DNA of 64,000 nt from positions 13,530 through 77,529 of the forward strand of contig MGDH01000015.1 in assembly GCA_001790855.1 (NCBI GenBank), given 5' to 3'. This DNA comes from Candidatus Schekmanbacteria bacterium RIFCSPLOWO2_02_FULL_38_14 (GTDB lineage Bacteria > Schekmanbacteria > GWA2-38-11). The notes under the pieces were generated by a model. It was given only the letters and a program-made list of their open reading frames with translations. It was not told the origin of the DNA and did no database searches. The stretch's first letter is position 1. The number at the start of each line of letters is the position of its first letter. This document shows, one piece after another, positions 1 to 64,000 of the stretch. The position numbers were made by a program, and so were the translations under genes.

Positions 1-354
1 CTGAACAGTATAGATTTTTGCCTCTCCCTCATAATTTATTCCCCTCACAGCCCTCATAGTTCTATGCGGAGAATATATGCTCAGTGCAACTCTCGAATTT
101 TCCCTGATGTTATCAATCTTTCCTCCCCCCTCAGTCATTATGTAAATTGTCATTCCGTCATTTTTGTAATCAACTGCTGTTGCCCTTGGCACACCTTCTT
201 TATTTACAGTACAAAGAACACAGACATTGTTTAATTTAAGATAATTTACAATTTCATTTTCCAGCTCTTCACGGCTCGGTTTTGCAGGCTCAAGGCCCAA
301 TCCCTTCATATAGGAATCAAGAATTTCTTTTTTCAACTCCGGAGTGAGTTCCAT
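1..354 (-). CDS. Pyridoxamine 5'-phosphate oxidase family (FMN-binding) protein, 3' end cut by window
   Basis: The first 118 codons of a minus-strand gene are present and the rest lies beyond position 1. After a short helical N-terminus (MELTPELKKEILDSYM) the protein enters a split-barrel segment with 'VCVLCTVNKEGVPRATAV', then 'MTIYIMTEGGGKIDNI' and 'NSRVALSIYSP'. This is the usual order of the flavin-binding split barrel of the PNPOx-like family. Such proteins bind FMN or F420 or are heme-related, so the substrate cannot be told from this part. A strong AAAGGAGG site sits just upstream of the ATG. The cyclase-family gene ends 24 bases upstream on the same strand, so the two are probably co-transcribed. 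The family call is fairly safe; the exact function is unknown. Confidence 0.75.
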   Translation of the reverse strand, partial: MELTPELKKEILDSYMKGLGLEPAKPSREELENEIVNYLKLNNVCVLCTVNKEGVPRATAVDYKNDGMTIYIMTEGGGKIDNIRENSRVALSIYSPHRTMRAVRGINYEGEAKIYTVQ

Positions 355-378
355 TAACAGATCCTCCTTTTCATTAAA

Positions 379-1011
379 TCAGTTTATTTCTCTCAAAATC
401 ACCCTTGCAGGCGCGCCATCTCCTCCACTAATTTTAAGTGGCAGGCATATAAGCTCATATTCTCCCTGTGAAACTTTTAAAAGATTAATCCCTTCAAGGA
501 GAATGACTCCGTTTCCCAGCAATATATGGTGGGCAGGAGCGCCTGGTATCCCAAAACCCTCAACAGAGAGGTAGTCTATTCCAAGCAGTTTAACTCCTGC
601 TTCTACAATAAATTTAGCTGCCTTATCAGTTATGTAAACAAATTCCTTAAAGAATTTTTTCCTTCTCTCCCAGATTTTAGAGTTTGTTGTCTTGAATAAA
701 ACTCTCTCTTTTCCTTCCAAATTCAGTTTATTAATATCTTTTATATTGATTTTCTTCTCAGCATCTATTTCAAATACCCATGCCTTTCCTATAAAAATCC
801 CCAGCGGAATTTCATCCATTTTCTTCCCCTTTTTAAGAAAATGGTAAGGAGCATCTACATGGGTACCGGTATGAGACCCAAATGAAATGCGCGACACATT
901 GCAGGAACTTCCCTTTGAAATCTGGCGGTTTGGTCTTATCTTGACTTTCGGGTCTCTTGGCCATGCATGCATCCCCTCAAAAATAGGAACTGAGATATCG
1001 TAAATTTTCAT
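379..1011 (-). CDS. Cyclase-family metal-dependent hydrolase (kynurenine formamidase-like)
   Basis: The 210-residue product has the family signature HTGTHVDAPYHF near residues 47-58; its His and Asp residues bind the divalent metal in this family. The N-terminus 'IYDISVPIFEGMHAWPRDP' and the later 'LLGIDYLSVEGFG' are also typical. The length matches cyclase/KynB-like enzymes, which hydrolyse amide or lactone-like bonds. No other kynurenine-pathway gene is nearby, so true formamidase activity is only one possibility. It precedes the FMN-binding gene by 24 bases in an apparent two-gene unit. No strong ribosome binding site is visible. Confidence 0.8.
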   Translation of the reverse strand: MKIYDISVPIFEGMHAWPRDPKVKIRPNRQISKGSSCNVSRISFGSHTGTHVDAPYHFLKKGKKMDEIPLGIFIGKAWVFEIDAEKKINIKDINKLNLEGKERVLFKTTNSKIWERRKKFFKEFVYITDKAAKFIVEAGVKLLGIDYLSVEGFGIPGAPAHHILLGNGVILLEGINLLKVSQGEYELICLPLKISGGDGAPARVILREIN

Positions 1012-1389
1012 CAGTTTCTTTCAGAAAAGAGTCGAAAATAACTTACCTATTCAGAGGTTGAAGTTAGTTCTGAAAATTTCGCCACTAAGACAGTTCTTAA
1101 TCATGCTATTTGCTCGCTGTCAATTATAATTTTGAATTCTTGCTTTTCCTTAGAGCTTGTTAAAAGAGAAAATGTTAACTCCTTCAATCCTCTTGCAAAA
1201 CTTAACGATTTTCAGGAAGCAGGTCGTATATTGTATAAATGAGGCCTAATTAATTTCTGTACAATCAGTAGGTATAAAGCCCCAAATCAGCGGCGCGGTT
1301 GTATCGCGTCCGCTGGAGCGATTTATTAAATTGAAGCAATCTGGTACAAGGCAGTTTGATTGATTTGGACTTCCTGAGATATATCTTAA
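1012..1389. other. Intergenic stretch, nothing recognised
   Basis: AT-rich spacer between the cyclase gene and tRNA-Leu. I see no convincing reading frame, hairpin terminator or riboswitch. An open frame overlapping the tRNA on the minus strand is an artefact of the tRNA sequence. Confidence 0.5.
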
Positions 1390-1476
1390 TTGCCGAGAGC
1401 CGGAATCGAACCGGCACAGAGCTAAGCTCCGAGGGATTTTAAGTCCCTTGCGTCTACCAATTCCGCCATCCCGGCA
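1390..1476 (-). tRNA. tRNA-Leu (anticodon UAA)
   Basis: The minus strand folds into a long-variable-arm tRNA. The acceptor arms TGCCGGG and CTCGGCA pair over 7 bp with one G-T pair, followed by discriminator A. The anticodon stem AGGGA/TCCCT encloses the loop CTTAAAA, giving anticodon TAA. The T arm contains GGTTCGATTCC, and the extended variable region fits a class II tRNA. Anticodon, discriminator A and variable arm all agree with leucine. CCA is not encoded. Confidence 0.95.
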
Positions 1477-1649
1477 AGAAATTGTTTCAATGCCTTTTCT
1501 TATAGACAATAAAATTAAAAGTCAAATTCTTTTTTATGACCTGCATTAGCAAGTTAAAAACAACAGCGGTTAATAGCAACGTTAAAATGTAATGTTGCAA
1601 AAAAATATAGACTTTTTAAAAGTACTTTTGTATATTTCAAAATCTGAAT

Positions 1650-1721
1650 AGGCACGTAGCTCAGCGGTAGAGTGCTGCCTTGACACGGCAGAGGCCAGGG
1701 GTTCGACACCCCTCGTGCCTA
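1650..1721 (+). tRNA. tRNA-Val (anticodon GAC)
   Basis: The acceptor arms AGGCACG (1650-1656) and CGTGCCT (1714-1720) pair fully and are followed by discriminator A. The D stem GCTC/GAGT, the anticodon stem CTGCC/GGCAG around TTGACAC (anticodon GAC) and the T arm AGGGG-TTCGACA-CCCCT are all intact. CCA is not encoded. The tRNA ends 41 bases before thrS on the same strand, so the two may share a transcript. Confidence 0.95.
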
Positions 1722-1762
1722 TTAATTAATTTTATGAGGAGAAAAAAGAGAAAATAAATCTT

Positions 1763-3697
1763 ATGAGTCAAGTCCAGATCGCCCTTGAGGATGGCAGAAC
1801 ACACACAGTCTCATCAGGAAAATCAGTAGCAGAAATTCTTTCTTCTATTAATTCAAAATCCTTGGAAAATATCATTGCATGCAAGGTTGATGGTGCCCTT
1901 GAGGATTTAAGTTATATAGTTGACAAAAACATATCCTTAGAGACAATTTCAAAAAACTCTCAGGAAGGCCTTGAAATCCTGCGCCACAGCACTTCCCATA
2001 TAATGGCTCAGGCGGTTAAGGAACTTTACCCTGAAACCAAAGTCGCAATTGGTCCGGCAATAGAAAACGGATTCTACTACGACTTTGACAGAACTACCCC
2101 TTTCACTCCACAGGACCTTGAAAAAATAGAAAATAAAATGGAAGAAATAATCAGGTCAGGTTCTGCGTTCAAAAAAAATATATTTAAAAAAGAAAATGCA
2201 ATAAAATATTTCCAGTCAAAAGGTGAAATCTATAAGGTTGAGCTTTTGGAAGAAATTCCTCAGGGAGAGGTTACTGTTTATGAGCAGGGAAGTTTCACAG
2301 ACCTTTGCCGCGGGCCCCACATTCCTAAAACCTCATTTGTTTCCTCATTCAAACTTCTCAGTGTAGCCGGAGCCTACTGGCGGGGCAATGAAAAAAAACA
2401 GATGCTTCAGAGAATCTACGGAATATCCTTTTTTGATTCCTCAGAGCTTGAAAACTATTTAAAAAACTTAGAAGAAGCAAGAAAAAGAGACCACAGAAAG
2501 ATTGGAAAAGAGCTTGAACTCTTCAGCATTCATGATGAAATTGGGCCTGGTCTGGTTGTATATCACCCAAAAGGTGCAATGCTCAGAACAATGCTTGAAG
2601 ATTTTGAAAAAAAAGAGCACCTGAAAAGAGGATATCAGATAGTAATTGGTCCGACTCTTTTAAAATTAGACCTATGGAAACAATCAGGGCATTATGACAA
2701 CTACCGTGAGATGATGTATTTCACAGAAATAGAAGGACAAACTTACGGAATAAAACCTATGAACTGTATTTCCCATATGCTGATATACAAGAGCAAGACA
2801 AGGAGCTATCGTGACCTACCTTTAAGGTTTTTTGAACTTGGAACTGTTCACCGCCATGAAAAATCCGGTGTCCTTCATGGGTTGCTTAGAGTAAGAGGGT
2901 TCACACAGGACGATGCTCACATACTTTGTACTCCTGAACAACTTCAGGATGAAATCTCAGGAATTATTGACTTTGTTGATTATGTGATGAGAATATTTAA
3001 ATTTGAATATATATTAGAATTAAGCACAAAACCTGAAAAATCCATTGGCAGTGATGAGGATTGGAAAAGAGCTACCAATGCTCTGGTTTCTGCCCTTAAT
3101 AAAAGAGGGCTAGGATTTGAGACATGTGTTGGAGAGGGAGCATTTTATGGCCCTAAAATAGATATAAAACTTAAAGATATACTTGGAAGACTATGGCAGT
3201 GTGCAACAATCCAGTGTGATTTTGCTCTTCCTGAAAGATTTGACCTCTCCTACACAGACCACGATGGAAAACCATACAGGCCTGTAATGCTCCATCGTGT
3301 AATACTGGGTTCAATGGAAAGATTCCTTGGGATTTTAATAGAACATTTTGCTGGAGCTTTCCCAACCTGGCTTGCTCCGGTTCAGTCAAGAATATTGACA
3401 ATTACCAACAAAGTAGACCAGTATGGAGAGAAAATAAAAAGTTTGCTAATCAATGAAGGAATCCGTTGCGAATTTGATTCAAGAAATGAAAAAATTTCAT
3501 TCAAAATCAGAGAAGCACAGCTTCAGAAAATTCCTTATTTTCTTATAGTAGGAAAAAGGGAGGAAAAAGAAGAAACAGTTTCAGTAAGGCTTAGAGACGG
3601 AAGAGACTTAGGTTCTACCCCCATTTCAGAAGTAATCAGAATGATTAATAACGATATTACTTCAAAGAAACTATTACCAGGAGGTGATATAGTATAA
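1763..3697 (+). CDS. thrS: Threonyl-tRNA synthetase
   Basis: The 644-residue length is normal for bacterial ThrRS, which charges tRNA-Thr in the cytoplasm. Domains in order are an N-terminal TGS domain (about 1-62), an editing domain with HSTSH near residue 76 and 'DLCRGPHI', the class II catalytic core ('YGIKPMNC', 'RFFELGTVHRHEKSGVLHG', 'GEGAFYGPKIDI', 'VILGSMERFLGILIEHFAG'), and the C-terminal anticodon-binding domain. The ATG at 1763 lies about 20 bases after a GAGGAG run, a loose fit, but the TGS start supports it. The stop codon overlaps the start of infC, so the two are likely translationally coupled. Confidence 0.97.
   Translation: MSQVQIALEDGRTHTVSSGKSVAEILSSINSKSLENIIACKVDGALEDLSYIVDKNISLETISKNSQEGLEILRHSTSHIMAQAVKELYPETKVAIGPAIENGFYYDFDRTTPFTPQDLEKIENKMEEIIRSGSAFKKNIFKKENAIKYFQSKGEIYKVELLEEIPQGEVTVYEQGSFTDLCRGPHIPKTSFVSSFKLLSVAGAYWRGNEKKQMLQRIYGISFFDSSELENYLKNLEEARKRDHRKIGKELELFSIHDEIGPGLVVYHPKGAMLRTMLEDFEKKEHLKRGYQIVIGPTLLKLDLWKQSGHYDNYREMMYFTEIEGQTYGIKPMNCISHMLIYKSKTRSYRDLPLRFFELGTVHRHEKSGVLHGLLRVRGFTQDDAHILCTPEQLQDEISGIIDFVDYVMRIFKFEYILELSTKPEKSIGSDEDWKRATNALVSALNKRGLGFETCVGEGAFYGPKIDIKLKDILGRLWQCATIQCDFALPERFDLSYTDHDGKPYRPVMLHRVILGSMERFLGILIEHFAGAFPTWLAPVQSRILTITNKVDQYGEKIKSLLINEGIRCEFDSRNEKISFKIREAQLQKIPYFLIVGKREEKEETVSVRLRDGRDLGSTPISEVIRMINNDITSKKLLPGGDIV
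3679..3688 (+). promoter_or_regulatory. Full-length Shine-Dalgarno site of infC
   Basis: AGGAGGTGAT, inside the last codons of thrS, is a perfect 10-base complement of the usual 16S rRNA 3' tail. It lies 5 bases before ATA at 3694 and 8 before ATC at 3697. It decides where infC starts, because that frame has no ATG, GTG or TTG between its upstream stop (3685-3687) and codon 60. Confidence 0.85.
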
Positions 3698-4206
3698 TCA
3701 AAAGAGTAAGAGTCAATGAGAAAATAATTGCTAAGGAGATAAGAGTAATTTCATCATCAGGTGAGCAGCTTGGAATCCTTACACCTGCTGAAGCATTAAA
3801 AATTGCCCAAAACGAAGGGTTAGACCTTGTAGAAATAGCTCCATCAGCAAACCCTTCTGTATGCAAAGTTATGGACTATGGTAAATTTTTATTTCAGCAG
3901 AAAAAGAAATCACACGATTCAAGAAAGAAACAAAAGATTTTCCATGTCAAAGAGGTAAAGTTAAGGCCTAAAACAGAAAAACACGATATCGAATTTAAAA
4001 CAAAGCATATAGAAAGATTTCTGAAGTTAGGTGATAAGGCAAAGGTTATAGTAATGTTCCATGGAAGAGAGTTGGCTTACACCAATATTGGAAGAGAAAT
4101 ACTTGGGAAAATAGCAGACGCTGTAAAGGAACTTGGTGTAATTGAGCAACCTCCAAGGCTTGAAGGAAGTAACATGACTATGATTCTGAGCCCAAAACAT
4201 AACTAA
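3694..4206 (+). CDS. infC: Translation initiation factor IF-3, AUA or AUC start
   Basis: IF-3 binds the 30S subunit and checks start codons and initiator tRNA. The conserved protein is already readable from position 3697 (KRVRVNEKIIAKEIRVI, then LDLVEIAPSANPSVCKVMDYGKF). An ATG-only prediction would begin at 3871 and lose the whole N-terminal domain. The C-terminal domain contains 'KEVKLRPKTEKHDIEFK' and ends 'MTMILSPKHN', giving about 170 residues, normal for IF-3. The only usable starts after the strong ribosome site are ATA 3694 or ATC 3697. Rare AUU/AUC/AUA starts are known for infC and allow IF-3 to repress its own translation. The start overlaps the thrS stop. The usual followers rpmI and rplT are absent; ptsI comes next. 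Confidence 0.93.
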   Translation: MIKRVRVNEKIIAKEIRVISSSGEQLGILTPAEALKIAQNEGLDLVEIAPSANPSVCKVMDYGKFLFQQKKKSHDSRKKQKIFHVKEVKLRPKTEKHDIEFKTKHIERFLKLGDKAKVIVMFHGRELAYTNIGREILGKIADAVKELGVIEQPPRLEGSNMTMILSPKHN

Positions 4207-4330
4207 AGAAAAGATAACTGGATAATATAAATAGTTTGGTTCTTTAATAGTCTAATTTCTTATCATCTTCAGGTTTCTAACGAGAATAAACTAATTATTT
4301 GCCAATGATCTTTTAGAGCAACCAGGACAA

Positions 4331-6085
4331 ATGATTCAAAAAGCATTTAAAGGCATAGGTGTTTCTCCAGGAATAGTAATCGGAAAGGCTTATCTCCTAA
4401 ACCGTGAAATTGAATCAATTCCGAAGTATAGGCTTGGAGAACACGAGAAAGAAAAAGAAATTCAGCGTTTTAAAGAAGCAATCAATCTTTCAATCAGTCA
4501 GATTAAAAGCATCAAGGAACGTCTTTCCAAGGCTCTCGGGCAGGAACATGTCTACATTTTTGATGCCAAAATATTGATGCTTCAGGACGAAACGCTTCAT
4601 AAAAAGGTTACAGAAAACATAATGCATAAGAAAATGAATGCAGAGTGGGCTCTTTCAGAATCTATCGGGGATCTGGTCAATATTTTTTCTAGCTTTGATG
4701 ATGAATATTTAAAAGAACGAAGAACTGATATTGATAATCTTGGTAAAAGGATACTTGCAAACCTTATGGGACATGAACATGAAAGTATATCAGACATTAA
4801 AGAAAAGGTTATAGTTATTGCTCATGACCTTGCCCCTTCAGACACAGCCCAGATGCAGAAAGACAAGGTAACTGCCTTTGCCACTGATATTGGTGGTAAA
4901 ACCTCGCATACAGCTATTATGGCAAGATGCCTGGAAATCCCTGCTGTCGTAGGTTTGGAAAATATAACTAACTATGCTAAAAACGGAGATAATATTATTG
5001 TTGACGGAAACTCTGGAGAAGTTCTGATAAATCCGGATGAGCACACATATCAAACCTATTTAGAAAGGCAAATTGAATTTAATGTTTTTCAGCAGGACCT
5101 TTATAAGTTAAAGGATTTACCTGCAGTGACTTTGGATGGTCAAAGAATAAACATAACTGCTAATATCGAACTGTCAAAAGAAATTGATGCTGTTACAGAC
5201 CATGGTGCTGATGGAATAGGGTTGTACAGAACGGAATTTTTATATTTAAACCGAAAAACTCTTCCTTCTGAAGAAGAACAGTTTGAAAACTACAGAGTTG
5301 TTGCAAAAAAAATTGCACCACTTCCTGCTATTCTTCGCACTCTTGACTTAGGAGGCGACAAATTCCTTTCCCACTTGGACCTTGCAGAAGAAATGAATCC
5401 TGCTATGGGTCTCAGGGCTATAAGGTTCTGCCTTGACCAACCATGGATTTTCAAAACTCAGCTAAGAGCAATTTTGAGGGCAAGTATTTATGGCAACCTG
5501 AAAATAATGTATCCTATGATTTCTGGAATCAATGAATTAACAAAAGCCAATTCAATACTTGAAGAGTGCAAAAAAGAATTAAGGAAAGAAGGAAAACCGT
5601 TCAACGAAAACATTCCGGTTGGAATAATGATTGAAGTCCCAACCGCTGCCCTGACTGCAGATATTCTTGCAAAAGAAGTCGATTTTTTCAGTATTGGAAC
5701 AAATGACCTGATCCAGTATTCACTCGCTATTGACCGCGTAAATGAAAAAGTAGCATATCTTTACGACCCGCTTCATCCTGCAATTTTAAGATTAATAAAA
5801 AATGTAATAGATTCAGCAAAAGAAGAAAGCATCCCAACCTGTCTATGCGGTGAAATGGGAGGTGAAACATTATATAGTTTAATCCTTATTGGCTTAGGTA
5901 TTGATGAACTAAGCATGAATCCAAGCTCTATCTTAACCATAAAAAAAATGATAAGAGCTATTACTTTAGAAGAAGCAAAAAGAATTGCAAACCATGCTCT
6001 TACCCTAAAAACTTCAAAGGAGATAGAAGACTATGTGAAAAAGGAAATAAAAAATAAATTTCACAACAAGTTCATATTCAACTAA
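4331..6085 (+). CDS. ptsI: Phosphoenolpyruvate-protein phosphotransferase (enzyme I)
   Basis: Enzyme I transfers phosphate from PEP to the carrier HPr at the head of the phosphotransferase system. The 584-residue product has the HPr-binding N-terminal domain, the phospho-histidine motif GGKTSHTAIMAR with His near residue 193, and a C-terminal PEP-binding barrel. That barrel shows 'GIGLYRTEFLYL', 'LDLGGDKFL', 'DFFSIGTNDLIQYSLAIDR' and 'CLCGEMGGE' carrying the catalytic Cys. There is no extra GAF domain, so it is the carbohydrate type rather than the nitrogen type PtsP. No HPr or sugar EII gene is in the window, so its role may be regulatory. The ribosome site is weak. Confidence 0.93.
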   Translation: MIQKAFKGIGVSPGIVIGKAYLLNREIESIPKYRLGEHEKEKEIQRFKEAINLSISQIKSIKERLSKALGQEHVYIFDAKILMLQDETLHKKVTENIMHKKMNAEWALSESIGDLVNIFSSFDDEYLKERRTDIDNLGKRILANLMGHEHESISDIKEKVIVIAHDLAPSDTAQMQKDKVTAFATDIGGKTSHTAIMARCLEIPAVVGLENITNYAKNGDNIIVDGNSGEVLINPDEHTYQTYLERQIEFNVFQQDLYKLKDLPAVTLDGQRINITANIELSKEIDAVTDHGADGIGLYRTEFLYLNRKTLPSEEEQFENYRVVAKKIAPLPAILRTLDLGGDKFLSHLDLAEEMNPAMGLRAIRFCLDQPWIFKTQLRAILRASIYGNLKIMYPMISGINELTKANSILEECKKELRKEGKPFNENIPVGIMIEVPTAALTADILAKEVDFFSIGTNDLIQYSLAIDRVNEKVAYLYDPLHPAILRLIKNVIDSAKEESIPTCLCGEMGGETLYSLILIGLGIDELSMNPSSILTIKKMIRAITLEEAKRIANHALTLKTSKEIEDYVKKEIKNKFHNKFIFN

Positions 6086-6124
6086 ATCAACAAATAACTA
6101 CAACTTTTTTAGAGGAGTTCTACT

Positions 6125-7291
6125 GTGAGCAGAAAAGATTTTTTATTTACGTCAGAATCTGTAACAGAAGGGCATCCAGATAAAATAGCAGATCAGATAT
6201 CTGATGCTGTTTTAGATGCTGTTATCAGTCAAGATCCTAATTCAAGGGTTGCCTGCGAAACTATGGTAACCACTGGAATGGTAGTTATAGCAGGAGAAAT
6301 AACTACAAAAGCAATTATAGACATTCCTAAAACAGCAAGGGAAACTATCAGGGAGATAGGATATACAAGGGCTAAATACGGATTTGACTGCGAAACATGT
6401 GCAGTTCTTACCTCGATTGATAAGCAGTCACCTGATATAGCTCAGGGAGTAGATGCATCAGACGCCAAACCTCAGGGAGCAGGTGACCAGGGACTTATGT
6501 TCGGATATGCCTGCGATGAAACACCCGAGCTTATGCCAATGCCAATATCACTCGCACATAAGCTGGCTCTGAAATTATCAGAAATGAGAAAAAACAATGT
6601 ATTAAATTACCTCAGGCCAGACGGAAAAACACAGGTAACAGTGGAATATGTTGATGGAATGCCTGCAAGGATTGATACGGTAATAGTATCTTCACAGCAC
6701 GGTCCTGATATCACTCCAAAAGAAATGAAAGCAGATATTATTGAAAAAATAATAAAACCTGTTATGCCTAAAGGGCTTTTCAATGAGAATGATGCGACAA
6801 TTTACATAAATCCAACCGGAAGATTCGTAGTTGGCGGGCCTATGGGCGACTGCGGGTTAACAGGAAGAAAAATAATCGTTGATACTTATGGGGGGGTTGG
6901 AAGCCATGGTGGCGGAGCTTTTTCCGGAAAGGACCCATCCAAGGTTGACAGGTCTGCTTCCTATATGGCAAGGCATATTGCAAAAAACATTGTAGCTTCA
7001 GGTGTTGCAAAAAAATGTGAAGTACAGTTGGCATATGCAATAGGAATTGCTGAGCCTGTTTCCATTATGATTGATACATTCAATACCGGAAAAATTTCTC
7101 TTGCTGAACTTAGAAAAATTGTAAGAGATACTTTTGACTTAACTCCATCAGGTATAATTAAATACCTTGATTTAAAACGTCCTATTTATAAAAAGACTGC
7201 TGCTTATGGACATTTTGGAAGAAATGAACCTGAGTTTACATGGGAAAAAATAAATAAGGCTGAAGAAATAAGGAAGGCAGCGGGATTCTAA
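6125..7291 (+). CDS. metK: S-adenosylmethionine synthetase
   Basis: MetK makes SAM from methionine and ATP. The 388-residue product shows [19 protein letters not shown], the '[12 protein letters not shown]' loop, '[19 protein letters not shown]' and the P-loop-like [17 protein letters not shown]. The start is GTG at 6125, preceded by AGAGGAG. It is followed after 41 bases by ahcY on the same strand, so SAM synthesis and S-adenosylhomocysteine disposal are probably co-expressed. No SAM riboswitch is visible in the 39 bases after ptsI. Confidence 0.97.
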
Positions 7292-7314
7292 CGTAAAAGC
7301 ATAAATCAAAATAA

Positions 7315-8589
<1,275 letters not shown>

Positions 8590-8625
8590 TAACAAAGATT
8601 AGAGCTAAAATTACTAAGCAAGTAT

Positions 8626-8673
8626 AAAAGGGTTCAAGTATATTAAAAAATAATTTAATGCTTGAACCCTTTT
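8626..8673. terminator. Bidirectional intrinsic terminator between ahcY and trxA
   Basis: AAAAGGGTTCAAG (8626-8638) and CTTGAACCCTTTT (8661-8673) are perfect 13-bp inverted arms around an AT-rich 22-base loop, with T-rich sequence on the far side. It lies between two convergent genes and can serve both. Confidence 0.85.
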
Positions 8674-8710
8674 ATTTTATTAATTGTTTTTCCAAGAATT
8701 TTTCATATTA

Positions 8711-9031
8711 TCAGGCTTTATCGATCATTGCCTTTATCTGGACTTTGCTTTGTGCACCAATGAGATGATCCACAACTGCACCACCTTTAAAAAGCATAAG
8801 CGTGGGAATACTCATAACCTTATATTTGGAAGCAATAGAGGGATTATCATCAACATTTAACTTTCCAACCTTAACTTTACCTGAATATTCTTCAGAAATT
8901 TCCTCAACTACAGGTGCTACCATTCTACATGGTCCACACCAGGTAGCCCAAAAGTCAACCAGTACCGGAATATCCGATTTCAAAACCTCTTGTTCAAAGT
9001 TTTTTTCAGTAATTTCAATCTCTCTTCCCAT
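8711..9031 (-). CDS. trxA: Thioredoxin
   Basis: The 106-residue product has the redox motif WCGPC at about residues 31-35 within 'LVDFWATWCGPCRM', plus the conserved 'VMSIPTLMLFKGG' with cis-Pro. It is a cytoplasmic disulfide reductase of normal length with no signal peptide. AGGAGG lies a few bases upstream of the ATG. It is 64 bases downstream of the epimerase gene on the same strand. No thioredoxin reductase is in the window. Confidence 0.96.
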   Translation of the reverse strand: MGREIEITEKNFEQEVLKSDIPVLVDFWATWCGPCRMVAPVVEEISEEYSGKVKVGKLNVDDNPSIASKYKVMSIPTLMLFKGGAVVDHLIGAQSKVQIKAMIDKA

Positions 9032-9095
9032 TTATCCTCCTTTATCAACAAACTATCCCGTAACAGAGATTTGAGGAATTCTTTTGATTGTAGAA

Positions 9096-10139
9096 TTAAG
9101 AAAATATTTTTTTATTCTCCTTAACCCATTCTACTAACTTTAATACGCCTTTTTTGGGTTCAATCTCTGGTTTCCAGCCAAGTTCCCTTCTTGCTTTAGA
9201 AATATCTGAAATATACACTTTTTGATCGCTTGGCCTCCAATCTCCAAATTCTAATAAACTTCTTTTTCCTGTGGTTTTTTCTAATATATCCAGAAGTTCT
9301 AAAAGTGAAAGGGTTTTGGTATATCCGCCACCAGTATTAAAAACCCCGCATTGAATATCACTTTTTAAAAACGCCTCATATGCCCTGATAAGATCAGTTA
9401 CAAACAAAACATCTCTGACCTGTTTCCCATCCCCATATATTCTGATTGGATTATTCATCATAGTAGCTATTGCAAACCACGAAACCCATCCCTGGTCTTC
9501 AACTCCAAACTGCCTTGTTCCGTATATGCATGACATTCTAAAAACACCAATTTTCAATTCATACTGGTGAGAGAAATCCTGCATATAGATATCACCGGTA
9601 AGTTTAGAACAGCCATATGGTGTATGCTCACAGAGGTCTATTGAAAAACTTTCAGGGATTCCAAATTTATACTTATCATCAAATCTGTATCTTGTCTTTT
9701 CTTCAAAAACTTTTATTTTATTAACATTGTGACCATAAACTTTGTTTGTAGAGCAATAAACTATTGATGGTCTTTTTTTTAATCTTCTTGCTACTTCCAA
9801 TACATTAAATGTACCCGCCGCATTTACAGAAAAATCAGGTTCAGGATTTACTACGGATGTTGTTACTGCTGTTTGGGCTGCTGCATGAATTATTATCTCA
9901 GCATCTGATGCAGCTCTTTTTAAACTTTCAAAACTCCTGACATCCCCTTTTACCAGTTTTATTTTTTTTAATGATTTTAAATAATTCCAGTTAAACCTTG
10001 CATTTCTCTCATCTTTTCCAAGCAATTCAGCCCTTGAAAGATTATCAAAAACAACGACATCATAGCCGTTTTTTGAAAAATATTCTGCTGCATGACTTCC
10101 TATGAATCCCGCCCCTCCGGTAATTAAAATTTTACTCAT
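9096..10139 (-). CDS. NAD-dependent sugar-nucleotide epimerase, CDP-paratose 2-epimerase-like
   Basis: The 347-residue extended-SDR protein has the Rossmann loop GGAGFIGSHAAEYF, an 'IIHAAAQTAV' strand and the catalytic YGCSK. 'STNKVYG' and 'SCIYGTRQFGVEDQGWVSWF' are the hallmark of CDP-paratose/tyvelose 2-epimerases and their relatives rather than of GalE. These enzymes shape unusual deoxy sugars of surface polysaccharides. No other CDP-sugar gene is adjacent. The subfamily call is from motif memory; a broader UDP-sugar epimerase remains possible. Confidence 0.82.
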   Translation of the reverse strand: MSKILITGGAGFIGSHAAEYFSKNGYDVVVFDNLSRAELLGKDERNARFNWNYLKSLKKIKLVKGDVRSFESLKRAASDAEIIIHAAAQTAVTTSVVNPEPDFSVNAAGTFNVLEVARRLKKRPSIVYCSTNKVYGHNVNKIKVFEEKTRYRFDDKYKFGIPESFSIDLCEHTPYGCSKLTGDIYMQDFSHQYELKIGVFRMSCIYGTRQFGVEDQGWVSWFAIATMMNNPIRIYGDGKQVRDVLFVTDLIRAYEAFLKSDIQCGVFNTGGGYTKTLSLLELLDILEKTTGKRSLLEFGDWRPSDQKVYISDISKARRELGWKPEIEPKKGVLKLVEWVKENKKIFS

Positions 10140-10602
10140 TATTATTTTATTACCTCAGATTAAAAATGTGAACTTGTTGCAGTAAAGATTTTTTTTCATA
10201 ATAATTTTTTTGTATATATGTCAAGCTATTTATAATTTGATGCTGCCTCCAATTTCACGCAAAAGAAACTGTAACATGATACTTGGGAAGGAAAAAATAA
10301 ACCCCTTCACCTTTCCTGAACACCTTCTCAATGGAGGCAACATTACTTTCTATGTTTCATTTTATAATTTACATTTTCTAAATCTTAAAATTTAAACCTT
10401 CAACAAAACTATTCCTTTTCAATAGATTGATTTATAAGAACATTGCTTTTAGCTTTTTACAATTATTAATAACAACTCCTGCCTAAAACTAAAATATTTT
10501 TCTTTCCTTGACATTCTTAGATTAAATGACTTATCTATATCAAAATTTTATGCTAACCGTACAAGATAATAAGCATAAAAATTATTTTAATCTATAAAAT
10601 CT
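10140..10602. other. Divergent intergenic region, no convincing gene
   Basis: This 463-base, very AT-rich spacer separates the divergent epimerase and radical SAM genes. A 61-codon frame at 10210-10395 has no ribosome site and no recognisable protein features, so I do not call it. Promoters in both directions are expected here. Confidence 0.5.
10508..10537 (+). promoter_or_regulatory. Possible sigma-70-type promoter for the radical SAM gene
   Basis: A perfect -35 box TTGACA at 10508-10513 is followed, 17-18 bases on, by a weak -10 (TTATCT/TATCTA). It lies about 65 bases before the start codon. The -10 match is poor, so this is tentative. Confidence 0.35.
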
Positions 10603-11682
10603 ATGGATACCAAGAAGTTAAAGGTTGACTTACAGTTTTATGGTGTGAAGATAGGTAACCTTCAGGAAAAAATAAGGGCTACGGGGGCAGGACCTGCTTC
10701 AAATATAACTTTTTCAATCGAAGAAATTCCAATTAATGCCCCTGTAACAGAATTTCTGACTGAATCTTCACCTTATGAAATAAAAAAAGACTCTGAAATC
10801 TTTAAACTTTTCAAATCAGATGAATATATTACTGATATCCTATTCCCAAAAACTCCTAATTTTTATAATCAGAAAACTGCAAAAGGAGTTCCCTATTACA
10901 AAATAGCCCTTTTTCACGGATGCAAATGCATTGCCACTACTGTTTTTCAGAAGTGTGATTTATGGAGAGAAGGCTTGCAATGCAAATTCTGCGCAATTGA
11001 GTTCTCTTTAGAAAATAATAGTACTATCCCTGTTAAATTGCCTGAAGACCTTGCTGAAGTTGCATGGTATGCAAAAACTTATGATGACATTAGTTTTTTT
11101 ACACTAACAACTGGCTCTTCAAAAAATCCTGAAGGGCTTACCAAACATCTTTGCAATTGTATAAAAGCAATAAAAATAAAGTCAGGTATTCCTATTCACA
11201 TACAGGTATCTCCAAATGGAAATATCAAAAGTATTAAGGACCTATACGATGCAGGGGCTGACACAATTGGAATCCACATAGAAAGTTTTGATAAGAAAGT
11301 AAGAAGCGAAATACTTCCCGGAAAAAACAGGATTGATATTGAAACCTACAAAATATTCTGGAAAGAAGCTGTAAATGTATTTGGAAGAAATCAGGTTAGC
11401 AGTTTCATAGTAACAGGAATCGGAGAAAGCACAGACTCAATTTTAGAAGGAAGCAAAATGCTTTGTGAAATGGGAGTCTATCCTTATATTGTCCCACTTC
11501 ATCCGGTTCCAAATACCCCTTTAAGTTTTAAAAGATCAATTGACCCTGATAAACTAACTGAGATATATGAAAGTGTCAGCAGACTATTAAAAGAAAACAA
11601 TCTTTCATGGCAAAATTCTCTTGCAGGATGTGTTCGGTGCCGTTCATGCTCGGCACTACCAGAATTTGAAGATATTACCTGA
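10603..11682 (+). CDS. Radical SAM protein, MSMEG_0568-like
   Basis: This 359-residue protein is expected to bind a 4Fe-4S cluster and cleave SAM. The N-terminal region leads to 'HGCKCIATTVFQKCDLW' followed by 'QCKFCAIEF'. This spacing is wider than the classical CX3CX2C but matches what I recall of the MSMEG_0568 radical SAM family. A barrel follows with 'FFTLTTGSS', 'IHIQVSPNG' and 'DTIGIHIESFD'. The C-terminus carries CVRCRSC, which could hold an auxiliary cluster. Relatives usually sit in nitrilase (Nit1C) clusters; here the gene stands alone. The start lacks a clear ribosome site. Radical SAM is near-certain; the subfamily is less so. Confidence 0.8.
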   Translation: MDTKKLKVDLQFYGVKIGNLQEKIRATGAGPASNITFSIEEIPINAPVTEFLTESSPYEIKKDSEIFKLFKSDEYITDILFPKTPNFYNQKTAKGVPYYKIALFHGCKCIATTVFQKCDLWREGLQCKFCAIEFSLENNSTIPVKLPEDLAEVAWYAKTYDDISFFTLTTGSSKNPEGLTKHLCNCIKAIKIKSGIPIHIQVSPNGNIKSIKDLYDAGADTIGIHIESFDKKVRSEILPGKNRIDIETYKIFWKEAVNVFGRNQVSSFIVTGIGESTDSILEGSKMLCEMGVYPYIVPLHPVPNTPLSFKRSIDPDKLTEIYESVSRLLKENNLSWQNSLAGCVRCRSCSALPEFEDIT

Positions 11683-11711
11683 TCTTATTAATTTCTCAAT
11701 TTTTACTTATT

Positions 11712-12380
11712 TTACTCAACCACGTTGAGAATTCCGCTGAGAGTTGTAAAAGATCGACCTCTATATCTCTGCCGCATCCCTGTAATTTTAAATGACCATG
11801 TATACACACCAACTTCTTTCTCGATTGTCCCAAGTTCACTTTCAAAGCCACTAAAGAGTACAGCGAAATGGATAGAAAACATCTTACCAGAGGCAGTAAA
11901 GGCATCAGTAGCAAACATTGTACCTGATACAGTGGTACCAGCAGAATCTGTACCGCTAAAAATAAAATCATTATCTACTACTGATACTTTTATAAACTTC
12001 TTTCCCATTCTATCAACCTTTATTTTAATCCTGCCAGAGAGTTCTAATGACCTTTTGTCGTTTCCTGTCCCATTAATTGAAAATACTACCTTAGCTTCTT
12101 TAGTTTTAGGTATCTTTCCAAGCTTTGAATAGGAAAATGTAAAAGTTGGTCTTTCCCCTACTTTCTGGTTAAGTACTAAACCACTAATCTCACCACCGCT
12201 TGGTTGGCTCAAATCAAGAACACTATTTTCCATCTTCAATTCCTTTAAAATGAATTCCTTATTCCTTTCTGAAGCATCTGTTTCAAGATTATAATATTTT
12301 GCAGAACTCATTGTTAGAAACAGCACACACAGGGGTGCTATAGCAAAAATACTCAATAGTACTAATCTCTTTTTCCTCAT
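11712..12380 (-). CDS. Hypothetical secreted protein
   Basis: I do not recognise this 222-residue protein. It starts with a basic N-terminus (MRKKR) and a hydrophobic stretch of about 20 residues ending near 'MSSAKYY', a signal peptide or membrane anchor. The rest is rich in short beta-like segments, Ser, Thr and Gly ('VFSINGTGNDKRSLELSG', 'SGTDSAGTTVSGTMFATD'), suggesting an all-beta extracytoplasmic domain. No catalytic motif or cysteine pattern stands out. It converges on the radical SAM gene, ending 30 bases from it. Confidence 0.6.
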   Translation of the reverse strand: MRKKRLVLLSIFAIAPLCVLFLTMSSAKYYNLETDASERNKEFILKELKMENSVLDLSQPSGGEISGLVLNQKVGERPTFTFSYSKLGKIPKTKEAKVVFSINGTGNDKRSLELSGRIKIKVDRMGKKFIKVSVVDNDFIFSGTDSAGTTVSGTMFATDAFTASGKMFSIHFAVLFSGFESELGTIEKEVGVYTWSFKITGMRQRYRGRSFTTLSGILNVVE

Positions 12381-12473
12381 TTCAGCACTCCTCTAAAAAT
12401 TGGGATACTCCTCGCATCAACTGCTTTGCAGAGCAGATACTGCTATTTCATTTTTAAAAAATGGATGTCCTTC

Positions 12474-12500
12474 TTGACAAACCCATGGGATTCAAATAAT
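12474..12500 (+). promoter_or_regulatory. Possible promoter of the MetH-reactivation gene
   Basis: TTGACA (12474-12479) is a perfect -35 box. AATAAT at 12495-12500 matches the -10 consensus at five of six bases, but the spacer is only 15 bases. The gene's ATG codons follow at 12537 and 12561. Confidence 0.35.
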
Positions 12501-12536
12501 TACACTTCATTAAATTTATAAGTCAATAATATTTTT

Positions 12537-13262
12537 ATGTATCCAAGTTTGTTAGCTATGAAAATCACTAAAATAAACCCTTATGGCCTCCAGCTCGTAA
12601 CAGAAATACCTTTGACCATTAATAGAAGCGAAATCTATCGCCTCTCAGGAGTCAAGGGTGAAAACAAAAAACTCACGCCCAAGCTCGAAGAAATCATTGA
12701 TGATAAAATTGCTCAGGCTCAACATCTGATAAATCCTAAAGCACTATATGTTATTAAAGATGTTGCAGAGGTAGAAGAAGAAAAAATTTCATTTCAAGAT
12801 AAAAACTATCTCAATGTAAAATCTTTCAGAAAGTTTATATCCTCTATCAAAAAAATGGCTATTGCTCTTTGTACTCTTGGGAAATCCATAGATGAAGAGG
12901 TTACAATACTTAATGATAAAGGTTCTTATACAGAGGCACTAATCCTTGACGCGATTGGCTCAGTTGCTGTTGAAGATATTGCAAATAAGATTAACTTTCT
13001 CATTTGTGAAAAAGCTAATAAATTCGGATTACATACAAGCCAGCGCTTCAGCCCAGGATATGGAAACTTCGAACTTAGTGAGCAGGAAAATATTTTTAAT
13101 ATTATAAATGCTAAAAAAATAAATGTAAGTCTCACAAACTCTTTTATGATGGTTCCTAAAAAATCTGTTTCATTTTGTGTATATTTGGGAAAATTGAAAG
13201 AGCACATACCTAAACAATGTACTATTTGCGGCTTAACCGACTGTCAGTTCAAAAGATATTAA
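12537..13262 (+). CDS. Stand-alone MetH reactivation (SAM-binding activation) domain protein
   Basis: The 241-residue product resembles the C-terminal activation domain of cobalamin-dependent methionine synthase, which remethylates inactive cob(II)alamin using SAM. The key sign is 'RFSPGYGNFELSEQ' near residue 165, equivalent to the RxSPGY SAM-binding motif of MetH, followed by 'VSLTNSFMMVPKKSVSF'. The N-terminal half has 'YRLSGVKG', which fits known stand-alone versions. A short Cys cluster (CTICGLTDC) ends the protein. Such separate proteins go with short MetH cores in anaerobes, and metV-metF lie 1.2 kb downstream. ATG 12561 is as plausible as 12537, since neither has a ribosome site. Confidence 0.8.
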   Translation: MYPSLLAMKITKINPYGLQLVTEIPLTINRSEIYRLSGVKGENKKLTPKLEEIIDDKIAQAQHLINPKALYVIKDVAEVEEEKISFQDKNYLNVKSFRKFISSIKKMAIALCTLGKSIDEEVTILNDKGSYTEALILDAIGSVAVEDIANKINFLICEKANKFGLHTSQRFSPGYGNFELSEQENIFNIINAKKINVSLTNSFMMVPKKSVSFCVYLGKLKEHIPKQCTICGLTDCQFKRY

Positions 13263-13578
13263 GCATTTAATTAACCAATCGAATCAGATTTGTATCAAAC
13301 ATTGGATTAATTCCAATACTATATTAAAAATTGACCTGTTATCTTCTTGATTTATATCTAAGATTTCTTATGATTCGCAACCATTTCCCTTCAGGTATCC
13401 CATCAGGAGCGTAAAATACATAAAGAAATTATCCTGAAAAGTCTTTTTGCGTCTAACTTTTTCAATCTATAATATTTAAATACTACCGATTGGTGTAATC
13501 AGAGTAATTAATCTTTAACAGTAGACAGAAATCTCTTTTACCCTTTACTTTTAAAAAATTACTTTATATTAAAAAAGT
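13263..13578. other. Intergenic stretch, nothing recognised
   Basis: AT-rich spacer before the CpsB-like gene. I find no reading frame, tRNA, clear hairpin or riboswitch. Confidence 0.45.
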
Positions 13579-14346
13579 ATGATTGATATTCATTGTCATA
13601 TAATACCTGAAATCGATGACGGACCTAATAGTATAGAAGAATCCCTTGCAATGGCAGATATTGCAGAAAACGATGGGATAAAAACTATAGTGGCAACCCC
13701 ACATTTTCTTGAAGGGTTATATCAACCTACTTCATATTATATTCTAAACAAAATTAGAAACTTAAACAATTATCTTGCTAGCAACAACATAAACTTAAAA
13801 ATAATTTCAGGTGCTGACCTTCATATTTCCCATGAAATTGTTGAGAGAATAAAATCAAATGAATTTCTTACCATAAATGGTACAAGATACGTACTCATTG
13901 AACTACCATCACAATTTCTCCACGATAAAATAAAAGAACTTCTAAGAAAAATGATTAATAATTCTTTAATACCTATAATAAGTCATCCAGAAAGAAATTA
14001 TCTTTTCCAACGCTCTCCAAATCTTCTCTATGACTATATAAAAGATGGTGCTTTAGCGCAAGTAACTGCCATGAGCATAACAGGGGATTTCGGATATGAG
14101 GCAAAGAGAACAGCAAAAAAAATGATAATTAACCGCCTTGTTCAGATTATTGCCTCCGATGCTCATTCTAAGGAATCAAGGCCACCAATTCTTTCTAAAG
14201 CCCTTAATGCCGTCTCCAAAATACTTTCCCCTGATGAAGCCTATGATATGGTTCAAACAATACCAGAAGCTGTTATAAATGACCATAAGGTTTATACTTC
14301 CCCCCCTGAAAAAGTTAAAAACCTTTTCTCTTTATTTGTACGTTAA
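13579..14346 (+). CDS. CpsB/YwqE-type metal-dependent tyrosine phosphatase (PHP domain)
   Basis: The 255-residue protein begins MIDIHCHIIPEIDDGP, the first metal-binding HxH of PHP phosphatases. It continues with 'VATPHFLEG', 'IPIISHPERN' and 'IASDAHSKESRPP', the remaining metal ligands in the usual order. CpsB/YwqE enzymes dephosphorylate tyrosine kinases that control capsule export. This could tie to the surface-sugar epimerase upstream, but no Wzc-like kinase is seen. Histidinol phosphatase is less likely because the sequence follows the CpsB pattern. No ribosome site is visible. Confidence 0.87.
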   Translation: MIDIHCHIIPEIDDGPNSIEESLAMADIAENDGIKTIVATPHFLEGLYQPTSYYILNKIRNLNNYLASNNINLKIISGADLHISHEIVERIKSNEFLTINGTRYVLIELPSQFLHDKIKELLRKMINNSLIPIISHPERNYLFQRSPNLLYDYIKDGALAQVTAMSITGDFGYEAKRTAKKMIINRLVQIIASDAHSKESRPPILSKALNAVSKILSPDEAYDMVQTIPEAVINDHKVYTSPPEKVKNLFSLFVR

Positions 14347-14505
14347 ATAGTTTAAACTATAAAATTGACTTATTGTCAATCAGGCCACAATTTGTGCATA
14401 AACAGCTTGAATTTACAAATAAAATAATCTATTCAGTTTTTAGTTGCAAAAAGCTGTTAAGTTGAAGTAATGTTGTTAAAATTAAAATCTCAAGAAGGAG
14501 ATTTG

Positions 14506-15174
14506 ATGATTGTTGGAGAAAGAAAGCCAATCAAAGAAATCCTTGAAATGATAGAAGGATATGAAAGAATTCTTATTGTCGGTTGTGGTACATGCGTAGC
14601 AGTGTGCTTTGCAGGAGGAGAAAAGCAGGTAAAAATTCTGGCTTCTGCTTTAAGAATATCAAGAAAACTTAATGGCAAGAAAATAACCATCGAAGAAATA
14701 ACTGTAGAAAGGCAATGTGAAAAAGAATTTGTTAATGAGTTAAAAAAACTCATCTCCTCAAGTGACGTTATTATATCTCTTGCATGCGGAATTGGAGCTC
14801 AGACTTTAACCGAACTCTTTCCAGAAAAAATAACCTTTCCGGGATTAAACACAACATTTATAGGAGCGCCTGTTGAACATGGAATCTGGGCAGAAAGGTG
14901 CAGGTCATGCGGAGATTGTATTTTAGACTTAACCGGAGGTATTTGCCCGATTTCAAGATGTTCAAAAAGCCTTTTAAATGGTCCATGCGGCGGAAGTAAA
15001 AATAGTAAATGTGAAGTTAATCCAGATATTGATTGCGCATGGCAATTAATTTATAAGAGGTTAAAGCTTATTGGTAAAATTAATCTCATGACAGAAATAA
15101 TTCCTCCAAAGAAAAGATCTGTAATTGATAATGGTATACCAAGAAAAATAATCAGAGAAGATATAATGATATAA
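14506..15174 (+). CDS. metV: MetV-like protein, methylenetetrahydrofolate reductase C-terminal domain
   Basis: In acetogens and related anaerobes, MetV is the small iron-sulfur/zinc partner of MetF. This 222-residue protein has 'GCGTCVAVCFAGGEKQV' near the N-terminus, with a CxxCxxxC ligand set, then 'IISLACGIGAQT'. Its C-terminus is a Cys-rich MTHFR_C domain with 'CRSCGDC', 'GGICPISRCSKSLLNGPCGG' and 'SKCEVNPDIDCAW'. The start at 14506 is chosen because AGAAGGAGA lies just before it; a longer form from 14470 lacks a site. metF follows 35 bases later, supporting a complex. Confidence 0.88.
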   Translation: MIVGERKPIKEILEMIEGYERILIVGCGTCVAVCFAGGEKQVKILASALRISRKLNGKKITIEEITVERQCEKEFVNELKKLISSSDVIISLACGIGAQTLTELFPEKITFPGLNTTFIGAPVEHGIWAERCRSCGDCILDLTGGICPISRCSKSLLNGPCGGSKNSKCEVNPDIDCAWQLIYKRLKLIGKINLMTEIIPPKKRSVIDNGIPRKIIREDIMI

Positions 15175-15209
15175 TTCCATACATTATCTTAAATCTTATT
15201 TTCCATTTG

Positions 15210-16082
15210 ATGAGCTTAAAAAATCTTTTTGAAAAAGGGAAATTCGTTCTAACGGCTGAAGTGGAGCCACCAAAAGGAACTGATGTTTCAAAAATTTTTG
15301 AAATATCAGAATCTTTAAGAGGCAAAGTTGACGGATTAAACATTACCGACCAACAGAGCGCTGTAATGCGTCTTGGCTCACTTGCGTCATGCCATCTTCT
15401 AATAGAAAAGGGATTTGAAGTCATCTTTCAGGTCACCTGTCGTGACAGGAATTGCATAGCCCTTCAATCAGACCTTTTGAGCGCCTCTGTACTTGGTATA
15501 GAGAATGTCCTTATTCTTACAGGTGACCACCCACAGTTAGGAGACCATCCTGATTCTAAACCAGTTTTCGACCTTGATTCTGTCCAGCTTCTTCAGATTG
15601 CAAAAACCCTTGAAGGAGGGCACGACTTCGTAGGAAACAAATTGATGAAAGAACCAAATTTTTTTTTAGGAGCAGCCATCAATCCTGGGGCAGACCCGAT
15701 AGAACCTGAAATTATCAAAGCTGAAAAAAAAGTAAAAGCAGGTGCCTCATTTTTTCAAACCCAAGCTATATACGACTCTGAAAAATTTAAACAATTCATT
15801 GAAAAAACAAAACACCTCAATGTCTTTATAATGGCAGGAATTGTTCTTTTGAAATCTGCTAAAATGGCTCGATATATGAATGAAAAAATAGCTGGCGTAT
15901 GTGTCTCTGATGATATCATTGAACGTATGGAAAAAGCAGATGATAAACGAAAGGAATGTATTGAAATTTCAGTATCCATAATCAAAGGAATTCAAGACTT
16001 CTGCCACGGTATTCATTTCATGGCGCTTGGGTGGGAAGACCTAATACCTGAAATCATAAAAAGATTAAATCTTGGCAAATGA
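15210..16082 (+). CDS. metF: 5,10-methylenetetrahydrofolate reductase
   Basis: MetF reduces methylene- to methyl-tetrahydrofolate with FAD, feeding methionine synthesis or a methyl branch of C1 metabolism. The 290-residue barrel shows 'TAEVEPPKGTDVSKI', 'GLNITDQQSAVMRLG', 'FQVTCRDRNCIALQSDLL' and 'VLILTGDHPQLGDHP', all typical of the family. It ends 'GIHFMALGWEDLIPEII', a short bacterial form. ATG 15210 is preferred over the adjacent TTG 15207. It is paired with metV upstream and overlaps oppD by four bases (ATGA) downstream. Confidence 0.95.
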   Translation: MSLKNLFEKGKFVLTAEVEPPKGTDVSKIFEISESLRGKVDGLNITDQQSAVMRLGSLASCHLLIEKGFEVIFQVTCRDRNCIALQSDLLSASVLGIENVLILTGDHPQLGDHPDSKPVFDLDSVQLLQIAKTLEGGHDFVGNKLMKEPNFFLGAAINPGADPIEPEIIKAEKKVKAGASFFQTQAIYDSEKFKQFIEKTKHLNVFIMAGIVLLKSAKMARYMNEKIAGVCVSDDIIERMEKADDKRKECIEISVSIIKGIQDFCHGIHFMALGWEDLIPEIIKRLNLGK

Positions 16083-17068
16083 AAGAAGAAATTCTTTTAA
16101 AAACTGAAAATCTTAAAACCCACTTCATAACAAACAGTGGAACTATTAAGGCTGTTGATGGAGTCAATATTGAAGTTAAAAGAGGAGAGACATTAGGACT
16201 TGTAGGAGAATCAGGCTGTGGTAAAAGTGTTACAGCCCTTTCTATTCTACGATTAATTCCAAGCCCTCCAGGAAAAATTGTAAGCGGTAAGATTTATTTT
16301 GAAGGCAAAAACCTCTTAGAACTTGAAAATAAAGAAATGAGAAAAATCAGAGGAAATAAAATATCTATGGTCTTTCAGGAGCCGATGACTTCTCTAAATC
16401 CGGTCTTTACCATTGGAAATCAGATAGCAGAAGTAATCATACTACATCAAAAACTGAAAAAAAAAGATGCTTATCAAAAAACTATTGAGATGTTAAAAAA
16501 AGTAGGTATTCCTTCTCCTGAACAACGTATCAAGGAATATCCTCATCAGATGAGTGGAGGAATGCGGCAGAGGGTTATGATAGCCATGGCACTTTCCTGC
16601 AATCCTGAACTTCTCCTTGCAGATGAACCAACAACAGCTCTTGATGTTACAATTCAAGCCCAAATCCTTGAGCTAATAAGCAAACTTAAAAGCGATTTTG
16701 GGATGTCTGTTCTTTTAATCACTCATGACTTGGGTGTTGTTGCTGAAGTCTGCCAGAGTGTTGCTATCATGTATGCAGGAAGAATTGTGGAATATGCTGA
16801 TGTTTATACAATATTCGAAAATCCGTTGCATCCCTATACCAGAGGACTATTAGTATCAGTTAAAAAAGAAGGTAATAATGGAAAAATAAGGGGAAGGCTT
16901 TCTACAATTCCAGGAACTGTTCCCAGTCCATTGGACTTGCCAAAGGGATGTAAATTTGCCCCTCGATGTCCGATTGCTGAGCCTGAGCATTTTGAAGAAG
17001 AACCACCCTTAGAAGAAATTAATCCAGGGCATCTTGTGGCATGTTTTAAGGCTAAGATAAAATTATAA
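16079..17068 (+). CDS. Oligopeptide/dipeptide ABC transporter ATP-binding protein (OppD/DppD type)
   Basis: The 329-residue ATPase has Walker A GESGCGKSV, the Q-loop 'VFQEPMTSLNP', signature MSGGMRQRVMIAMALS, Walker B LLLADEPTTALD and 'LITHDLGVVAE'. The C-terminal oligopeptide/dipeptide extension carries 'CKFAPRCPIAEPEHF'. It should energise import of peptides or nickel-like substrates. No permease, substrate-binding protein or OppF-like partner is next to it: the gene overlaps metF by four bases and a terminator follows. It must use subunits encoded elsewhere or have been left behind by a rearrangement. Confidence 0.93.
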   Translation: MKEEILLKTENLKTHFITNSGTIKAVDGVNIEVKRGETLGLVGESGCGKSVTALSILRLIPSPPGKIVSGKIYFEGKNLLELENKEMRKIRGNKISMVFQEPMTSLNPVFTIGNQIAEVIILHQKLKKKDAYQKTIEMLKKVGIPSPEQRIKEYPHQMSGGMRQRVMIAMALSCNPELLLADEPTTALDVTIQAQILELISKLKSDFGMSVLLITHDLGVVAEVCQSVAIMYAGRIVEYADVYTIFENPLHPYTRGLLVSVKKEGNNGKIRGRLSTIPGTVPSPLDLPKGCKFAPRCPIAEPEHFEEEPPLEEINPGHLVACFKAKIKL

Positions 17069-17105
17069 ATCTGCCAGCTTTTGTCCAGATTTAAAAAGAA
17101 ATAAA

Positions 17106-17135
17106 AAAGGCATCCCGATAAATCGGGATGCCTTT
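17106..17135. terminator. Bidirectional intrinsic terminator after oppD
   Basis: AAAGGCATCCCGAT (17106-17119) and its exact complement (17122-17135) form a GC-rich hairpin with A-rich and T-rich flanks on both sides. It serves oppD on the plus strand and the Ig-repeat gene on the minus strand. Confidence 0.93.
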
Positions 17136-17156
17136 AATTTTTGCTTTTATTCCTAT

Positions 17157-20100
17157 TTAGTTCATAAAAACCCACTCAAAGTTTACAGACGTAGCATTTC
17201 CTGAAGCATCAGGAGCAGAGTTTAAAACCTTAATTACAAGCTTAGCAAATTTCCCCTCTGTTGTTTTAACCCAATAACCATGATTTGCCACAGGAATTAC
17301 ATTAAAGGCAAATCCAGTTGTAGGTGGAGTTGTCATTTGGGTAAGAGTAACTACTCCTGCATCCAGTATTCCTCCATCAAAAGCAACACCACGGAGTTCT
17401 GGACTTGAAGGTATGCCAGCAAACTCTAAATCTCCCTGCCCTGAAGCAAGTGTAACTTCAGCTCCCGTTGAGAAATCAAAGTTCCCTGCTCCACTGAAGT
17501 GGTTAAGAAGGGTATTATTTTTTACTGTCGGTGTCTGCGGTGAGGTTGAATTCACAGTGAAATTAAAGGGCTGGCTTGAAACTCCCTTCCATGTTACTAG
17601 AATACCAACTGGGCCGCTTACACCTGATGGCGGAATAGTAACGTTTACACTGTAAGTCTGGTCAGTAGAGTTCAGCAGTCCACCAATAGTGAAACCTGCT
17701 TGAATTCCTCCTATCTTGTAACCGACTTCAGTAGGAGTTCCCTGAGCACCAGGAAAAGAAGTTCGAACTTCTATTATTGTTCCTGCGTTTGCGTTCGTCA
17801 CTGGAAGGTTATTCACAAAAACTCCTTTTATAGATGGAGCCTGACCCTGTGTTCCTGTCTCACTTACAACACTCACATTGTAGGGAGTGCTGACAATTGT
17901 TCCAAGAGTTGCTGTGATAGAAGCATTACCCACAGTCTTTCCTTTAAGTATAGGGTTCCCAAACGAGTCTGTTACGATTTCTGCAATAGCTGGACTGTTA
18001 GAATTGAAAGTAATTCCTGTTGGAGGAGGCACAATATTACCAAAGCTATCTTTTGCAATAACTTGAATGTTTGCCTGCTCGTTTACTTTAATAGAGGAAG
18101 GACCCTGAAGCTGTAAGCTGGCAACATTAGTTTGACCGCCTGTTGAACTACCCTGAACCAGTATAGTTAGGATATTACTTGTAATGCTTCCACTAATAGC
18201 TTTTAATGTAGCTGTACCAGCGCCTATAGCTTTTACACTGGTAAACCCTGTGCTATCAGTAAAAACATCAATAATCCCTGCAGGTTCTTTCTCATAGGTA
18301 ATACCGCTTGGAGGTGGAACCTGAGCACCAGTTGAATCCTTTGCCTTCACAGCTAATGGAGCAACTGTCCCCTGAGTCATAATTGATGGTGGCCCTGAAA
18401 TTTCAAGAAATGCAACCGCACCACCAGTACTTGTTCCACTAACAACTGTTATCTGAACGACATTACTTACTATATGATTTCCCAATGGAGTATCAATAGA
18501 GGCAGTTATGTTTGCTGTTCCTGCTGACACACCAAAGATAACTCCATTTCCACCTTGGTCAATAAAAACCATTGCCTTGCTTGTATCACCTGATTCAAAT
18601 TTCACACCACTTGCTGGAACAATCATGCCTGTTGCATCTTTAGCTGTAACAGGAGGCATTACAAACTGTTGTCCAACAAAAACTGGTGGCATAGATGGAA
18701 GAAACAGAGATGCAATCTCTCCAAAACTGCCTGTTGGTTGATTAACAGTAACCTCAATTTCCTTAAATATATTTCCAAGAACAGCTTTTATTTTTGCCTT
18801 TCCAGCACTCAGGGCATTCAGTATCGCATTTCCTGCAAAATCAGGTACTACTCCAACTATTGATAGATTGTCTGAGCTGTAAGTTATACCGGTTGCTGGA
18901 ACAGGCTTACCATACATATCTCTGGCTGTAACAAATAGAGTAAAACTCTGTCCTACATTCAATGGAGGTGGGAAAGGAATGTCCAGAAAAGCTACCTGGC
19001 TTGTTCCACCTGTAGATTGTATAACCGAGATATGAACAGTCTTTGATATAGAAGTATTTGTAGCAAGAGCAGCAGTTATATCAGCTTCTCCTTGACCAAT
19101 TGCGTTAATATTTCCATTATTCGCCGGATCAGGCATAACACTTGCTACACCCGAATTTGATGAAGTATATAATATTGAACCCGGTCCTAATGGAACCTGC
19201 ATACCATACTGACTTCTTGCCATAACAATTAGTTGAAAAAACTCTCCTACTTTCATCGTAGGAGGTGGTGGATTCATAATATCTAAAAATGCTATCTGAC
19301 CACCTCCACCAGTAAAGGTATTTACCGTAACAGTAACAGTTTTCGTGAGAGTACCAAGAGTTGCCGTAATGTTTGCGGTACCAGCGCCCATTCCTGTCAA
19401 CACTGCATTATTGGCAAAATCAGAGCTAACAGAAACTACTGCCGGCTTATCCGTTGTGTATGCTATACCTGCAAGAGACACTGACTTACCACTCTGATCT
19501 AATGCCTTAACAAATAAGGTAAAAGTCTGTCCTACTGTCAATGGAGGTGGGAAAGGCATATCCAAGAACATTGCCTGACCACCACCGGTAGATGTTGCTG
19601 CAACTTTAACATGTACAGCATTAGCCATGACAACAGACCCATCAGATTTTTTTACACTGGCATGAATATCTGTCTCTCCAGCACCTGCCCCATACAAAAC
19701 AGCATTGAAACCCTGATCTTTTGATATAGTCACAACCGCAGGATTATCTGATGAATACTCTATATTGAATGGCACAGGCATAGGCATTCCATATTGATTC
19801 CGCGCGTTCACAAACACTGTATAAGTTTGACCTACATTCAATGGAGGTGGATATGGCATATCAAGAAATGCCACATCACCAAATCCACTTGTAGGTAAAG
19901 GATTAACCTTTACCATTATAGAAGCCTTCTCCGCACCATTAATTTTGGCAACTACCTTGACTGGATTGAGTGGTGTCTCAGCTTGAGCATTTAGCACCAA
20001 ATTGTTACCCGGATCTTTGGATACTGATACCTTGGATGTATCCTCTGAACTGTATTCTATGCCAAATGGAACAGGCATCGGCATTCCAAAGGAATTACGT

Positions 20101-22562
20101 GCCATCACAAACACGGTAAAGGTCTGACCAACATTCAGTGGAGGCGGATACGGCATATCCAGGAAAGCAACATCAGCACTGGTTCCACTACTTTGTGCTT
20201 TTACGACAATATGTGCCTTTCCTTGAATAGTACCCACACTTGCAGTTATATCAGCCTCGCCCTGACTATTAGCAGTAATAACTGGGTTATTAGTATAGTC
20301 AGTTTTTACTGTTACTATATTTGTATCGCTTGAGGAATAAGAAATCCCTGCGGTCGGTACTGGCATACCATAAGAATTCTTTGCATTTACAAAAATAGGA
20401 AGTGTCTGATTAATTTCCATTGAAGGAGGAACCTGGAGGTTAATAAATGCTATTTGGTCAAAACCTCCAATACCACCACCAATTTTACCAACTACCTTCA
20501 ATGTAACTGGGTCACTCTTTACAGTCCCAAGTTCAGCAGTTATCTGTGTTTCCCCTTCAGCAATTGCAGAAACATTCCCTGAACCGCTTGCATCAACAGA
20601 TGTTGTTGCTACAGATGTATTGCTGGAAACATAGTTAACCCCGATTGGAGGTACTGGCTTTCCATTAGCATCTCTTGCAAGAACATTTAGTGGGGCACTA
20701 ACACCAACAGGTAAAACAGAGGGTGCAAATACCTTCAGGGAAGCAATAGCTCCGGTTTCCCCGGTTGATTCAGTAACTTTTATTTTAAGTGTATTACTTG
20801 TTAAATTCCCGGAAGTCGCTGTTATTTTTGCCTCACCAACAGCTAAAGCATTTACAAATCCATTGCCATTTGCATCAGCTTTAACAGAGATTATATTAGT
20901 ATTATCTGAAGAGTAGGAAACATTAGAAATAGGCAAGAAGTTTCCTTTTTTATTCTTGGCTGAAGCTGTAATAACAGCATTGGAGCCTACAGTTAAATAA
21001 CTTGGTCCTGATATCATAAGAGAATCTGCTTCACTTTTAATTTCTTTTACTACGTCTATTTTTAAAGGACTGCTGTCTTTTTCTTCTGTGCTTCCAATTA
21101 CTTCTACACTACCTTCAGAAAGCCCTGTTATTGAAGCAGTGCCATCATCATTAGTTACTATAGATGCGATTGTTTCATCGTCTATGAAATACTCTATTCC
21201 TACTGGGGGAATAGTTTTTTTGCTTTTTGTTTTTGCAGAAGCTGTAATAGTCTCTGTTGCACCAATCAAAATCTGTTTTGGACCTGAAAGCTTCAGAAAT
21301 AAAATTTTGTCTTTTGCGCTTAGACTATTTACAACTATAGCTTCTGCTGTAGCAGATTTTGATGTATCAACAACACTTACAGCTTTAATTTTTACCTTTG
21401 AAGGGCTTGGAACTGTGGAAGGTGCTGTATAAACTCCATAATCAATAATACCGACATTCTCATTTCCACCTTCAATATTATTTACATACCATATAACATC
21501 AGTATTAAATGTTCCTGTAACAATTTCTGAAAAAATTGTATTTTCATTTACAGGCACTGTTGCTGATGTTGGAATTATTTTGACAACTACTGGTTTAAAC
21601 TTTACCTTTGCCAGAGCAAAAACACTTTCATCATTAACTAAATATGCTCTTACTGTTATAATTTTAGCTTTTGGCATCACATCAGGCGATATATAAATCC
21701 CGTCTTCGTCTACTTCACCAAGAGTTCCATCATCATTATCAATTGCCCAGAGTATATCAGCTTCAGGGTCTTTTGCTATTGCTTCAAATGCAATTTCATC
21801 TCCCAGTTCGATAATCTTAGATTTTGGCACAATCCTTAGAGGAGGTGCTTTTTTTTCAGATTTTTTTGCTTTCTCTTTCTTGGCTTCCTTCCTGGATTTA
21901 GATTTTTTTACAACCAATATTGATTTCTTTTTACTTCTATCATTGTTAGTCTGATATTTTGATGCCTTTTTATTTACTCCAATAAAAGAGGCAGGAATTG
22001 AAATATCAAATTCATCATCAAAGTTCTGGCTAAAACCAATAAAGGTTCCTGCCTTGTTCCATCCATTAAAAAATGGTTCATCATCAGAAATGCCTCCTTC
22101 ATAAAATGATACCCATGCATCAAGGACTCCACCTATTTCTTCATCTTTGTCAAATGTTCCTGAGTTGTCTTCATCACCATATAAAACTACATCATAATCA
22201 GCTACCATTACATTCTGGCTTCTTGAATCAGGGAAATCCTCACCTATAAGGCTTAATTCCTCTTTCCCTACTTTTTCAGGCAATGAAAGACTGTATTTTC
22301 CGTCGCCATCTTCATTTGCTAAAACAGAAACCATTTCATTTCCGGTTACCCTGTTTATCAAACCGACTCTAAGCTTTACCCCCACAGGAATATTTCCTTT
22401 GATATTTCCATGCAAAGCAAAAGAACTTTCATTATTTCCATTCTCATTTGAATATTCATTAGCTCTTACAATATCCAGTCCTAAGCTTGATAAAAAGAAA
22501 AATGTCAGCACAATCAATGTTGTAATACTAAAAGTTCTTTTTTGAGTCATTTTTTGTATCAT
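17157..22562 (-). CDS. Giant secreted protein with 12 bacterial Ig-like (BIG_2) repeats
   Basis: This 1801-residue protein starts with a signal peptide (hydrophobic core TLIVLTFFFLSSLGL, cleavage probably near 'VRANEY'). An N-terminal domain of about 150 residues contains 'DEDNSGTFDKDEE', a calcium-loop-like motif. A Lys-rich linker (about 215-240) follows, then two unlike Ig-type modules (about 240-410) and twelve tandem modules of about 97 residues up to residue 1567. Each module has a 'FLDMP.PPPLNVGQ' type opening, 'YSSDN' and 'GEADITA' cores. The C-terminal 230 residues are unique and rich in beta structure. No sortase motif, outer-membrane barrel or dockerin is visible. Such proteins act in adhesion, cell-surface display or matrix formation. 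The second Met (22550) could also be the start. Confidence 0.88.
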   Translation of the reverse strand: MIQKMTQKRTFSITTLIVLTFFFLSSLGLDIVRANEYSNENGNNESSFALHGNIKGNIPVGVKLRVGLINRVTGNEMVSVLANEDGDGKYSLSLPEKVGKEELSLIGEDFPDSRSQNVMVADYDVVLYGDEDNSGTFDKDEEIGGVLDAWVSFYEGGISDDEPFFNGWNKAGTFIGFSQNFDDEFDISIPASFIGVNKKASKYQTNNDRSKKKSILVVKKSKSRKEAKKEKAKKSEKKAPPLRIVPKSKIIELGDEIAFEAIAKDPEADILWAIDNDDGTLGEVDEDGIYISPDVMPKAKIITVRAYLVNDESVFALAKVKFKPVVVKIIPTSATVPVNENTIFSEIVTGTFNTDVIWYVNNIEGGNENVGIIDYGVYTAPSTVPSPSKVKIKAVSVVDTSKSATAEAIVVNSLSAKDKILFLKLSGPKQILIGATETITASAKTKSKKTIPPVGIEYFIDDETIASIVTNDDGTASITGLSEGSVEVIGSTEEKDSSPLKIDVVKEIKSEADSLMISGPSYLTVGSNAVITASAKNKKGNFLPISNVSYSSDNTNIISVKADANGNGFVNALAVGEAKITATSGNLTSNTLKIKVTESTGETGAIASLKVFAPSVLPVGVSAPLNVLARDANGKPVPPIGVNYVSSNTSVATTSVDASGSGNVSAIAEGETQITAELGTVKSDPVTLKVVGKIGGGIGGFDQIAFINLQVPPSMEINQTLPIFVNAKNSYGMPVPTAGISYSSSDTNIVTVKTDYTNNPVITANSQGEADITASVGTIQGKAHIVVKAQSSGTSADVAFLDMPYPPPLNVGQTFTVFVMARNSFGMPMPVPFGIEYSSEDTSKVSVSKDPGNNLVLNAQAETPLNPVKVVAKINGAEKASIMVKVNPLPTSGFGDVAFLDMPYPPPLNVGQTYTVFVNARNQYGMPMPVPFNIEYSSDNPAVVTISKDQGFNAVLYGAGAGETDIHASVKKSDGSVVMANAVHVKVAATSTGGGQAMFLDMPFPPPLTVGQTFTLFVKALDQSGKSVSLAGIAYTTDKPAVVSVSSDFANNAVLTGMGAGTANITATLGTLTKTVTVTVNTFTGGGGQIAFLDIMNPPPPTMKVGEFFQLIVMARSQYGMQVPLGPGSILYTSSNSGVASVMPDPANNGNINAIGQGEADITAALATNTSISKTVHISVIQSTGGTSQVAFLDIPFPPPLNVGQSFTLFVTARDMYGKPVPATGITYSSDNLSIVGVVPDFAGNAILNALSAGKAKIKAVLGNIFKEIEVTVNQPTGSFGEIASLFLPSMPPVFVGQQFVMPPVTAKDATGMIVPASGVKFESGDTSKAMVFIDQGGNGVIFGVSAGTANITASIDTPLGNHIVSNVVQITVVSGTSTGGAVAFLEISGPPSIMTQGTVAPLAVKAKDSTGAQVPPPSGITYEKEPAGIIDVFTDSTGFTSVKAIGAGTATLKAISGSITSNILTILVQGSSTGGQTNVASLQLQGPSSIKVNEQANIQVIAKDSFGNIVPPPTGITFNSNSPAIAEIVTDSFGNPILKGKTVGNASITATLGTIVSTPYNVSVVSETGTQGQAPSIKGVFVNNLPVTNANAGTIIEVRTSFPGAQGTPTEVGYKIGGIQAGFTIGGLLNSTDQTYSVNVTIPPSGVSGPVGILVTWKGVSSQPFNFTVNSTSPQTPTVKNNTLLNHFSGAGNFDFSTGAEVTLASGQGDLEFAGIPSSPELRGVAFDGGILDAGVVTLTQMTTPPTTGFAFNVIPVANHGYWVKTTEGKFAKLVIKVLNSAPDASGNATSVNFEWVFMN
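17865..21330 (-). repeat. Twelve tandem Ig-like coding repeats
   Basis: The coding region repeats every 285-300 bases. Repeats 6, 7, 8 and 10 (about 18.7-20.2 kb) share nearly the same opening, FLDMP(Y/F)PPPL(N/T)VGQ, while the outer repeats have drifted. This points to later internal duplication in the middle of the array. Confidence 0.85.
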
Positions 22563-22784
22563 TTTAAAACCTCCTAAAAAAAAGTTTCTAACTTTGAAAA
22601 AATATTTTAATGGCTATTTGCAATTTCTATGCCAAATCAGAAAAAATTTTATTTTAGAGATGTTTGTAGTTGATTTTATTGATTTTTAGCAGAAAATTTA
22701 AGTTTAGAATTTTGTTGGAAAGATTAAAAAAAGCGTTATAACTTTAACGGTTAATGTTAGTTTTTTGCCATTTAACGTAAAGAT
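22563..22784. other. AT-rich spacer upstream of the Ig-repeat gene
   Basis: This 222-base stretch lies between ilvA and the Ig-repeat gene, both read on the minus strand. It carries an AGGAGG site for the Ig-repeat gene next to its start. I see no clear terminator or gene in the remainder. Confidence 0.45.
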
Positions 22785-23993
22785 TCATTTTTCAATAGAA
22801 ACATTAAAACCCTTTGATTCCAGAATATTTATTATCTCTTTTATGTGGTCAAATCCCTTTGTCTCTAAATCAAGTTTTACCCGTGTTTTTCCAAAAGGAA
22901 TATTTAATGCTGCTCTCTCGTGAACAATATGAAGTATATTTGCTTCTGCAATTCCAAACATTTCTGCAATTTTTGCAAGTGCTCCTGGAATATCATTGAT
23001 ATCTATTATAATTCTCGTAAACCTTCCTGCCCTCAGAAGACCTTTTTCAATAATTCTTGACACCATGTTAACATCAATATTTCCACCGCTAATAACCAGC
23101 ACGACTCTTTTCCCTTCAAATTTAACCTTTCCTCCTAAAAGGGCTGCCAATGGTGCTGCACCTGCTCCCTCTACTGTTAATTTTCCCTGTTCCATAAACA
23201 TCAATATTGCTTCAGAAATCTCCTCCTCATTAACAGTAACAATTTCATCTACATACTTTTCTATTATTGGAAAAGTCTTTGTCCCTACAGATTTTACAGC
23301 GATTCCGTCTGCAATTGTTTTTACCATAGGAAGATGGACAACCTTCCCCATCTTTCTTGAGAAAAAAGCTGATGCTGCCTCTTCTGCTTCTACTCCTATT
23401 ATTTTCACTGAAGGATTTTTCTCTTTAATTGCTACAGATATTCCTGATATCAATCCTCCTCCGCCTATTGGAACAATAACCATATCAATGTCTTCTGCCT
23501 GCTCAAGTATTTCAATCCCAATAGTCCCCTGTCCTGCTATCACATCGTAATCATCAAAAGCATGAATGAATACCCGATTCTTTTCTTTGCAGATTTCCAT
23601 TGCTTTTTCATATGCATCATCATAGGTACTGCCATTAAAAATAATCTCTGCTCCAAAAGATTTGCAGGCCCTTACTTTAGTCAATGGAGTTCCTTTAGGC
23701 ATCACAACAGTAGCTTTGATCCCAAAAGATAAGCATGCATAAGCAACACTCTGTGCATGGTTTCCTGCTGAAGCTGTTACTACCCCTCTTACTTTCTCCT
23801 CTTTTGTAAGCTGGCTAATAAAGTTAAATGATCCTCTTATTTTAAAAGACCCTGTTTTCTGCAAATTCTCAAGCTTCAGATAAATATTAGTTTTAAAATA
23901 GTCACTTAAAATCTCAGATTTTATAAAATTCTTTTCATTAATAATGCCTTTCAATCTTTTCTTTGCCTGCTCAATATCTTTTACTGAAATCAT
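22785..23993 (-). CDS. ilvA: Threonine ammonia-lyase with C-terminal ACT domain
   Basis: This PLP enzyme deaminates threonine to 2-oxobutanoate, the first step of isoleucine synthesis or of threonine breakdown. The 402-residue protein has KTGSFKIRGSFN with the PLP lysine, 'VTASAGNHAQSVAYA', 'VIVPIGGGGLISG' and 'VLVISGGNIDVN'. A C-terminal ACT-like domain of about 75 residues ('RIIIDINDIPGALAKIAEMF') suggests amino-acid feedback. The length and single ACT domain fit the shorter TdcB/IlvA form. It stands alone. Confidence 0.92.
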   Translation of the reverse strand: MISVKDIEQAKKRLKGIINEKNFIKSEILSDYFKTNIYLKLENLQKTGSFKIRGSFNFISQLTKEEKVRGVVTASAGNHAQSVAYACLSFGIKATVVMPKGTPLTKVRACKSFGAEIIFNGSTYDDAYEKAMEICKEKNRVFIHAFDDYDVIAGQGTIGIEILEQAEDIDMVIVPIGGGGLISGISVAIKEKNPSVKIIGVEAEEAASAFFSRKMGKVVHLPMVKTIADGIAVKSVGTKTFPIIEKYVDEIVTVNEEEISEAILMFMEQGKLTVEGAGAAPLAALLGGKVKFEGKRVVLVISGGNIDVNMVSRIIEKGLLRAGRFTRIIIDINDIPGALAKIAEMFGIAEANILHIVHERAALNIPFGKTRVKLDLETKGFDHIKEIINILESKGFNVSIEK

Positions 23994-24174
23994 ATTATCT
24001 TCCTGAAAAGTGTTTTTACATTTTTACAATTTTTTGTTTTTTAAAATTCTTAAAAAGTTTAATGTTTTAAATATTTTAGAATATATAATCTATTAATTGT
24101 TTGAATCAATACAAATCTAAAGTCTTACTTTGTATTTGACAAATAAAATCCCTCTTGTTAATTTTCTTTTAAGC

Positions 24175-25977
24175 ATGGTTAATCTCATACATATTCTTCC
24201 AAATAACTTAGTCAACAAAATCGCGGCAGGAGAGGTTATAGAAAGACCATCCTCAGTTGTAAAAGAGCTCGTTGAAAACTCAATAGATGCTTCAAGCGCT
24301 GAAATCTCTGTTTTCATAAAAGATGGCGGCAAAAGATCAATAAAAGTTGTTGATAATGGAATCGGAATGAGCGAGTCTGATGCTCTTCTTTCTCTTGAAA
24401 GACATGCTACAAGTAAAATAAACGAAGAGAAAGATCTTGACCACATCAGCACTCTCGGTTTCAGAGGTGAAGCCCTTCCAAGCATAGCTTCTGTATCACA
24501 GTTAACATTAAAAACCCGCACAAAAAATTATGAAAGCGGAACAAAAATTGATGCTGACGGTGGCAAAATCATCAGTGTTTCAAAAACCGGAATTTCTGAA
24601 GGAACGGAGATAGAAGTAAGAAATATTTTTTACAATACCCCCGCAAGGCTGAAATTTTTAAAATCAGCTACTACTGAATTAAACAATATCAATGACACGA
24701 TTGTGCGCCTTTCGCTGTCTAATACTCTCATCTCTTTCTGCTTTTCCCATAATGACAGAGAAATGATAAATCTTCAGAAGTCAGAGAATATTATAACCAG
24801 AATCAAATTTATCTTCGGAAATGAATTTTCAGAAAATTTATTACAGATTAAATCAGAAGATGAAACCACTGTACTTGAAGGATACATATCTAAACCAGAC
24901 TTATTGAGAAACTCAAGAACAGACCAGTATATATTTGTAAACGGTAGAAGCATAAAGGATAGAACAATATTTCATGCTATTATGGAAGGATATAAATCGA
25001 TTATACCAAGAGAGCAGTATCCTTCTGTCTTCCTGTTTCTCAAAATAGAGCCATCACAAATAGATGTTAACACTCATCCTGCAAAAGTTGAAATAAAATT
25101 TGCAAAGCCTCAGAAAATTCACTCTCTGATTTCAAAAACAATATCTGAAACCTTGGATAAAAACAGACTTGTAAAATCTTTTGTGAGCAGAAAAGAATTT
25201 ATTGCACCAAAGGAATATCCTGAATTTATATCTTTCGATAAAGAATCAGACCTTTTTCAGAAAATAACCTTTGATAAGCAAAATAACAATGTTTCTGAAA
25301 TTCTAAACAAATATTTCCCTGTTGAGCCTAAAGAATATTTAAGGACAGAAGAATCAAAAAATGGATACAACAACTCCAATCTTCTGCCATATATTTCACT
25401 TTTAGATTTAAGAATATTAGGACAGATAAAAAATTCTTTTATTATTGCAGAATCCAGTGATTCATTAGTATTTGTCGACCAGCACGCAGCGCATGAGAGA
25501 ATATTATATTTTAATTTAAAAAAACAGGTTCTTGAAAATAGTTTGGAAGTCAAACCCCTGCTTTTTCCTCTTACCATAGATACAAGCTTTCGTGACAAAC
25601 ATCTTATTAACGAACACAAAAAAAACCTTTTGGCTTGTGGTTTTGAGGTAGAAGAATTTGGAGCAAACACAATTATAATAAAAAGCATTCCTTCTCTTCT
25701 TGATGAAAAATATGCAAAATCAGCTATTCTTGCTTTAATTGACGATTTGAGTTCTTACAGCAGAAAGGAAAACATGCGTGTATTTGAAGATTCCATTCTG
25801 AAATCAATTGCCTGCCACAGCGCTGTGAAAGCAAACCAGAAACTGGAAATTGATGAAATGAAATTTCTTCTAAAAGAAATGGAAAGAATAAAATTTTCTG
25901 ATTTTTGTCCACATGGAAGACCAGCAATATTTGAACTGAAGATCACCGAAATCGAAAAAAGATTCCTCAGAAGATAA
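24175..25977 (+). CDS. mutL: DNA mismatch repair protein MutL
   Basis: The 601-residue protein begins with the GHKL ATPase ('HILPNNLVNKIAAGEVIERP', 'VKELVENSIDA', 'DNGIGM', 'LGFRGEALPSIASV'). It ends with the dimerisation/endonuclease domain: 'FVDQHAAHERILYF', 'ACHSAVKANQKL' and CPHGRP. The endonuclease motif is normally DQHA-x2-E-x4-E; the last Glu is Phe here, so nicking activity may be altered. ATG 24175 is chosen over TTG 24130 because the family starts just before HILP. No mutS is in the window. Confidence 0.95.
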   Translation: MVNLIHILPNNLVNKIAAGEVIERPSSVVKELVENSIDASSAEISVFIKDGGKRSIKVVDNGIGMSESDALLSLERHATSKINEEKDLDHISTLGFRGEALPSIASVSQLTLKTRTKNYESGTKIDADGGKIISVSKTGISEGTEIEVRNIFYNTPARLKFLKSATTELNNINDTIVRLSLSNTLISFCFSHNDREMINLQKSENIITRIKFIFGNEFSENLLQIKSEDETTVLEGYISKPDLLRNSRTDQYIFVNGRSIKDRTIFHAIMEGYKSIIPREQYPSVFLFLKIEPSQIDVNTHPAKVEIKFAKPQKIHSLISKTISETLDKNRLVKSFVSRKEFIAPKEYPEFISFDKESDLFQKITFDKQNNNVSEILNKYFPVEPKEYLRTEESKNGYNNSNLLPYISLLDLRILGQIKNSFIIAESSDSLVFVDQHAAHERILYFNLKKQVLENSLEVKPLLFPLTIDTSFRDKHLINEHKKNLLACGFEVEEFGANTIIIKSIPSLLDEKYAKSAILALIDDLSSYSRKENMRVFEDSILKSIACHSAVKANQKLEIDEMKFLLKEMERIKFSDFCPHGRPAIFELKITEIEKRFLRR

Positions 25978-26030
25978 GCTTGCCCTTCCCAAATTCTGCT
26001 TGCTATCGATTATAGTATTTGTTATTTTAT

Positions 26031-26145
26031 AAAAAATCCTAAATCCTAAACAATGCTTCGACTTTGCTCAGCATGGTGAGTTTGTCGAACCACTAAATTC
26101 AAATGTTCTAAACTGTTTTGAATTTTGATTATTAGAGTTTTGATA
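26031..26145. repeat. Word array with nested palindrome upstream of moaB
   Basis: AAATCCTAAATCCTAAAC on the left is followed by a 36-base inverted repeat (26056-26091, arms CTTCGAC and GTCGAACC). A right part contains degenerate TTCAAATGTTC, GAATTTTGA and similar words. The layout resembles the better preserved array at 47809-47952. Confidence 0.6.
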
Positions 26146-26156
26146 AGGAGTCCTTT

Positions 26157-26660
26157 ATGGGACATAAAGACCATAAAGAGAAAGCTAAAAATTCTGTTAA
26201 ATGCTTTATAATTACTGTAAGTGATTCAAGAACTCCTGATACAGATGAAAGCGGTAAATTTATATCAGACATTTTGAAAATAAATGGACACAATGTTATT
26301 GGCTATGTGATTTTAAAAGATGAACCAAATCTTGTCTGCGAATTTGCAAGAAATGAATCATTGGAAGTGGATGTTGAAGCTATAATAATAAATGGTGGCA
26401 CAGGCATATCTTCTAGAGATTCAACATTTGAAGCAGTTGATGCCATTTTAGAAAAACGCTTGACGGGCTTCGGAGAACTTTTTCGTTATTTAAGTTATAT
26501 AGAAATCGGTTCATCTGCCATTATGAGCAGAGCGTGTGCAGGAGTTTTGAATAAAAAGATAATAATTTCATTGCCGGGGTCAGAAAGCGCTGTAAAGCTT
26601 GCAATGAACAAATTAATCCTTCCTGAACTCTCCCATATGATATGGGAAGTGAACAGATGA
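26157..26660 (+). CDS. moaB: Molybdenum cofactor biosynthesis protein MoaB/MogA family
   Basis: The 167-residue product has the molybdopterin-binding fold signs 'FIITVSDSRTPDTDESGK', 'IIINGGTGISSRDST' and 'SRACAGVLNKKIIISLPGS'. MoaB/Mog proteins adenylate molybdopterin. The length matches MoaB rather than MoeA or a fused MogA. AAGGAG lies just before ATG 26157. No other molybdenum cofactor gene is in the window, and its stop touches the left arm of the four-helix-bundle element. Confidence 0.9.
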   Translation: MGHKDHKEKAKNSVKCFIITVSDSRTPDTDESGKFISDILKINGHNVIGYVILKDEPNLVCEFARNESLEVDVEAIIINGGTGISSRDSTFEAVDAILEKRLTGFGELFRYLSYIEIGSSAIMSRACAGVLNKKIIISLPGSESAVKLAMNKLILPELSHMIWEVNR

Positions 26661-27194
26661 TTGTTGGAATGTTGCATGTTAAAATGTTTGAATGCTTGAA
26701 TATTTAAAAGTTTAAATGTCGGCATGTTAGAAAGTCAAGAAGAAATGGGGAAAATTGAAAGATTTGAGGAAATAGAAGCATGGAAAGAAGCTTGTAGTCT
26801 AGCAGAAATAATTTATAAAATAACAAAACTTGAAAGATTTTCCAAGAACTACGGGTTAAAAGAGCAAATTCAAAGAGCATCTGTTTCAATTGCATCAAAT
26901 ATTGCTGAAGGATTTGAAAGGCAAACAAAAAAAGAATTCATTTATTTTCTTTACATTGCCAAAGGTTCAGCAGGAGAAGTAAGAACTTTACTGTATTTAG
27001 GTAGGAAACTTAATTATTTTGATGAAAGCCAATATAATGAAGTCTTGCAAAAATGCATTTACGTATCAAATCTGATTGGTAAATTTATTCAATACTTAAA
27101 AAAATACTCCAACACATAACATGCCAACATTCCAACATTCAAACTTTGTAACATTTTAACATGCTAACTTTAGAACATTCTAACATTTCAACAT
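26661..27194. mobile_element. IVS-like element: four-helix-bundle gene between inverted word arrays
   Basis: About 70 bases on the left (26661-26731) and 80 on the right (27115-27194) are made of degenerate 8-9 nt words (AATGTT(T/G)GA on the left, its complement AACATTCCA on the right) and are inverted copies of each other; GCATGTTAAAATGTT occurs on the left and its complement on the right. Between them lies a four-helix-bundle gene, the type found in 23S rRNA intervening sequences. The element sits exactly between the moaB stop and the MFS start. Confidence 0.65.
26745..27119 (+). CDS. Four-helix-bundle protein (23S rRNA IVS-encoded/S23 family)
   Basis: This 124-residue, mostly helical protein has the family pattern 'IEAWKEACSLAEIIYKIT', 'YGLKEQIQRASVSIASNIAEG' and 'FLYIAKGSAGEVRTLLYLG'. 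The first-described relatives are encoded in intervening sequences of 23S rRNA genes and form pentamers; their function is not settled. Here it lies free in the chromosome inside inverted arrays. The start at 26745 matches the usual family start; 26724 would add seven residues made partly of array sequence. Confidence 0.88.
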   Translation: MGKIERFEEIEAWKEACSLAEIIYKITKLERFSKNYGLKEQIQRASVSIASNIAEGFERQTKKEFIYFLYIAKGSAGEVRTLLYLGRKLNYFDESQYNEVLQKCIYVSNLIGKFIQYLKKYSNT

Positions 27195-28365
27195 GGCATC
27201 ATTAAAACTGGATAAAGGTCTACTCCCAATATTGCTAACAGTTCTTCTCATGGGATTTGGAATGAGCTTTGTTACTCCACTTATTCCTTTGATTATAAAA
27301 AATACCGGTTCATCTCTCGCAAGTATAGGACAAATAGGCGCAACATATTTTCTGTTTTTTACTATTTTAACCCCCTTCTGTGGGAAAAAAGTTGATAAGA
27401 TAGGCTCAAAAAAAATTATGTTTATTGGATTATTATCCTATGCTGTAAGTATAATGTTTGTACCATATGTAAAGACTGTTAATGCTTTTTACATTATCCG
27501 TGCTTTGCATGGTATAAGCACAGCATCCCTTTTTGTTGCCACAGAATCTGCCATAAACATACTTTCCTCTCCTGAGAATAGGGCAAAAAATACCAGTTAT
27601 TATGCTTTGGTATTCGGACTTGGATTTGCCGGGGGCCCGGCTATTGGTGCAACACTCTATTCAATCAATATATATCTCCCATTCTTTTTATGTTCCACCT
27701 CATTCATTTTGGCAGCATTAATAAATTTACTCTATTTTAAGGATACAAAAATTGAAGTGCAGAGCAAGATATATAGCTTCAAAGATTTTCTCAATGCACT
27801 AAAAATTCCAATTGCTGCAGCAATGTGTTATGCTTTTGTAGAAGTCTGCATAGGAGTATTTCTCTCTTTGTATTTGGACTCAATGAACATAAAAGGAACA
27901 TATTTGGGTATAGTATTCACAGTCTTTGCCATTGGAGCAATGGTTTCTCCAATCCCTTCCGGAAGGTTTGCAGATAGATTTGGAAAATTTCCCACCATAT
28001 ATATCTTCTCATTTTTACTGGCTGTAACAATTTTTTTATTTAACGTTTTAAATGGTTTTGTTTCTATAATCTTACTTATCTCAGGGGTTGGTTTTATCGC
28101 AGGAGGACTTTACCCTGTTGCTCTTGCATTAATTGCTGACCTCATTCCAAAGAATAAGATTGGTGCGGCAAACTCCGCTTTTTCTTTTTCTTATGGTTTA
28201 GGTAGTATAATTGGTCCGTTAGTTACCGGAAGGTTTATTGATTATTACGGCATAAAATATCTTTTTTATCCAATGAGCTTTGTAGCCTTTATTTTTTTTA
28301 TTATTTCAGTTTTTGATGCACTTAAGAAACCAAGATTATCAAAAATCAGTCAACGAGCTAATTAA
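27193..28365 (+). CDS. Major facilitator superfamily transporter
   Basis: The 390-residue protein has about 12 hydrophobic segments and a loop 'GKKVDKIGSKKIMFIG' after TM2, the MFS A-motif equivalent, repeated as 'GRFADRFGKFPTIY' in the second half. 'RALHGISTASLF' and 'GLGFAGGPAIGATLY' fit drug:proton antiporter-type exporters. The substrate is unknown. Its ATG is formed by the last word of the upstream array (CAACATGG), with no ribosome site, so the element may have replaced the native leader. Confidence 0.87.
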   Translation: MASLKLDKGLLPILLTVLLMGFGMSFVTPLIPLIIKNTGSSLASIGQIGATYFLFFTILTPFCGKKVDKIGSKKIMFIGLLSYAVSIMFVPYVKTVNAFYIIRALHGISTASLFVATESAINILSSPENRAKNTSYYALVFGLGFAGGPAIGATLYSINIYLPFFLCSTSFILAALINLLYFKDTKIEVQSKIYSFKDFLNALKIPIAAAMCYAFVEVCIGVFLSLYLDSMNIKGTYLGIVFTVFAIGAMVSPIPSGRFADRFGKFPTIYIFSFLLAVTIFLFNVLNGFVSIILLISGVGFIAGGLYPVALALIADLIPKNKIGAANSAFSFSYGLGSIIGPLVTGRFIDYYGIKYLFYPMSFVAFIFFIISVFDALKKPRLSKISQRAN

Positions 28366-28385
28366 GATTCTGTGGGTTAAGTAAA

Positions 28386-29393
28386 ATGTATAAGAATAAC
28401 TCTAATCCCCCCTTGCCCTCCTTTTCTAAAGGGGGGACGGGGAAATTTTTGAACCCTTCCGACAAAAGCATTATTATAATCTCAGGCCCCACTGCATCAG
28501 GAAAATCTCAGATTGCATTATCAGTTGTCAGAAAACTTGACCTTGAAATAGTAAATGCCGACTCAATGCAGGTTTACAGATATCTTGATATTGGTACAGC
28601 AAAACCATCTTTAAATGATAGGAAACTAATCAAACATCATCTGATAGACATAGTTGACCCTGATGAACAGTATGATGCAGGTAGATATGTTGAAGAAACT
28701 GATAATGTTATTGCAAATCTTTTAAAAGAAAAAAAATTTCCTCTGATAGTTGGCGGGACAGGGCTTTATATAAAGGCTTTAATTTTTGGACTTTTCCATT
28801 CACCTCCAAAAGATTTAAAAATCAGAAATGACTTAAAATTAAAAGTAAAGTCATCAGGAATTGAAAACCTTTATTCTGAATTAAAGCAGACTGACCCTCT
28901 GAGTGCACAAAAAATAAAGCCAACAGACACTCAGAGAATATTAAGGACGCTTGAGGTGTTTCTCATAACAGGCAAACCGACTTCCTTTTTCCAGAGCCAA
29001 CACGGATTCAGAAAGCCTAGATACAAATACCTGTACTTTTGCCTCAGGAGAGAGAAAGAAGAACTGAATAAAAGGATAGAAGCGAGGGTTGATAAAATGA
29101 TTGAAACCGGGTTTGAAGAAGAAGTCAGAAACTTGCTTGAAATGGGTTATAGTTATGATTTAAACTCACTTAAAAGCCTCGGCTATAAAGAAATGATTGG
29201 ATATATTAATGGTAAGTATAATTTGTCTGAAACAATCAACTTGATTAAAAAAAACGCCAGGCACTACGCAAAAAGACAACTCACATGGTTTAAAGCACAA
29301 CCTGATGTTGTATGGATTGATTTAAAAGGCGATGATATTGAAGCTCCAGCCAAAGAAATAAAAGAAAGAATGGAAGCTTTTTGCTGTCCATAA
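28386..29393 (+). CDS. miaA: tRNA dimethylallyltransferase
   Basis: MiaA adds the isopentenyl group to A37 of tRNAs reading UNN codons. The protein has the P-loop GPTASGKS, 'NADSMQVYRYLDIGTAKPS', 'HHLIDIVDPDEQYDAGRY', 'GGTGLYIKAL' and 'YAKRQLTWFKAQP', all diagnostic. From ATG 28386 it is 335 residues, but residues 7-22 (PPLPSFSKGGTG and flanks) are translated from a palindromic repeat, giving an N-terminal extension. TTG at 28449, just after the repeat, is an alternative start. Confidence 0.94.
   Translation: MYKNNSNPPLPSFSKGGTGKFLNPSDKSIIIISGPTASGKSQIALSVVRKLDLEIVNADSMQVYRYLDIGTAKPSLNDRKLIKHHLIDIVDPDEQYDAGRYVEETDNVIANLLKEKKFPLIVGGTGLYIKALIFGLFHSPPKDLKIRNDLKLKVKSSGIENLYSELKQTDPLSAQKIKPTDTQRILRTLEVFLITGKPTSFFQSQHGFRKPRYKYLYFCLRREKEELNKRIEARVDKMIETGFEEEVRNLLEMGYSYDLNSLKSLGYKEMIGYINGKYNLSETINLIKKNARHYAKRQLTWFKAQPDVVWIDLKGDDIEAPAKEIKERMEAFCCP
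28404..28450. repeat. Palindromic GC-rich repeat at the miaA start
   Basis: A C-rich arm (AATCCCCCCTTGCCCTCC) is followed by TTTTCTAAA and a G-rich arm (GGGGGGACGGGGAAATT), an imperfect inverted repeat. It stands out against the AT-rich background and lies in frame inside the 5' end of miaA. Confidence 0.8.
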
Positions 29394-29451
29394 GAAAAAA
29401 AGCTTGCAAAATATTTTCTGGTTTGCTAATAAATTTTTTCAAAAAACTGCT

Positions 29452-29982
29452 ATGTATCATTATTTTTCAAACAATTCGGTTCTTGTATTAAACACAAGTT
29501 ACGAAGCCATCAATATCTGTGATGTCAGGAGAGCAATTGTTCTTGTTTTAGGCGGTGTTGCAACTCCTGAGGAATATACAAACAGAATTTATCGTTCTCC
29601 ATCAACCACTGTGAAAGTGCCAGCAGTGATAAGGCTCAACAGATATATCAAGATATCTTACAAGCTCATCACATTCAGCAGGAAAAATATATTCCTCCGC
29701 GACAACTACACCTGCCACTACTGCAGGGACCAGTTCAAGCCAAAGGAACTGACAATTGACCATGTTCTCCCAAAATCAAAGGGTGGATGGAACAGCTGGG
29801 ACAACGTTGTAAGCGCCTGCATTCCCTGCAACAAGAAAAAAGGAAATAAAACACCCGAAGAGGCTCAGATGTTCCTTTTGAAAAAACCAAAAACCCCAAA
29901 CCTGCCAATCTATCTTCAGATAATCAGGAACATTGGCAACCACAACAAAGAATGGAGAAAATATCTTTTTTTTGACTACTGA
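29452..29982 (+). CDS. HNH endonuclease family protein
   Basis: The 176-residue protein contains a zinc-ribbon HNH domain: 'CHYCRDQFKPKELTIDHVLP' followed by 'GWNSWDNVVSACIPCNKKKG', with two CxxC pairs and the catalytic DH. The N-terminal half ('VLVLNTSYEAINICDVRRAI') is typical of a widespread chromosomal HNH family rather than of homing endonucleases. ATG 29452 starts at the usual family point; a TTG at 29404 is the alternative. Function in the cell is not established; phage-like neighbours are absent. Confidence 0.87.
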   Translation: MYHYFSNNSVLVLNTSYEAINICDVRRAIVLVLGGVATPEEYTNRIYRSPSTTVKVPAVIRLNRYIKISYKLITFSRKNIFLRDNYTCHYCRDQFKPKELTIDHVLPKSKGGWNSWDNVVSACIPCNKKKGNKTPEEAQMFLLKKPKTPNLPIYLQIIRNIGNHNKEWRKYLFFDY

Positions 29983-30026
29983 TAAAAGCTCCAGCATTTA
30001 ATAGGATATAGAAAAACTTATCCACT

Positions 30027-30222
30027 GTCATTGCCTGCCTACCGCAGGCAGGCAAGCAGGTCCCTCGCTCGTCATTGCGAAGGGCTTTAGCCCTGAAGCC
30101 TGCCTGACGGTAGGCAGGCAATCTCGCTCGGGATAAACTCCGCAATCTTAACAAAAAGCTGATAGCTGAGTGCTGAAGACTATAAGGTGAGATTGCCACG
30201 TCGCTTTGCTCCTCGCAATGAC
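30027..30222. repeat. Composite palindromic repeat (GTCATTGC ... GCAATGAC with inner CCTGCC palindromes)
   Basis: The outer motifs GTCATTGC (30027-30034) and CGCAATGAC (30214-30222) are inverted. Inside are two copies of a 21-22 base palindrome (30033-30053 and 30098-30119) and a GAAGGGCTTTAGCCCTGA hairpin. The 345-base spacer between the HNH and bioF-like genes is mostly this element. Confidence 0.85.
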
Positions 30223-30327
30223 ATTTTATTACTTTTAAAATATTCTATAAAAGATTAAGTTGTAAGTTGTAGAGGATAAACTTAGAATATACTTTATAAT
30301 TGAGTAAAATCTTTATTACCATACAGC

Positions 30328-31539
30328 ATGAAGCTTGAAACCTTAAACTTAAACTCAAGGCACTTTGAACGCCTGACTTATTATCTTGATAAGGAACTTT
30401 TCCGTCTTAAAAAAGATAATCTTCACAGAGTACTGAGGGCAGTTGAGAGTCCACAGTCCCCGGAAGTAATAATCGAAGGGAAAAGATTCCTTCTCCTCTC
30501 GTCAAACAATTACCTCGGCCTTGCAAACCACCCCTACATCAAAAAAAAATCTGTTGAGGCTTTAAAAAAATACGGCACAGGCTCAGGAGCCTCACGTCTA
30601 ATCTCAGGGAACACAGCTCTTTACAATTCGCTTGAAAAAAAAATCGCTGGTTTTAAAAGATGTGAATCCTCTCTTGTTTTTTCATCCGGCTATGCTGCAA
30701 ATATTGGAACTATTTCAAGCCTTGCAGGAAAAAATGATATAATTTTTTCAGATAAACTCAACCACGCAAGCATTGTTGACGGATGCCGTCTTAGTAGGGC
30801 TGAAACCTTAATCTATCCGCACAAAAACCTTAAAGTCCTTGAAAAAGGGCTCGGGGAAGCAAAAAAATATCAGAAGCGCATTATAATCACGGACAGCATT
30901 TTCAGCATGGACGGCGACCTTGCGCCCCTGCCCGAAATCCTTGAGCTTTCTGAAAAATATAATGCCATACTTATGGTCGACGATGCCCACGCAACAGGAG
31001 TTCTTGGAAAGAATGGAAGAGGCTCAGCAGAATATTTCGGCATAGAAGGAAAAATTGACATTTATATGGGAACTCTGAGCAAGGCTCTTGGAAGCATTGG
31101 CGGTTTCATTGCAGGTTCAGGAAAGCTCACCGACTACCTGATTAACAGGGCAAGGAGCTTCATCTATTCAACAGGCCTTCCTCCGTCATCGCTTGCAGCG
31201 TCAATTGCTGCAATTGAAACAATAGAGAGCAACCTTAACTTTAAGGAGAAACTCTGGAGGAATGTAAATTTCCTGAAAGCAGGGTTTGATTCTATGGGTT
31301 ATGACACTATGAACACAAAAACCCAGATAATACCCGTACTGCTTGGAAGCGAGAGAAAAACAATGAAGGCAATGAGCTATTTATATGACAACGGAATCTT
31401 TATCCCGGGCATCCGTCCGCCGACTGTTCCGAACGGCAAATCGCGTCTCAGGGTTACTCCAATGGCAAACCACACTGCAAAAGATCTTGAACATGTTCTT
31501 GAGGTGTTCAGGAAGATGAAAAAAATCTTGCACCATTAA
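30328..31539 (+). CDS. bioF: 8-amino-7-oxononanoate synthase / alpha-oxoamine synthase family
   Basis: PLP enzymes of this family join an acyl-CoA to an amino acid. The 403-residue protein has 'LSSNNYLGLANHPYIKK', 'GTGSGASRLISGN', 'IFSDKLNHASIVDGCRLS', 'VDDAHATGVLGKNGRG' and the PLP lysine in GTLSKALGSIGG. It could be BioF (biotin), Kbl (threonine breakdown) or a related enzyme. No other biotin gene is nearby, so the symbol is provisional. Its last four bases overlap the end of the convergent porin gene. Confidence 0.82.
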   Translation: MKLETLNLNSRHFERLTYYLDKELFRLKKDNLHRVLRAVESPQSPEVIIEGKRFLLLSSNNYLGLANHPYIKKKSVEALKKYGTGSGASRLISGNTALYNSLEKKIAGFKRCESSLVFSSGYAANIGTISSLAGKNDIIFSDKLNHASIVDGCRLSRAETLIYPHKNLKVLEKGLGEAKKYQKRIIITDSIFSMDGDLAPLPEILELSEKYNAILMVDDAHATGVLGKNGRGSAEYFGIEGKIDIYMGTLSKALGSIGGFIAGSGKLTDYLINRARSFIYSTGLPPSSLAASIAAIETIESNLNFKEKLWRNVNFLKAGFDSMGYDTMNTKTQIIPVLLGSERKTMKAMSYLYDNGIFIPGIRPPTVPNGKSRLRVTPMANHTAKDLEHVLEVFRKMKKILHH

Positions 31540-33017
31540 AACTTAAACACTGTTTCAAAATACATAAAATCTGCATCATTCTTTTCGGTGAATATCTTCT
31601 GTACAACCCTGTCGCCAAAGAAGTGCGCATAGTAGGCTGTGAGAGTCAGAAACTTAAAGATATCATAGTCAACCTGTACATCAAGAAGTTTGCCAAGGTC
31701 TTTCTTATTATTACTTGGCCTTCCTGCATATCCGAAAATCATTCCTCCCTCACGTGTTGCGCCTGCGCCTGAGTACCAGCGGTCATTCTTCTCTTTCAGA
31801 CGAAGCAAATGAAAATCTGACCTGACTGTCAGGTTATCAAGCGGTTTAATTATCAGCATTCCTGAGGTGTCTTCATTGTTCATCATATTGAATATAGGAA
31901 ATCTGGCATAGGACCTTGCAGTGGGCAATAGCTGGAAAAATGTCTCGTGGTCCCCGTCATTGGTATCGTTATCCCCAGACCCTACAAAATAACCAACCCT
32001 GAGCCATGGCTTCCACGGAACTTTTGTGAACTGATAACCTGCCTCTGCAGTTGCTGCAAAAGCCTTGTGGTCCTGCTGATACCATCTGCCAAACTGAACT
32101 GCTCCCCATGCCATCACATCAACCTGTCCGGGTCCGAAATCATAAGCACCAACAAAGTTAGCGCCAAAAGTGTTTATCTCAATATCAGCATTGTCTGAGA
32201 CAAGACCTGTATTATCAACCCTTGGAACCTTTGACCTGTCATCCTTATAGTAGATGTAAAAGAGCCTCTCTTCCCCGTTTGGAACCAGTGCGGATTTTTT
32301 CACAGTAAGAGATGTGCTTAAAAGCTTTATATCTTCCATATCCTTTGAAGCGTTTATCTCAAAGCCTCCCTGTGTCGGATGTGAACCCATCACAGTAAGG
32401 TTCATAGTGCTGTTATCATAACCAACCTGAAACCCGTCAAAGGCTCTTGTTACTGCAGAATACCCGAAAGCACCTATGAGCCTTTCTCCCACCCTGTTTC
32501 TTTTCACCCACATAATTTTTGGGTCATCAGTTATGACCTCAAGCCCATCGCTGTAATCAAACCTTCCCAGCCTTGTTGAAACACCGCTGTCAAAAACATT
32601 TTTGAGATCAATGTATGCGCTGCGCAATACCAGTCCGTGCGGGCTTTTACCCTGGCTTGTATTGCTTGCATAATAGGTCGGACCAACTCCCAATGCGCCT
32701 GCAGGAGCAGGAGCAATCCCGTCATCAGGAAGGTGAATAAGGTGCACATACTGTCCCTGAACATAGGCGCTTATGTATTTTGAATCAAATTTCAATCCAA
32801 GCCTTGTGCGGTTAAACATGAACCAGTAGTCATTATTTGCAGAACTTGCCTGCGTAGCAAACCAGTCATTGTACTCATACCTGAACCTCACTTCTCCGTT
32901 TATTGATAATTTCCCGGCATCATTTGGAAGCTTGTAGATGTCGATGTCAGCGCTGGCAAGTCCGGCAAGAACAGAAAAAAACAGGCAGGTTGAAATCAGG
33001 AAAAACTTTTTGAACAT
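31536..33017 (-). CDS. Outer-membrane beta-barrel porin (alginate-export-like)
   Basis: The 493-residue protein has a signal peptide (MFKKFFLISTCLFFSVLAG..., cleavage probably after 'LASA') and ends in 'YFETVFKF' with the terminal Phe needed for BAM insertion. Alternating hydrophobic strands run throughout: 'GEVRFRYEYNDWF', 'GLKFDSKYISAYVQGQYV', 'PWLRVGYFVGSGDND', 'LTLTAYYAHFFGDRVV'. The 'GDGDHETFFQLLPT'-like region recalls the alginate-export family; here it reads 'DNDTNDGDHETFFQLLPTAR'. The substrate is unknown. An AGGATAT site precedes the start. Confidence 0.85.
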   Translation of the reverse strand: MFKKFFLISTCLFFSVLAGLASADIDIYKLPNDAGKLSINGEVRFRYEYNDWFATQASSANNDYWFMFNRTRLGLKFDSKYISAYVQGQYVHLIHLPDDGIAPAPAGALGVGPTYYASNTSQGKSPHGLVLRSAYIDLKNVFDSGVSTRLGRFDYSDGLEVITDDPKIMWVKRNRVGERLIGAFGYSAVTRAFDGFQVGYDNSTMNLTVMGSHPTQGGFEINASKDMEDIKLLSTSLTVKKSALVPNGEERLFYIYYKDDRSKVPRVDNTGLVSDNADIEINTFGANFVGAYDFGPGQVDVMAWGAVQFGRWYQQDHKAFAATAEAGYQFTKVPWKPWLRVGYFVGSGDNDTNDGDHETFFQLLPTARSYARFPIFNMMNNEDTSGMLIIKPLDNLTVRSDFHLLRLKEKNDRWYSGAGATREGGMIFGYAGRPSNNKKDLGKLLDVQVDYDIFKFLTLTAYYAHFFGDRVVQKIFTEKNDADFMYFETVFKF

Positions 33018-33158
33018 ACATATCCTCCATAAAAAAATCCTGAATTTACTTTGTTATCTTTGAAACCTCTGCTATAGGTTACTATAGAAAATTTCACTGA
33101 GTCAAGAAATTTTAAAAATGGTTAAAAGATGTGACAGGGACTATGTTGAAGGATTTTT

Positions 33159-34136
33159 ATGCCAGTATCAGAAATAAAAATTGGGAGCTTAAAATTATCA
33201 GGAAATATATTTCTTGCGCCAATGGCAGGAATCGCAAACCTGCCATTCCGCCTCATTGCAAAAAGGTTTGGTGCCACACTCGTGTTCTCAGAGCTTTCAA
33301 GTTCTGAAGCCCTGATAAGGGATGGGAAAAAGACCTTTGACATTCTAAGAACAGCTCCTGAAGAAAAGCCAATAATCTTCCAGATTTTCGGCTCAAACCC
33401 TGACTCCGTTGCTGAGGCTGCAAGAATCGTTCAGGAACTGAAGCCTGATGGAATTGATATAAATATGGGATGTGCTGTCAGGAAGGTAATAAAATCCGGC
33501 TCAGGCGTGGCACTGATGAAAGACCCTGAAAAGATAAAAGAGATTTTGAAAAAGGTTCGCAAGGCTGTCTCTCTGCCTCTTACAATAAAAATCCGTTCAG
33601 GATGGAACTCCAAAAACATAAATGCGCTTGAAATCGCGCTGATTGCAGAAGATGAGGGAGTGGATGCCATCACAATCCACCCGCGGACAAAAGAGCAGAT
33701 GTTCAGCGACAGGAGCGACTGGTCTCTGATAAGAAAAATAAAACAGAAAATAAAAATTCCTGTAATTGGAAACGGGGACATTAACACCTGCCTTGATGCC
33801 AGGAGAATGTTTGAGGAAACAGGGTGTGACGCGGCAATGGTTGGGAGGGGTTCAATGGGAAGGCCATGGATATTCAGGGAAATAAGGGAATATCTTGATT
33901 CCGGAAAAATTCCTGATGAACCCTTGAAGACAGAGATTGAAAAAACCATAATTGACCACTTCAACCTCTCAATTGAATTCCTGGGGCAAAGAAGAGGAAC
34001 AGACCTGATAAAAAAACATATCGCATGGTACACAAAGGGGTTTCAGGATAGCTGTCAGTTAAGGAAAAAGATTTATTTAATGAACAGAAAAGAAGAAATA
34101 TTGTCTGCCATAAAAGTTTTTTTCAGCTACATTTAA
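33159..34136 (+). CDS. dusB: tRNA-dihydrouridine synthase
   Basis: This FMN enzyme reduces uridines in the tRNA D loop. The 325-residue TIM barrel shows 'IFLAPMAGIANLPFR', 'IIFQIFGSNPDSVAEAA', 'IDINMGCAVRKVIKSGSG' with the catalytic Cys, 'ITIHPRTKEQMFSDRSDW' and 'AMVGRGSMGRPWIF'. Pro is replaced by Ala after the catalytic Cys, a minor variation. The bacterial clade is DusB-like. It overlaps the convergent transposase gene by 14 bases. Confidence 0.93.
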   Translation: MPVSEIKIGSLKLSGNIFLAPMAGIANLPFRLIAKRFGATLVFSELSSSEALIRDGKKTFDILRTAPEEKPIIFQIFGSNPDSVAEAARIVQELKPDGIDINMGCAVRKVIKSGSGVALMKDPEKIKEILKKVRKAVSLPLTIKIRSGWNSKNINALEIALIAEDEGVDAITIHPRTKEQMFSDRSDWSLIRKIKQKIKIPVIGNGDINTCLDARRMFEETGCDAAMVGRGSMGRPWIFREIREYLDSGKIPDEPLKTEIEKTIIDHFNLSIEFLGQRRGTDLIKKHIAWYTKGFQDSCQLRKKIYLMNRKEEILSAIKVFFSYI

Positions 34137-34677
34137 AAATTGCATCCTCTAACGGATTATTCCCTGTTTTCTCTTGATTCTCTCTGTCAAGATGCCATTT
34201 TAATGGATTGTTCTGTATGTATTCCCTTATTTTATTTAATTCATTCTCATTCCTGATAATATGTTCATAATAATTCCGTTGCCAGAATTTGCCATTCAAA
34301 TTTAATTTGTTTTCGTCAATATATTTTATCCAATCATTAACACATGATGATTTAAATCTTCCAATGATTTCACCAATTGTAGGGGCAGGTCTTGCGCCTG
34401 CCCTCTTCTTTTGGGCAACCGCAAGGGTTGCCCCTACAGTTATTATTCCATGTATATGGTTTGGCATAATGATAAATTCATCCAATTGGATATTAAAAAA
34501 TTTTTCTGGTATTTTCTGCCATTGCTGTTTCAGGATTTCTTTTAATTCTGAAAATTTTTTAAAATATAATTCTCTGTCTTTTGTGCAAATAGTAATAAAA
34601 TATATACCGCTGTTTGAATAATCATACCCTTTCAATCGTATAGATTTTCTGTAATGAAAATTACAACTATTTTTCAT
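34123..34677 (-). CDS. REP-associated tyrosine transposase (Y1/IS200-like, RAYT)
   Basis: The 184-residue protein has the Y1 transposase pattern 'GYDYSNSGIYFITICTKDRE', the metal-binding MPNHIHGI (HUH-type) and 'KFWQRNYYEHIIRNENEL' with the candidate catalytic tyrosine. RAYTs are domesticated single-copy transposases linked to short palindromic repeats. The gene carries a palindromic repeat inside its own coding sequence (34378-34438), read as ATLAVAQKKRAGARPAPT. It lies between dusB and the Nramp gene. It is the best candidate for mobilising the small palindromes in the window. Confidence 0.9.
   Translation of the reverse strand: MKNSCNFHYRKSIRLKGYDYSNSGIYFITICTKDRELYFKKFSELKEILKQQWQKIPEKFFNIQLDEFIIMPNHIHGIITVGATLAVAQKKRAGARPAPTIGEIIGRFKSSCVNDWIKYIDENKLNLNGKFWQRNYYEHIIRNENELNKIREYIQNNPLKWHLDRENQEKTGNNPLEDAIFKCS
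34378..34438. repeat. 61-bp double-hairpin palindrome inside the RAYT gene
   Basis: TGTAGGGGCA (34378-34387) and TGCCCCTACA (34429-34438) are perfect outer inverted arms. Between them are two GC-rich hairpin halves, GGGCAGGTCTTGCGCCTGCC and GGGCAACCGCAAGGGTTGCC. It keeps the reading frame open. Confidence 0.88.
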
Positions 34678-34680
34678 AAA

Positions 34681-35937
34681 TCAGAAAAGGTCTGGCTTGA
34701 ATGTGCTGACAATAAGAAGAATAGTAAGAATAACCAGCATTATCGCTGTTCCTCCTGAAAGAATATTGGAGAACCTGCTGTTCACATGCTCTCCCATTAT
34801 CTGCCTGTCATTGATAAGCCTGAGCATTATGAATAGAATTATTGGAAGGAGTATTCCGTTAACCGTCTGCGCAAAGAACATTATCGTAATCAAGTTGTAA
34901 CTTGGAACAATAACAAAAAATGCCCCTATGATTATGAAAACAGTGTAAAAGCTCAGAAACTGAGGCGCCTCGCTGAATTTCTTGCCAATCCCTGATTCCC
35001 ATCCAAAAGCCTCAGACAGAGCATAGGCTGTGGTGAGCGGGAGGATTATTGCTGAAAGTATTGAAGCATTTAAAAGCCCTATTCCAAAAAGGATAAAACA
35101 GTACTCTCCGGCAAGAGGTTTTAGTGCAAGGGCTGCATCCGAAGCGGAATTTATATCCACCTGATTAGCATAGAGAGTCGTAGCTGCTGCAACAACTATA
35201 AAAAATGCAATGAAGTCTGTGACAAAAGAGCCTAAGTAAACATCCACTTTTGCATACTTATATTCCTCAACCTTTATTCCCTTGTCAACAACTGCTGATT
35301 GAAGATAGAACTGCATCCACGGAGCAATGGTTGTTCCTATTACCGCTATGGAAAGATTTATGAATTTGGGGTCATACCTGAAATTCGGGGTAACAAGCTG
35401 TGACATAATGTGGAGCCATTGCGGTTTTGCAAGAATTCCTGAAACAATGTATGAGGCATAAATAATGCAAAAAAAAAGCATTACCCTTTCAACACCTCTA
35501 TAGCTCCCCTTGACAACGAGCGCCCATATCAGCAGCGCACCAAGGGGAACGGAAATATACCTGCTCACTCCAAAAAGCTCAAGGGAAGCGGCAATCCCTG
35601 CAAATTCTGAAATTGTCACTGCAAGGTTTCCAAAAAGAAGAAGGAGCATTGATAAAAGAGTTATTTTCACTCCAAACCTCTCCCTTATCAGGTCTGCAAG
35701 CCCCTTTCCTGTCACCACTCCCATCCTTGCTGACATCTCCTGCACAATTGCAAGAATGAATGTTATTAGAAACAGAAGCCACAAAAACCTGAGCCCCTCA
35801 CGGGCTCCGGCAATGGAATAAGTTGCAATCCCTCCTGCATCATTGCCAGCATTTGATGCAATGATTCCGGGACCAAGTATTGCCAGAAATATTATGAACT
35901 TGTTTCTTCTCAGCCTTGAAAATATTTTCAGTTTCAT
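34681..35937 (-). CDS. Nramp-related metal ion transporter, atypical metal-binding motifs
   Basis: The 418-residue protein has about 11 membrane segments in Nramp order: 'AILGPGIIASNAGNDAGG' in TM1, 'GNLAVTISEFAGIAASLELFG' in TM3, and 'IGTTIAPWMQFYLQSAVV' in TM6. Canonical Mn/Fe Nramps have DPGN in TM1 and a Met-Pro-His motif in TM6. Here these are NDAGG and APWMQ, so transition-metal selectivity is doubtful. Nramp-related magnesium transporters also lack those motifs. The co-directional MgtE-like gene upstream supports a magnesium link by inference. Confidence 0.87.
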   Translation of the reverse strand: MKLKIFSRLRRNKFIIFLAILGPGIIASNAGNDAGGIATYSIAGAREGLRFLWLLFLITFILAIVQEMSARMGVVTGKGLADLIRERFGVKITLLSMLLLLFGNLAVTISEFAGIAASLELFGVSRYISVPLGALLIWALVVKGSYRGVERVMLFFCIIYASYIVSGILAKPQWLHIMSQLVTPNFRYDPKFINLSIAVIGTTIAPWMQFYLQSAVVDKGIKVEEYKYAKVDVYLGSFVTDFIAFFIVVAAATTLYANQVDINSASDAALALKPLAGEYCFILFGIGLLNASILSAIILPLTTAYALSEAFGWESGIGKKFSEAPQFLSFYTVFIIIGAFFVIVPSYNLITIMFFAQTVNGILLPIILFIMLRLINDRQIMGEHVNSRFSNILSGGTAIMLVILTILLIVSTFKPDLF

Positions 35938-35986
35938 ATTCTATTTTCCTGCAACAAGCTGCCGGGAATATGTTCGCTTTGTATTT

Positions 35987-37252
35987 TCACGTCCGCTGCC
36001 GTTTCTTTCTTGAAGATGGAGGGAGCAAAAGGTCAACAATGTCATCAACTGTTACTATGCCAAGCATTTTATTCTCTTCATCAACAACAGGAACAGCATA
36101 GAGGTTGTATTTTGAGATAAGCTCTGCAACCTTCATCTGGTCTGTTCCAGGGCTCACTGTTTTAATCTTGGTTCTCATAATCTCTGAAATAATTGCCATC
36201 GGGCTGGCAAGAATCAAATCCTTCATCGAAAGCACCCCAAGAAGATGCTCAATGTCGTCAATGATGTAAATGTAATAAATCATCTCCACATCAGGAGACA
36301 TCAGGCGCAGGTTTTTGAAAACATCACTGACAGTCATATCTCCTGTGAATCCCAGATATTCAGTTGTCATCAGGCCTCCTGCTGTATCTTCCTCGTGCTC
36401 AAGGAGTTCCTGAACATCCTCTGCTTCTTCCTTTTCCATCTTATTCAAAAGCTCCTGAGCCTTTTCTTCTGACAGGTCCCCGAGTATGTCAGCAGCTTCA
36501 TCAGGATGCATCCGTTCAAGAATATCAGACGCCTTTTCCTCGTCCATCCTGTCTATGATTGTTGCCTGTGTCCCGGGCTCAAGTTCGTGCAGAGCCTCTG
36601 CTGCTTTTTCAAGGTCAAGAGAATTAAAAAGCGCGGTCTTTCCGTTCAACGACACCTGGCTTATGATGTGAGCAATATCTGACGGGTGAAGCTCGGAGAT
36701 TTTCTGTCTTGTAATTCTCAGTGTAAGTTTTGTAAGTTTCGGCTCAATCGGCTGTAAAAAATTCCAGCTTATGAGCTTTGATGAAATGCTGTAGCCAAAA
36801 AGCCCCCACAGCTGCTTTCCGATATGCTCAATGCTGAGACGGCGCAAAATCCCGCTAAACCCCACATCAACTGCAATCAGACAGAGATTCCCCTCAATAT
36901 CACCAAGCTTTATATCATTTACCCTTACAATCTTTACCCCGTACACATCAACAATCTGCTTGTCCAGAAGGTCCCTGCATATCAGAAGGTCTTCTTCTTT
37001 TGCCTTCTGCTCAGCAAGCTCGCTCAAAAAGTTTTTTACTGAAATGATTCTTTTGTTGAAAAGGTTTATGTTCTCGAAAGGTATGAGGATGTGGTTTCTT
37101 TTTTTTGAAGTAACTACAACTGATTCAATTCTTGGAAAGACCTCGCCGGTCCTTACAAGAAAATCAGTTATCCTGCCGACCTCTTCACCTGCCCTGTCAA
37201 GGACAGGCTTTTTTAATACCTCGCTTACAAAAATATCTCCGACAAAATACAC
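35987..37252 (-). CDS. Soluble PRC-barrel / MgtE N-domain / CBS-pair protein
   Basis: The 421-residue protein has no membrane segment. It begins with PRC-barrel-like regions ('VLDRAGEEVGRITDFLV', 'IVRVNDIKLGDIEGNLCLI'). An MgtE N-terminal helical domain follows at about 185-300 ('DIAHIISQVSLNGKTALFN', 'ADILGDLSEEKAQELLNKM'), then two CBS domains ('TAGGLMTTEYLGF', 'IKTVSPGTDQMKVAELI', 'AVPVVDEENKMLGIVTVDD'). In MgtE these cytoplasmic domains sense magnesium and gate the pore; here the pore domain is missing. The Nramp-related gene starts 49 bases downstream, suggesting it is the partner channel or transporter. Confidence 0.88.
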   Translation of the reverse strand: MYFVGDIFVSEVLKKPVLDRAGEEVGRITDFLVRTGEVFPRIESVVVTSKKRNHILIPFENINLFNKRIISVKNFLSELAEQKAKEEDLLICRDLLDKQIVDVYGVKIVRVNDIKLGDIEGNLCLIAVDVGFSGILRRLSIEHIGKQLWGLFGYSISSKLISWNFLQPIEPKLTKLTLRITRQKISELHPSDIAHIISQVSLNGKTALFNSLDLEKAAEALHELEPGTQATIIDRMDEEKASDILERMHPDEAADILGDLSEEKAQELLNKMEKEEAEDVQELLEHEEDTAGGLMTTEYLGFTGDMTVSDVFKNLRLMSPDVEMIYYIYIIDDIEHLLGVLSMKDLILASPMAIISEIMRTKIKTVSPGTDQMKVAELISKYNLYAVPVVDEENKMLGIVTVDDIVDLLLPPSSRKKRQRT

Positions 37253-37658
37253 GGCTTTCTCCTTTTTATCTGTTTCATTCAGGCAATAAACAGAAAAACA
37301 CTTTTAAAGCGGAGATTACCTTTTAACATTCTGCACAGCAATTGTTATATGCGGATTATTTTAACAGACAATTGATAAAAAGGAAAGTTTAAACTTGAAA
37401 TCCGGGAAAAGAGCCTTTTCCCCGTCCATTAACGGAACGTATTCAAGCCTTCGCCGGTTCAACAATGAAATGCAACACTTGGGAAAGCAGAAATGATGCT
37501 ATCCTAAGTGGCTATTGGAAAACACTATGTTCACCCCGTTAGAAGTTTTTAAAACTTCTAACGGGGTTCATTTAAACCTGACCGAGAGAGATCAAATAAC
37601 CCCGTGCTTCCGCATGTGGCTTTTGAGTATATTTTTCATATTGTCATTCCCGCGAAAC
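37253..37658. other. Intergenic region with repeat remnants
   Basis: This 406-base gap between nnr and the MgtE-like gene holds a perfect palindrome at 37533-37567. It also holds a half copy of a common repeat (GTCATTCCCGCGAA, 37643-37656) touching the end of nnr. I see no gene. Confidence 0.6.
37533..37567. repeat. 35-bp perfect palindrome
   Basis: ACCCCGTTAGAAGTTTT (37533-37549) and AAAACTTCTAACGGGGT (37551-37567) are exact inverted copies separated by one base. There is no T tract on either side, so an intrinsic terminator is unlikely. It looks like a short mobile or REP-type palindrome. Confidence 0.8.
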
Positions 37659-39242
37659 TTATCCTTGACTGACTATTTTCATGCTCTTCTGAGAAAGAAT
37701 CTCTCTTATAGCCGCTGGAATTCCTTTAAGAATATCCATTGCTGTGAGCGACATCTCACCTCTTTTCTCTGCCATTATGTCACCGCTTAGACCGTGAAGA
37801 TAAACTCCTGCCTTTGCTGCATCAATAGGAGAAAACCCCTGTGAGATAAACCCTGCAATCATTCCGGTTAACACATCCCCTGCCCCGCCTGAAGCCATTC
37901 CTGGATTGCCTGTAAGATTAACAAAAACAGTTCCGTCAGGTCCGCTTACCACTGTATTTTTCCCCTTAAGAACAACATAAACTCTGTTTGCTCTTGCAAA
38001 ATCTCTTGCAACTTCAATTCTGTTCTTTTGAACCTCCTTTGCTGAAAGCCCGCAAAGCCTGCCCATCTCTCCGGGATGTGGAGTTATCACAACATCTTTT
38101 TTTGCAGATTTTAAAATTTTTGCATCACCCTGTAAAGCGTTTATCCCGTCAGCATCAAGAACAACCGGAACATCAAGCTTTTTTATAAGACTCCTGACAA
38201 CCTCGCAGGTTTCTGTGTTTGTTGAAATACCCGGACCAATAACAGCAACTGTTTTCCCTCTGGAAAACTCCAGCATAATTTTCTCAGCCTTTTTTGAAAA
38301 AGTCTTCTCAGATGTTTCAGGAACAGGAAGAGACATCACCTCTGTTAGCTTCATCTCAACAATTGGATTCAGGCTCTCAGGTATTGCAAGGGTTGCAAGC
38401 CCTGCGCCGGACTTCAATGCAGCCTCGCTTGTCATTGTAGCTGCACCTGTTTTTCCGGTTGAACCTGCAATGACAAGAACATGCCCGAAATCCCCCTTGT
38501 GTGCATTCTCTCTTCTTGGTTTTAAAAGCCCTGCAATCTCTTCTTCTTCTATCAGGAAGGTCTTTATCCTGCTTTCATCTATGATTTTTACAGGAATCCC
38601 GATATCCCCAATTTCAACAACCCCTGCAAATCTTGCAGCAGGGTAGCTTACAAGGCTAATCTTTGGAAGACAGAGCGCAACTGTAAGGTCTGCAGCAATT
38701 GAAGGACCGATAATCTCGCCTGTGTCAGAGGAAATCCCTGAAGGAAGGTCAATTGAGACAACCGGAATCTCCAGCCCGTTGATGTATTCTATGACATCTC
38801 CGTAAAAACCTTTTACCCCTTCAGACAACCCTGTTCCAAATATTGCATCAACTATTATGTCGCTGTCCTCAATAATTCTTTTAACTTTTAAGCTAAACCT
38901 CTCCTTGCCTGAAACCTCGATGACGTCTATCCCGCCTTTGATTGCAGTTTTAAGATTTATCCTTGCATCTCCTTTTATGTTTTTTCTCTCAGCAAGGAGA
39001 ACTATCAGCGGCTCCCCTCCGCTGTTTTTAATATGCCTTGCAACAACGCAGCCATCACCGCCATTGTTTCCCTTGCCTGCAACAATCGTAACTCTCAGAC
39101 CCCTCAAATCCCCAAAATATTCTTCAATACATGAGAGAACGCTCAATCCGGCATTCTCCATAAGAATGACTCCGGGTATCCCCCATCCCTCAATAGCCTT
39201 TCTGTCAATCTCTCTCATCTCCTGCGCAGTAACTATTTTCAT
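37659..39242 (-). CDS. nnr: Bifunctional NAD(P)H-hydrate epimerase / ADP-dependent dehydratase
   Basis: This enzyme repairs damaged hydrated NADH and NADPH. The N-terminal YjeF epimerase domain (about 1-210) has 'VIVAGKGNNGGDGCVVARH'-type residues, visible as 'VAGKGNNGGDGCVVARHI', and 'VSIDLPSGISSDTGEI'. The C-terminal kinase-like dehydratase shows 'VLVIAGSTGKTGAATM', 'VITPHPGEMGRLCG' and 'GNPGMASGGAGDVLTGMIAG'. Start 39242 is chosen because CAGGAGA lies just upstream; a longer frame would begin inside the repeat array. The last residues (MKIVSQG) abut a repeat remnant, so the C-terminus may be slightly altered. Confidence 0.94.
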   Translation of the reverse strand: MKIVTAQEMREIDRKAIEGWGIPGVILMENAGLSVLSCIEEYFGDLRGLRVTIVAGKGNNGGDGCVVARHIKNSGGEPLIVLLAERKNIKGDARINLKTAIKGGIDVIEVSGKERFSLKVKRIIEDSDIIVDAIFGTGLSEGVKGFYGDVIEYINGLEIPVVSIDLPSGISSDTGEIIGPSIAADLTVALCLPKISLVSYPAARFAGVVEIGDIGIPVKIIDESRIKTFLIEEEEIAGLLKPRRENAHKGDFGHVLVIAGSTGKTGAATMTSEAALKSGAGLATLAIPESLNPIVEMKLTEVMSLPVPETSEKTFSKKAEKIMLEFSRGKTVAVIGPGISTNTETCEVVRSLIKKLDVPVVLDADGINALQGDAKILKSAKKDVVITPHPGEMGRLCGLSAKEVQKNRIEVARDFARANRVYVVLKGKNTVVSGPDGTVFVNLTGNPGMASGGAGDVLTGMIAGFISQGFSPIDAAKAGVYLHGLSGDIMAEKRGEMSLTAMDILKGIPAAIREILSQKSMKIVSQG

Positions 39243-39257
39243 ATCTGTCTCCTGTAG

Positions 39258-39452
39258 GTTTAAAAAGGGTTCTAGGATTCGAGGGGTCAAGGGTTTATTT
39301 TCTACCGTATTTCTCCTCTTTTGGAAAATCTTTTGTTATTCTATAAATATCTAAACATATCTGATAGGACTTCTGCCAGACCTTTAATTCTTTATAATTC
39401 TTCAGCATTTCACTCGACCCCTTGAATCCTCGAACCCTCGAATCCTAAATTT
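39258..39452. repeat. Inverted word array filling the ridA-nnr junction
   Basis: The left arm (39263-39297) reads GGGTTCTAGGATTCGAGGGG and onward. The right arm (39411-39452) reads CTCGACCCCTTGAATCCTCG and onward, its degenerate inverse. Both arms are built of 8-9 nt variants of TTGAACCCT/TCGACCCCT. The core between them is about 113 bases with no gene. The element lies between the ridA stop and the nnr ribosome site. Confidence 0.75.
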
Positions 39453-39836
39453 TCAATCCTTATACGCAATTGCATCTATCTCAATCCCGACATCCTTTGG
39501 AAGCCTTGACACCTCAACTGTTGCCCTTGCAGGAGGATTTATCTGGAAATACCTTGCAAAGACCTCATTGAATTTTGCAAACTCCTTAATCTCCTTCAGA
39601 TACACGGTTGTTTTAATAACATCATTCAGGTCCATTCCTGAGAAAATGAGAATATTCTTTATATTCTCCATAACCCTTTCAGTCTGCTTCTCTATTCCGC
39701 CCTGAACTATCTCTCCGCTTTTTGGGTCTATTGGAATCTGGCCAGAAGTAAAAAGCCATGGACCTACCTTTACAGCCTGCGAATAGGGACCTATTGCCTT
39801 TGGCGCAGTATCAGTCTGGATAATATCTTTTTTCAC
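39453..39836 (-). CDS. ridA: Enamine/imine deaminase RidA
   Basis: RidA hydrolyses reactive enamines such as 2-aminoacrylate formed by PLP dehydratases. The 127-residue product has '[23 protein letters not shown]'-type residues ('[13 protein letters not shown]', '[14 protein letters not shown]'), '[16 protein letters not shown]' and '[15 protein letters not shown]', where the Arg is the substrate-binding residue. The length is standard. An AGGAGGCAAAG site precedes the start. It may guard against by-products of the threonine ammonia-lyase in this window. Confidence 0.95.
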
Positions 39837-39930
39837 CTTTGCCTCCTTTATGAATAAGCTCTCAGCAATCAGCTTTCAGCCCTCAGTTATTGAACGAACT
39901 ACCCCACACTGCACGCTGGCTGACCGAGAA

Positions 39931-39983
39931 TGTCATTGCGAGCAGGTCCCTTGCTCGTCATTGCGAAGGGCTTTAGCCCTGAC
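39931..39983. repeat. Partial composite repeat shared with 30054-30095
   Basis: GTCATTGCGAGCAGGTCCC, a second CGTCATTGCGAAGG and the hairpin GGGCTTTAGCCC recur nearly base for base from 30054 on. It fills the spacer between rel and ridA. Confidence 0.8.
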
Positions 39984-40025
39984 AAAAAGGGAATTCTTTG
40001 TCAACCTGCAAGCTACAGAAAATTA

Positions 40026-42182
40026 TCACCCTCCAACTCTTTCAACAAGCGTTATCTCTTTCAGTCCCTTTAAATCTTTAATCGTCTTGTTAAGCTGTTT
40101 GACATTGCCAACCTCGAGAACAAAATCCATAGTAGCCTTTTTATCCTCATTCGTGTTGATTTGCGCTGAAGTAATGTTTATGTTGTTTGAGGCTATGACT
40201 GAGGTGACTTTTGCAAGAATTCCCTTCTTGTCTGTTGAAACCACAATAATCCTTACAGGTCTTTTTGTCTCTTTTGCAAGGTCCCACTCAACATCTATTC
40301 TCCTCTGAGGGTCTATGTCTATCTTGCTAATAAAAGGGCAACTGCGAGTGTGAACGGTTACTCCCCTTCCCCTTGTGATAAAACCCCTTATCTCATCACC
40401 AGGAACAGGGTTGCAACATTTTGCAAACCGTATAAGTATATTATCAAGGTCTTTAATTTTTATCCCTTCTTCTTTCCTGCCCATCACTCTTTTCAGAGCG
40501 CTTCTTATGCGGGATTCTTTTTTTGCCTCCTGCTGCTGCAAAGTCTCTTTTGGCAGGAATTTGCTTGCAATCTGAAATGGCGCAAGCCTTCCGTAGCCGA
40601 TGGCAGTAAATAACTGGTCTGCTTTATGGAACCCGAGGTTTTCATAAACCCTCACAAATTCCTGTGAACAGAAAAGTTTTGTTGGATTGAGATTATATCT
40701 CTTGAACTCCCTTTCGCAGATTTCAGTCCCAAGCTTCAGGCTTTCATTCGCCTCCTCGTCCTTGATGAACTGCTTTATCTTGCTTTTTGCCCGCGGAGTA
40801 ACAACAAATTTGAGCCAGTCCTTGCTCGGGTGTTTTACCTGTGAAGTGATTATGTCAACTGTATCACCGCTTTTTAAAATCTCCCTCAGCGGAACCATCT
40901 TTCCGTTAACCCTCGTCCCAACGCATCTGTGACCAACATCAGTATGGATGCTGTATGCAAAATCAACCGGGGTTGCCCCTTTTGGAAGGCTCTTTACATC
41001 TCCCTTTGGAGTGAAGATATATACCTCCTGAGGGAAGAGGTCCATCTTAATCCCTTCCATAAATTCCCTTGGGTCTTTCATATCACCCTGCCAGTCAATA
41101 AGCTGCCTTAACCAGTTAAACCTCTCGCTCTGAATATTATCTATCTCTCCTTTCTCCTTGTATACCCAGTGTGCAGCAATACCCTCCTCGGCAATCTTGT
41201 TCATTTCGCTGGTTCGTATCTGAATCTCTATCCTCTGCCCACTGGGACCAATGACAGTAGTATGAAGGGACTGGTACATATTTGCCTTTGGCATTGCAAT
41301 GTAATCCTTGAATCTTCCCGGAACAGGAGTCCATATGGAATGAATAATGCCCAGTGTTGCATAGCAGTCGCTCACAGATTTTGTTACTATTCTGAAACCA
41401 AGCAGGTCATAGACTTCATCAAAGGAAATATTTTGCTTAATCATTTTCTGGTAAATACTGTTGAAATGTTTTGGCCTTCCTGCAACATCAATATCAAGGT
41501 TTGCCTGTTTAAGATGAGAAAGGATTATTCCCCTCACCTCTTCAATATATTTTTCTCTCTCATTCCTTTTCTTTGAAATTTTTTTTGCAAGCTCATAATA
41601 GACCTGAGAGTTTAGAAACCTGAGAGCCAGGTCTTCAAGCTCCCATTTCATCCACCCTATTCCAAGTCTGTTGGCAAGCGGCGCATAGATGTCAGCAGTC
41701 TCTTTTGCTATTATTCTCTGTTTTTCATGAGGCAGGTGCTCGAGGGTTCTCATATTATGAACCCTGTCTGCAAGCTTAATAAGAAGAACCCTTATGTCCT
41801 TTGACATTGCAAGAATCATCTTCCTGAAGTTTTCAGACTGCTGTTCTTCTGAAGAAGTGAACTCAATCCTTCCTATTTTTGTAACACCGTCAACAAGCGC
41901 CGCAATCTCCTCTCCAAACATTTCAGTGAGCTGGCTTAGGGTTGCTTCAGTGTTCTCAATGGTGTCGTGAAGTATCCCTGCGGCAATTGTGGGAATATCA
42001 AGTCTGAGGTCAGCAAGTATGTTTGCTACTTCAAGGGGGTGGAAAAAATAAGGCTCTCCTGACATCCTCTGCTGGTCTCTGTGGACCTTGGCTGAAAAGA
42101 TGTAAGCCTTCCTTATTAAAAAACCGTCTTTGCCCTTTATGTAGGAATTTATTTTGTCAATCAGTTCTTCACACCTTATCAT
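40026..42182 (-). CDS. rel: Bifunctional (p)ppGpp synthetase/hydrolase (Rel/SpoT)
   Basis: This cytoplasmic enzyme makes and degrades the stringent alarmone. The 718-residue protein has the HD hydrolase domain ('YFFHPLEVANILADL', 'AAGILHDTIENTEAT'). The synthetase follows ('YDLLGFRIVTKSVSDCYA', 'GRFKDYIAMPKANMYQSLHT'), with RFKD matching the RXKD signature of bifunctional enzymes. Then come a TGS domain ('IFTPKGDVKSLPKGATPVDF') and a C-terminal ACT domain. All parts are present at normal length. The start overlaps the end of the upstream transglutaminase remnant. Confidence 0.95.
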   Translation of the reverse strand: MIRCEELIDKINSYIKGKDGFLIRKAYIFSAKVHRDQQRMSGEPYFFHPLEVANILADLRLDIPTIAAGILHDTIENTEATLSQLTEMFGEEIAALVDGVTKIGRIEFTSSEEQQSENFRKMILAMSKDIRVLLIKLADRVHNMRTLEHLPHEKQRIIAKETADIYAPLANRLGIGWMKWELEDLALRFLNSQVYYELAKKISKKRNEREKYIEEVRGIILSHLKQANLDIDVAGRPKHFNSIYQKMIKQNISFDEVYDLLGFRIVTKSVSDCYATLGIIHSIWTPVPGRFKDYIAMPKANMYQSLHTTVIGPSGQRIEIQIRTSEMNKIAEEGIAAHWVYKEKGEIDNIQSERFNWLRQLIDWQGDMKDPREFMEGIKMDLFPQEVYIFTPKGDVKSLPKGATPVDFAYSIHTDVGHRCVGTRVNGKMVPLREILKSGDTVDIITSQVKHPSKDWLKFVVTPRAKSKIKQFIKDEEANESLKLGTEICEREFKRYNLNPTKLFCSQEFVRVYENLGFHKADQLFTAIGYGRLAPFQIASKFLPKETLQQQEAKKESRIRSALKRVMGRKEEGIKIKDLDNILIRFAKCCNPVPGDEIRGFITRGRGVTVHTRSCPFISKIDIDPQRRIDVEWDLAKETKRPVRIIVVSTDKKGILAKVTSVIASNNINITSAQINTNEDKKATMDFVLEVGNVKQLNKTIKDLKGLKEITLVERVGG

Positions 42183-42476
42183 ACCCTATCTCCACCAAAT
42201 CCACATTCAACTTCCCGAGAAGCTGCAAAAGCTTTAATTCCTCTCCGCGTTCTGCCTCAAAAAAACAATATGTGTTGCATCTGCAGGCATCTGACCAAAG
42301 GTCGGGTCAATATCAATCCACTCTCCGAGAAACGCCTCGCACCAGACGTGATACAAAAACCCTCCGAAATATTCTGAATATACTATTCCGCCAACAACCC
42401 TGCAGGGAATTCCTGATGCCCTCAGGAGCGCTGCAGCATTATTTATACTATATATATTAAAAATTAAGATTTTCAA
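42169..42476 (-). pseudogene. Transglutaminase-like gene remnant (5' truncated, frameshifted)
   Basis: The open part (42476-42234) encodes 'ASGIPCRVVGG', 'LYHVWCEAFLGEWIDIDPTF' and 'ADATHIVF', the His and Asp part of a transglutaminase-like domain. The Cys-containing half that should precede it is absent. The frame stops at 42234, but a one-base shift opens 'ELKLLQLLGKLNVDLVEI', the expected C-terminus, ending at 42169 and overlapping the rel start. This looks like a broken gene formerly coupled to rel, or an assembly error at GAGAGGAATT. Confidence 0.7.
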
Positions 42477-42638
42477 TAAAAACCTTAAGAAAATCAGTAT
42501 TTGATTTTTTTATCTTGACACAGAAAAGCCTCTAAGTTATAAAAAATAAGAATAAAATATAAGCATGTCATCAAACTATTGCTAATAGTGACAGCGCTAT
42601 ATGGAGTGGCGCTGTATTTATTTTATGGTAGTAAAAAT

Positions 42639-43145
42639 ATGCCAAAAACAAAAAAACGGAAAAAGGCGAAGCCGGTAAAAGCAGCAAAACATGGCAAAGC
42701 AGCAAAACATGGCAAAGCAGCAAAACATGGCAAAGCAGCAAAAGCAGCAAAACTGGTAAAGCCCGAAAAAGAAAAAAAAGAAGTAGCGGGCAAATACGAG
42801 CCTATAAGAAAAATCTTAGAGGAACAGAGGGCTACCCTCATCAGAGAAGCAATGGCAGCAATAAATAGCACTATGAATCCTGAGCTGGAGACATACTCTG
42901 ACCCCGGTGACCAGGCATCAGCAGAATCTGACCGCAACTTCTTCATAAGGCTTAAAGAAAGAGAACAGAAGCTGATAAAAAAGATGGAGCTTGCGTTGGA
43001 ACAGATAAAGAACGGAACCTTTGGCATATGCGAGGTCTGCGGCAAAGAAATAGGTATTAAAAGACTCAAGGCAAGGCCTGTTGCCACTCTATGTATTGAG
43101 TGCAAGACAGATGCTGAAAAGGAAGAAAAAGCAAGAAACCTTTAG
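42639..43145 (+). CDS. DksA/TraR-type zinc-finger protein with Lys/Ala-rich N-terminal tail
   Basis: The 168-residue product has a coiled-coil region ('EREQKLIKKMELALEQIKNG') and a C-terminal four-Cys zinc finger 'CEVCGKEIGIKRLKARPVAT' followed by CIEC. This is the DksA fold that enters the RNA polymerase secondary channel and works with ppGpp. It begins with a strongly basic tail of KHGKAA repeats, unlike standard DksA and reminiscent of histone-H1-like tails. ATG 42639 is chosen; a longer frame from 42579 would add a hydrophobic segment and is unlikely. It lies close to, but divergent from, rel. Confidence 0.88.
   Translation: MPKTKKRKKAKPVKAAKHGKAAKHGKAAKHGKAAKAAKLVKPEKEKKEVAGKYEPIRKILEEQRATLIREAMAAINSTMNPELETYSDPGDQASAESDRNFFIRLKEREQKLIKKMELALEQIKNGTFGICEVCGKEIGIKRLKARPVATLCIECKTDAEKEEKARNL
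42681..42734 (+). repeat. 18-bp tandem repeat in the DksA-like gene
   Basis: Three perfect copies of GCAGCAAAACATGGCAAA run head to tail, followed by a degenerate fourth. They encode AAKHGK units. The number of copies may vary by slippage. Confidence 0.92.
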
Positions 43146-43285
43146 ACTGATTTATTAGTCCTTTCACAGTCTTTTAATCTCCGACATAAACCCGTTAAAT
43201 GCCACAAAAAAACCATTTTGATATTTTTCTAAAAATCCATCAAAACATATTCCCGTCAGAGGTATCTCAGACAAGGAGGTATTTT

Positions 43286-43558
43286 ATGAATATAGAGGCT
43301 TTAAAGGCTATTGAATTAGGAATACCTTTATGGCAGATGGCTTTCTGCGTTGCCTTGATTTCATTATTTATGTTGTTTGGTAAGGATAAACATTGTATTT
43401 CTGTTTCTCTTGTTTTTTTCCTGTACTGGGGGTTTTTCCATAACCGCATAAAGCTGCATGAACTTTTTGGCAGTTCGCCATTCTTTATGACATCTTACAT
43501 AGTCTGTGCAATAATTCTTTTTTTCCTCATCCTTATTTCATTTTTCATCAAAGAATGA
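43286..43558 (+). CDS. Small membrane protein, unknown
   Basis: This 90-residue protein has three hydrophobic segments ('PLWQMAFCVALISLFMLFG', 'ISVSLVFFLYWGFF', 'MTSYIVCAIILFFLILISFF'). I do not recognise a family. The start at 43286 is set by AAGGAGG eight bases upstream; an open frame from 43199 has no ribosome site. It follows the DksA-like gene by 140 bases. Confidence 0.65.
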   Translation: MNIEALKAIELGIPLWQMAFCVALISLFMLFGKDKHCISVSLVFFLYWGFFHNRIKLHELFGSSPFFMTSYIVCAIILFFLILISFFIKE

Positions 43559-43566
43559 AGAGTTAG

Positions 43567-44334
43567 TCAGAGCTTTCCAACCTTCCTGATGTCTATCAGT
43601 TCTTCTTTTGGAGGGAATTTCACTATCTCGCCCATTTTCTTTTCAGTTTTTCTGATTTCAAATTTTCTCTGAACCTTCAGCGTAATCACACCATCAAAAC
43701 CATTGTTGCCTGCAATAAATTCTTTAACGCTTTCAAGCTCATTCTGGCTAAATATCTTTTCTGAGATTTTTACCAGCTCGTTCATAGTATTTTTATTCAG
43801 CTTCCCAATTCCTGTCAAAGGATCATCAGTCTCATATATTTCTGCATAATCCTCAAACGTGGTTAAGTTAAAACCGGAAACCATTTTCCCGTAAGCTGAA
43901 ACAAAAGCATCTATTTTTTCTTTATGCATTTTCTTAAATTCAAATTCCATCTGTTTTCTGAGCTCTTTTTCCTGAATTTCAGCCTTCTCGTTTTTAAGTT
44001 CTATTCTTCCGTGTATGAGTTGGTAGGTGCAGGAAGCATTAACGCTCTCTCTCCATCTCCGGACGACAAAGCCCTCTCTCCCGTTTGTTGCCTCCATATA
44101 GCTTTCTTTCACCGGGTTCATATGCGGTCTGTTGCAAACCATTGAATCCCTGTTAACAATCAACTCTTCAATGCTGTGTTTTGCGTGCCTGATTATTAAA
44201 TGAGTCCTGTCATTGGAATAAATTTCAACAAAGTCTTCTTCCTCTTTGCTGAATTCATATTCAGGGTAGGTATCATAAGGGGTGAAACATATTACCAAAT
44301 CACACTCAATGCATCTGAAAAATCTCTCTGTCAT
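43567..44334 (-). CDS. Hypothetical protein with N-terminal CxxC
   Basis: I do not recognise this 255-residue protein. It opens 'MTERFFRCIECDLVICFTPYD', with a CxxC that may bind zinc or be redox-active. The central part is charged and helical (about 115-145, probable coiled coil), and the C-terminus is basic ('VQRKFEIRKTEKKMG'). No signal peptide or membrane segment is seen. It overlaps the small upstream gene by four bases (ATGA), so the two are translated together. Confidence 0.6.
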   Translation of the reverse strand: MTERFFRCIECDLVICFTPYDTYPEYEFSKEEEDFVEIYSNDRTHLIIRHAKHSIEELIVNRDSMVCNRPHMNPVKESYMEATNGREGFVVRRWRESVNASCTYQLIHGRIELKNEKAEIQEKELRKQMEFEFKKMHKEKIDAFVSAYGKMVSGFNLTTFEDYAEIYETDDPLTGIGKLNKNTMNELVKISEKIFSQNELESVKEFIAGNNGFDGVITLKVQRKFEIRKTEKKMGEIVKFPPKEELIDIRKVGKL

Positions 44335-44525
44335 TGTTTATTATTCTTTTGAGCAAAAGGAAGGATTTTCTGTGCCTCAATCTTTTCTGCATGCTTTTCA
44401 AGAAATTCCCTGAATGCAAGCAGGCAGACATTGCTGAATGACCTTAATTCTCGGTCAGCATAATGCCTTATTTTCTCAATCAACTCCATATCCTTTTCAC
44501 TTATATAAATAGTTACAGGTGGCAT
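44331..44525 (-). CDS. Small ribbon-helix-helix-like protein
   Basis: The 64-residue product opens 'PPVTIYISEKDMELIEKI', a short strand and helix, followed by a second helix with 'SFSNVCLLAFREFLEKHAEK'. This is the size and layout of MetJ/Arc-type DNA-binding proteins. It is the first gene of a two-gene unit with the CxxC protein. It could be an autoregulator; a toxin-antitoxin pair is possible in form, but the partner does not look like a known toxin. Confidence 0.6.
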   Translation of the reverse strand: MPPVTIYISEKDMELIEKIRHYADRELRSFSNVCLLAFREFLEKHAEKIEAQKILPFAQKNNKQ

Positions 44526-44652
44526 ATCAATCCCCTTATATTGTTACATAATATATGAGAATATATTATATGATGTCAACAAAAATCTTCTTAAACCCCC
44601 GTCACAAATTCATTTGACTTCACCTTATATCTATTAGTAAAATTCAAAAATT

Positions 44653-45630
44653 ATGGCTAACAGAATTTCTGATAACATCCCTGATGTCTCCCTTTATCTT
44701 TCTGTTGTTATACCTGTTTTCAATGAAGAAGAGAGTCTCCCTCATCTTGCTGACAGGCTGCACAAATCTCTTCAGGAACTCAATAAGAAATATGAGGTGA
44801 TACTTGTTGATGACGGTTCCACAGACAGCAGTGAAACAGTATTGCGGGAGATATGCAGGAATTTCCCATACTTTAAAGCCATACGCTTTCGCAGAAACTT
44901 CGGACAGACTGCTGCCATTGCCGCAGGACTTGACCACGCAAAAGGAGAAATCATAATTACCCTTGATGCAGACCTGCAGAATGACCCTGAAGATATACCA
45001 AACCTTCTATCCAGACTTAATGAGGGTTATGACGTGGTCAGCGGTTGGAGGAAAAACAGAAAGGATACTTTCCTTACTCGCAAGTTGCCGTCTTTTATAG
45101 CCAACTGGTTAATCGGCTATGCAACAGGAACAAAACTCCATGATTATGGATGTACCCTGAAAGCATATAAGACTGAAGTCATAAAGGATGTCTCCTTGTA
45201 CGGAGAACTCCACAGATTCATACCTGCCCTTGCAAGCCTTGAAGGTGCAATAGTGACAGAAATGCCTGTTAATCATCACGAAAGAAAATTCGGGAAAAGC
45301 AAATATAATCTTTCAAGGACACTTAATGTTATACTTGACCTCTTTACAGTCTCCTTTTTAAGAAGATATCAGACCCGCCCAATACAGATTTTTGGGAAAA
45401 TAGGAGCAATATCCTTTCTGCTGGGATTTGCCATATCCGCATATCTCTCCTTCGAAAAGATTTTTTTTGGAGCCTCTCTTGCTAACAGGCCTCTTCTCAT
45501 ACTGGGAGTATTATTGATTTTAGCAGGAATACAGCTTTTAAGCCTTGGCCTTATAGCAGAAATGCAAATCAGGACCTATTTTGAATCCCAGAAAAAGCCA
45601 ATATACAGGATAAGGGAAATTATAGAATAG
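44653..45630 (+). CDS. Family 2 glycosyltransferase with C-terminal membrane anchor
   Basis: The 325-residue protein has the GT2 fold 'LSVVIPVFNEEESLPHLA', 'VILVDDGSTDSS', 'IITLDADLQNDPEDIP' (DxD) and 'HDYGCTLKAY'. Two C-terminal membrane segments follow ('IGAISFLLGFAISAYL', 'LLILGVLLILAGIQLLSLGL'). This is the dolichyl/undecaprenyl-phosphate sugar transferase type (DPM1, ArnC, GtrB-like), moving a sugar onto a lipid carrier for envelope glycans. The sugar is unknown. Confidence 0.93.
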   Translation: MANRISDNIPDVSLYLSVVIPVFNEEESLPHLADRLHKSLQELNKKYEVILVDDGSTDSSETVLREICRNFPYFKAIRFRRNFGQTAAIAAGLDHAKGEIIITLDADLQNDPEDIPNLLSRLNEGYDVVSGWRKNRKDTFLTRKLPSFIANWLIGYATGTKLHDYGCTLKAYKTEVIKDVSLYGELHRFIPALASLEGAIVTEMPVNHHERKFGKSKYNLSRTLNVILDLFTVSFLRRYQTRPIQIFGKIGAISFLLGFAISAYLSFEKIFFGASLANRPLLILGVLLILAGIQLLSLGLIAEMQIRTYFESQKKPIYRIREIIE

Positions 45631-45704
45631 AAGCAGGTGAAGATTCTGCTTGCCAATTTTCTGAAATTCACGCATAATTTTTTCAGACAAAGGAGTGTTG
45701 GCAG

Positions 45705-46991
45705 ATGAAAAAAACAATAATCCTGATTATAGTCTTCCTGCTTCTTCTGACCTTCTCGGTTCTTGAAGCAGACCAGCCTCAGATAGATGTCATAACTGTT
45801 GACGGGGTCATAAACCCTGTAACAGCAGACTTCATCACCGCTTCCATAGAAAGGGCTACAGGCGACAAGGCGGAGTGCCTGATAATACGGCTTGATACTC
45901 CGGGCGGTCTGGTGGACTCAACAAGATTAATTATCAAAGGAATTATGGCTTCAAAAATTCCTATTGTGGTATTTGTTTCTCCAAGCGGTGCAAGGGCAGC
46001 CTCCGCGGGAGTATTCATAACCCTTGGAAGCCATGTTGCTGTAATGGCGCCAAGCACAAATATCGGAGCAGCCCATCCTGTAACCATCGATGGAGGAGGA
46101 GACAAAGACTCTGTAATGGGAGAAAAAATCGAGAACGACCTTGCTGCTTACATAAGAACAATAGCAAACAAAACAGGGAGAAACGCTGAATGGGCTGAAA
46201 AAGCTGTAAGGGAGAGCGTGTCAATCACAGAACAAAAAGCCCTTGAAGAAAAAATAATAGACTTTATTGCAAAGGACATGGATGACCTCATTGCAAAGCT
46301 TGACAAAAGAAAAATTATAACTGCTGCCGGAGAAAAGGTGATTAAGGCAAAAAACGCAAGGGTTAACCATATTGAGATGACCACGCCTCAGAAATTTTTC
46401 AAGGTCATAACCGACCCGAACATTGCCTATCTGCTGATGATGATAGGAATGGCTGGAATATTTTTTGAACTTAAAAGCCCGGGGCTGATTTTTCCGGGAA
46501 TTGTTGGTGTCATAAGCCTGATTCTTGCTTTTTATGCCCTGCAGACTCTCCCGATAAACTATGCCGGATTGTTTCTTATCCTTTTTGCAGTACTGCTCTT
46601 CATTACAGAATTGTATGTGCCAAGTTACGGATTGCTCACAACAGGCGGAATTATTTCCCTTGTTCTTGGCTCAATGATGCTAATTGATACACCTTACCCG
46701 TTTTTAAAAGTCTCTTTAAATGTAATTCTCCCTGCCGCGCTTTCAATTGCTGCAATATTCTTCTTTCTTGTAGGAGCAATCGTAAGAGCGCATTCCAAAA
46801 AAACAACAACAGGAAAGGAAGGACTTATTGGGACAACCGGGTCCGCAGAAACTGATATAAAAAAAACAGGCACGGTTATGGTCCATGGAGAACTATGGAA
46901 TGCTGTCAGCGATGAAGAGATAAACGAGAAGGAGAAGGTTAAAATAACTGGCATAAATGGTCTCTTGCTTAAAGTGGAAAAGTTGAAATAA
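45705..46991 (+). CDS. NfeD membrane protein with ClpP-class serine protease domain
   Basis: The 428-residue protein has a signal-like N-terminus. A ClpP-type protease domain follows, with 'IIRLDTPGGLVDSTR' and SPSGARAASAG holding the candidate nucleophile Ser. A nearby Glu-Lys-Ile-Glu segment is consistent with the Lys of the Ser-Lys dyad. Four or five membrane segments come next (about 240-360), then a C-terminal OB-like NfeD domain ('GLIGTTGSAETDIKKTG'). AAGGAG precedes the start. It is followed 36 bases later by a slipin gene. Such pairs are thought to process stomatin-family proteins in the membrane. Confidence 0.93.
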   Translation: MKKTIILIIVFLLLLTFSVLEADQPQIDVITVDGVINPVTADFITASIERATGDKAECLIIRLDTPGGLVDSTRLIIKGIMASKIPIVVFVSPSGARAASAGVFITLGSHVAVMAPSTNIGAAHPVTIDGGGDKDSVMGEKIENDLAAYIRTIANKTGRNAEWAEKAVRESVSITEQKALEEKIIDFIAKDMDDLIAKLDKRKIITAAGEKVIKAKNARVNHIEMTTPQKFFKVITDPNIAYLLMMIGMAGIFFELKSPGLIFPGIVGVISLILAFYALQTLPINYAGLFLILFAVLLFITELYVPSYGLLTTGGIISLVLGSMMLIDTPYPFLKVSLNVILPAALSIAAIFFFLVGAIVRAHSKKTTTGKEGLIGTTGSAETDIKKTGTVMVHGELWNAVSDEEINEKEKVKITGINGLLLKVEKLK

Positions 46992-47027
46992 TTGTATTTT
47001 TTTTAAACTTTTAATGGAGGATTTTTT

Positions 47028-47780
47028 ATGAACGGAATAGTAATTTTTATTTCAATAGTCCTTCTCTACATCCTTATGTCAATCAAAATACTGAATGAAT
47101 ATGAAAGAGGTGTCGTCTTCAGGCTTGGAAGAATTATCGGCGCAAAGGGACCCGGTGTCATTCTGGTCTTTCCTGTAATAGACTCTATGATGAGGATTGA
47201 CCTCAGGGTTGTAACCACTGATGTCCCGCCTCAGGATGTAATTACAAGGGATAATGTAACTGTTAAAGTCAATGCCGTGATTTACTTCAGGGTCATTGAC
47301 CCCAACAAAGCAGTTATAGAAGTAGAAAATTATCTCTATGCTACTTCCCAGCTTGCACAGACAACGCTGAGGAGCGTTTTAGGACAGTCAGAACTGGATG
47401 AACTCCTCGCCCACAGAGATAAAATAAACCAGCAGCTTCAGGCTATTCTGGACAAGCAGACAGAGCCATGGGGAATAAAGGTAACTGCAGTTGAAGTCAA
47501 GAATGTAGATTTGCCTCAGGAAATGCAGAGAGCAATTGCCAAACAGGCTGAGGCAGAAAGGGAAAGACGGGCAAAAATAATAGCCGCCGAAGGAGAATTT
47601 CAGGCAGCTGCAAAGCTTGTGGATGCTGCAAAAATGATTCAGGAACACCCCGCAGCGCTTCAACTGCGATATCTGCAGACCCTTGTTGAGGTTTCCACAG
47701 CATCCAATAATTCAACAACAATATTCCCAATACCAATTGACCTTTTCAGACCGTTTATTGAGGGAATAAAAAAGGTATAA
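47028..47780 (+). CDS. Slipin/stomatin-family SPFH protein
   Basis: The 250-residue protein has one N-terminal membrane helix ('[16 protein letters not shown]'), the SPFH domain ('[20 protein letters not shown]', '[20 protein letters not shown]', '[16 protein letters not shown]') and a helical tail with '[19 protein letters not shown]'. Slipins assemble in membrane microdomains. It is paired with the NfeD protease gene, and the hydrophobic C-terminus is the likely cleavage site. AATGGAGG precedes the start. Confidence 0.93.
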
Positions 47781-47808
47781 TGGGGTTTTTTGAGTATTTG
47801 GTTGCGTT

Positions 47809-47952
47809 AAATCCGAAACTCAAAATCCTAAATTCCCTGCCTGTCCGCAGACAGGTAAACAATATCAAATGGCAAAAATCCAAAATTGAAAACATTTTGA
47901 ACATTTGAATTTAGGATTTGTTTGGGATTTAGATATTAGAATTTAGGATTTT
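47809..47952. repeat. Inverted word array running into the cobB 3' end
   Basis: The left arm has AAATCC, AAAATCCTAAATTC words (47809-47836). The right arm has GAATTTAGGATTTG, GGGATTTAG and a second GAATTTAGGATTTT (47907-47952). A small CCTGTC-type palindrome sits inside at 47836-47855. The last seven codons and stop of cobB are made of right-arm sequence. Confidence 0.75.
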
Positions 47953-48678
47953 ATTTAACTTCTCCACAAGCTCTGGCAGGATTTCTCCAGCCCTGCCCAT
48001 TACAGAGTAATCAACAAGGTCGGATATCGGAGTAGGATCCCTGTTTATTTCAACAACGCAGGCGCTGTTCTCCTTTGCAATCATTGCAAAGGAAGCAGCA
48101 GGCTGGACAAGAGCAGAGGTTCCAACTGAAAAAAAGAGCTCACATTTCTCTATTGCCTCATAGGATATTTTTATGTCTTCTGAATCAAGAGACTCACCAA
48201 ACCATACTATGTGAGGCCTGAGCATTTTTCCGCATTCACACATTGGCGGAATATCTTTCAGTGGAACTTCAATGTTTTCCGAAACCCTTTCTTCCCCTGT
48301 ACATCTCACTCTCCAGATATTTCCGTGTATTTCCCTCAGGTTTTTGCTTCCGGCTTTTACGTGCAGTCCGTCAACATTCTGCGTTATTAGTAAAAAATCA
48401 GGATAAACAGTCTCAAGCTTGGCAATTGCATAATGCCCTGGATTTGGCAGGCATTTGGAAATTATCTGCCTTCTCCAGTCATACCATTCCCATACAAGCC
48501 TTGGATCTCTTGCAAAAGCGTATGGTGTTGCAAGCTCTTCAGCCATGTATTTTCTCCATAGCCCGTCTTCGCCCCTGAATGTTGGAACCCCGCTCTCAGC
48601 AGAAATGCCTGCCCCTGTCAGAACAACAACCGATTTTGCTCTCCTGCATCTTTCAATCAACTCTCTTGAAAATTCCAT
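47929..48678 (-). CDS. cobB: NAD-dependent protein deacylase (sirtuin, CobB type)
   Basis: Sirtuins remove acyl groups from lysines using NAD. The 249-residue protein has 'VVVLTGAGISAESGVPTFRG', 'LITQNVDGLHVKAGS' with the catalytic 'IHGN' His following, and 'PHIVWFGE'. The tyrosine and arginine of 'WYDWRR' match the YxxR that lets CobB/SIRT5 accept succinyl or malonyl lysine. Zinc-site Cys residues are RC and MCEC. ATG 48678 is chosen since AGGAAAGGGG lies before it; TTG 48693 is the alternative. The C-terminal KILNSNI is encoded by repeat sequence. Confidence 0.93.
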   Translation of the reverse strand: MEFSRELIERCRRAKSVVVLTGAGISAESGVPTFRGEDGLWRKYMAEELATPYAFARDPRLVWEWYDWRRQIISKCLPNPGHYAIAKLETVYPDFLLITQNVDGLHVKAGSKNLREIHGNIWRVRCTGEERVSENIEVPLKDIPPMCECGKMLRPHIVWFGESLDSEDIKISYEAIEKCELFFSVGTSALVQPAASFAMIAKENSACVVEINRDPTPISDLVDYSVMGRAGEILPELVEKLNKILNSNI

Positions 48679-48727
48679 CCCCTTTCCTTTCAAACAATTT
48701 CAAATTTTCAATTTTCAATTTAAAATT

Positions 48728-49564
48728 CTATTCCTCCTTCTCAATCTCCATCTTTCCATTCACTATCTTCAGATATCCCATTCTCGCCCTGATATCGTGT
48801 TCAAAAATCAAAAGCCATTTCTTTGCCAAAGCCTGATTCAATATCTTTTTTTTCATTTCAATTGACTCTTCAGGGAAAAGGTCATATCCCATTCCCCACG
48901 TTATTGGAAGATGAGAAATGGTCGGAACTAAATCTGCGAGATAAAAAGCCTTTCCCCCTTCGCTTTCAATGAGTACTGACTGATGATGCCTGTTGTGTCC
49001 CGGGGTTTTCATAACCCTTATCCCCTCTTCAACCGTCTCATCATCATACAAAAATTCTACCCTCTTATGCTCCATTAACGGCAAAAAATTTTCCCTGAGA
49101 TAACTCCCCCTTGTCCTCTCACCGGCATTTAGCGCATCATCCCATTCCCCCCTTTGTATAAAATATTTTGCCTTTGGAAATGCGGGTATAATTTTTCCGC
49201 CTTCCGAAATCACAGTATTTCCACCAGCATGGTCAAAGTGAAGATGGGTGTTAATCACAATATCAATGTCTGATGGTGAAATGTTTAATTCTGAAAGGGA
49301 TTTTGCCAGATTTTTATCTTTGTTTATCCCGTAAATCTCATAATGCTTTTTATCCCATTTATCCCCTATCCCTGTATCAACAAGAATATTTCTGTTTCCT
49401 GTTCTGATTAAAAGCGGATTCAAACCGCAGGTTATGCGGTTTTTCTCATCAGGAGTTTCTTTTTTCTCCCATAAAACCTTTGGCACAATGCCGAACATTG
49501 CACCGCCATCAAGCTTAAAAGTTCCGTCAGACAGAGAAAAGATTTCAAATTTACCAAACTTCAT
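48728..49564 (-). CDS. Metallo-beta-lactamase-fold hydrolase (lactonase-like)
   Basis: The 278-residue protein has the metal-binding 'INTHLHFDHAGGN' (HxHxDH) motif. Further ligands are in 'MKTPGHNRHHQSVLI' and 'FYLADLVPTISHL'. The N-terminal 'FEIFSLSDGTFKLDGGAMFG' resembles lactonase-type members such as AHL lactonases. The substrate is not known. The start at 49564 is favoured by AAGGA ten bases upstream. It is followed by a spacer of AATTTTCAA words before cobB. Confidence 0.85.
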   Translation of the reverse strand: MKFGKFEIFSLSDGTFKLDGGAMFGIVPKVLWEKKETPDEKNRITCGLNPLLIRTGNRNILVDTGIGDKWDKKHYEIYGINKDKNLAKSLSELNISPSDIDIVINTHLHFDHAGGNTVISEGGKIIPAFPKAKYFIQRGEWDDALNAGERTRGSYLRENFLPLMEHKRVEFLYDDETVEEGIRVMKTPGHNRHHQSVLIESEGGKAFYLADLVPTISHLPITWGMGYDLFPEESIEMKKKILNQALAKKWLLIFEHDIRARMGYLKIVNGKMEIEKEE

Positions 49565-49582
49565 ATGTGTGACCATTCCTTA

Positions 49583-49742
49583 AAACGGGTTCAAGGGGTC
49601 TAGGGGTTAAGGATTCAGGATAACTTAAAGTTCAAAGTTTGAAGTTTTGAACTGTAGTTTTTAGCTTTGCATTTTAAGTTTTTAATTTTTTACACTTGCT
49701 CCTACCCTCTTGAACCCTCGACCCCTTGAATCCTTGAACCCT
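49583..49742. repeat. Inverted word array filling the comEC/hydrolase junction
   Basis: The left arm GGGTTCAAGGGGTCTAGGGG (from 49587) and the right arm CTTGAACCCTCGACCCCTTG (from 49708) are degenerate inverses made of 8-9 nt words, the same word family as at 39258-39452. The 80-base core holds a smaller AGTTCAAA/TTTTGAACT inverted repeat. The right arm abuts the comEC stop codon. Confidence 0.75.
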
Positions 49743-52118
49743 TTACATCACTGTCTCCACCCACACCCTAAATCCGTCCGTTCTTAATGTTACTGCTCCG
49801 TTTATATCTGTTCTGTATATTTTTGCACCTGATTTTTTGTAATCTTCCAGTGTTTGCTCTGAAGGATGGCCAAAAGGGTTGTTGGCTCCAACAGAAATCA
49901 CAGCTATTTCTGGTGAAACTTTTTTTATTAATTCAGAATTTCCAGAAACCTTCCCTCCGTGATGGGGTACTTTGATAACAGTACTTTTAATATCTGCATC
50001 CCTTAGTATTATATCCTCTATTGCCTCTTTTTCAATATCTCCTGAAAAAAGAATCTTGACCTTTTTGTATATGACCTGAAAGACAAGCGACTGGTTATTC
50101 ATATTCTTCCAAAACCCGTTTTTTCTGTCACATAGTTTTTCAGAAGGATTTAAAAAACGGATTGATATGTCTTTGCCAATTTTAAACTCTTCTCCGCTCA
50201 TAATCCTTTTTTGAGGAATATTTCCTTTCTGAATTTTTTCCTTGATTAAAGAATAATTTAAACTGCGGTTATCTGTTGCGCATCCTTCCCGGAAATTTTT
50301 TACTTTAAAATTATCAAGCACTGCCTTAATCCCGTTCATATGGTCCGGATGCGGATGGGTAAGAATGAGATAGTCTATGGTTTTAATCCTGCTGAAGAAA
50401 AGATAGGGAGCAACAACCTGCCCTCCCACATCAAACCTGTCATCGCGAGTGCCTCCTCCGTCAACAAGCGCGGTTTTTCCGTCAGGAAATCTTATAAAGA
50501 CAGAATCGCCTTCTCCAACATCCATAAAGGTTATTCTCATTTCATCAGAACCAAATGACGGAAAAATGTTTGTGAAGAAACTGCATGTCAGAATGACTGC
50601 AAGAAAAATCAAAACAGTCTGCGCCATTTTTCTCCCTTTTGAATAAACAATGAGGAATATCAAAATATAAAATAACGATATTTCAATAAAACCCGGAGTA
50701 AAAACCCTGATATAAGAGAATGGCAGCCTGCTGAAATATTCAACGACTTCAAGCATTGATGAAAGCATCAAATCCAGCGCCCTGACAACATAAAACAACG
50801 GCATTGAAGGAATACTTGCGCAAAATAAAAAGAAAATCCCTGTCCCGAAAATTAAACTCGCAATGGGAACAGCAACAAAATTCGCAAGAACCCCGGTAAG
50901 AGAGATGCTATTAAAATAAAAAGCTAAAACCGGAGTAACACCAATCTGTGCCGACAGGGATGCTGAAACAAGCCCTCTCATATACCTGAAGGGTATGAAT
51001 TTCAGAACATTATTAAACTTTGGTGTGAGGTAGATTATAAAAAAAGTAGCAGCAAAGGTAAGGATGAATCCAACATCAAAAACTGCATTTGGTTCAATCA
51101 CAAGGATTACAAAAGCAGCAATGCAGAGCGTGTTATAAATTTCATTTTCTCTCCTTATGATTACTGAAACAAAATAAACTGCTGTCATTATCATTGCCCT
51201 TTTAACAGAAGGCTGCATTCCTGCTAATACAGAATAAAACACAACAGCAATTATTGATGGAAATGATGCAATTGAGGGTTTAAAGCCAATTATTCTGAAA
51301 AGCATATAGAATATAAAGCCCACAAGCCCGATATTGAAGCCTGAAATGGCAAAAATATGGTATGTTCCTGAGCGCTTGAATGTCTTTTCTATTTCTTCAG
51401 TTAAGCTGCTTCTTTCTCCAAAAAGTGTTGCAACAAGCATTGAGGAATTGGGAGTAACAAAATTCCCATTGATTCTATCTATTAAAAATTTTCTCCAGTC
51501 ATAAACCCACTCAAGGAAAGGATTTCCGGCGCCTTTGATTTTATCAGCTATGAAAAGGTCATTTTTTATTCTTGCAATAACAAGTATTCCTTTGGATTTT
51601 AAAAACTTCTGGTAATCAAATCCTCCCGGATTTTTGTACCCTCTTGGAACTACCAGCCTTGCATAGACCTTCAGCCTGTCTCCGTAATCTACATTGCCCC
51701 CGCCTTTGTATATATTTGCTTGAACCATGCCTGTAACAGCAAATATTTTATCTTTTTTCTCCAGTCTTTCTGCTTCAAGGATAAAGGAAGTCCTGTCCTT
51801 GTGTTCTTCCGGGATAGAAACAACTGTTCCGGAAAGTAAAGCATCTTCTCCAGAGGTAATCTTGTGAACTATATGATTTATTGGAATTAAATCGTTTGAA
51901 AGAAAACTATAAAAACAGCCAACAGCAAAAGCGAGAAGCATTAAAAATATTTTTACTGATTTTTTGTACTTTAAGCCAAGGATTCCTGAAAGAAAAATAA
52001 CTGACAGGATACAGGTATATGAGAATAAATCATTGAACACTGGAAATATGCGGCTAAAAATAAGCCCGGATAGAAAAGGAAAAAATGTTATTGTTATTGG
52101 TCTTCTTAGTTTCTGCAT
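49743..52118 (-). CDS. comEC: DNA uptake channel protein ComEC/Rec2
   Basis: ComEC forms the inner-membrane channel for single-stranded DNA during transformation. The 791-residue protein has two N-terminal membrane segments and an OB-like soluble domain ('LLSGTVVSIPEEHKD'). The competence domain with many membrane helices follows ('LLVATLFGERSSLTEEIEKT'-like, seen as 'ATLFGERSSLTEEIEKTF', and 'FAISGFNIGLVGFIFYML'). A C-terminal metallo-hydrolase domain ends the protein ('ITFMDVGEGDSVFI', 'LILTHPHPDHMNG', 'KVPHHGGKVSG'). It is full length and intact; comEA lies 2 kb away on the same strand. Confidence 0.94.
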   Translation of the reverse strand: MQKLRRPITITFFPFLSGLIFSRIFPVFNDLFSYTCILSVIFLSGILGLKYKKSVKIFLMLLAFAVGCFYSFLSNDLIPINHIVHKITSGEDALLSGTVVSIPEEHKDRTSFILEAERLEKKDKIFAVTGMVQANIYKGGGNVDYGDRLKVYARLVVPRGYKNPGGFDYQKFLKSKGILVIARIKNDLFIADKIKGAGNPFLEWVYDWRKFLIDRINGNFVTPNSSMLVATLFGERSSLTEEIEKTFKRSGTYHIFAISGFNIGLVGFIFYMLFRIIGFKPSIASFPSIIAVVFYSVLAGMQPSVKRAMIMTAVYFVSVIIRRENEIYNTLCIAAFVILVIEPNAVFDVGFILTFAATFFIIYLTPKFNNVLKFIPFRYMRGLVSASLSAQIGVTPVLAFYFNSISLTGVLANFVAVPIASLIFGTGIFFLFCASIPSMPLFYVVRALDLMLSSMLEVVEYFSRLPFSYIRVFTPGFIEISLFYILIFLIVYSKGRKMAQTVLIFLAVILTCSFFTNIFPSFGSDEMRITFMDVGEGDSVFIRFPDGKTALVDGGGTRDDRFDVGGQVVAPYLFFSRIKTIDYLILTHPHPDHMNGIKAVLDNFKVKNFREGCATDNRSLNYSLIKEKIQKGNIPQKRIMSGEEFKIGKDISIRFLNPSEKLCDRKNGFWKNMNNQSLVFQVIYKKVKILFSGDIEKEAIEDIILRDADIKSTVIKVPHHGGKVSGNSELIKKVSPEIAVISVGANNPFGHPSEQTLEDYKKSGAKIYRTDINGAVTLRTDGFRVWVETVM

Positions 52119-52154
52119 AATTTTCTTAAGTCTATAATAGCAAAGCTTTGCTTT

Positions 52155-52175
52155 GCCTGCCTACCGCAGGCAGGC
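52155..52175. repeat. CCTGCC palindrome, identical to 30033-30053
   Basis: A 21-base palindrome with arms GCCTGCCT/AGGCAGGC (allowing the central CCGC) is identical to the copy at 30033-30053. It sits in the spacer upstream of comEC. Confidence 0.85.
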
Positions 52176-52376
52176 ATCTACTTTTCACTATTCACTTCAC
52201 TGATTCCGAATCCATCACTCCCAACGATTCCTGACCCATCACTTCCAACTTGTTCAGAAACAGCAATTTCACAGCCATCAGCCTTTTAAGTAGACTTTAA
52301 CAGATTTTGATGATATAAGAAAACTAATTTTTAAATTTAATCTGTGTAATCAAATAATAATTTTCAGGAGAAACTA

Positions 52377-53225
52377 ATGTTTAAAATTGCAGGCATTCAG
52401 GCTGCATGCAGTGAAGATAAAGACAAAAATTTAGAAAACACCATCAGTCTGATCCGTATGGCAGCAGAGCGTGGAGCAAAAATTGTCGGATTACAGGAAC
52501 TATTCAACATCCAATGGTTTCCTTATGAGATAAATGAAAATAACTTTGCCCTTGCTGAAAAAGAAGACGGGAAAACAATCAAAACCCTGCAGGCTCTGGC
52601 AAAGGAAAAGGAGATTGTCCTCATATGCCCCTTTTTTGAGCAGGACATAAGCGGCGTATATTACAATACTGCTGTTGTAATCGACGCTGACGGAAGCATA
52701 GCAGGCAAATACCGCAAAAACCACATACCTGAACATCCTTACTGGGAAGAAAAATATTATTTCAAGCCCGGCAACCTCGGTTTTCCTGTATTTGCAACCA
52801 GATATGCAAAAATCGGGGTTCAGATATGCTGGGATGTTTTCTTTCCTGAAGTATCAAGAATTCTTGCAGTAAAAGGCGCTGAAGTCATTTTTTCTCCAAC
52901 AGCATCTGACTCAGTTTCTGCAATACAGAAGTGGGAAAAAGTAATTTCCTCAAACGCCATTGCAAACAATGTTTTTATTTTCCGCGTAAACCGCGTCGGC
53001 AAGGAAAAGCACCAGCAGTTTTACGGCAAGAGTTTCTGCGTGAATCCTGAGGGAAATTTTATCTGTGGTCCCAGCAATGAAAAGAACAGCATATTAATTG
53101 CAGACATAGATTTAGACCAAATAACTGAAGCCAGGAGGCTTTGGACATTTATGAGAGATAGGAGAGAGGAAATATACGGGGAAGTTGCAGGGTTGTCCCT
53201 TAAAAAACCCCTAAAGAAAGGGTAA
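52377..53225 (+). CDS. Carbon-nitrogen hydrolase, N-carbamoylputrescine amidase-like
   Basis: The 282-residue nitrilase-superfamily protein has the Glu-Lys-Cys triad: Glu in 'IVGLQELFNIQWFPY', Lys in 'YRKNHIPEHPYWEEKYYF' and Cys in 'IGVQICWDVFFPE'. The region between Lys and Cys matches N-carbamoylputrescine amidases (AguB), which release putrescine, CO2 and ammonia in the agmatine route. No agmatine deiminase is adjacent, so the substrate remains inferred. CAGGAG precedes the ATG. Confidence 0.88.
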   Translation: MFKIAGIQAACSEDKDKNLENTISLIRMAAERGAKIVGLQELFNIQWFPYEINENNFALAEKEDGKTIKTLQALAKEKEIVLICPFFEQDISGVYYNTAVVIDADGSIAGKYRKNHIPEHPYWEEKYYFKPGNLGFPVFATRYAKIGVQICWDVFFPEVSRILAVKGAEVIFSPTASDSVSAIQKWEKVISSNAIANNVFIFRVNRVGKEKHQQFYGKSFCVNPEGNFICGPSNEKNSILIADIDLDQITEARRLWTFMRDRREEIYGEVAGLSLKKPLKKG

Positions 53226-53243
53226 AAAGGGAATAATATTACA

Positions 53244-53921
53244 TCACCTTTTAACAAAAAATTTATGAGATTCAAATAGCCTTCTAACATCATTAAAATC
53301 CATAAATTCATAATGAGAAATTTTATTTTCCACACAAAATTCTTTCAGAAATCCCTTAGCAAACACAATATCTGCGCAGGATGCAGGACAGCGGTCTGAG
53401 GGACCATCACCTATAAAGATAATCTTATAACCTTCATTCTTTCTTGCCTCAACCACCATTCTCTTGCAGAAGCCGCAGGGATTATCCTTTCTCGGGCAAA
53501 GCTTGTGGCTTTTTTTATCAAACTCGAGCACCCATTCATTGCCTTTAAAGTTAAGCCTGTTTGAATGAAAAGGTATTTCCCCAAGCCCTTCTCTTTCAAG
53601 AATCCTCCTGATATAATAATCAAGCCCGTCGCTGACTATTTCAACTCTGACATTATTTTTTTTGCAACCGAAAAAAAAGGCTTTGAAGCCTTCATCTATT
53701 TCAACTGTCTCAATAAACCTGTCAAACTTCTCTTTAGTAATATCTATGCTTTTAAGAAGTTTTTTATATGCTTCTTCTGTGCTTAGTCTTCCGTCAACCC
53801 ACTGCCTGTCTGTTTCCTGCCAATTAAATTTAGCAAATTCATCCAGAAGCAGATAGCAGACATCCCGCTTTGTAACAGTTCCGTCAAAATCGGTTAAAAC
53901 CATCAGCCTTCTATCTCTCAA
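53244..53921 (-). CDS. HAD-superfamily phosphatase, MtnX-like
   Basis: The 225-residue protein has the HAD nucleophile motif 'VLTDFDGTVTKRDVCYLLLD', 'VEIVSDGLDYYI' and 'IIFIGDGPSDRCPA', the pattern of the MtnX/PSP-like HAD-IB group. 'LCPRKDNPCGFCK' in the middle contains a CPxxxxPCGxCK cluster seen in MtnX relatives. MtnX works in methionine salvage, but no other salvage gene is here, so the substrate may differ. It converges with the amidase gene. Confidence 0.85.
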   Translation of the reverse strand: MRDRRLMVLTDFDGTVTKRDVCYLLLDEFAKFNWQETDRQWVDGRLSTEEAYKKLLKSIDITKEKFDRFIETVEIDEGFKAFFFGCKKNNVRVEIVSDGLDYYIRRILEREGLGEIPFHSNRLNFKGNEWVLEFDKKSHKLCPRKDNPCGFCKRMVVEARKNEGYKIIFIGDGPSDRCPASCADIVFAKGFLKEFCVENKISHYEFMDFNDVRRLFESHKFFVKR

Positions 53922-53949
53922 ATCGCACCTATAATGAGGGGTTAGAAAC

Positions 53950-54046
53950 CCTGCCTATCGATAGGCAGGACATTCCTACCCACTGATTTTCTGTCAGTTT
54001 TGCACTGATAATGAGATTGCTTCGTCGTTTCACTCCTCGCAATGAC
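53950..54046. repeat. CCTGCC palindrome plus partial GTCATTGC-type repeat
   Basis: CCTGCCTATCGATAGGCAGG (53950-53969) is a perfect 20-base palindrome. About 40 bases on, GAGATTGC (54013) to CTCCTCGCAATGAC (54033-54046) matches the right half of the composite repeat at 30188-30222. Confidence 0.8.
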
Positions 54047-54128
54047 GCTTTGTATTCTAATGTTATTCCGGAATCAATCTGCTAATTAACTCCTTACTTA
54101 ATACTTACAACTTAATCCTTAATTCTTA

Positions 54129-54527
54129 TCACCTCACTGCAATAAAATCCTTCATCTTCCCGTACCTTTTCTCCCCTATTCCCTTAACCTTCATTATCTC
54201 TTCTTTCCTTGCAAATATCCCATTAGTCATCCTGTAAGAAATTATTCTTTTTGCAAACGTTTCACCGATTCCAGGAAGTTTCTCCAATTCATCCTGAGAA
54301 GCTTCGTTTATATTAATTAATTTTAAAGGCTTGAAACCAGCTTCTCTGTTCTCTTCTATTTTGTTCTCTTCTATCTCATCTAAATAAATTACTTCTATTT
54401 TTGTCCTGTTTTCTTTTACGACATTATCATTAACTTTATTCGTTGCATAGAATCTGTAAAGACCTGTTCCAATCAAAATAAAAATAATTATTGCTGTTAT
54501 TATCTGCTCTTTTTCTTCTCTGCTCAT
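54129..54527 (-). CDS. comEA: ComEA-type helix-hairpin-helix DNA-binding protein
   Basis: ComEA binds incoming DNA outside the inner membrane and hands it to ComEC. The 132-residue protein has an N-terminal membrane helix ('IITAIIIFILIGTGLYRFY'), a linker, and a C-terminal double helix-hairpin-helix domain ('ININEASQDELEKLPGIGET', 'IMKVKGIGEKRYGKMKDFI'). ATG 54527 is preferred over TTG 54539. Its closeness to comEC supports a DNA-uptake role; the pilus genes are not in the window. Confidence 0.9.
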   Translation of the reverse strand: MSREEKEQIITAIIIFILIGTGLYRFYATNKVNDNVVKENRTKIEVIYLDEIEENKIEENREAGFKPLKLININEASQDELEKLPGIGETFAKRIISYRMTNGIFARKEEIMKVKGIGEKRYGKMKDFIAVR

Positions 54528-54673
54528 AATCGTTTTCAAGAGATTTATTTTTTAAATATAATTGCCAGTCTATTTAAAGTCAAAGCCTATAATTTAAGTT
54601 GCCAGAGATTTGCCCCTGCTGAATACTATTCACTGACGACGATTTTACTCAAAACACCAAACTTCATTTTCCC

Positions 54674-54702
54674 TTGACTCTGAGCTTAAAATCATTTATT
54701 TT
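54674..54702 (+). promoter_or_regulatory. Possible promoter upstream of the 88-residue protein gene
   Basis: TTGACT (54674-54679), a 17-base spacer and TATTTT (54697-54702) form a reasonable sigma-70-type promoter about 90 bases before ATG 54792. Confidence 0.35.
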
Positions 54703-54730
54703 TAGAGAAATTTCAAAAGAATCTTGGCTG

Positions 54731-54762
54731 AGGCATCTTGCCTCAGGCAGGCAGGATGCCTG
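54731..54762. repeat. Palindrome of the CCTGCC family in the leader of the 88-residue protein gene
   Basis: AGGCATCTTGCC (54731-54742) and GGCAGGATGCCT (54750-54761) are inverted with one mismatch. Apparent ATG codons at 54738-54760 belong to the palindrome, not to the gene. Confidence 0.75.
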
Positions 54763-54791
54763 ACCTATTTATTTTAACACTGAAAACAAAC

Positions 54792-55058
54792 ATGGATGAC
54801 AAATTAAGAAAAAGAGTTACTTCCTGTATTGAAACTGTTTTAGACATTCACGAAGTATTGGGTAATGAAGGTTTTGATGAAGAGGTCCTGAATGAAATCC
54901 AGTATGCAAGAGAAAGACTTGACGAAATCCACTTTTTAGGTGTTAACGAAGAACAGGTTAAAAAAATAGAAGAGGCAACCTCCAAACTATTAGACGTCTT
55001 AAATCAGCTTTCGAAAAACTACGGATTTAACCATTCGTTAATAAGAGTAATTCATTAG
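54792..55058 (+). CDS. Small helical hypothetical protein
   Basis: The 88-residue product (MDDKLRKRVTSCIETVLD...) appears to be two or three amphipathic helices with many acidic and basic residues. I know no family for it. ATG 54792 is chosen because the frame upstream is repeat-derived. No ribosome site is visible. The antiporter gene follows 78 bases downstream on the same strand. Confidence 0.5.
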   Translation: MDDKLRKRVTSCIETVLDIHEVLGNEGFDEEVLNEIQYARERLDEIHFLGVNEEQVKKIEEATSKLLDVLNQLSKNYGFNHSLIRVIH

Positions 55059-55136
55059 TAGTTGATAGCCACCTGATATTATATTTCAAAAAATGAATTT
55101 TTTGACAATCTCTTTTTAGTAAAAAAGATAAATATA

Positions 55137-56423
55137 ATGGAAAATGTTACAATAATTCCTGTTAATCCTTTGATGATTTTCCCTTTTGTTTTTCTCCTCC
55201 TTTCCATAGCAGTTATTCCTTTAATCAATAAGCACTGGTGGGAAAGGAATTATCCTGTTTTTTCTTTTGGATTGGGGTTTGTTGCAATTATTTATTATAT
55301 TTTTTTTCTAAAAAATAGTGCCAGAATGGTACACACAGGACTGGAGTATATCAGTTTTATCACCCTAATTGGCTCTCTTTTTGTTGTCGCAGGTGGTATC
55401 CATATTAATATAAAGGGACAGTCAACACCACACGCAAATGTAATTATGTTATCTATTGGTGCGCTCGTTTCAAATGTTTTGGGAACAACAGGAGCATCAG
55501 TGCTCCTTATAAGGCCATATCTAAAGGTAAATAAGTATCGTCTTACAAGTTACCATGTTGTTTTTTTCATTTTTATTGTGAGTAACATTGGAGGAGCCCT
55601 TACCCCAATAGGCGACCCTCCTTTATTTCTTGGATACTTAAAGGGGGTCCCTTTCTTTTGGGTAATTAATAAGGTTTGGTCTGCCTGGCTTTTGGCTATA
55701 AGTTTACTACTTATAATTTTTTACTTAATTGATTATCGCTATTATATAAGAGTTAAAGAAAAACTTAGAGAAGAGGTCGAATTTAAAGGCGAAGAAACCC
55801 ATGTTTTAGGTCTTTATAATATCTTATTCCTCATTCTCATCCTCATAGCAGTTTTTATTAATAAACCCGTATTATTAAGGGAATCTATTATGGCAGGCGC
55901 TGCAATTTGTTCATATTTTACAACAAGAAAAGAAATACACGAAAGGAATAAGTTTAATTTTATTCCCATAAAGGAAGTTGCAATTCTTTTTGCTGGAATT
56001 TTTGCAACAATGGTCCCCTGCCTTGACTGGCTTCAGATTAATGCAGGAAAACTTGGGATAGAAACTCCCGGGCAATTTTTCTGGGGGACAGGTATTTTGT
56101 CAGGTGTTTTAGACAATGCTCCTACATATCTTAATTTTTTAAGTGCATCATTTGGGTTGCATGACCTTCAACTTGATAACCAGACACATATGGTAATATT
56201 TCTTGAACAGCACTGGAAATATCTTCAGGCTATTTCAGTGGCTGCTGTCTTCTTTGGCGCAATTACATACATAGGTAACGGACCTAATTTTATGGTTAAA
56301 TCAATCTCTGAGCAGGAAGGTGTTCATTGTCCAAGCTTTTTTGGATATATCATAAAATATTCTTTGCCAATTTTGGTACCGATTTTTGCATTTATATGGC
56401 TTCTATTTTTCAGGGTTAACTAA
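55137..56423 (+). CDS. Ion antiporter of the ArsB/NhaD (IT) superfamily
   Basis: The 428-residue protein has about 11-12 hydrophobic segments and the conserved 'GALVSNVLGTTGASVLLIRP' and 'IVSNIGGALTPIGDPPLFLG' segments typical of the NhaD/ArsB ion transporter superfamily. Asn, Thr and Asp residues there line the ion path. It most likely exchanges sodium for protons. 'FFGAITYIGNGPNFMV' near the end is the second pseudo-repeat. A perfect TTGACA lies at 55102-55107, close to the start, but no matching -10 at normal spacing is clear. Confidence 0.87.
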   Translation: MENVTIIPVNPLMIFPFVFLLLSIAVIPLINKHWWERNYPVFSFGLGFVAIIYYIFFLKNSARMVHTGLEYISFITLIGSLFVVAGGIHINIKGQSTPHANVIMLSIGALVSNVLGTTGASVLLIRPYLKVNKYRLTSYHVVFFIFIVSNIGGALTPIGDPPLFLGYLKGVPFFWVINKVWSAWLLAISLLLIIFYLIDYRYYIRVKEKLREEVEFKGEETHVLGLYNILFLILILIAVFINKPVLLRESIMAGAAICSYFTTRKEIHERNKFNFIPIKEVAILFAGIFATMVPCLDWLQINAGKLGIETPGQFFWGTGILSGVLDNAPTYLNFLSASFGLHDLQLDNQTHMVIFLEQHWKYLQAISVAAVFFGAITYIGNGPNFMVKSISEQEGVHCPSFFGYIIKYSLPILVPIFAFIWLLFFRVN

Positions 56424-56506
56424 AAAATTAGATACAGTTAAATATTTTGCCCAAGATAAAATCATAAATATCCATCCGCTTATTTTCACCTAACAATCCC
56501 TTTTAA

Positions 56507-57721
56507 TTATAAATGAACCACGTCTTCTGGATGATACAGCGAAAGAAACAAAAGCATATACTCTCTAAGGTGGCGCGTAAGCAAAAAGTTATTTTTTATA
56601 TGCTCCTTGCCATTTTCGCCTAATTTCTTAGAATATTCTGAGCTATTGAGTAATTGTTTAATGGCAAAAGCAGCTCCCTCAATTGAATGACAAAGTAATC
56701 CAGAATATTTATGTTTTATCTGTAAAGGAATCCCTCCGACATTGGAGGCAACCACTGGCTTTGCCTTCCAAAGGGCTTCGGCAACAGTTAAGCCAAAGCC
56801 TTCTTTCAGAGATTTCTGTATAATAATAGTTGATGCTCTCTGTAACGCGTTTACTTCAATATCGCTATGAAACAAGAGTAAAACGTGTATATCTTTGTCT
56901 TGCTCAGCCTTTTCCCGCACTTCTTCAAGGACTTTTATCCCTTCGGGGTCATCTTCTGCAGTGCCGCCGGCCAATACAAGCTGGCAATCAATATATTTTT
57001 TAACCTGTCTATAAGCCTCTATGACTCCAACAGGATCTTTTAAGTGATCAAAGCGAGAGATTTGCGTAAGTATAGGTTTATTCTTGAGGATCCCATACTT
57101 TTTCAATACTGAGTCTATAATTTCAGGAGATAATTCCTTATTTTTATCACTCAATGGATCAATAGAAGGAGAAATCAAAAATTGTCTTATTGGTAGGACC
57201 GCTTGTGAAAAAGTTGGAACGGAAAATACTGCTGAATCGTAATTAACAATAAAATCCATTAAAAATTTCCATACCTTTTGATTAGGATTTGATACATCTA
57301 CATGACAACGCCAGATCCACTTGTTATTGGATTTCTTCCTTATCAAGGCTATCGGCTGTGGGTCATGCACAAAAACAATTTCACCATAAGTGTTTACTTC
57401 CTCTATATTTTTTTGGCTCGTTTCCATAAAGATATCAAAATCGCGCTGCGTTATTTCTTCAACCCTGCCATGCAGGGCGTTGTGGAATTTTTTGGTTACC
57501 TCAAAAAACTGCTCTCCGCCTTTTATCACATCCCATCTTGAATCAATGCCGAGTTCTTTTAATAGCGGAACCATGCGGTTTAATATTTCTGCGACACCCC
57601 CACCAACAGATGTAGAATTGATGTGTTGAATAATCTTACCCTCCAACCTCTGCGCAAGAAGTCTTAAATCATCTACAACTGATTGGCCAACGATAGGGAT
57701 ATATTCATCTAATTTTGCCAT
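56507..57721 (-). CDS. treT: Trehalose glycosyltransferring synthase-like GT4 (TreT)
   Basis: TreT makes trehalose reversibly from a nucleotide-glucose and free glucose. The 404-residue GT-B protein has the N-terminal glycine loop 'INSTSVGGGVAEILNRMVPL', 'GEIVFVHDPQPIALI', 'WIWRCHVDVSNPN', 'ILTQISRFDHLKDPVGVI' and the EX7E motif 'KEGFGLTVAEALWKAKPVV'. The acceptor-site region with HDPQP is characteristic of TreT. It is the last gene of the operon, one base after the DUF5752-like gene. Confidence 0.87.
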   Translation of the reverse strand: MAKLDEYIPIVGQSVVDDLRLLAQRLEGKIIQHINSTSVGGGVAEILNRMVPLLKELGIDSRWDVIKGGEQFFEVTKKFHNALHGRVEEITQRDFDIFMETSQKNIEEVNTYGEIVFVHDPQPIALIRKKSNNKWIWRCHVDVSNPNQKVWKFLMDFIVNYDSAVFSVPTFSQAVLPIRQFLISPSIDPLSDKNKELSPEIIDSVLKKYGILKNKPILTQISRFDHLKDPVGVIEAYRQVKKYIDCQLVLAGGTAEDDPEGIKVLEEVREKAEQDKDIHVLLLFHSDIEVNALQRASTIIIQKSLKEGFGLTVAEALWKAKPVVASNVGGIPLQIKHKYSGLLCHSIEGAAFAIKQLLNSSEYSKKLGENGKEHIKNNFLLTRHLREYMLLFLSLYHPEDVVHL

Positions 57722-57722
57722 A

Positions 57723-58394
57723 TCACTTAGCTATTCTATTTTCTATCATATTTATGAGGGCACTCCTTAATCCTTCAAGGGTATGGGTGTAAGGATCAAG
57801 CCTTGCGATTTCGTAAGCTAATTCTTTATCGCCAATAGAGTTTTCTATCCAGTTGGAAAAATCACTGTTGTTTCTTTCCAGTCTTAAGCGCGCTTCAAAA
57901 ACATGAAAATATATGGAATCGATAGTAACTTTTCTTAAGATATCTACAAATTCTTTCAAATTATAAACAACATAACTTGTAGGCAATATAAAGCTTACCG
58001 ATTTGACAAAATGAAACTCTTCACCCTCCCAGACGAATTTTAACTTAGCCAAAGCATTGTTCTTTAGATAGTCCTCAATGGTTTCTGCAATTTTGTCTCG
58101 AAGACTACGAATAGTTGAATATTGGACAGTATCGATACTGGCTAGTTTCTCGCCAAGCTCATCTTCGCCAAGTAACTCAGTAACCCAGTAGGCAAAATCA
58201 TTAGGTGGTTCTGGAGAAAGGTATTGATGCTCCTGTAAAAATCTATGCGTATGATGATAAATAGAAGAGTCTGAAACCTCTTTGATAAGGTCTAATAATT
58301 GACCTAAGGTAGTAGCTCTTAATCCGGTCAGTTCTGACAAATGTAGCCTTGTGTAAAATCTAAACGGTTCTTTGGCTCTTATTAAATCTTTCAT
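57723..58394 (-). CDS. DUF5752-like protein with duplicated domain
   Basis: This 223-residue soluble protein is of unknown function. It consists of two related halves. The first has 'EPFRFYTRLHLSELTGLRAT', 'SSIYHHTHRFL' and 'DFAYWVTELLGEDELGEKLA'; the second has 'EEFHFVKSVSFILPTSYVVY', 'DSIYFHVFEARLR' and 'DFSNWIENSIGDKELAYEIA'. The shared HxH/HxxE-like positions after 'SIY' could bind metal, but that is inference. It lies 5 bases after otsB and 1 base before treT, so it is tied to trehalose synthesis. Confidence 0.8.
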   Translation of the reverse strand: MKDLIRAKEPFRFYTRLHLSELTGLRATTLGQLLDLIKEVSDSSIYHHTHRFLQEHQYLSPEPPNDFAYWVTELLGEDELGEKLASIDTVQYSTIRSLRDKIAETIEDYLKNNALAKLKFVWEGEEFHFVKSVSFILPTSYVVYNLKEFVDILRKVTIDSIYFHVFEARLRLERNNSDFSNWIENSIGDKELAYEIARLDPYTHTLEGLRSALINMIENRIAK

Positions 58395-58399
58395 TTTCT

Positions 58400-59197
58400 T
58401 TAATTTTTACATAAACATAAAATCTTTTTTAAAAACTCAAAGACTTCCTGAGTATCTTTTAGATAATATTTTGCCTGCGAATTTTTTGGCTTTCCTATGT
58501 ATATAGTCAATCCTTTATTTTTTAACATATCAAAGGCATCTTCGTCGGTTACATCATCACCAAGATAAATGGGCATAATCGGATGGTCGCCTAAAATAAA
58601 TGTCTGTCTTGCAAGAAGCCACGCTACTGCCATGCCTTTGTTCCATTGCACCGGCGGTTTTATATCTATAACCTTCTTCCCATAACTAACCTTTATCTTA
58701 TTTCTTGCTAAGAATGGTTGAATAACCTCTTCAATTATTTTCTTGGCTAATAAATAGCTGCTTCTGGTAGCCAAGCGATAATGAACACTTAGTGTCACAT
58801 CTTTATCCTCTACAAATATGCCTTTTATTTTTGACAACTTATCAGTTAATTCCTCTTTTAAATTTCTTATAATTGAAAACAACTGAGATGAAATCTGGCT
58901 TTCAAACTTTATCTTAGACCCTCCTATTTCTAATCCGTGATTTCCTACATAAATAATCCTTTTTAAACCAACCATTCTTTTTATATCTTTTAATGCCCTT
59001 CCACTGATAATTCCTACGCTACATCCTTGCTTAGTTGACAAATCCCTTAGAAGATTTCGCATATCCCAGGAAATAGCTGCCTTATCCGGCTGTTCTACAA
59101 TAGGAGTCAGGGTGCCATCATAATCTATAAAAAGGTAGATGTGCCTATTAATGAAATCTTCCCTCAGCTCATCCCACTTGCTAAATAAATATTTCAT
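58400..59197 (-). CDS. otsB: Trehalose-6-phosphate phosphatase
   Basis: OtsB removes phosphate from trehalose 6-phosphate. The 265-residue HAD protein has the DxD motif in 'LFIDYDGTLTPIVEQP', 'VGIISGRALKDIKRMVGL', 'YVGNHGLEIGG' and the terminal 'PIYLGDDVTDEDAFDML'. 'DIKPPVQWNKGMAVAWLL' is the conserved Lys region. It follows otsA by 15 bases. All catalytic residues are present. Confidence 0.94.
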   Translation of the reverse strand: MKYLFSKWDELREDFINRHIYLFIDYDGTLTPIVEQPDKAAISWDMRNLLRDLSTKQGCSVGIISGRALKDIKRMVGLKRIIYVGNHGLEIGGSKIKFESQISSQLFSIIRNLKEELTDKLSKIKGIFVEDKDVTLSVHYRLATRSSYLLAKKIIEEVIQPFLARNKIKVSYGKKVIDIKPPVQWNKGMAVAWLLARQTFILGDHPIMPIYLGDDVTDEDAFDMLKNKGLTIYIGKPKNSQAKYYLKDTQEVFEFLKKILCLCKN

Positions 59198-59212
59198 ATA
59201 TTCAATAAACTT

Positions 59213-61807
59213 TTAGTCTTTTTTCAATGCGGTTAATTCGGTAATAATATTTCCTGCCCAGCGGTAAACATTATTTTCCTTTACAATATTCCGCATATTC
59301 TCCATCCGTTTTAATTTTTCATTAACTGGCATTTCTATGGCAAGCTTTATAGCATCAGCAAATTCTTCTATAGAATATGGATTTATCTGTATGGCATCAA
59401 TCAATTCTCTGGAAGCTCCAGTAAAACAGCTTAATATCAATGCTCCTTTTAAATCAATTTTTGACGCAACATATTCCTTAGCCACTAAGTTCATTCCATC
59501 GTGCAAGGAGCTTACAATGCAGAAATCAGCAAGGGCATAAAACGGCTTAATTTCTTCAGGGGAAAAATGCCTTTTCAGATATATTATTGGCTTCCAGTTT
59601 CCATCAGCGTACTTCCAGTTCTTCTTTTCTATCAGTTCATCTATTTCTCCAATTAAATCATGATAGCGTTTTATATGGGTACGACTTGGGGCGCCCAATT
59701 GTATGTAAACAAATTTATTTTTATATTGAGGGTTCTTTTCCAAAAACCTGTCTATGGCTAATATGCGCTCTATTATACCTTTGGTATAATCAATTCTTTC
59801 AACACCTATGCCAATTATTTTATCTTCTACTTCAAATTCTTTAAGAATCTTGTTTGCCTGTTCAGTTTTCATTTCAGAAGCACCATTACTAAAGTAACCG
59901 TCTATACTTATAGGGAATGCCCTTATAAATGTCTCTTTGCCGTAGCGTATTACGCTAAATCTTTCTGTGTCTATACGAGACTCAAGAAGCCTATTGGCAG
60001 TATCCAAAAAATTATTACAATGATATTGAACATGAAAACCTATTAAATCGCAGGCTAACATTCCTTCTAAAATCTCTTCATGGTAAGGGCAGATTGAAAA
60101 AACTTCCGGGTTTGGCCATGGAATATGCCAGAATAATGCAATTGTCGTATCCGGGCGTCTCTCTTTTACAAACTTTGCAAGGAGAGTAAAGTGATAATCT
60201 TGAATAAATAAAAAGGGATTCTTTGCAGGCAATTCTTCTAAAATACTTTCAGCAAATTTTTGATTTACTCTCTTATACATATGCCAATCTGTTTCTCTAA
60301 ATATTGGTCTGGTATGAGTAATATGACAAAGAGGCCATAATCCTTCATTTGAAAATCCATAATAATAGCCTTCTTCTTCTTCCTTTGATAGCCAAACTCT
60401 TTTGAGAATGTAGCGGTTATCTTCGGGGGGAACTCCCAGCTTATTTTTTGAATTTACAAATTTTCTGTCCGCATTACTACCTCCATGAGCAACCCAAGTT
60501 CCGCCACAGGTTCGCACTATGGGGTCTAAGGCAGTTACCACTCCGCTTGCAGGTCGAAGACACTTGAATACCCCTGTAGCTTCATCTATAACATGCATAT
60601 AAGGTTCTCTGTTTGATACGATAACCAAAGCATTTTCGCCTAATTTAGCATGGATGATATCTTTAAGTTTTGCCTCAGTCCACAACTCTTCTTTCTGAAG
60701 ACGGGCTGAGGCTTCTTTAGCGACTGCCTTCCGGGCTACCCTTAAACTCAAAGCCACTTGCTCAACTTCACCGGCAAGTTTTCCAAGTTCTCCTTTTTCT
60801 TTAATGGAATGAGACGAATCTATTTCCCCCTTTTGAAAACGCTGAAACCATTCGGTCAACTGCTGAACTGGTAGAATAAATATCTGTCGCTGGATTAAAA
60901 CTGTTATTGAAGCTATCAAAACTATCAAAATGATTAGAGGGATACTTATGCGTTTCCATAACTCTGTCAATCGTGTAAACACATATGAAGTGTCATATAT
61001 AACCTCAACCAATCCAAGGATATTGTTGCCCTCATCTATGACAGGGAGAATGTAACTATACACTGAATATTCCTTAAATTTTTCTAATTCACCCCGCGGG
61101 ATTTTATTGTTTATTATATCTTTAAGATAGGGCTTTTCTTTCTGGCTCCAGTCTGAAATTCGCTCGGTAATAGCCAAAATCTGACCATCTTTATCGTAAA
61201 CAACGCAGCCCTGTAGTCTCTCTCTTTTCTGAAAACTTTCAACCAGACGATTAGCGGTATTTAAATCATTTGAAGTGTCATATATAATCTCTACTAACCC
61301 AAGAAGATTGTTTTCATCATCCATAATAGGTAATATATAACTGTATACTGAATACTCTTTAAATCTTTCTAATTCTTCTCGCGGGATTCTGCTGGCTATT
61401 ATTTCTTTAAGGTAAGGTTTATCTTTTTCTCTCCAATCAGCAATCCATTCATTAATGGCTAAAATACTCTCATCTTTATCATAGATAACACAGCCTTGAA
61501 ACCTCCCGCGTTTTTGAAAGCTTTTGACTAAACGATTAGCAGATTTTAAATCATTATTGATAAGTATATGCCTAACAGATAATTCAATGCGTTCGGCATC
61601 GATCTTAGCTTTTTTTTGAAGGTCATCCAGACTTATAAAAATATGTTTTGCTGACAATTCGAGACTTTCTGCCACTGTCTTAGCTTTTCTTTTTAAATCA
61701 TCCATCATTCTATCTTCTTCAAAGCGAATCTGAATTATACTGAATATTGTAAAAACAACAGAAACAACAATTAAAATAGGTAAGATAAACAGTAAGACTC
61801 GTTTCAT
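59213..61807 (-). CDS. otsA: Membrane-anchored trehalose-6-phosphate synthase fused to an extracytoplasmic sensor
   Basis: Ordinary OtsA is about 470 residues and cytoplasmic; this protein has 864. It opens with a membrane helix (about 4-27), an extracytoplasmic helical part, and two near-identical modules (85-179 and 180-274, about 70% identical by eye, each ending LVE.IYDTS). A second membrane helix (about 287-310), a HAMP-like linker (about 306-360) and a short coiled coil follow, then a complete GT20 domain (about 390-860). The GT20 part shows 'ALVIVSNREPY', 'ASGVVTALDP', 'WHIPWPNPEVF', 'GVERIDYTKGI' and DGMNLVAKEYVA. The layout suggests that an outside signal controls trehalose phosphate synthesis directly. 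It is the first gene of the operon. Confidence 0.93.
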   Translation of the reverse strand: MKRVLLFILPILIVVSVVFTIFSIIQIRFEEDRMMDDLKRKAKTVAESLELSAKHIFISLDDLQKKAKIDAERIELSVRHILINNDLKSANRLVKSFQKRGRFQGCVIYDKDESILAINEWIADWREKDKPYLKEIIASRIPREELERFKEYSVYSYILPIMDDENNLLGLVEIIYDTSNDLNTANRLVESFQKRERLQGCVVYDKDGQILAITERISDWSQKEKPYLKDIINNKIPRGELEKFKEYSVYSYILPVIDEGNNILGLVEVIYDTSYVFTRLTELWKRISIPLIILIVLIASITVLIQRQIFILPVQQLTEWFQRFQKGEIDSSHSIKEKGELGKLAGEVEQVALSLRVARKAVAKEASARLQKEELWTEAKLKDIIHAKLGENALVIVSNREPYMHVIDEATGVFKCLRPASGVVTALDPIVRTCGGTWVAHGGSNADRKFVNSKNKLGVPPEDNRYILKRVWLSKEEEEGYYYGFSNEGLWPLCHITHTRPIFRETDWHMYKRVNQKFAESILEELPAKNPFLFIQDYHFTLLAKFVKERRPDTTIALFWHIPWPNPEVFSICPYHEEILEGMLACDLIGFHVQYHCNNFLDTANRLLESRIDTERFSVIRYGKETFIRAFPISIDGYFSNGASEMKTEQANKILKEFEVEDKIIGIGVERIDYTKGIIERILAIDRFLEKNPQYKNKFVYIQLGAPSRTHIKRYHDLIGEIDELIEKKNWKYADGNWKPIIYLKRHFSPEEIKPFYALADFCIVSSLHDGMNLVAKEYVASKIDLKGALILSCFTGASRELIDAIQINPYSIEEFADAIKLAIEMPVNEKLKRMENMRNIVKENNVYRWAGNIITELTALKKD

Positions 61808-61838
61808 CTTATTTTTCCTTTTCTCAGTCGAAATTTAC

Positions 61839-61857
61839 CTGTCTACAGCAGACAGGG
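61839..61857. repeat. CCTGTC palindrome upstream of otsA
   Basis: CCTGTCTACAGCAGACAGG has arms CCTGTCT/AGACAGG around five bases. It is close to the small palindrome at 47836-47855 and lies 30 bases before the otsA start, between its leader and the end of secF. Confidence 0.7.
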
Positions 61858-61988
61858 ATGAGGTCGCTTCTATGAAAAAAAATATCGTAAGATGACAAAA
61901 AAGGGTCGCTTTAACCACAACTTTTGTAAAAGCAATGCACTATTACAGCTTTCTAAGCAATATGGAATTTTTCAGAGTAATGCACTAA

Positions 61989-63080
61989 TTATCTTGCCTG
62001 CTCCTTTGCATTTGCAAGTTTTGCTTTCACCTGGTGTATCTGTTTTCTTTTGGCGTTTTTTGAAACTTCCAGTCTCTTCCAAATAACCAGTATTGAACTT
62101 GCTATATACACAGTTGAGTATGTTCCAGCAATCATTCCCACAAGCAGAGCAAAGGAAAAATCATGTATTATAGGGCCACCAAATATAAATAGCGAAATAA
62201 CTGCTAAGAGTGTTAACCCAGAAGTCAGAATAGTCCTGCTGAGAGTCTGGTTAAGTGAGGTATTTACTAAGGTCTCATAATCTTCATCTCTTTTCTTAGC
62301 CATATTTTCTCTAATCCTATCAAAAATTACAATTGTATCATTAATAGAAAAACCTATAATTGTCAAAATTGCAGCCAAAACAGACAGAGTAAATTCCTTA
62401 TTTGTAATTGCCAAAAATCCTGCTGTAATTGTCACATCATGAATTAATGCCACAATACCAGCAAATGCCTGCCGCAAGTCAAACCGTATGCATACTGTCA
62501 GTGAGGCAACAAGAGCTAAAACTGATAATACGGTTAAATTCACCCATGAGAATGTTGAAAAAACCCATGTCAGAAGAGCAATAACTATAATGGGAATCGC
62601 AACTTTATTCTGGAATCTGTATGATATGTAGATTATCATACCAATAATAGAATAAATCAAAGCACTCTGCGCCTTATATCTCAAATCCTCGCCTGCTGCA
62701 GGACCAACCATTTCAACTCTTAAAATCTCAAAGTTGGCTTTATTAAATTTTTTACCCAAAGCGTTTGTTATCCGTTCACTTATTTTCCCTGCTTCGCTCA
62801 ATATTGTTTTTACAAGAACATCCTTTTTATTTCCAACATGCTGAATCTCGCTTTTACCAAGACCAACTTCTCTCAATGCATCTCTTATCTGTACAACCTC
62901 TACATCCTTTGTAAATCTTATCTCTACTAAAGTTCCACCGGTAAAATCTATACCGGGATTCAGACCTCCACGAATAAATATAGCAGCTAACCCTATAACA
63001 ATCAGACATATTGAAACGGATATGAAAATCCATCTTTTTCCTATGAAATTAATATTTATGCCAGGTTTAAAAATCTCCAT
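61989..63080 (-). CDS. secF: Protein translocase subunit SecF
   Basis: SecF works with SecD to pull exported proteins across the inner membrane using the proton gradient. The 363-residue protein has six membrane helices, 'NPGIDFTGGTLVEIRF' in the first periplasmic loop, 'LIHDVTITAGFLAI' and 'SINDTIVIFDRIRENM'. ATG 63080 is chosen for its AAAGGAGT site; the longer frame from 63107 begins in repeat sequence. A charged tail of about 30 residues ends the protein. Confidence 0.94.
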   Translation of the reverse strand: MEIFKPGININFIGKRWIFISVSICLIVIGLAAIFIRGGLNPGIDFTGGTLVEIRFTKDVEVVQIRDALREVGLGKSEIQHVGNKKDVLVKTILSEAGKISERITNALGKKFNKANFEILRVEMVGPAAGEDLRYKAQSALIYSIIGMIIYISYRFQNKVAIPIIVIALLTWVFSTFSWVNLTVLSVLALVASLTVCIRFDLRQAFAGIVALIHDVTITAGFLAITNKEFTLSVLAAILTIIGFSINDTIVIFDRIRENMAKKRDEDYETLVNTSLNQTLSRTILTSGLTLLAVISLFIFGGPIIHDFSFALLVGMIAGTYSTVYIASSILVIWKRLEVSKNAKRKQIHQVKAKLANAKEQAR

Positions 63081-63102
63081 TATAACTCCTTTTTGCCAAT
63101 AT

Positions 63103-63189
63103 GTCATTGCGATGGAGCCACCTGCCTGCCGACAGGCAGGCGCTTCCAGAGTTTATCCTGAGCTTATCGAAGGAGTCGCTCGCAATGAC
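63103..63189. repeat. Composite repeat between secD and secF
   Basis: GTCATTGCGA (63103-63112) and TCGCAATGAC (63180-63189) are perfect inverted ends. Inside are a CCTGCCTG/CAGGCAGG palindrome (63121-63140) and GTTTATCCTGAGCTTATCGA. It has the same ends as the repeat at 30027-30222. Confidence 0.88.
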
Positions 63190-63247
63190 AAACGAGGATT
63201 ATCGCACAATCGCAATGATATTAAAAATTTTTGTTATTCAACATCTT

Positions 63248-64000
63248 CTAAATACTGAGTTTTGTCATTTTCTTGGATACCAGCCTCATGTCAAAAATTA
63301 CCCTTGAAACAAATACAGCAGTAAACATGCTGATAATAAGTCCAATACTCAATGTAACGGCAAATCCCTTGACAGGGCCTGTGCCGAACTGAAACAAGAC
63401 AACTCCTGCAATCAGGGTTGTAACATTGGAATCAAGAATCGTCGCAAATGCCCTTGAAAACCCCATCTGAATAGCAGATTTTATTGTCCTTCCGAGCCGC
63501 AATTCCTCTCTTATTCTTTCATATATCAGAACATTGGCATCTACAGCCATACCAAGTGTCAGTGCAATTCCTGCAATACCGGGAAGGGTAAGTGTGAATT
63601 TAAAGTATGACATTGCTCCAAGCAAAAGTATTCCATTTAGAAGAAGGGCAAAATTTGCAACAAATCCCGACCACTTGTAGTAAATTACTATAAAGACAAC
63701 GATTACAAAAAAACCTACAACTGAGGCTACAACTCCAGCCTTAACAGAATCAGCACCAAGCGTAGGACCAACTGTCCTCTCTTCAAGATAGGTTATTTCA
63801 GCAGGCAAAGCCCCTGCCCTTAAAATAACAACCAAGTCTTGTGCTTCATCATATGAAAAATTTCCTGTAATTTCCCCCCTGTCAGTTATTTTTGACCTTA
63901 CAACAGGCGCTGACTGAATCTTTCTATCAAGAACAATTGCAAGTTGCTTTCCGATATTCTCTTCTGTAACCCTGCCAAACGCATTTGCTCCTTCACCATC
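63248..64000 (-). CDS. secD: Protein translocase subunit SecD, 5' part beyond the window
   Basis: The last 250 codons are present and the frame is open to position 64000. The visible part has 'LAIVLDRKIQSAPVVRSKI' from the periplasmic P1 region and 'VILRAGALPAEITYLEERTV'. The C-terminal membrane block follows, with 'GIALTLGMAVDANVLIYERI', 'LDSNVTTLIAGVVLF' and 'GFAVTLSIGLIISMFTAVFV'. It is followed by secF after a repeat-bearing spacer of 167 bases, longer than is normal for a secDF pair. Confidence 0.95.
   Translation of the reverse strand, partial: DGEGANAFGRVTEENIGKQLAIVLDRKIQSAPVVRSKITDRGEITGNFSYDEAQDLVVILRAGALPAEITYLEERTVGPTLGADSVKAGVVASVVGFFVIVVFIVIYYKWSGFVANFALLLNGILLLGAMSYFKFTLTLPGIAGIALTLGMAVDANVLIYERIREELRLGRTIKSAIQMGFSRAFATILDSNVTTLIAGVVLFQFGTGPVKGFAVTLSIGLIISMFTAVFVSRVIFDMRLVSKKMTKLSI

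Follow-up and report, generated by a model that had tools for sequence, protein, structure and literature searches.

Why does a free-standing gene of the S23/IVP family lie between two protein genes, enclosed by inverted arrays of a short word, and do gene and arrays together form a mobile element? The locus lies within the window, that is, the whole 64-kb stretch of DNA analysed, and comprises the following features.

26157 to 26660, + strand: moaB-like gene, the 5' flank, with its stop codon at 26658-26660; it ends earlier than in order-mates
26661 to 27192: focal element, ~530 bases, an S23/IVP gene enclosed by inverted 8-nt word arrays
about 26661 to 26735, + strand: left arm, an inverted array of an 8-nt word of the ATGTTNNA type; the detected array spans 26676-26719
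26724 to 27119, + strand: S23/IVP four-helix-bundle gene encoding 131 aa, with an alternative start at 26745, matching PF05635 and TIGR02436
27117 to 27194, + strand: right arm, an array of the complementary word AACATTNN with period 8
27193 to 28365, + strand: MFS transporter gene, the 3' flank, with N-terminus MASLKLDKG (MKLDKG at the empty site)

The two arms are inverted copies of each other, with 60 nt at 72% complementarity and a 17-nt core at 94%, and the right arm keeps period 8 exactly through ten registers; the word of this S23 family is AACATTCN. Only three arrays in the 64-kb window exceeded the threshold, two of them being the focal arms, and both arms lie far above the window background. 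The arrays also reach into the coding sequences. The S23 ATG at 26724 falls within the left-arm words, 26745 being the second candidate ATG, while the MFS ATG at 27193 lies within the last right-arm word, which supplies the MFS start codon. An initial annotation of this DNA had described a four-helix-bundle gene inside inverted word arrays that fits exactly between the moaB stop and the MFS ATG, with the MFS start made by the right arm; the profile matches, the complementarity of the arms, the regular right arm and the positions of both codons bear out each of these points.

In two order-mates of the host (G002 and G003), moaB and the start of the orthologous MFS gene overlap, leaving no intervening sequence. 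These empty sites come from genomes without an S23 gene whose moaB is 61-64% identical to the focal one. The comparison indicates that the focal element was inserted at the moaB-MFS overlap, re-creating a moaB stop and an MFS start. The case for mobility had been made to depend on the existence of empty sites and on arms conserved as inverted copies; empty sites do exist, and the arms are kept as inverted copies across S23 elements generally.

The S23 gene is the sole gene of the focal element, in which a profile search disclosed no transposase family match. Its product scores 121.2 bits with PF05635 (cut-off 33.8), its only Pfam match, and 120.4 bits with TIGR02436 (cut-off 24). The AlphaFold2 model, predicted from an alignment of window and genome loci only, is a four-helix bundle with a mean pLDDT of 93.5. 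Foldseek matched this model with 2GSC (TM 0.90-0.93), 2RLD (0.81-0.88), and the diversity-generating retroelement (DGR) protein Avd (4DWL, 0.81-0.85); the crystal entries 2GSC and 2RLD hold five chains each. The invariant residues of S23 are Q, S, N, E, G, S, and E around NIAEG. They include no HUH motif and, to our knowledge, match no nuclease signature.

A set of 90 non-redundant S23 genes from many lineages was surveyed by comparing each left arm with the reverse complement of the right arm (best local match score of at least 18). Matching inverted arms flanked 60 of the 90 genes. The rate was 1.9% in a mispaired-arm null, and of 128 ordinary ORFs taken from genomes with S23, 4 had such arms (OR 62, p=6e-26); in about one third of S23 genes matching arms were weak or undetectable. 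Terminal inverted repeats, as in an insertion sequence or MITE, are thus found across S23 elements. Periodic arrays above the 99% shuffle level occurred in 67 of 90 left arms and 68 of 90 right arms but inside only 1 of 90 S23 genes. The period of the left arrays was 7 in 47 cases, 8 in 15, and 9 in 3, and the G-rich strand pointed inward in 61 of the 66 left arrays with a defined skew (61:5). The general element spans ~0.45-0.55 kb and consists of an inverted array of a 7-9 nt word, the S23 gene, and the reverse-complement array, each element having its own word. The arms are exact or near-exact inverted copies in L033 (~35 nt) and L111 (~60-70 nt), and the word-order register between arms is significant in only 7 of 40 elements, the focal one (p=0.415) not being among them; it is thus only in a subset of elements, presumably young ones, that the arms are clearly copies of each other. 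Non-coding arrays of 7-9 nt words numbered 30 per 400 kb in S23-bearing genomes versus 5 per 400 kb in S23-less ones (p=0.0014).

The focal genome itself (G000) holds five near-full-length S23 genes, one of them with an internal stop, and one truncated gene, each bracketed by inverted arrays of a different word. Two further features of the window concern us here.

39267 to 39446, - strand: second, decayed element, with inverted arrays of the GGGTTCGA type around a truncated S23 remnant at ~39298-39393
52183 to 52196, - strand: solo arm carrying AGTGAAT, the word of the L001 element

The AACATT word of the focal element recurs in its own genome at two solo places, as a single arm only. The word AGTGAAT is carried by only one S23 gene of this genome, L001, yet three copies of it (at most 3 mismatches) were found 37 times, at ~22 places, compared with 2 times for the reversed control and 0 and 1 times in the S23-less order-mates; whole-genome counts of this kind use short patterns with mismatches and include a few chance matches. 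For the pattern GTGANNN the reversed control was uninformative, and the AGTGAAT triple count was used instead. At least 8 of 20 inspected AGTGAAT places are palindromes of a G-arm and a C-arm with a short centre. An early idea on the orientation of solo arrays relative to genes was dropped; such a palindrome is symmetric, so that its arms give no direction and the orientation is unreadable from them. Gene-less units with the word of an S23 element exist in many copies. The solo arm at 52183-52196 directly follows a GC-rich repeat, CCTGCCTACCGCAGGCAGGC, which also adjoins the solo array L233. Another solo word array, L231 (G000:C20, ~3606-3640), lies in frame within an ORF resembling a glycosyltransferase and adds, for example, YYSLFTVYCSL. 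The L001 element and L045 of genome G001 are flanked by the same two genes (74-81% identical), while their S23 proteins are 41% identical and their words differ, with period 7 versus 8. Different elements at one junction imply that either an independent insertion or a replacement occurred there.

Filled and empty sites were also compared in a conserved operon of Nostoc plasmids. One junction of this operon carries an S23 element in L138, L139, and L206, and the neighbouring junction carries a different one in L137; each is empty where the other is filled, and L197-L199 provide further empty sites. At the first junction the unit begins and ends with arrays: the empty allele reads TTCTAGGTTATGC and the filled one TTCTA/AATCAGGAGTCAG ... 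CTTCTGGATTCT/AGTTATGC, slashes marking the boundaries. At the second junction, the empty allele also lacks ~40 bases past the right array. The arrays form the termini of the inserted unit. The Nostoc pairs allow a target-site duplication of 0 to ~5 nt, none of them clear, and the notion that the word is copied from the target site was rejected, no such copy being seen at the Nostoc empty sites. One Nostoc S23 family has the word AGTCAGG. The S23 gene of L206 is interrupted by a nested gene-less element that has the word of the L206 element, L205 is a two-armed gene-less element between two other genes, and L203 and L204 are decayed relics. In named plasmids, S23 elements occupy the nrdB-nrdA and cas6-cas4 junctions. 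The nrdB-nrdA pair L141/L196 yielded no base-level boundary, and the cas6-cas4 junction of Dolichospermum UHCC 0315A (L195) was rejected as an empty site for the other. Another insertion, palindromic in form (GTTGGGTT...AACCCAAC), sits there, at the junction occupied by an S23 element in Anabaena sp. 90. The cas6-cas4 junction of this type I-D CRISPR operon is a shared insertion spot.

Comparison of 87 elements revealed that similarity between S23 proteins goes with similarity between words (Mantel r=0.095, p<=0.0015). This correlation resides mainly in the 16 closest S23 pairs (normalised bit score of at least 0.6, ~57-70% identity), 62% of which have a word in common, compared with a background of 2-4%. 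S23 proteins that are at least ~57-60% identical often share words even across unrelated genomes, as with ACAGGTTACAGGG of G019 and ACAGGTGACAGGG of an Anabaena sp. 90 plasmid, or TTAGCTATTAGC in G057 and TTAGCTGTTAGC in Calothrix. The S23 protein therefore probably recognises its own word, although joint descent of linked parts could also produce the link. The earlier interpretation as a mobile element stands, but it was too narrow: the word varies by element and tracks the S23 protein, and gene-less places with the same word outnumber gene-bearing ones.

In RAYT/REPIN systems, one small gene has inverted short repeats on both sides, gene-less inverted pairs of the repeat are numerous in the genome, and each protein family has its own type of repeat; RAYT itself, a Tyr-HUH transposase, acts on REP hairpins. 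S23 elements resemble these systems in having a protein with its own repeat, flanking inverted repeats, and dispersed gene-less pairs (the L001 word and Nostoc). They differ in their protein, S23 being a four-helix bundle that lacks a Tyr-HUH signature, and in their ends, which are tandem word arrays. The RAYT/REPIN-like anatomy led us to propose word binding and mobilisation in trans by S23. We consider it probable that S23 elements form a class of mobile element with S23 as its only protein, a likely recognition factor for its own word, and with gene-less derivatives that spread in trans; mobile-element status as such is well supported by the sequence comparisons. An oligomeric S23 would bind its word at multiple sites per end and could draw the two ends of an element together, thereby mobilising its own copy and perhaps, in the manner of RAYT on REPINs, gene-less copies in trans. 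S23 may be expressed by read-through transcription of the host operon. An insertion within an operon might be made tolerable by arm pairing, possibly combined with RNase III cutting of the kind seen in the 23S rRNA intervening sequence (IVS).

In a rival, RNA-level account, the arms are kept as a long transcript stem cut by RNase III, as in the 23S rRNA IVS, S23 binds RNA, and the element spreads through RNA. We regard this as possible but doubtful. When the transcript of the focal unit was folded, as the initial annotation had proposed, the arms were paired in the predicted structure (MFE -120 kcal/mol, z -3.56), in agreement with such a stem. S23 genes between co-directional genes are sense to the operon in 55 cases and antisense in 1 (p=1.6e-15), and the upstream gene is in the sense orientation in 75 of 84 cases; this bias would suit an RNA element, but it would be just as expected for a gene that relies on read-through transcription. 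A rule of tRNA-gene targeting, suggested by early loci, was rejected, only ~8 of ~90 scanned loci holding a tRNA. Mismatches between arms show a slight excess of G.U-compatible over A.C types (100:73, p=0.048), which is marginal and, counted by element, inconsistent (26:23), so that evidence for selection of the arms for RNA pairing is weak. Avd, the fold relative of S23, works in a reverse-transcriptase RNP, and reverse transcriptase is more frequent in S23-bearing than in S23-less genomes (42 of 117 versus 67 of 269, OR 1.7, p=0.036). Against this, no reverse transcriptase (RVT_1) candidate was detected in the focal genome or in 75 of the 117 S23-bearing genomes. A requirement for this enzyme was accordingly rejected, and an RNA route via a resident reverse transcriptase is disfavoured. 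Where the initial annotation had left open an RNA-level or DNA-level element, a free-standing mobile element is upheld by the empty sites and the relatives, and the former of these routes loses ground in its resident-reverse-transcriptase form.

Could S23 instead be a host regulator or toxin-antitoxin-like gene, its arrays being autoregulatory operator sites and not transposon ends? Arrays of multiple sites do resemble operator or iteron arrays, and the five chains in each S23 crystal entry would be in keeping with a regulator; the arrays, however, stand on both sides as inverted copies that coincide with the insertion ends, and gene-less copies occur at unrelated places, even within an S23 gene. 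We therefore judge this reading unlikely. Less likely still is a scenario in which S23 genes merely insert into repeats that the host already had, whether regulator sites or products of slippage: single arms and gene-less arrays are common, and passages on Geobacter read such arrays as regulator sites (PMC2700814), but orthologous empty sites have no array, S23-less order-mates have essentially no such arrays (0 and 1 matches), the word follows the S23 protein across hosts, and arms may be exact or near-exact inverted copies, as in L033 and L111.

The preferred reading, a mobile element with S23 as its recognition factor, was compared with known systems. The 23S rRNA IVS with an S23 ORF, for example that of Coxiella, shares the protein family and has an ORF between complementary terminal arms able to form one long stem; it is regarded as a selfish element whose carriage is eased by RNase III cutting (PMC4990558). 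An IVS sits in a 23S rRNA helix, whereas the focal element lies between the protein genes moaB and MFS, and its ends, unlike those of an IVS, are built from arrays of a 7-9 nt word that is specific to the family, and gene-less derivatives occur dispersed. The label IVS-like is thus apt for the protein family and the pairing arms, and not for the location or the kind of end. A classical insertion sequence has terminal inverted repeats in common with the S23 element, from which an encoded transposase is absent. Avd has the same fold as S23 and was published as resembling PF05635 (PMC10053308). It works with a reverse transcriptase and template/variable repeats; no reverse transcriptase was detected in the focal genome, and the focal element does not fit a DGR. 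Each known kind of mobile element tested has a defining feature absent here, and as judged against the open-access literature the S23 element is apparently an undescribed, new kind of mobile DNA.

Short-word arrays have appeared before. The cyanobacterial STRR (attributed to Mazel, 1990) are said to be arrays of this type that were left unexplained. In the relevant passages, GGGAATC-type repeats of Xanthomonas and Nostoc are described without explanation and generally without association to mobile elements, X. campestris having 186 GGGAATC arrays and 70 close inverted pairs (PMC4692102); paired octa- and heptanucleotide sites of Geobacter metallireducens are read as regulator sites (PMC2700814); and for the TAACTGA repeat of Beggiatoaceae a repeat-binding mobile protein was floated (PMC4679880). 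As far as these passages go, the arrays resemble ours in having 7-8 nt words in short, mostly intergenic arrays, with close inverted pairs frequent in Xanthomonas and Geobacter. The same passages (PMC4692102, PMC2700814, PMC4679880) make no link to S23, and no link of S23 genes to word arrays was found in the open-access literature, subscription papers and preprints being outside the scope of the search. The solved structure 2GSC comes from X. campestris (gene XCC0516), and L213, an S23 gene 56% identical to it, has a left array of GGGATTA/GGGAATA; a link between S23 and the Xanthomonas arrays is therefore directly testable.

Matches to PF05635 with E<=1e-20 occur in 117 of the 386 genomes sampled. 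We lean towards the broader proposal that the class is present in ~30% of sampled bacterial species, that a transposase-less four-helix bundle reads a family-specific 7-9 nt word, that both S23 elements and the dispersed heptamer/octamer arrays of cyanobacteria, Xanthomonas, Geobacter, and Beggiatoaceae stem from this source, and that its specificity diversifies like a recognition code. The reported 'heptamer repeats' may thus be explained by S23 elements. If true, this would give a biological role to the orphan S23/'four helix bundle' family, connect the rRNA IVS and the DGR protein Avd with a wider lineage of mobile elements, and suggest a single, testable origin for several short-word array families that lack an explanation. 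A mechanistic question follows as well: how does an element lacking any recognisable catalytic protein move, and how does its word specificity change along with its S23 protein?

Among other matches to the family, L042-L044 and similar ones are open frames of greater length (195-292 aa) whose IVP-like domains are weak and which have no obvious word arrays; these may be domesticated or unrelated four-helix domains. Genome G011 has ~19 short IVP-like matches, many in divergent pairs; its locus L041 shows inverted copies around a short hairpin but no array of words, and represents another type of element or repeat. In the single-contig genome G263, two S23 copies (L095 and L096, on G263:C1) are 95% identical, both have a stop codon inside the S23 match, and both adjoin longer tandem repeats.

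Follow-up and report, generated by a model that had tools for sequence, protein, structure and literature searches.

A predicted trehalose-6-phosphate synthase with a Cache-type receptor N-terminus in a conserved otsA-otsB-DUF5752-treT operon of Candidatus Schekmanbacteria

The DNA analyzed here (the window) is a stretch of 64,000 nucleotides from Candidatus Schekmanbacteria bacterium RIFCSPLOWO2_02_FULL_38_14, and it contains four co-directional open reading frames on the minus strand, separated by gaps of 15, 5, and 1 bases. The first (59213..61807, − strand; 864 amino acids [aa]) is predicted from GT20 Pfam and PDB sequence matches to encode a membrane-anchored trehalose-6-phosphate synthase (sensor-OtsA). 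It is followed by otsB (58400..59197, − strand; 265 aa), encoding a trehalose-6-phosphate phosphatase with the HAD motifs DYDGTLT, SGR, and GDDVTDEDAF; the protein matches Pfam Trehalose_PPase (E=3e-48) and the T6PP equivalog TIGR00685 (191 bits, cut-off 68), and its PDB sequence matches agree. The third gene (57723..58394, − strand; 223 aa) encodes a DUF5752/OrfY-family protein (Pfam DUF5752, E=7e-69, 231.8 bits, cut-off 23). The last, treT (56507..57721, − strand; 404 aa), is assigned by Pfam and PDB matches to a GT4 trehalose glycosyltransferring synthase; its product matches the TreT_GT1 N-terminal domain (PF21269, E=5e-55, 185 bits, cut-off 27) and, over its full length, 6ZJ4 (E=2e-121) and 2X6Q (E=3e-101), and it scores below the Thermococcales-specific equivalog of NCBIfam. 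2X6Q and 6ZJ4 are the TreT proteins of Pyrococcus horikoshii and Thermoproteus, respectively; the close window homologue differs from them in that its gene follows one for DUF5752 and has a complete OtsA/OtsB route next to it. The coordinates and gaps given in an earlier sequence-only reading of this DNA were all confirmed, and the complete trehalose toolkit that it saw in one operon is matched in Pfam gene by gene (GT20, Trehalose_PPase, DUF5752, and TreT_GT1).

About 30 bases ahead of the otsA start lies a 19-base palindrome, CCTGTCTGCTGTAGACAGG (61838..61856, no strand assigned), possibly an operator or a small interspersed repeat. A search for further copies, as a repeated operator might have, found one in the genome, and that one is imperfect. 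A promoter scan gave no more promoter-like sites than in shuffled sequence, and a terminator scan gave a slight excess only.

Relatives were collected by a contig scan that yielded at least 559 encoding stretches; the best 80 of these were used, so the counts below lean to close relatives. The order otsA-otsB-DUF5752-treT, with an MscS gene allowed in between, was found in 39 of the 58 listed loci that have at least 3.3 kb downstream; the genome survey proposed with the sequence-only reading thus returned the same four-gene order, and its recurrence in dozens of genomes shows that the arrangement is not due to chance. Among the 50 listed loci covered on both sides, OtsB is encoded in 45, DUF5752 in 44, TreT in 45, and MscS in 19. 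By record title, the listed loci are mostly from Omnitrophota and also from Elusimicrobia, Nitrospirae, Nitrospinae, Acidobacteria, Bacteroidetes, Goldbacteria, Planctomycetes, and others; isolated cases may be binning errors. The window OtsA falls among Omnitrophota sequences in the tree, adjoining that of locus L068 (SH-aLRT 90), and horizontal transfer appears plausible, the comparison within its own phylum covering 4 genomes. Genome G003, of the same order, has a Na+/H+ exchanger gene followed by otsB-DUF5752-treT, and a different OtsA-OtsB protein is encoded elsewhere in it. GT20 relatives on plasmids (Aminobacter, 54% in the GT20 part) align without the sensor part.

The catalytic domain of the window OtsA (residues 394-859; 59231..60628, − strand; from Pfam and residue alignment) matches PF00982 nearly end to end (E=2e-117, profile positions 3-472 of 473), in keeping with the full GT20 domain first proposed, and operon otsA is the only GT20 gene in the genome. 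Residues R400, Y482, W491, D537, H561, R671, K676, R709, D770, and E778 are present, and H441 stands where Trp is expected; the substrate-binding residues were placed by the E. coli OtsA numbering. The catalytic residues on which the sequence-only reading had staked this assignment are therefore intact in the tested set, save one acceptor-side Trp. Among the 77 relatives listed, the UDP-glucose/glucose-6-phosphate residues (the Arg/Lys pair, His, two Asp, Glu, Tyr, and Arg) are invariant (77/77), and the second Trp of the WxGW motif is replaced by His in 71, Asn in 3, and Gln in 3; deeper relatives have Trp, Tyr, or His at this position. The window protein scores 416 bits against the NCBIfam OtsA equivalog, under its cut-off of 565, and we therefore describe it as a member of a divergent GT20 clade and not as an OtsA equivalog. 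This score and the Trp replacement would both suit an enzyme that uses an acceptor other than glucose-6-phosphate and makes a trehalose-like phosphorylated glucoside in place of trehalose-6-phosphate. We consider this improbable, however, as the glucose-6-phosphate-binding Tyr, Arg, and Asp of Candida Tps1, for which the roles of the substrate-binding set are described (PMC5527307), are invariant, and a T6P-phosphatase family gene lies alongside in 45 of the 50 well-covered relatives listed. Trehalose-6-phosphate synthesis is the likely activity.

The N-terminal part of the protein comprises TM helix 1 (residues ~4-22; 61742..61798, − strand; hydropathy, with a helix at 2-84 in the model), Cache-like extracytoplasmic modules 1 (residues ~87-178; 61274..61549, − strand) and 2 (residues ~184-274; 60986..61258, − strand), TM helix 2 (residues ~287-305; 60893..60949, − strand; hydropathy and model), a HAMP-like linker (residues ~306-357; 60737..60892, − strand), and a signalling helix or linker into the catalytic domain with a conserved WT..RL motif (residues ~358-392; 60632..60736, − strand). 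In the window protein alone, the Cache, CHASE8, and HAMP matches all lie under the Pfam cut-offs, with HAMP at 14.5 bits against a cut-off of 25 (E=0.044). A family profile of the sensor part, made from an alignment of 38 relatives and searched against PDB, matches the extracellular Cache domain of WalK (5IS1, E=4.7e-6, profile 35-162) and, with a weak score, the AF1503 HAMP domain (E=0.015, profile 188-237); these are the only PDB matches of the profile at E≤0.1, and both lie at the expected positions. Pfam matches among the 38 relatives include sCache_3_2 in 20, dCache_3 in 11, dCache_1 in 8, and HAMP in 5 (best, 7e-5). In an AlphaFold2 model covering residues 1-392 (mean pLDDT, 86), TM1 extends into a long helix, two modules of alpha/beta make-up are seen, and the long helix of TM2 is joined by another that is coil-like; Foldseek relates the model to WalK and to double-Cache chemoreceptors and kinases (E from 2e-10 to 1e-6). 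Hydropathy, profile, model, and Foldseek thus agree on the arrangement of a receptor, in which two TM helices flank one or more extracytoplasmic Cache/PDC modules. The predicted N-terminus is accordingly TM, Cache-type module(s), TM, and HAMP-like linker, with the HAMP similarity suggestive. The domain search proposed as a check on the sequence-only reading therefore returned sensor similarity; of the sensor and HAMP-like linker claimed there, the Cache part is significant in the family profile and the HAMP part stays at the suggestive level.

The sequence-only reading had described two tandem extracytoplasmic modules; both are present in the window protein, and a single module is found in all of the relatives that could be measured among those listed (73/73). 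A family-wide tandem sensor was rejected on this count, and the tandem module is peculiar to the window genome. TM1-TM2 spacing is 155 to 175 residues in these 73 relatives, which span several phyla, and 283 residues in the window OtsA. The two modules, aligned over 91 aa each (residues 89-179 and 184-274), have an identity of 73% at the protein level and 74% at the DNA level, which marks the duplication as old and led us to reject an assembly artefact. In 59 of 60 comparisons, module 2 resembles the family more closely than does module 1, which is the extra copy. Both copies appear to be under purifying selection, with a dN/dS between them of ~0.07 (NG86) to 0.11 (YN00), a rough value, dS being near saturation.

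These features bear on whether the N-terminal part still transmits a signal or serves as a membrane anchor that places trehalose-6-phosphate synthesis, for example, by MscS or the envelope. Consistent with an anchor, the sensor part diverges faster than the GT20 part (~25 to 37% versus 53 to 58% identity in Nitrospirota, Elusimicrobiota, and others), the HAMP similarity is weak, and locus L028, from a related but deeper lineage, has a soluble OtsA in a like operon, which shows that trehalose production can do without the sensor. An anchor would not, however, account well for the Cache fold, the HAMP-like signature residues (P193 and E227, family alignment), and the TM spacing held across phyla, nor for the purifying selection under which the window protein has retained its second Cache copy. 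We judge it unlikely that signal transmission has been lost, while keeping the anchor in view as a serious competitor to a signalling receptor.

The protein encoded between otsB and treT, which the sequence-only reading had offered as a regulator or scaffold, proved to be a relative of OrfY of Thermoproteus tenax (PDB 4CSO; profile E=1.9e-48, Foldseek TM 0.82 to 0.84) that pairs with treT. It consists of two copies of a ~100-aa unit (hhalign, 99.7%). Among the 70 cases listed, treT is the next gene after DUF5752, within 100 bases and on the same strand, in 69. The pair also occurs with soluble OtsA, with OtsA-OtsB fusions, and, in genome G039, without a GT20 match; DUF5752 as the main partner of the sensor OtsA was rejected for this reason, and the G039 case points to TreT as its constant partner. 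DUF5752 is further found fused to an OtsA-OtsB protein (locus L025) and, following the channel's beta-domain, to MscS in four Nitrospirota loci (L123, L124, L126, and L128), and partial repeats of it lie inside response-regulator/PPDK_N proteins. Surveys of DUF5752 by phylum took in 4, 3, and 9 genomes, too few for a phylum-wide picture; a search of plasmids found no DUF5752, and no papers on DUF5752 or OrfY were found in the openly accessible literature. From the sequence-only reading as a whole, the sensor-GT20 fusion, the toolkit, and a candidate role for DUF5752 were retained; the additions and corrections to it are the restriction of the tandem module to this genome, the tie of DUF5752 to TreT and not to the sensor OtsA, the MscS genes and fusions described below, and the replaced acceptor-side Trp of the GT20 clade.

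The depositors of 4CSO named OrfY a transcription factor, and given the sequence and fold matches, the window protein could be a DNA-binding regulator of the operon whose action is unrelated to the sensor OtsA. Yet the fusion to the cytoplasmic side of MscS, the OtsA-OtsB fusion, and the repeats in response-regulator/PPDK_N proteins fit a cytoplasmic adaptor better, and Foldseek returned no DNA-binding or other relative of DUF5752 apart from OrfY itself. A DNA-binding role is thus a minority possibility, if one to be taken seriously, and DUF5752 is a candidate regulator or scaffold. More speculatively, and with little confidence, we suggest that DUF5752/OrfY may be an adaptor for membrane state and not a transcription factor: it would join mechanosensitive channels and sensor-type synthases to TreT, such that a single operon in various uncultured bacterial phyla would control osmolyte synthesis and solute release post-translationally and at the membrane, without a kinase or transcription factor.

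In 27 of the listed loci, the operon includes or adjoins an MscS-like gene, which stands ahead of otsA, separates otsA from otsB, or forms a fusion with DUF5752. The window operon has no MscS gene; the one MscS gene of the genome is on another contig and is 47% identical to the operon type. Among the nearest known systems is the msc-gt-tpsp operon of T. tenax, in which the GT4 protein activates TPS by complex formation and which has been proposed as a stress module that releases trehalose through the channel (PMC3634074). Like it, the window operon combines GT20 TPS and TPP with a GT4 glycosyltransferase, and the MscS-type channel within the T. tenax operon is shared by the 27 related loci and lacking from the window operon. 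T. tenax also has the TreT pathway and a solved DUF5752 structure, OrfY, with which the window protein shares fold and family; in bacteria, the family is paired with treT, and fusions to MscS occur in some of its members. In T. tenax, however, TPS is fused to TPP, lacks a sensor domain, and needs the GT for activity, whereas the window has separate TPS and TPP genes and a TPS built as a membrane receptor; the T. tenax GT is PimA-like and has no TPS activity alone, whereas the window GT4 is a close TreT homologue. The genome of Sulfolobus acidocaldarius, which needs trehalose to grow under salt (PMC7688234), also contains DUF5752.

Classical OtsA, as in E. coli otsBA, shares its GT20 fold, catalytic residues, and OtsB partner with the window protein, which differs in the fused sensor and in the replacement of the WxGW Trp by His. 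In E. coli, OtsA is not known to carry a fused sensor, and its control is chiefly transcriptional. Cache-HAMP receptors such as WalK-type histidine kinases, chemoreceptors, and diguanylate cyclases have the same layout of TM, Cache, TM, and HAMP-like linker; their output is a kinase, cyclase, or signalling domain, whereas that of the window OtsA is a biosynthetic glycosyltransferase. No sensor- or HAMP-fused GT20 was found in the openly accessible literature. The operon is real and conserved, and known systems explain it only in part.

From the order of the genes, their domain architecture and conserved linkage, the intact catalytic set, and the fusions observed here, we lean, by a little better than an even chance, towards a sensor-gated trehalose-phosphate synthase within an osmostress module, in which the signal, gating, dimerization, and DUF5752 mode of action are inferred. 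OtsA would be a receptor of the Cache-HAMP kind, located in the cytoplasmic membrane and having the GT20 trehalose-6-phosphate synthase as its output domain. Its Cache module would read a cue outside the membrane (a ligand, ion, or envelope state), and relay through TM2 and the HAMP-like linker would alter synthase activity, probably in a dimer. OtsB would then strip the phosphate, while TreT would provide a second route to trehalose from nucleotide-glucose and glucose, with DUF5752 acting alongside it as a regulator or adaptor. In many relatives, the operon's own MscS channel would let solute out after downshock, and the DUF5752-MscS fusions suggest that DUF5752 may report membrane state to the trehalose machinery. 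The sensor-gated osmostress reading is favored by the correctly placed Cache/HAMP profile similarity, the pLDDT 86 model, the receptors found by Foldseek, the catalytic residues (77/77), the TM spacing (73/73), and purifying selection on both module copies. It is also favored by the gene order (39/58), the DUF5752-treT pairing (69/70), and MscS in 27 loci with four fusions, all among the loci listed, and by the T. tenax msc-gt-tpsp precedent, in which TPSP is activated by its GT4 partner (PMC3634074). Against it, the window HAMP match is under the Pfam cut-off, a Cache-HAMP N-terminus could have been kept chiefly as an anchor, the window operon is without MscS (the genome's single copy is on another contig), and the L028 operon has a soluble OtsA.

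The channel-plus-trehalose operon, an arrangement termed unique to Thermoproteales (PMC3634074), has counterparts in many bacteria. Through the conserved linkage, a partnership of the unstudied DUF5752 family with TreT and with MscS channels becomes open to testing. Known control of trehalose synthesis under osmotic stress runs through transcription and cytoplasmic complexes. If the sensor-gated reading is true, the synthase would itself be a transmembrane receptor, a direct sense-and-make device, and the operon suggests a compact, unstudied coupling of osmotic conditions to osmolyte production.

Four Nitrospirota loci from related genomes encode an MscS channel and DUF5752, the OrfY-family protein, in one protein (L123:3353-4726, L124:3267-4643, L126:3293-4666, and L128:9069-10442, as positions within each locus). 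In all four, the MscS beta-domain is followed by DUF5752, which replaces the usual C-terminal part, and the fusion gene overlaps treT. Ion transporters are frequent near the operon in relatives: L023 has a Na+/H+ exchanger, and several loci encode CaCA-like or ClC-like proteins. In the window, a CitMHS_2-family transporter gene (55137-56423, + strand) is convergent with the trehalose operon.

Proteins of about 1,000 amino acids from four different genomes carry a single DUF5752-like repeat together with a receiver domain and a PPDK_N ATP-grasp domain (L029:2336-5287, L030:2503-5466, L031:3976-7233, and L032:3890-6868). The genome search also returned a weak DUF5752 match, below the cut-off, at L033:5375-6805, a locus that also encodes a TnpB-like IS605 protein; this match is probably spurious.

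The palindrome CCTGTCT-GCTGT-AGACAGG (window 61838-61856) lies just before the otsA start, and the source genome contains one second copy, which is imperfect. In one Omnitrophota metagenome-assembled genome, the sensor-OtsA reading frame is broken into two open reading frames (L098:5962-8235), reflecting either a frameshift or a sequence error. The window OtsA (59213-61807) nests within Omnitrophota, although the source genome belongs to a different phylum, one represented by only four genomes in the collection searched; the trehalose operon may have been acquired by horizontal transfer.
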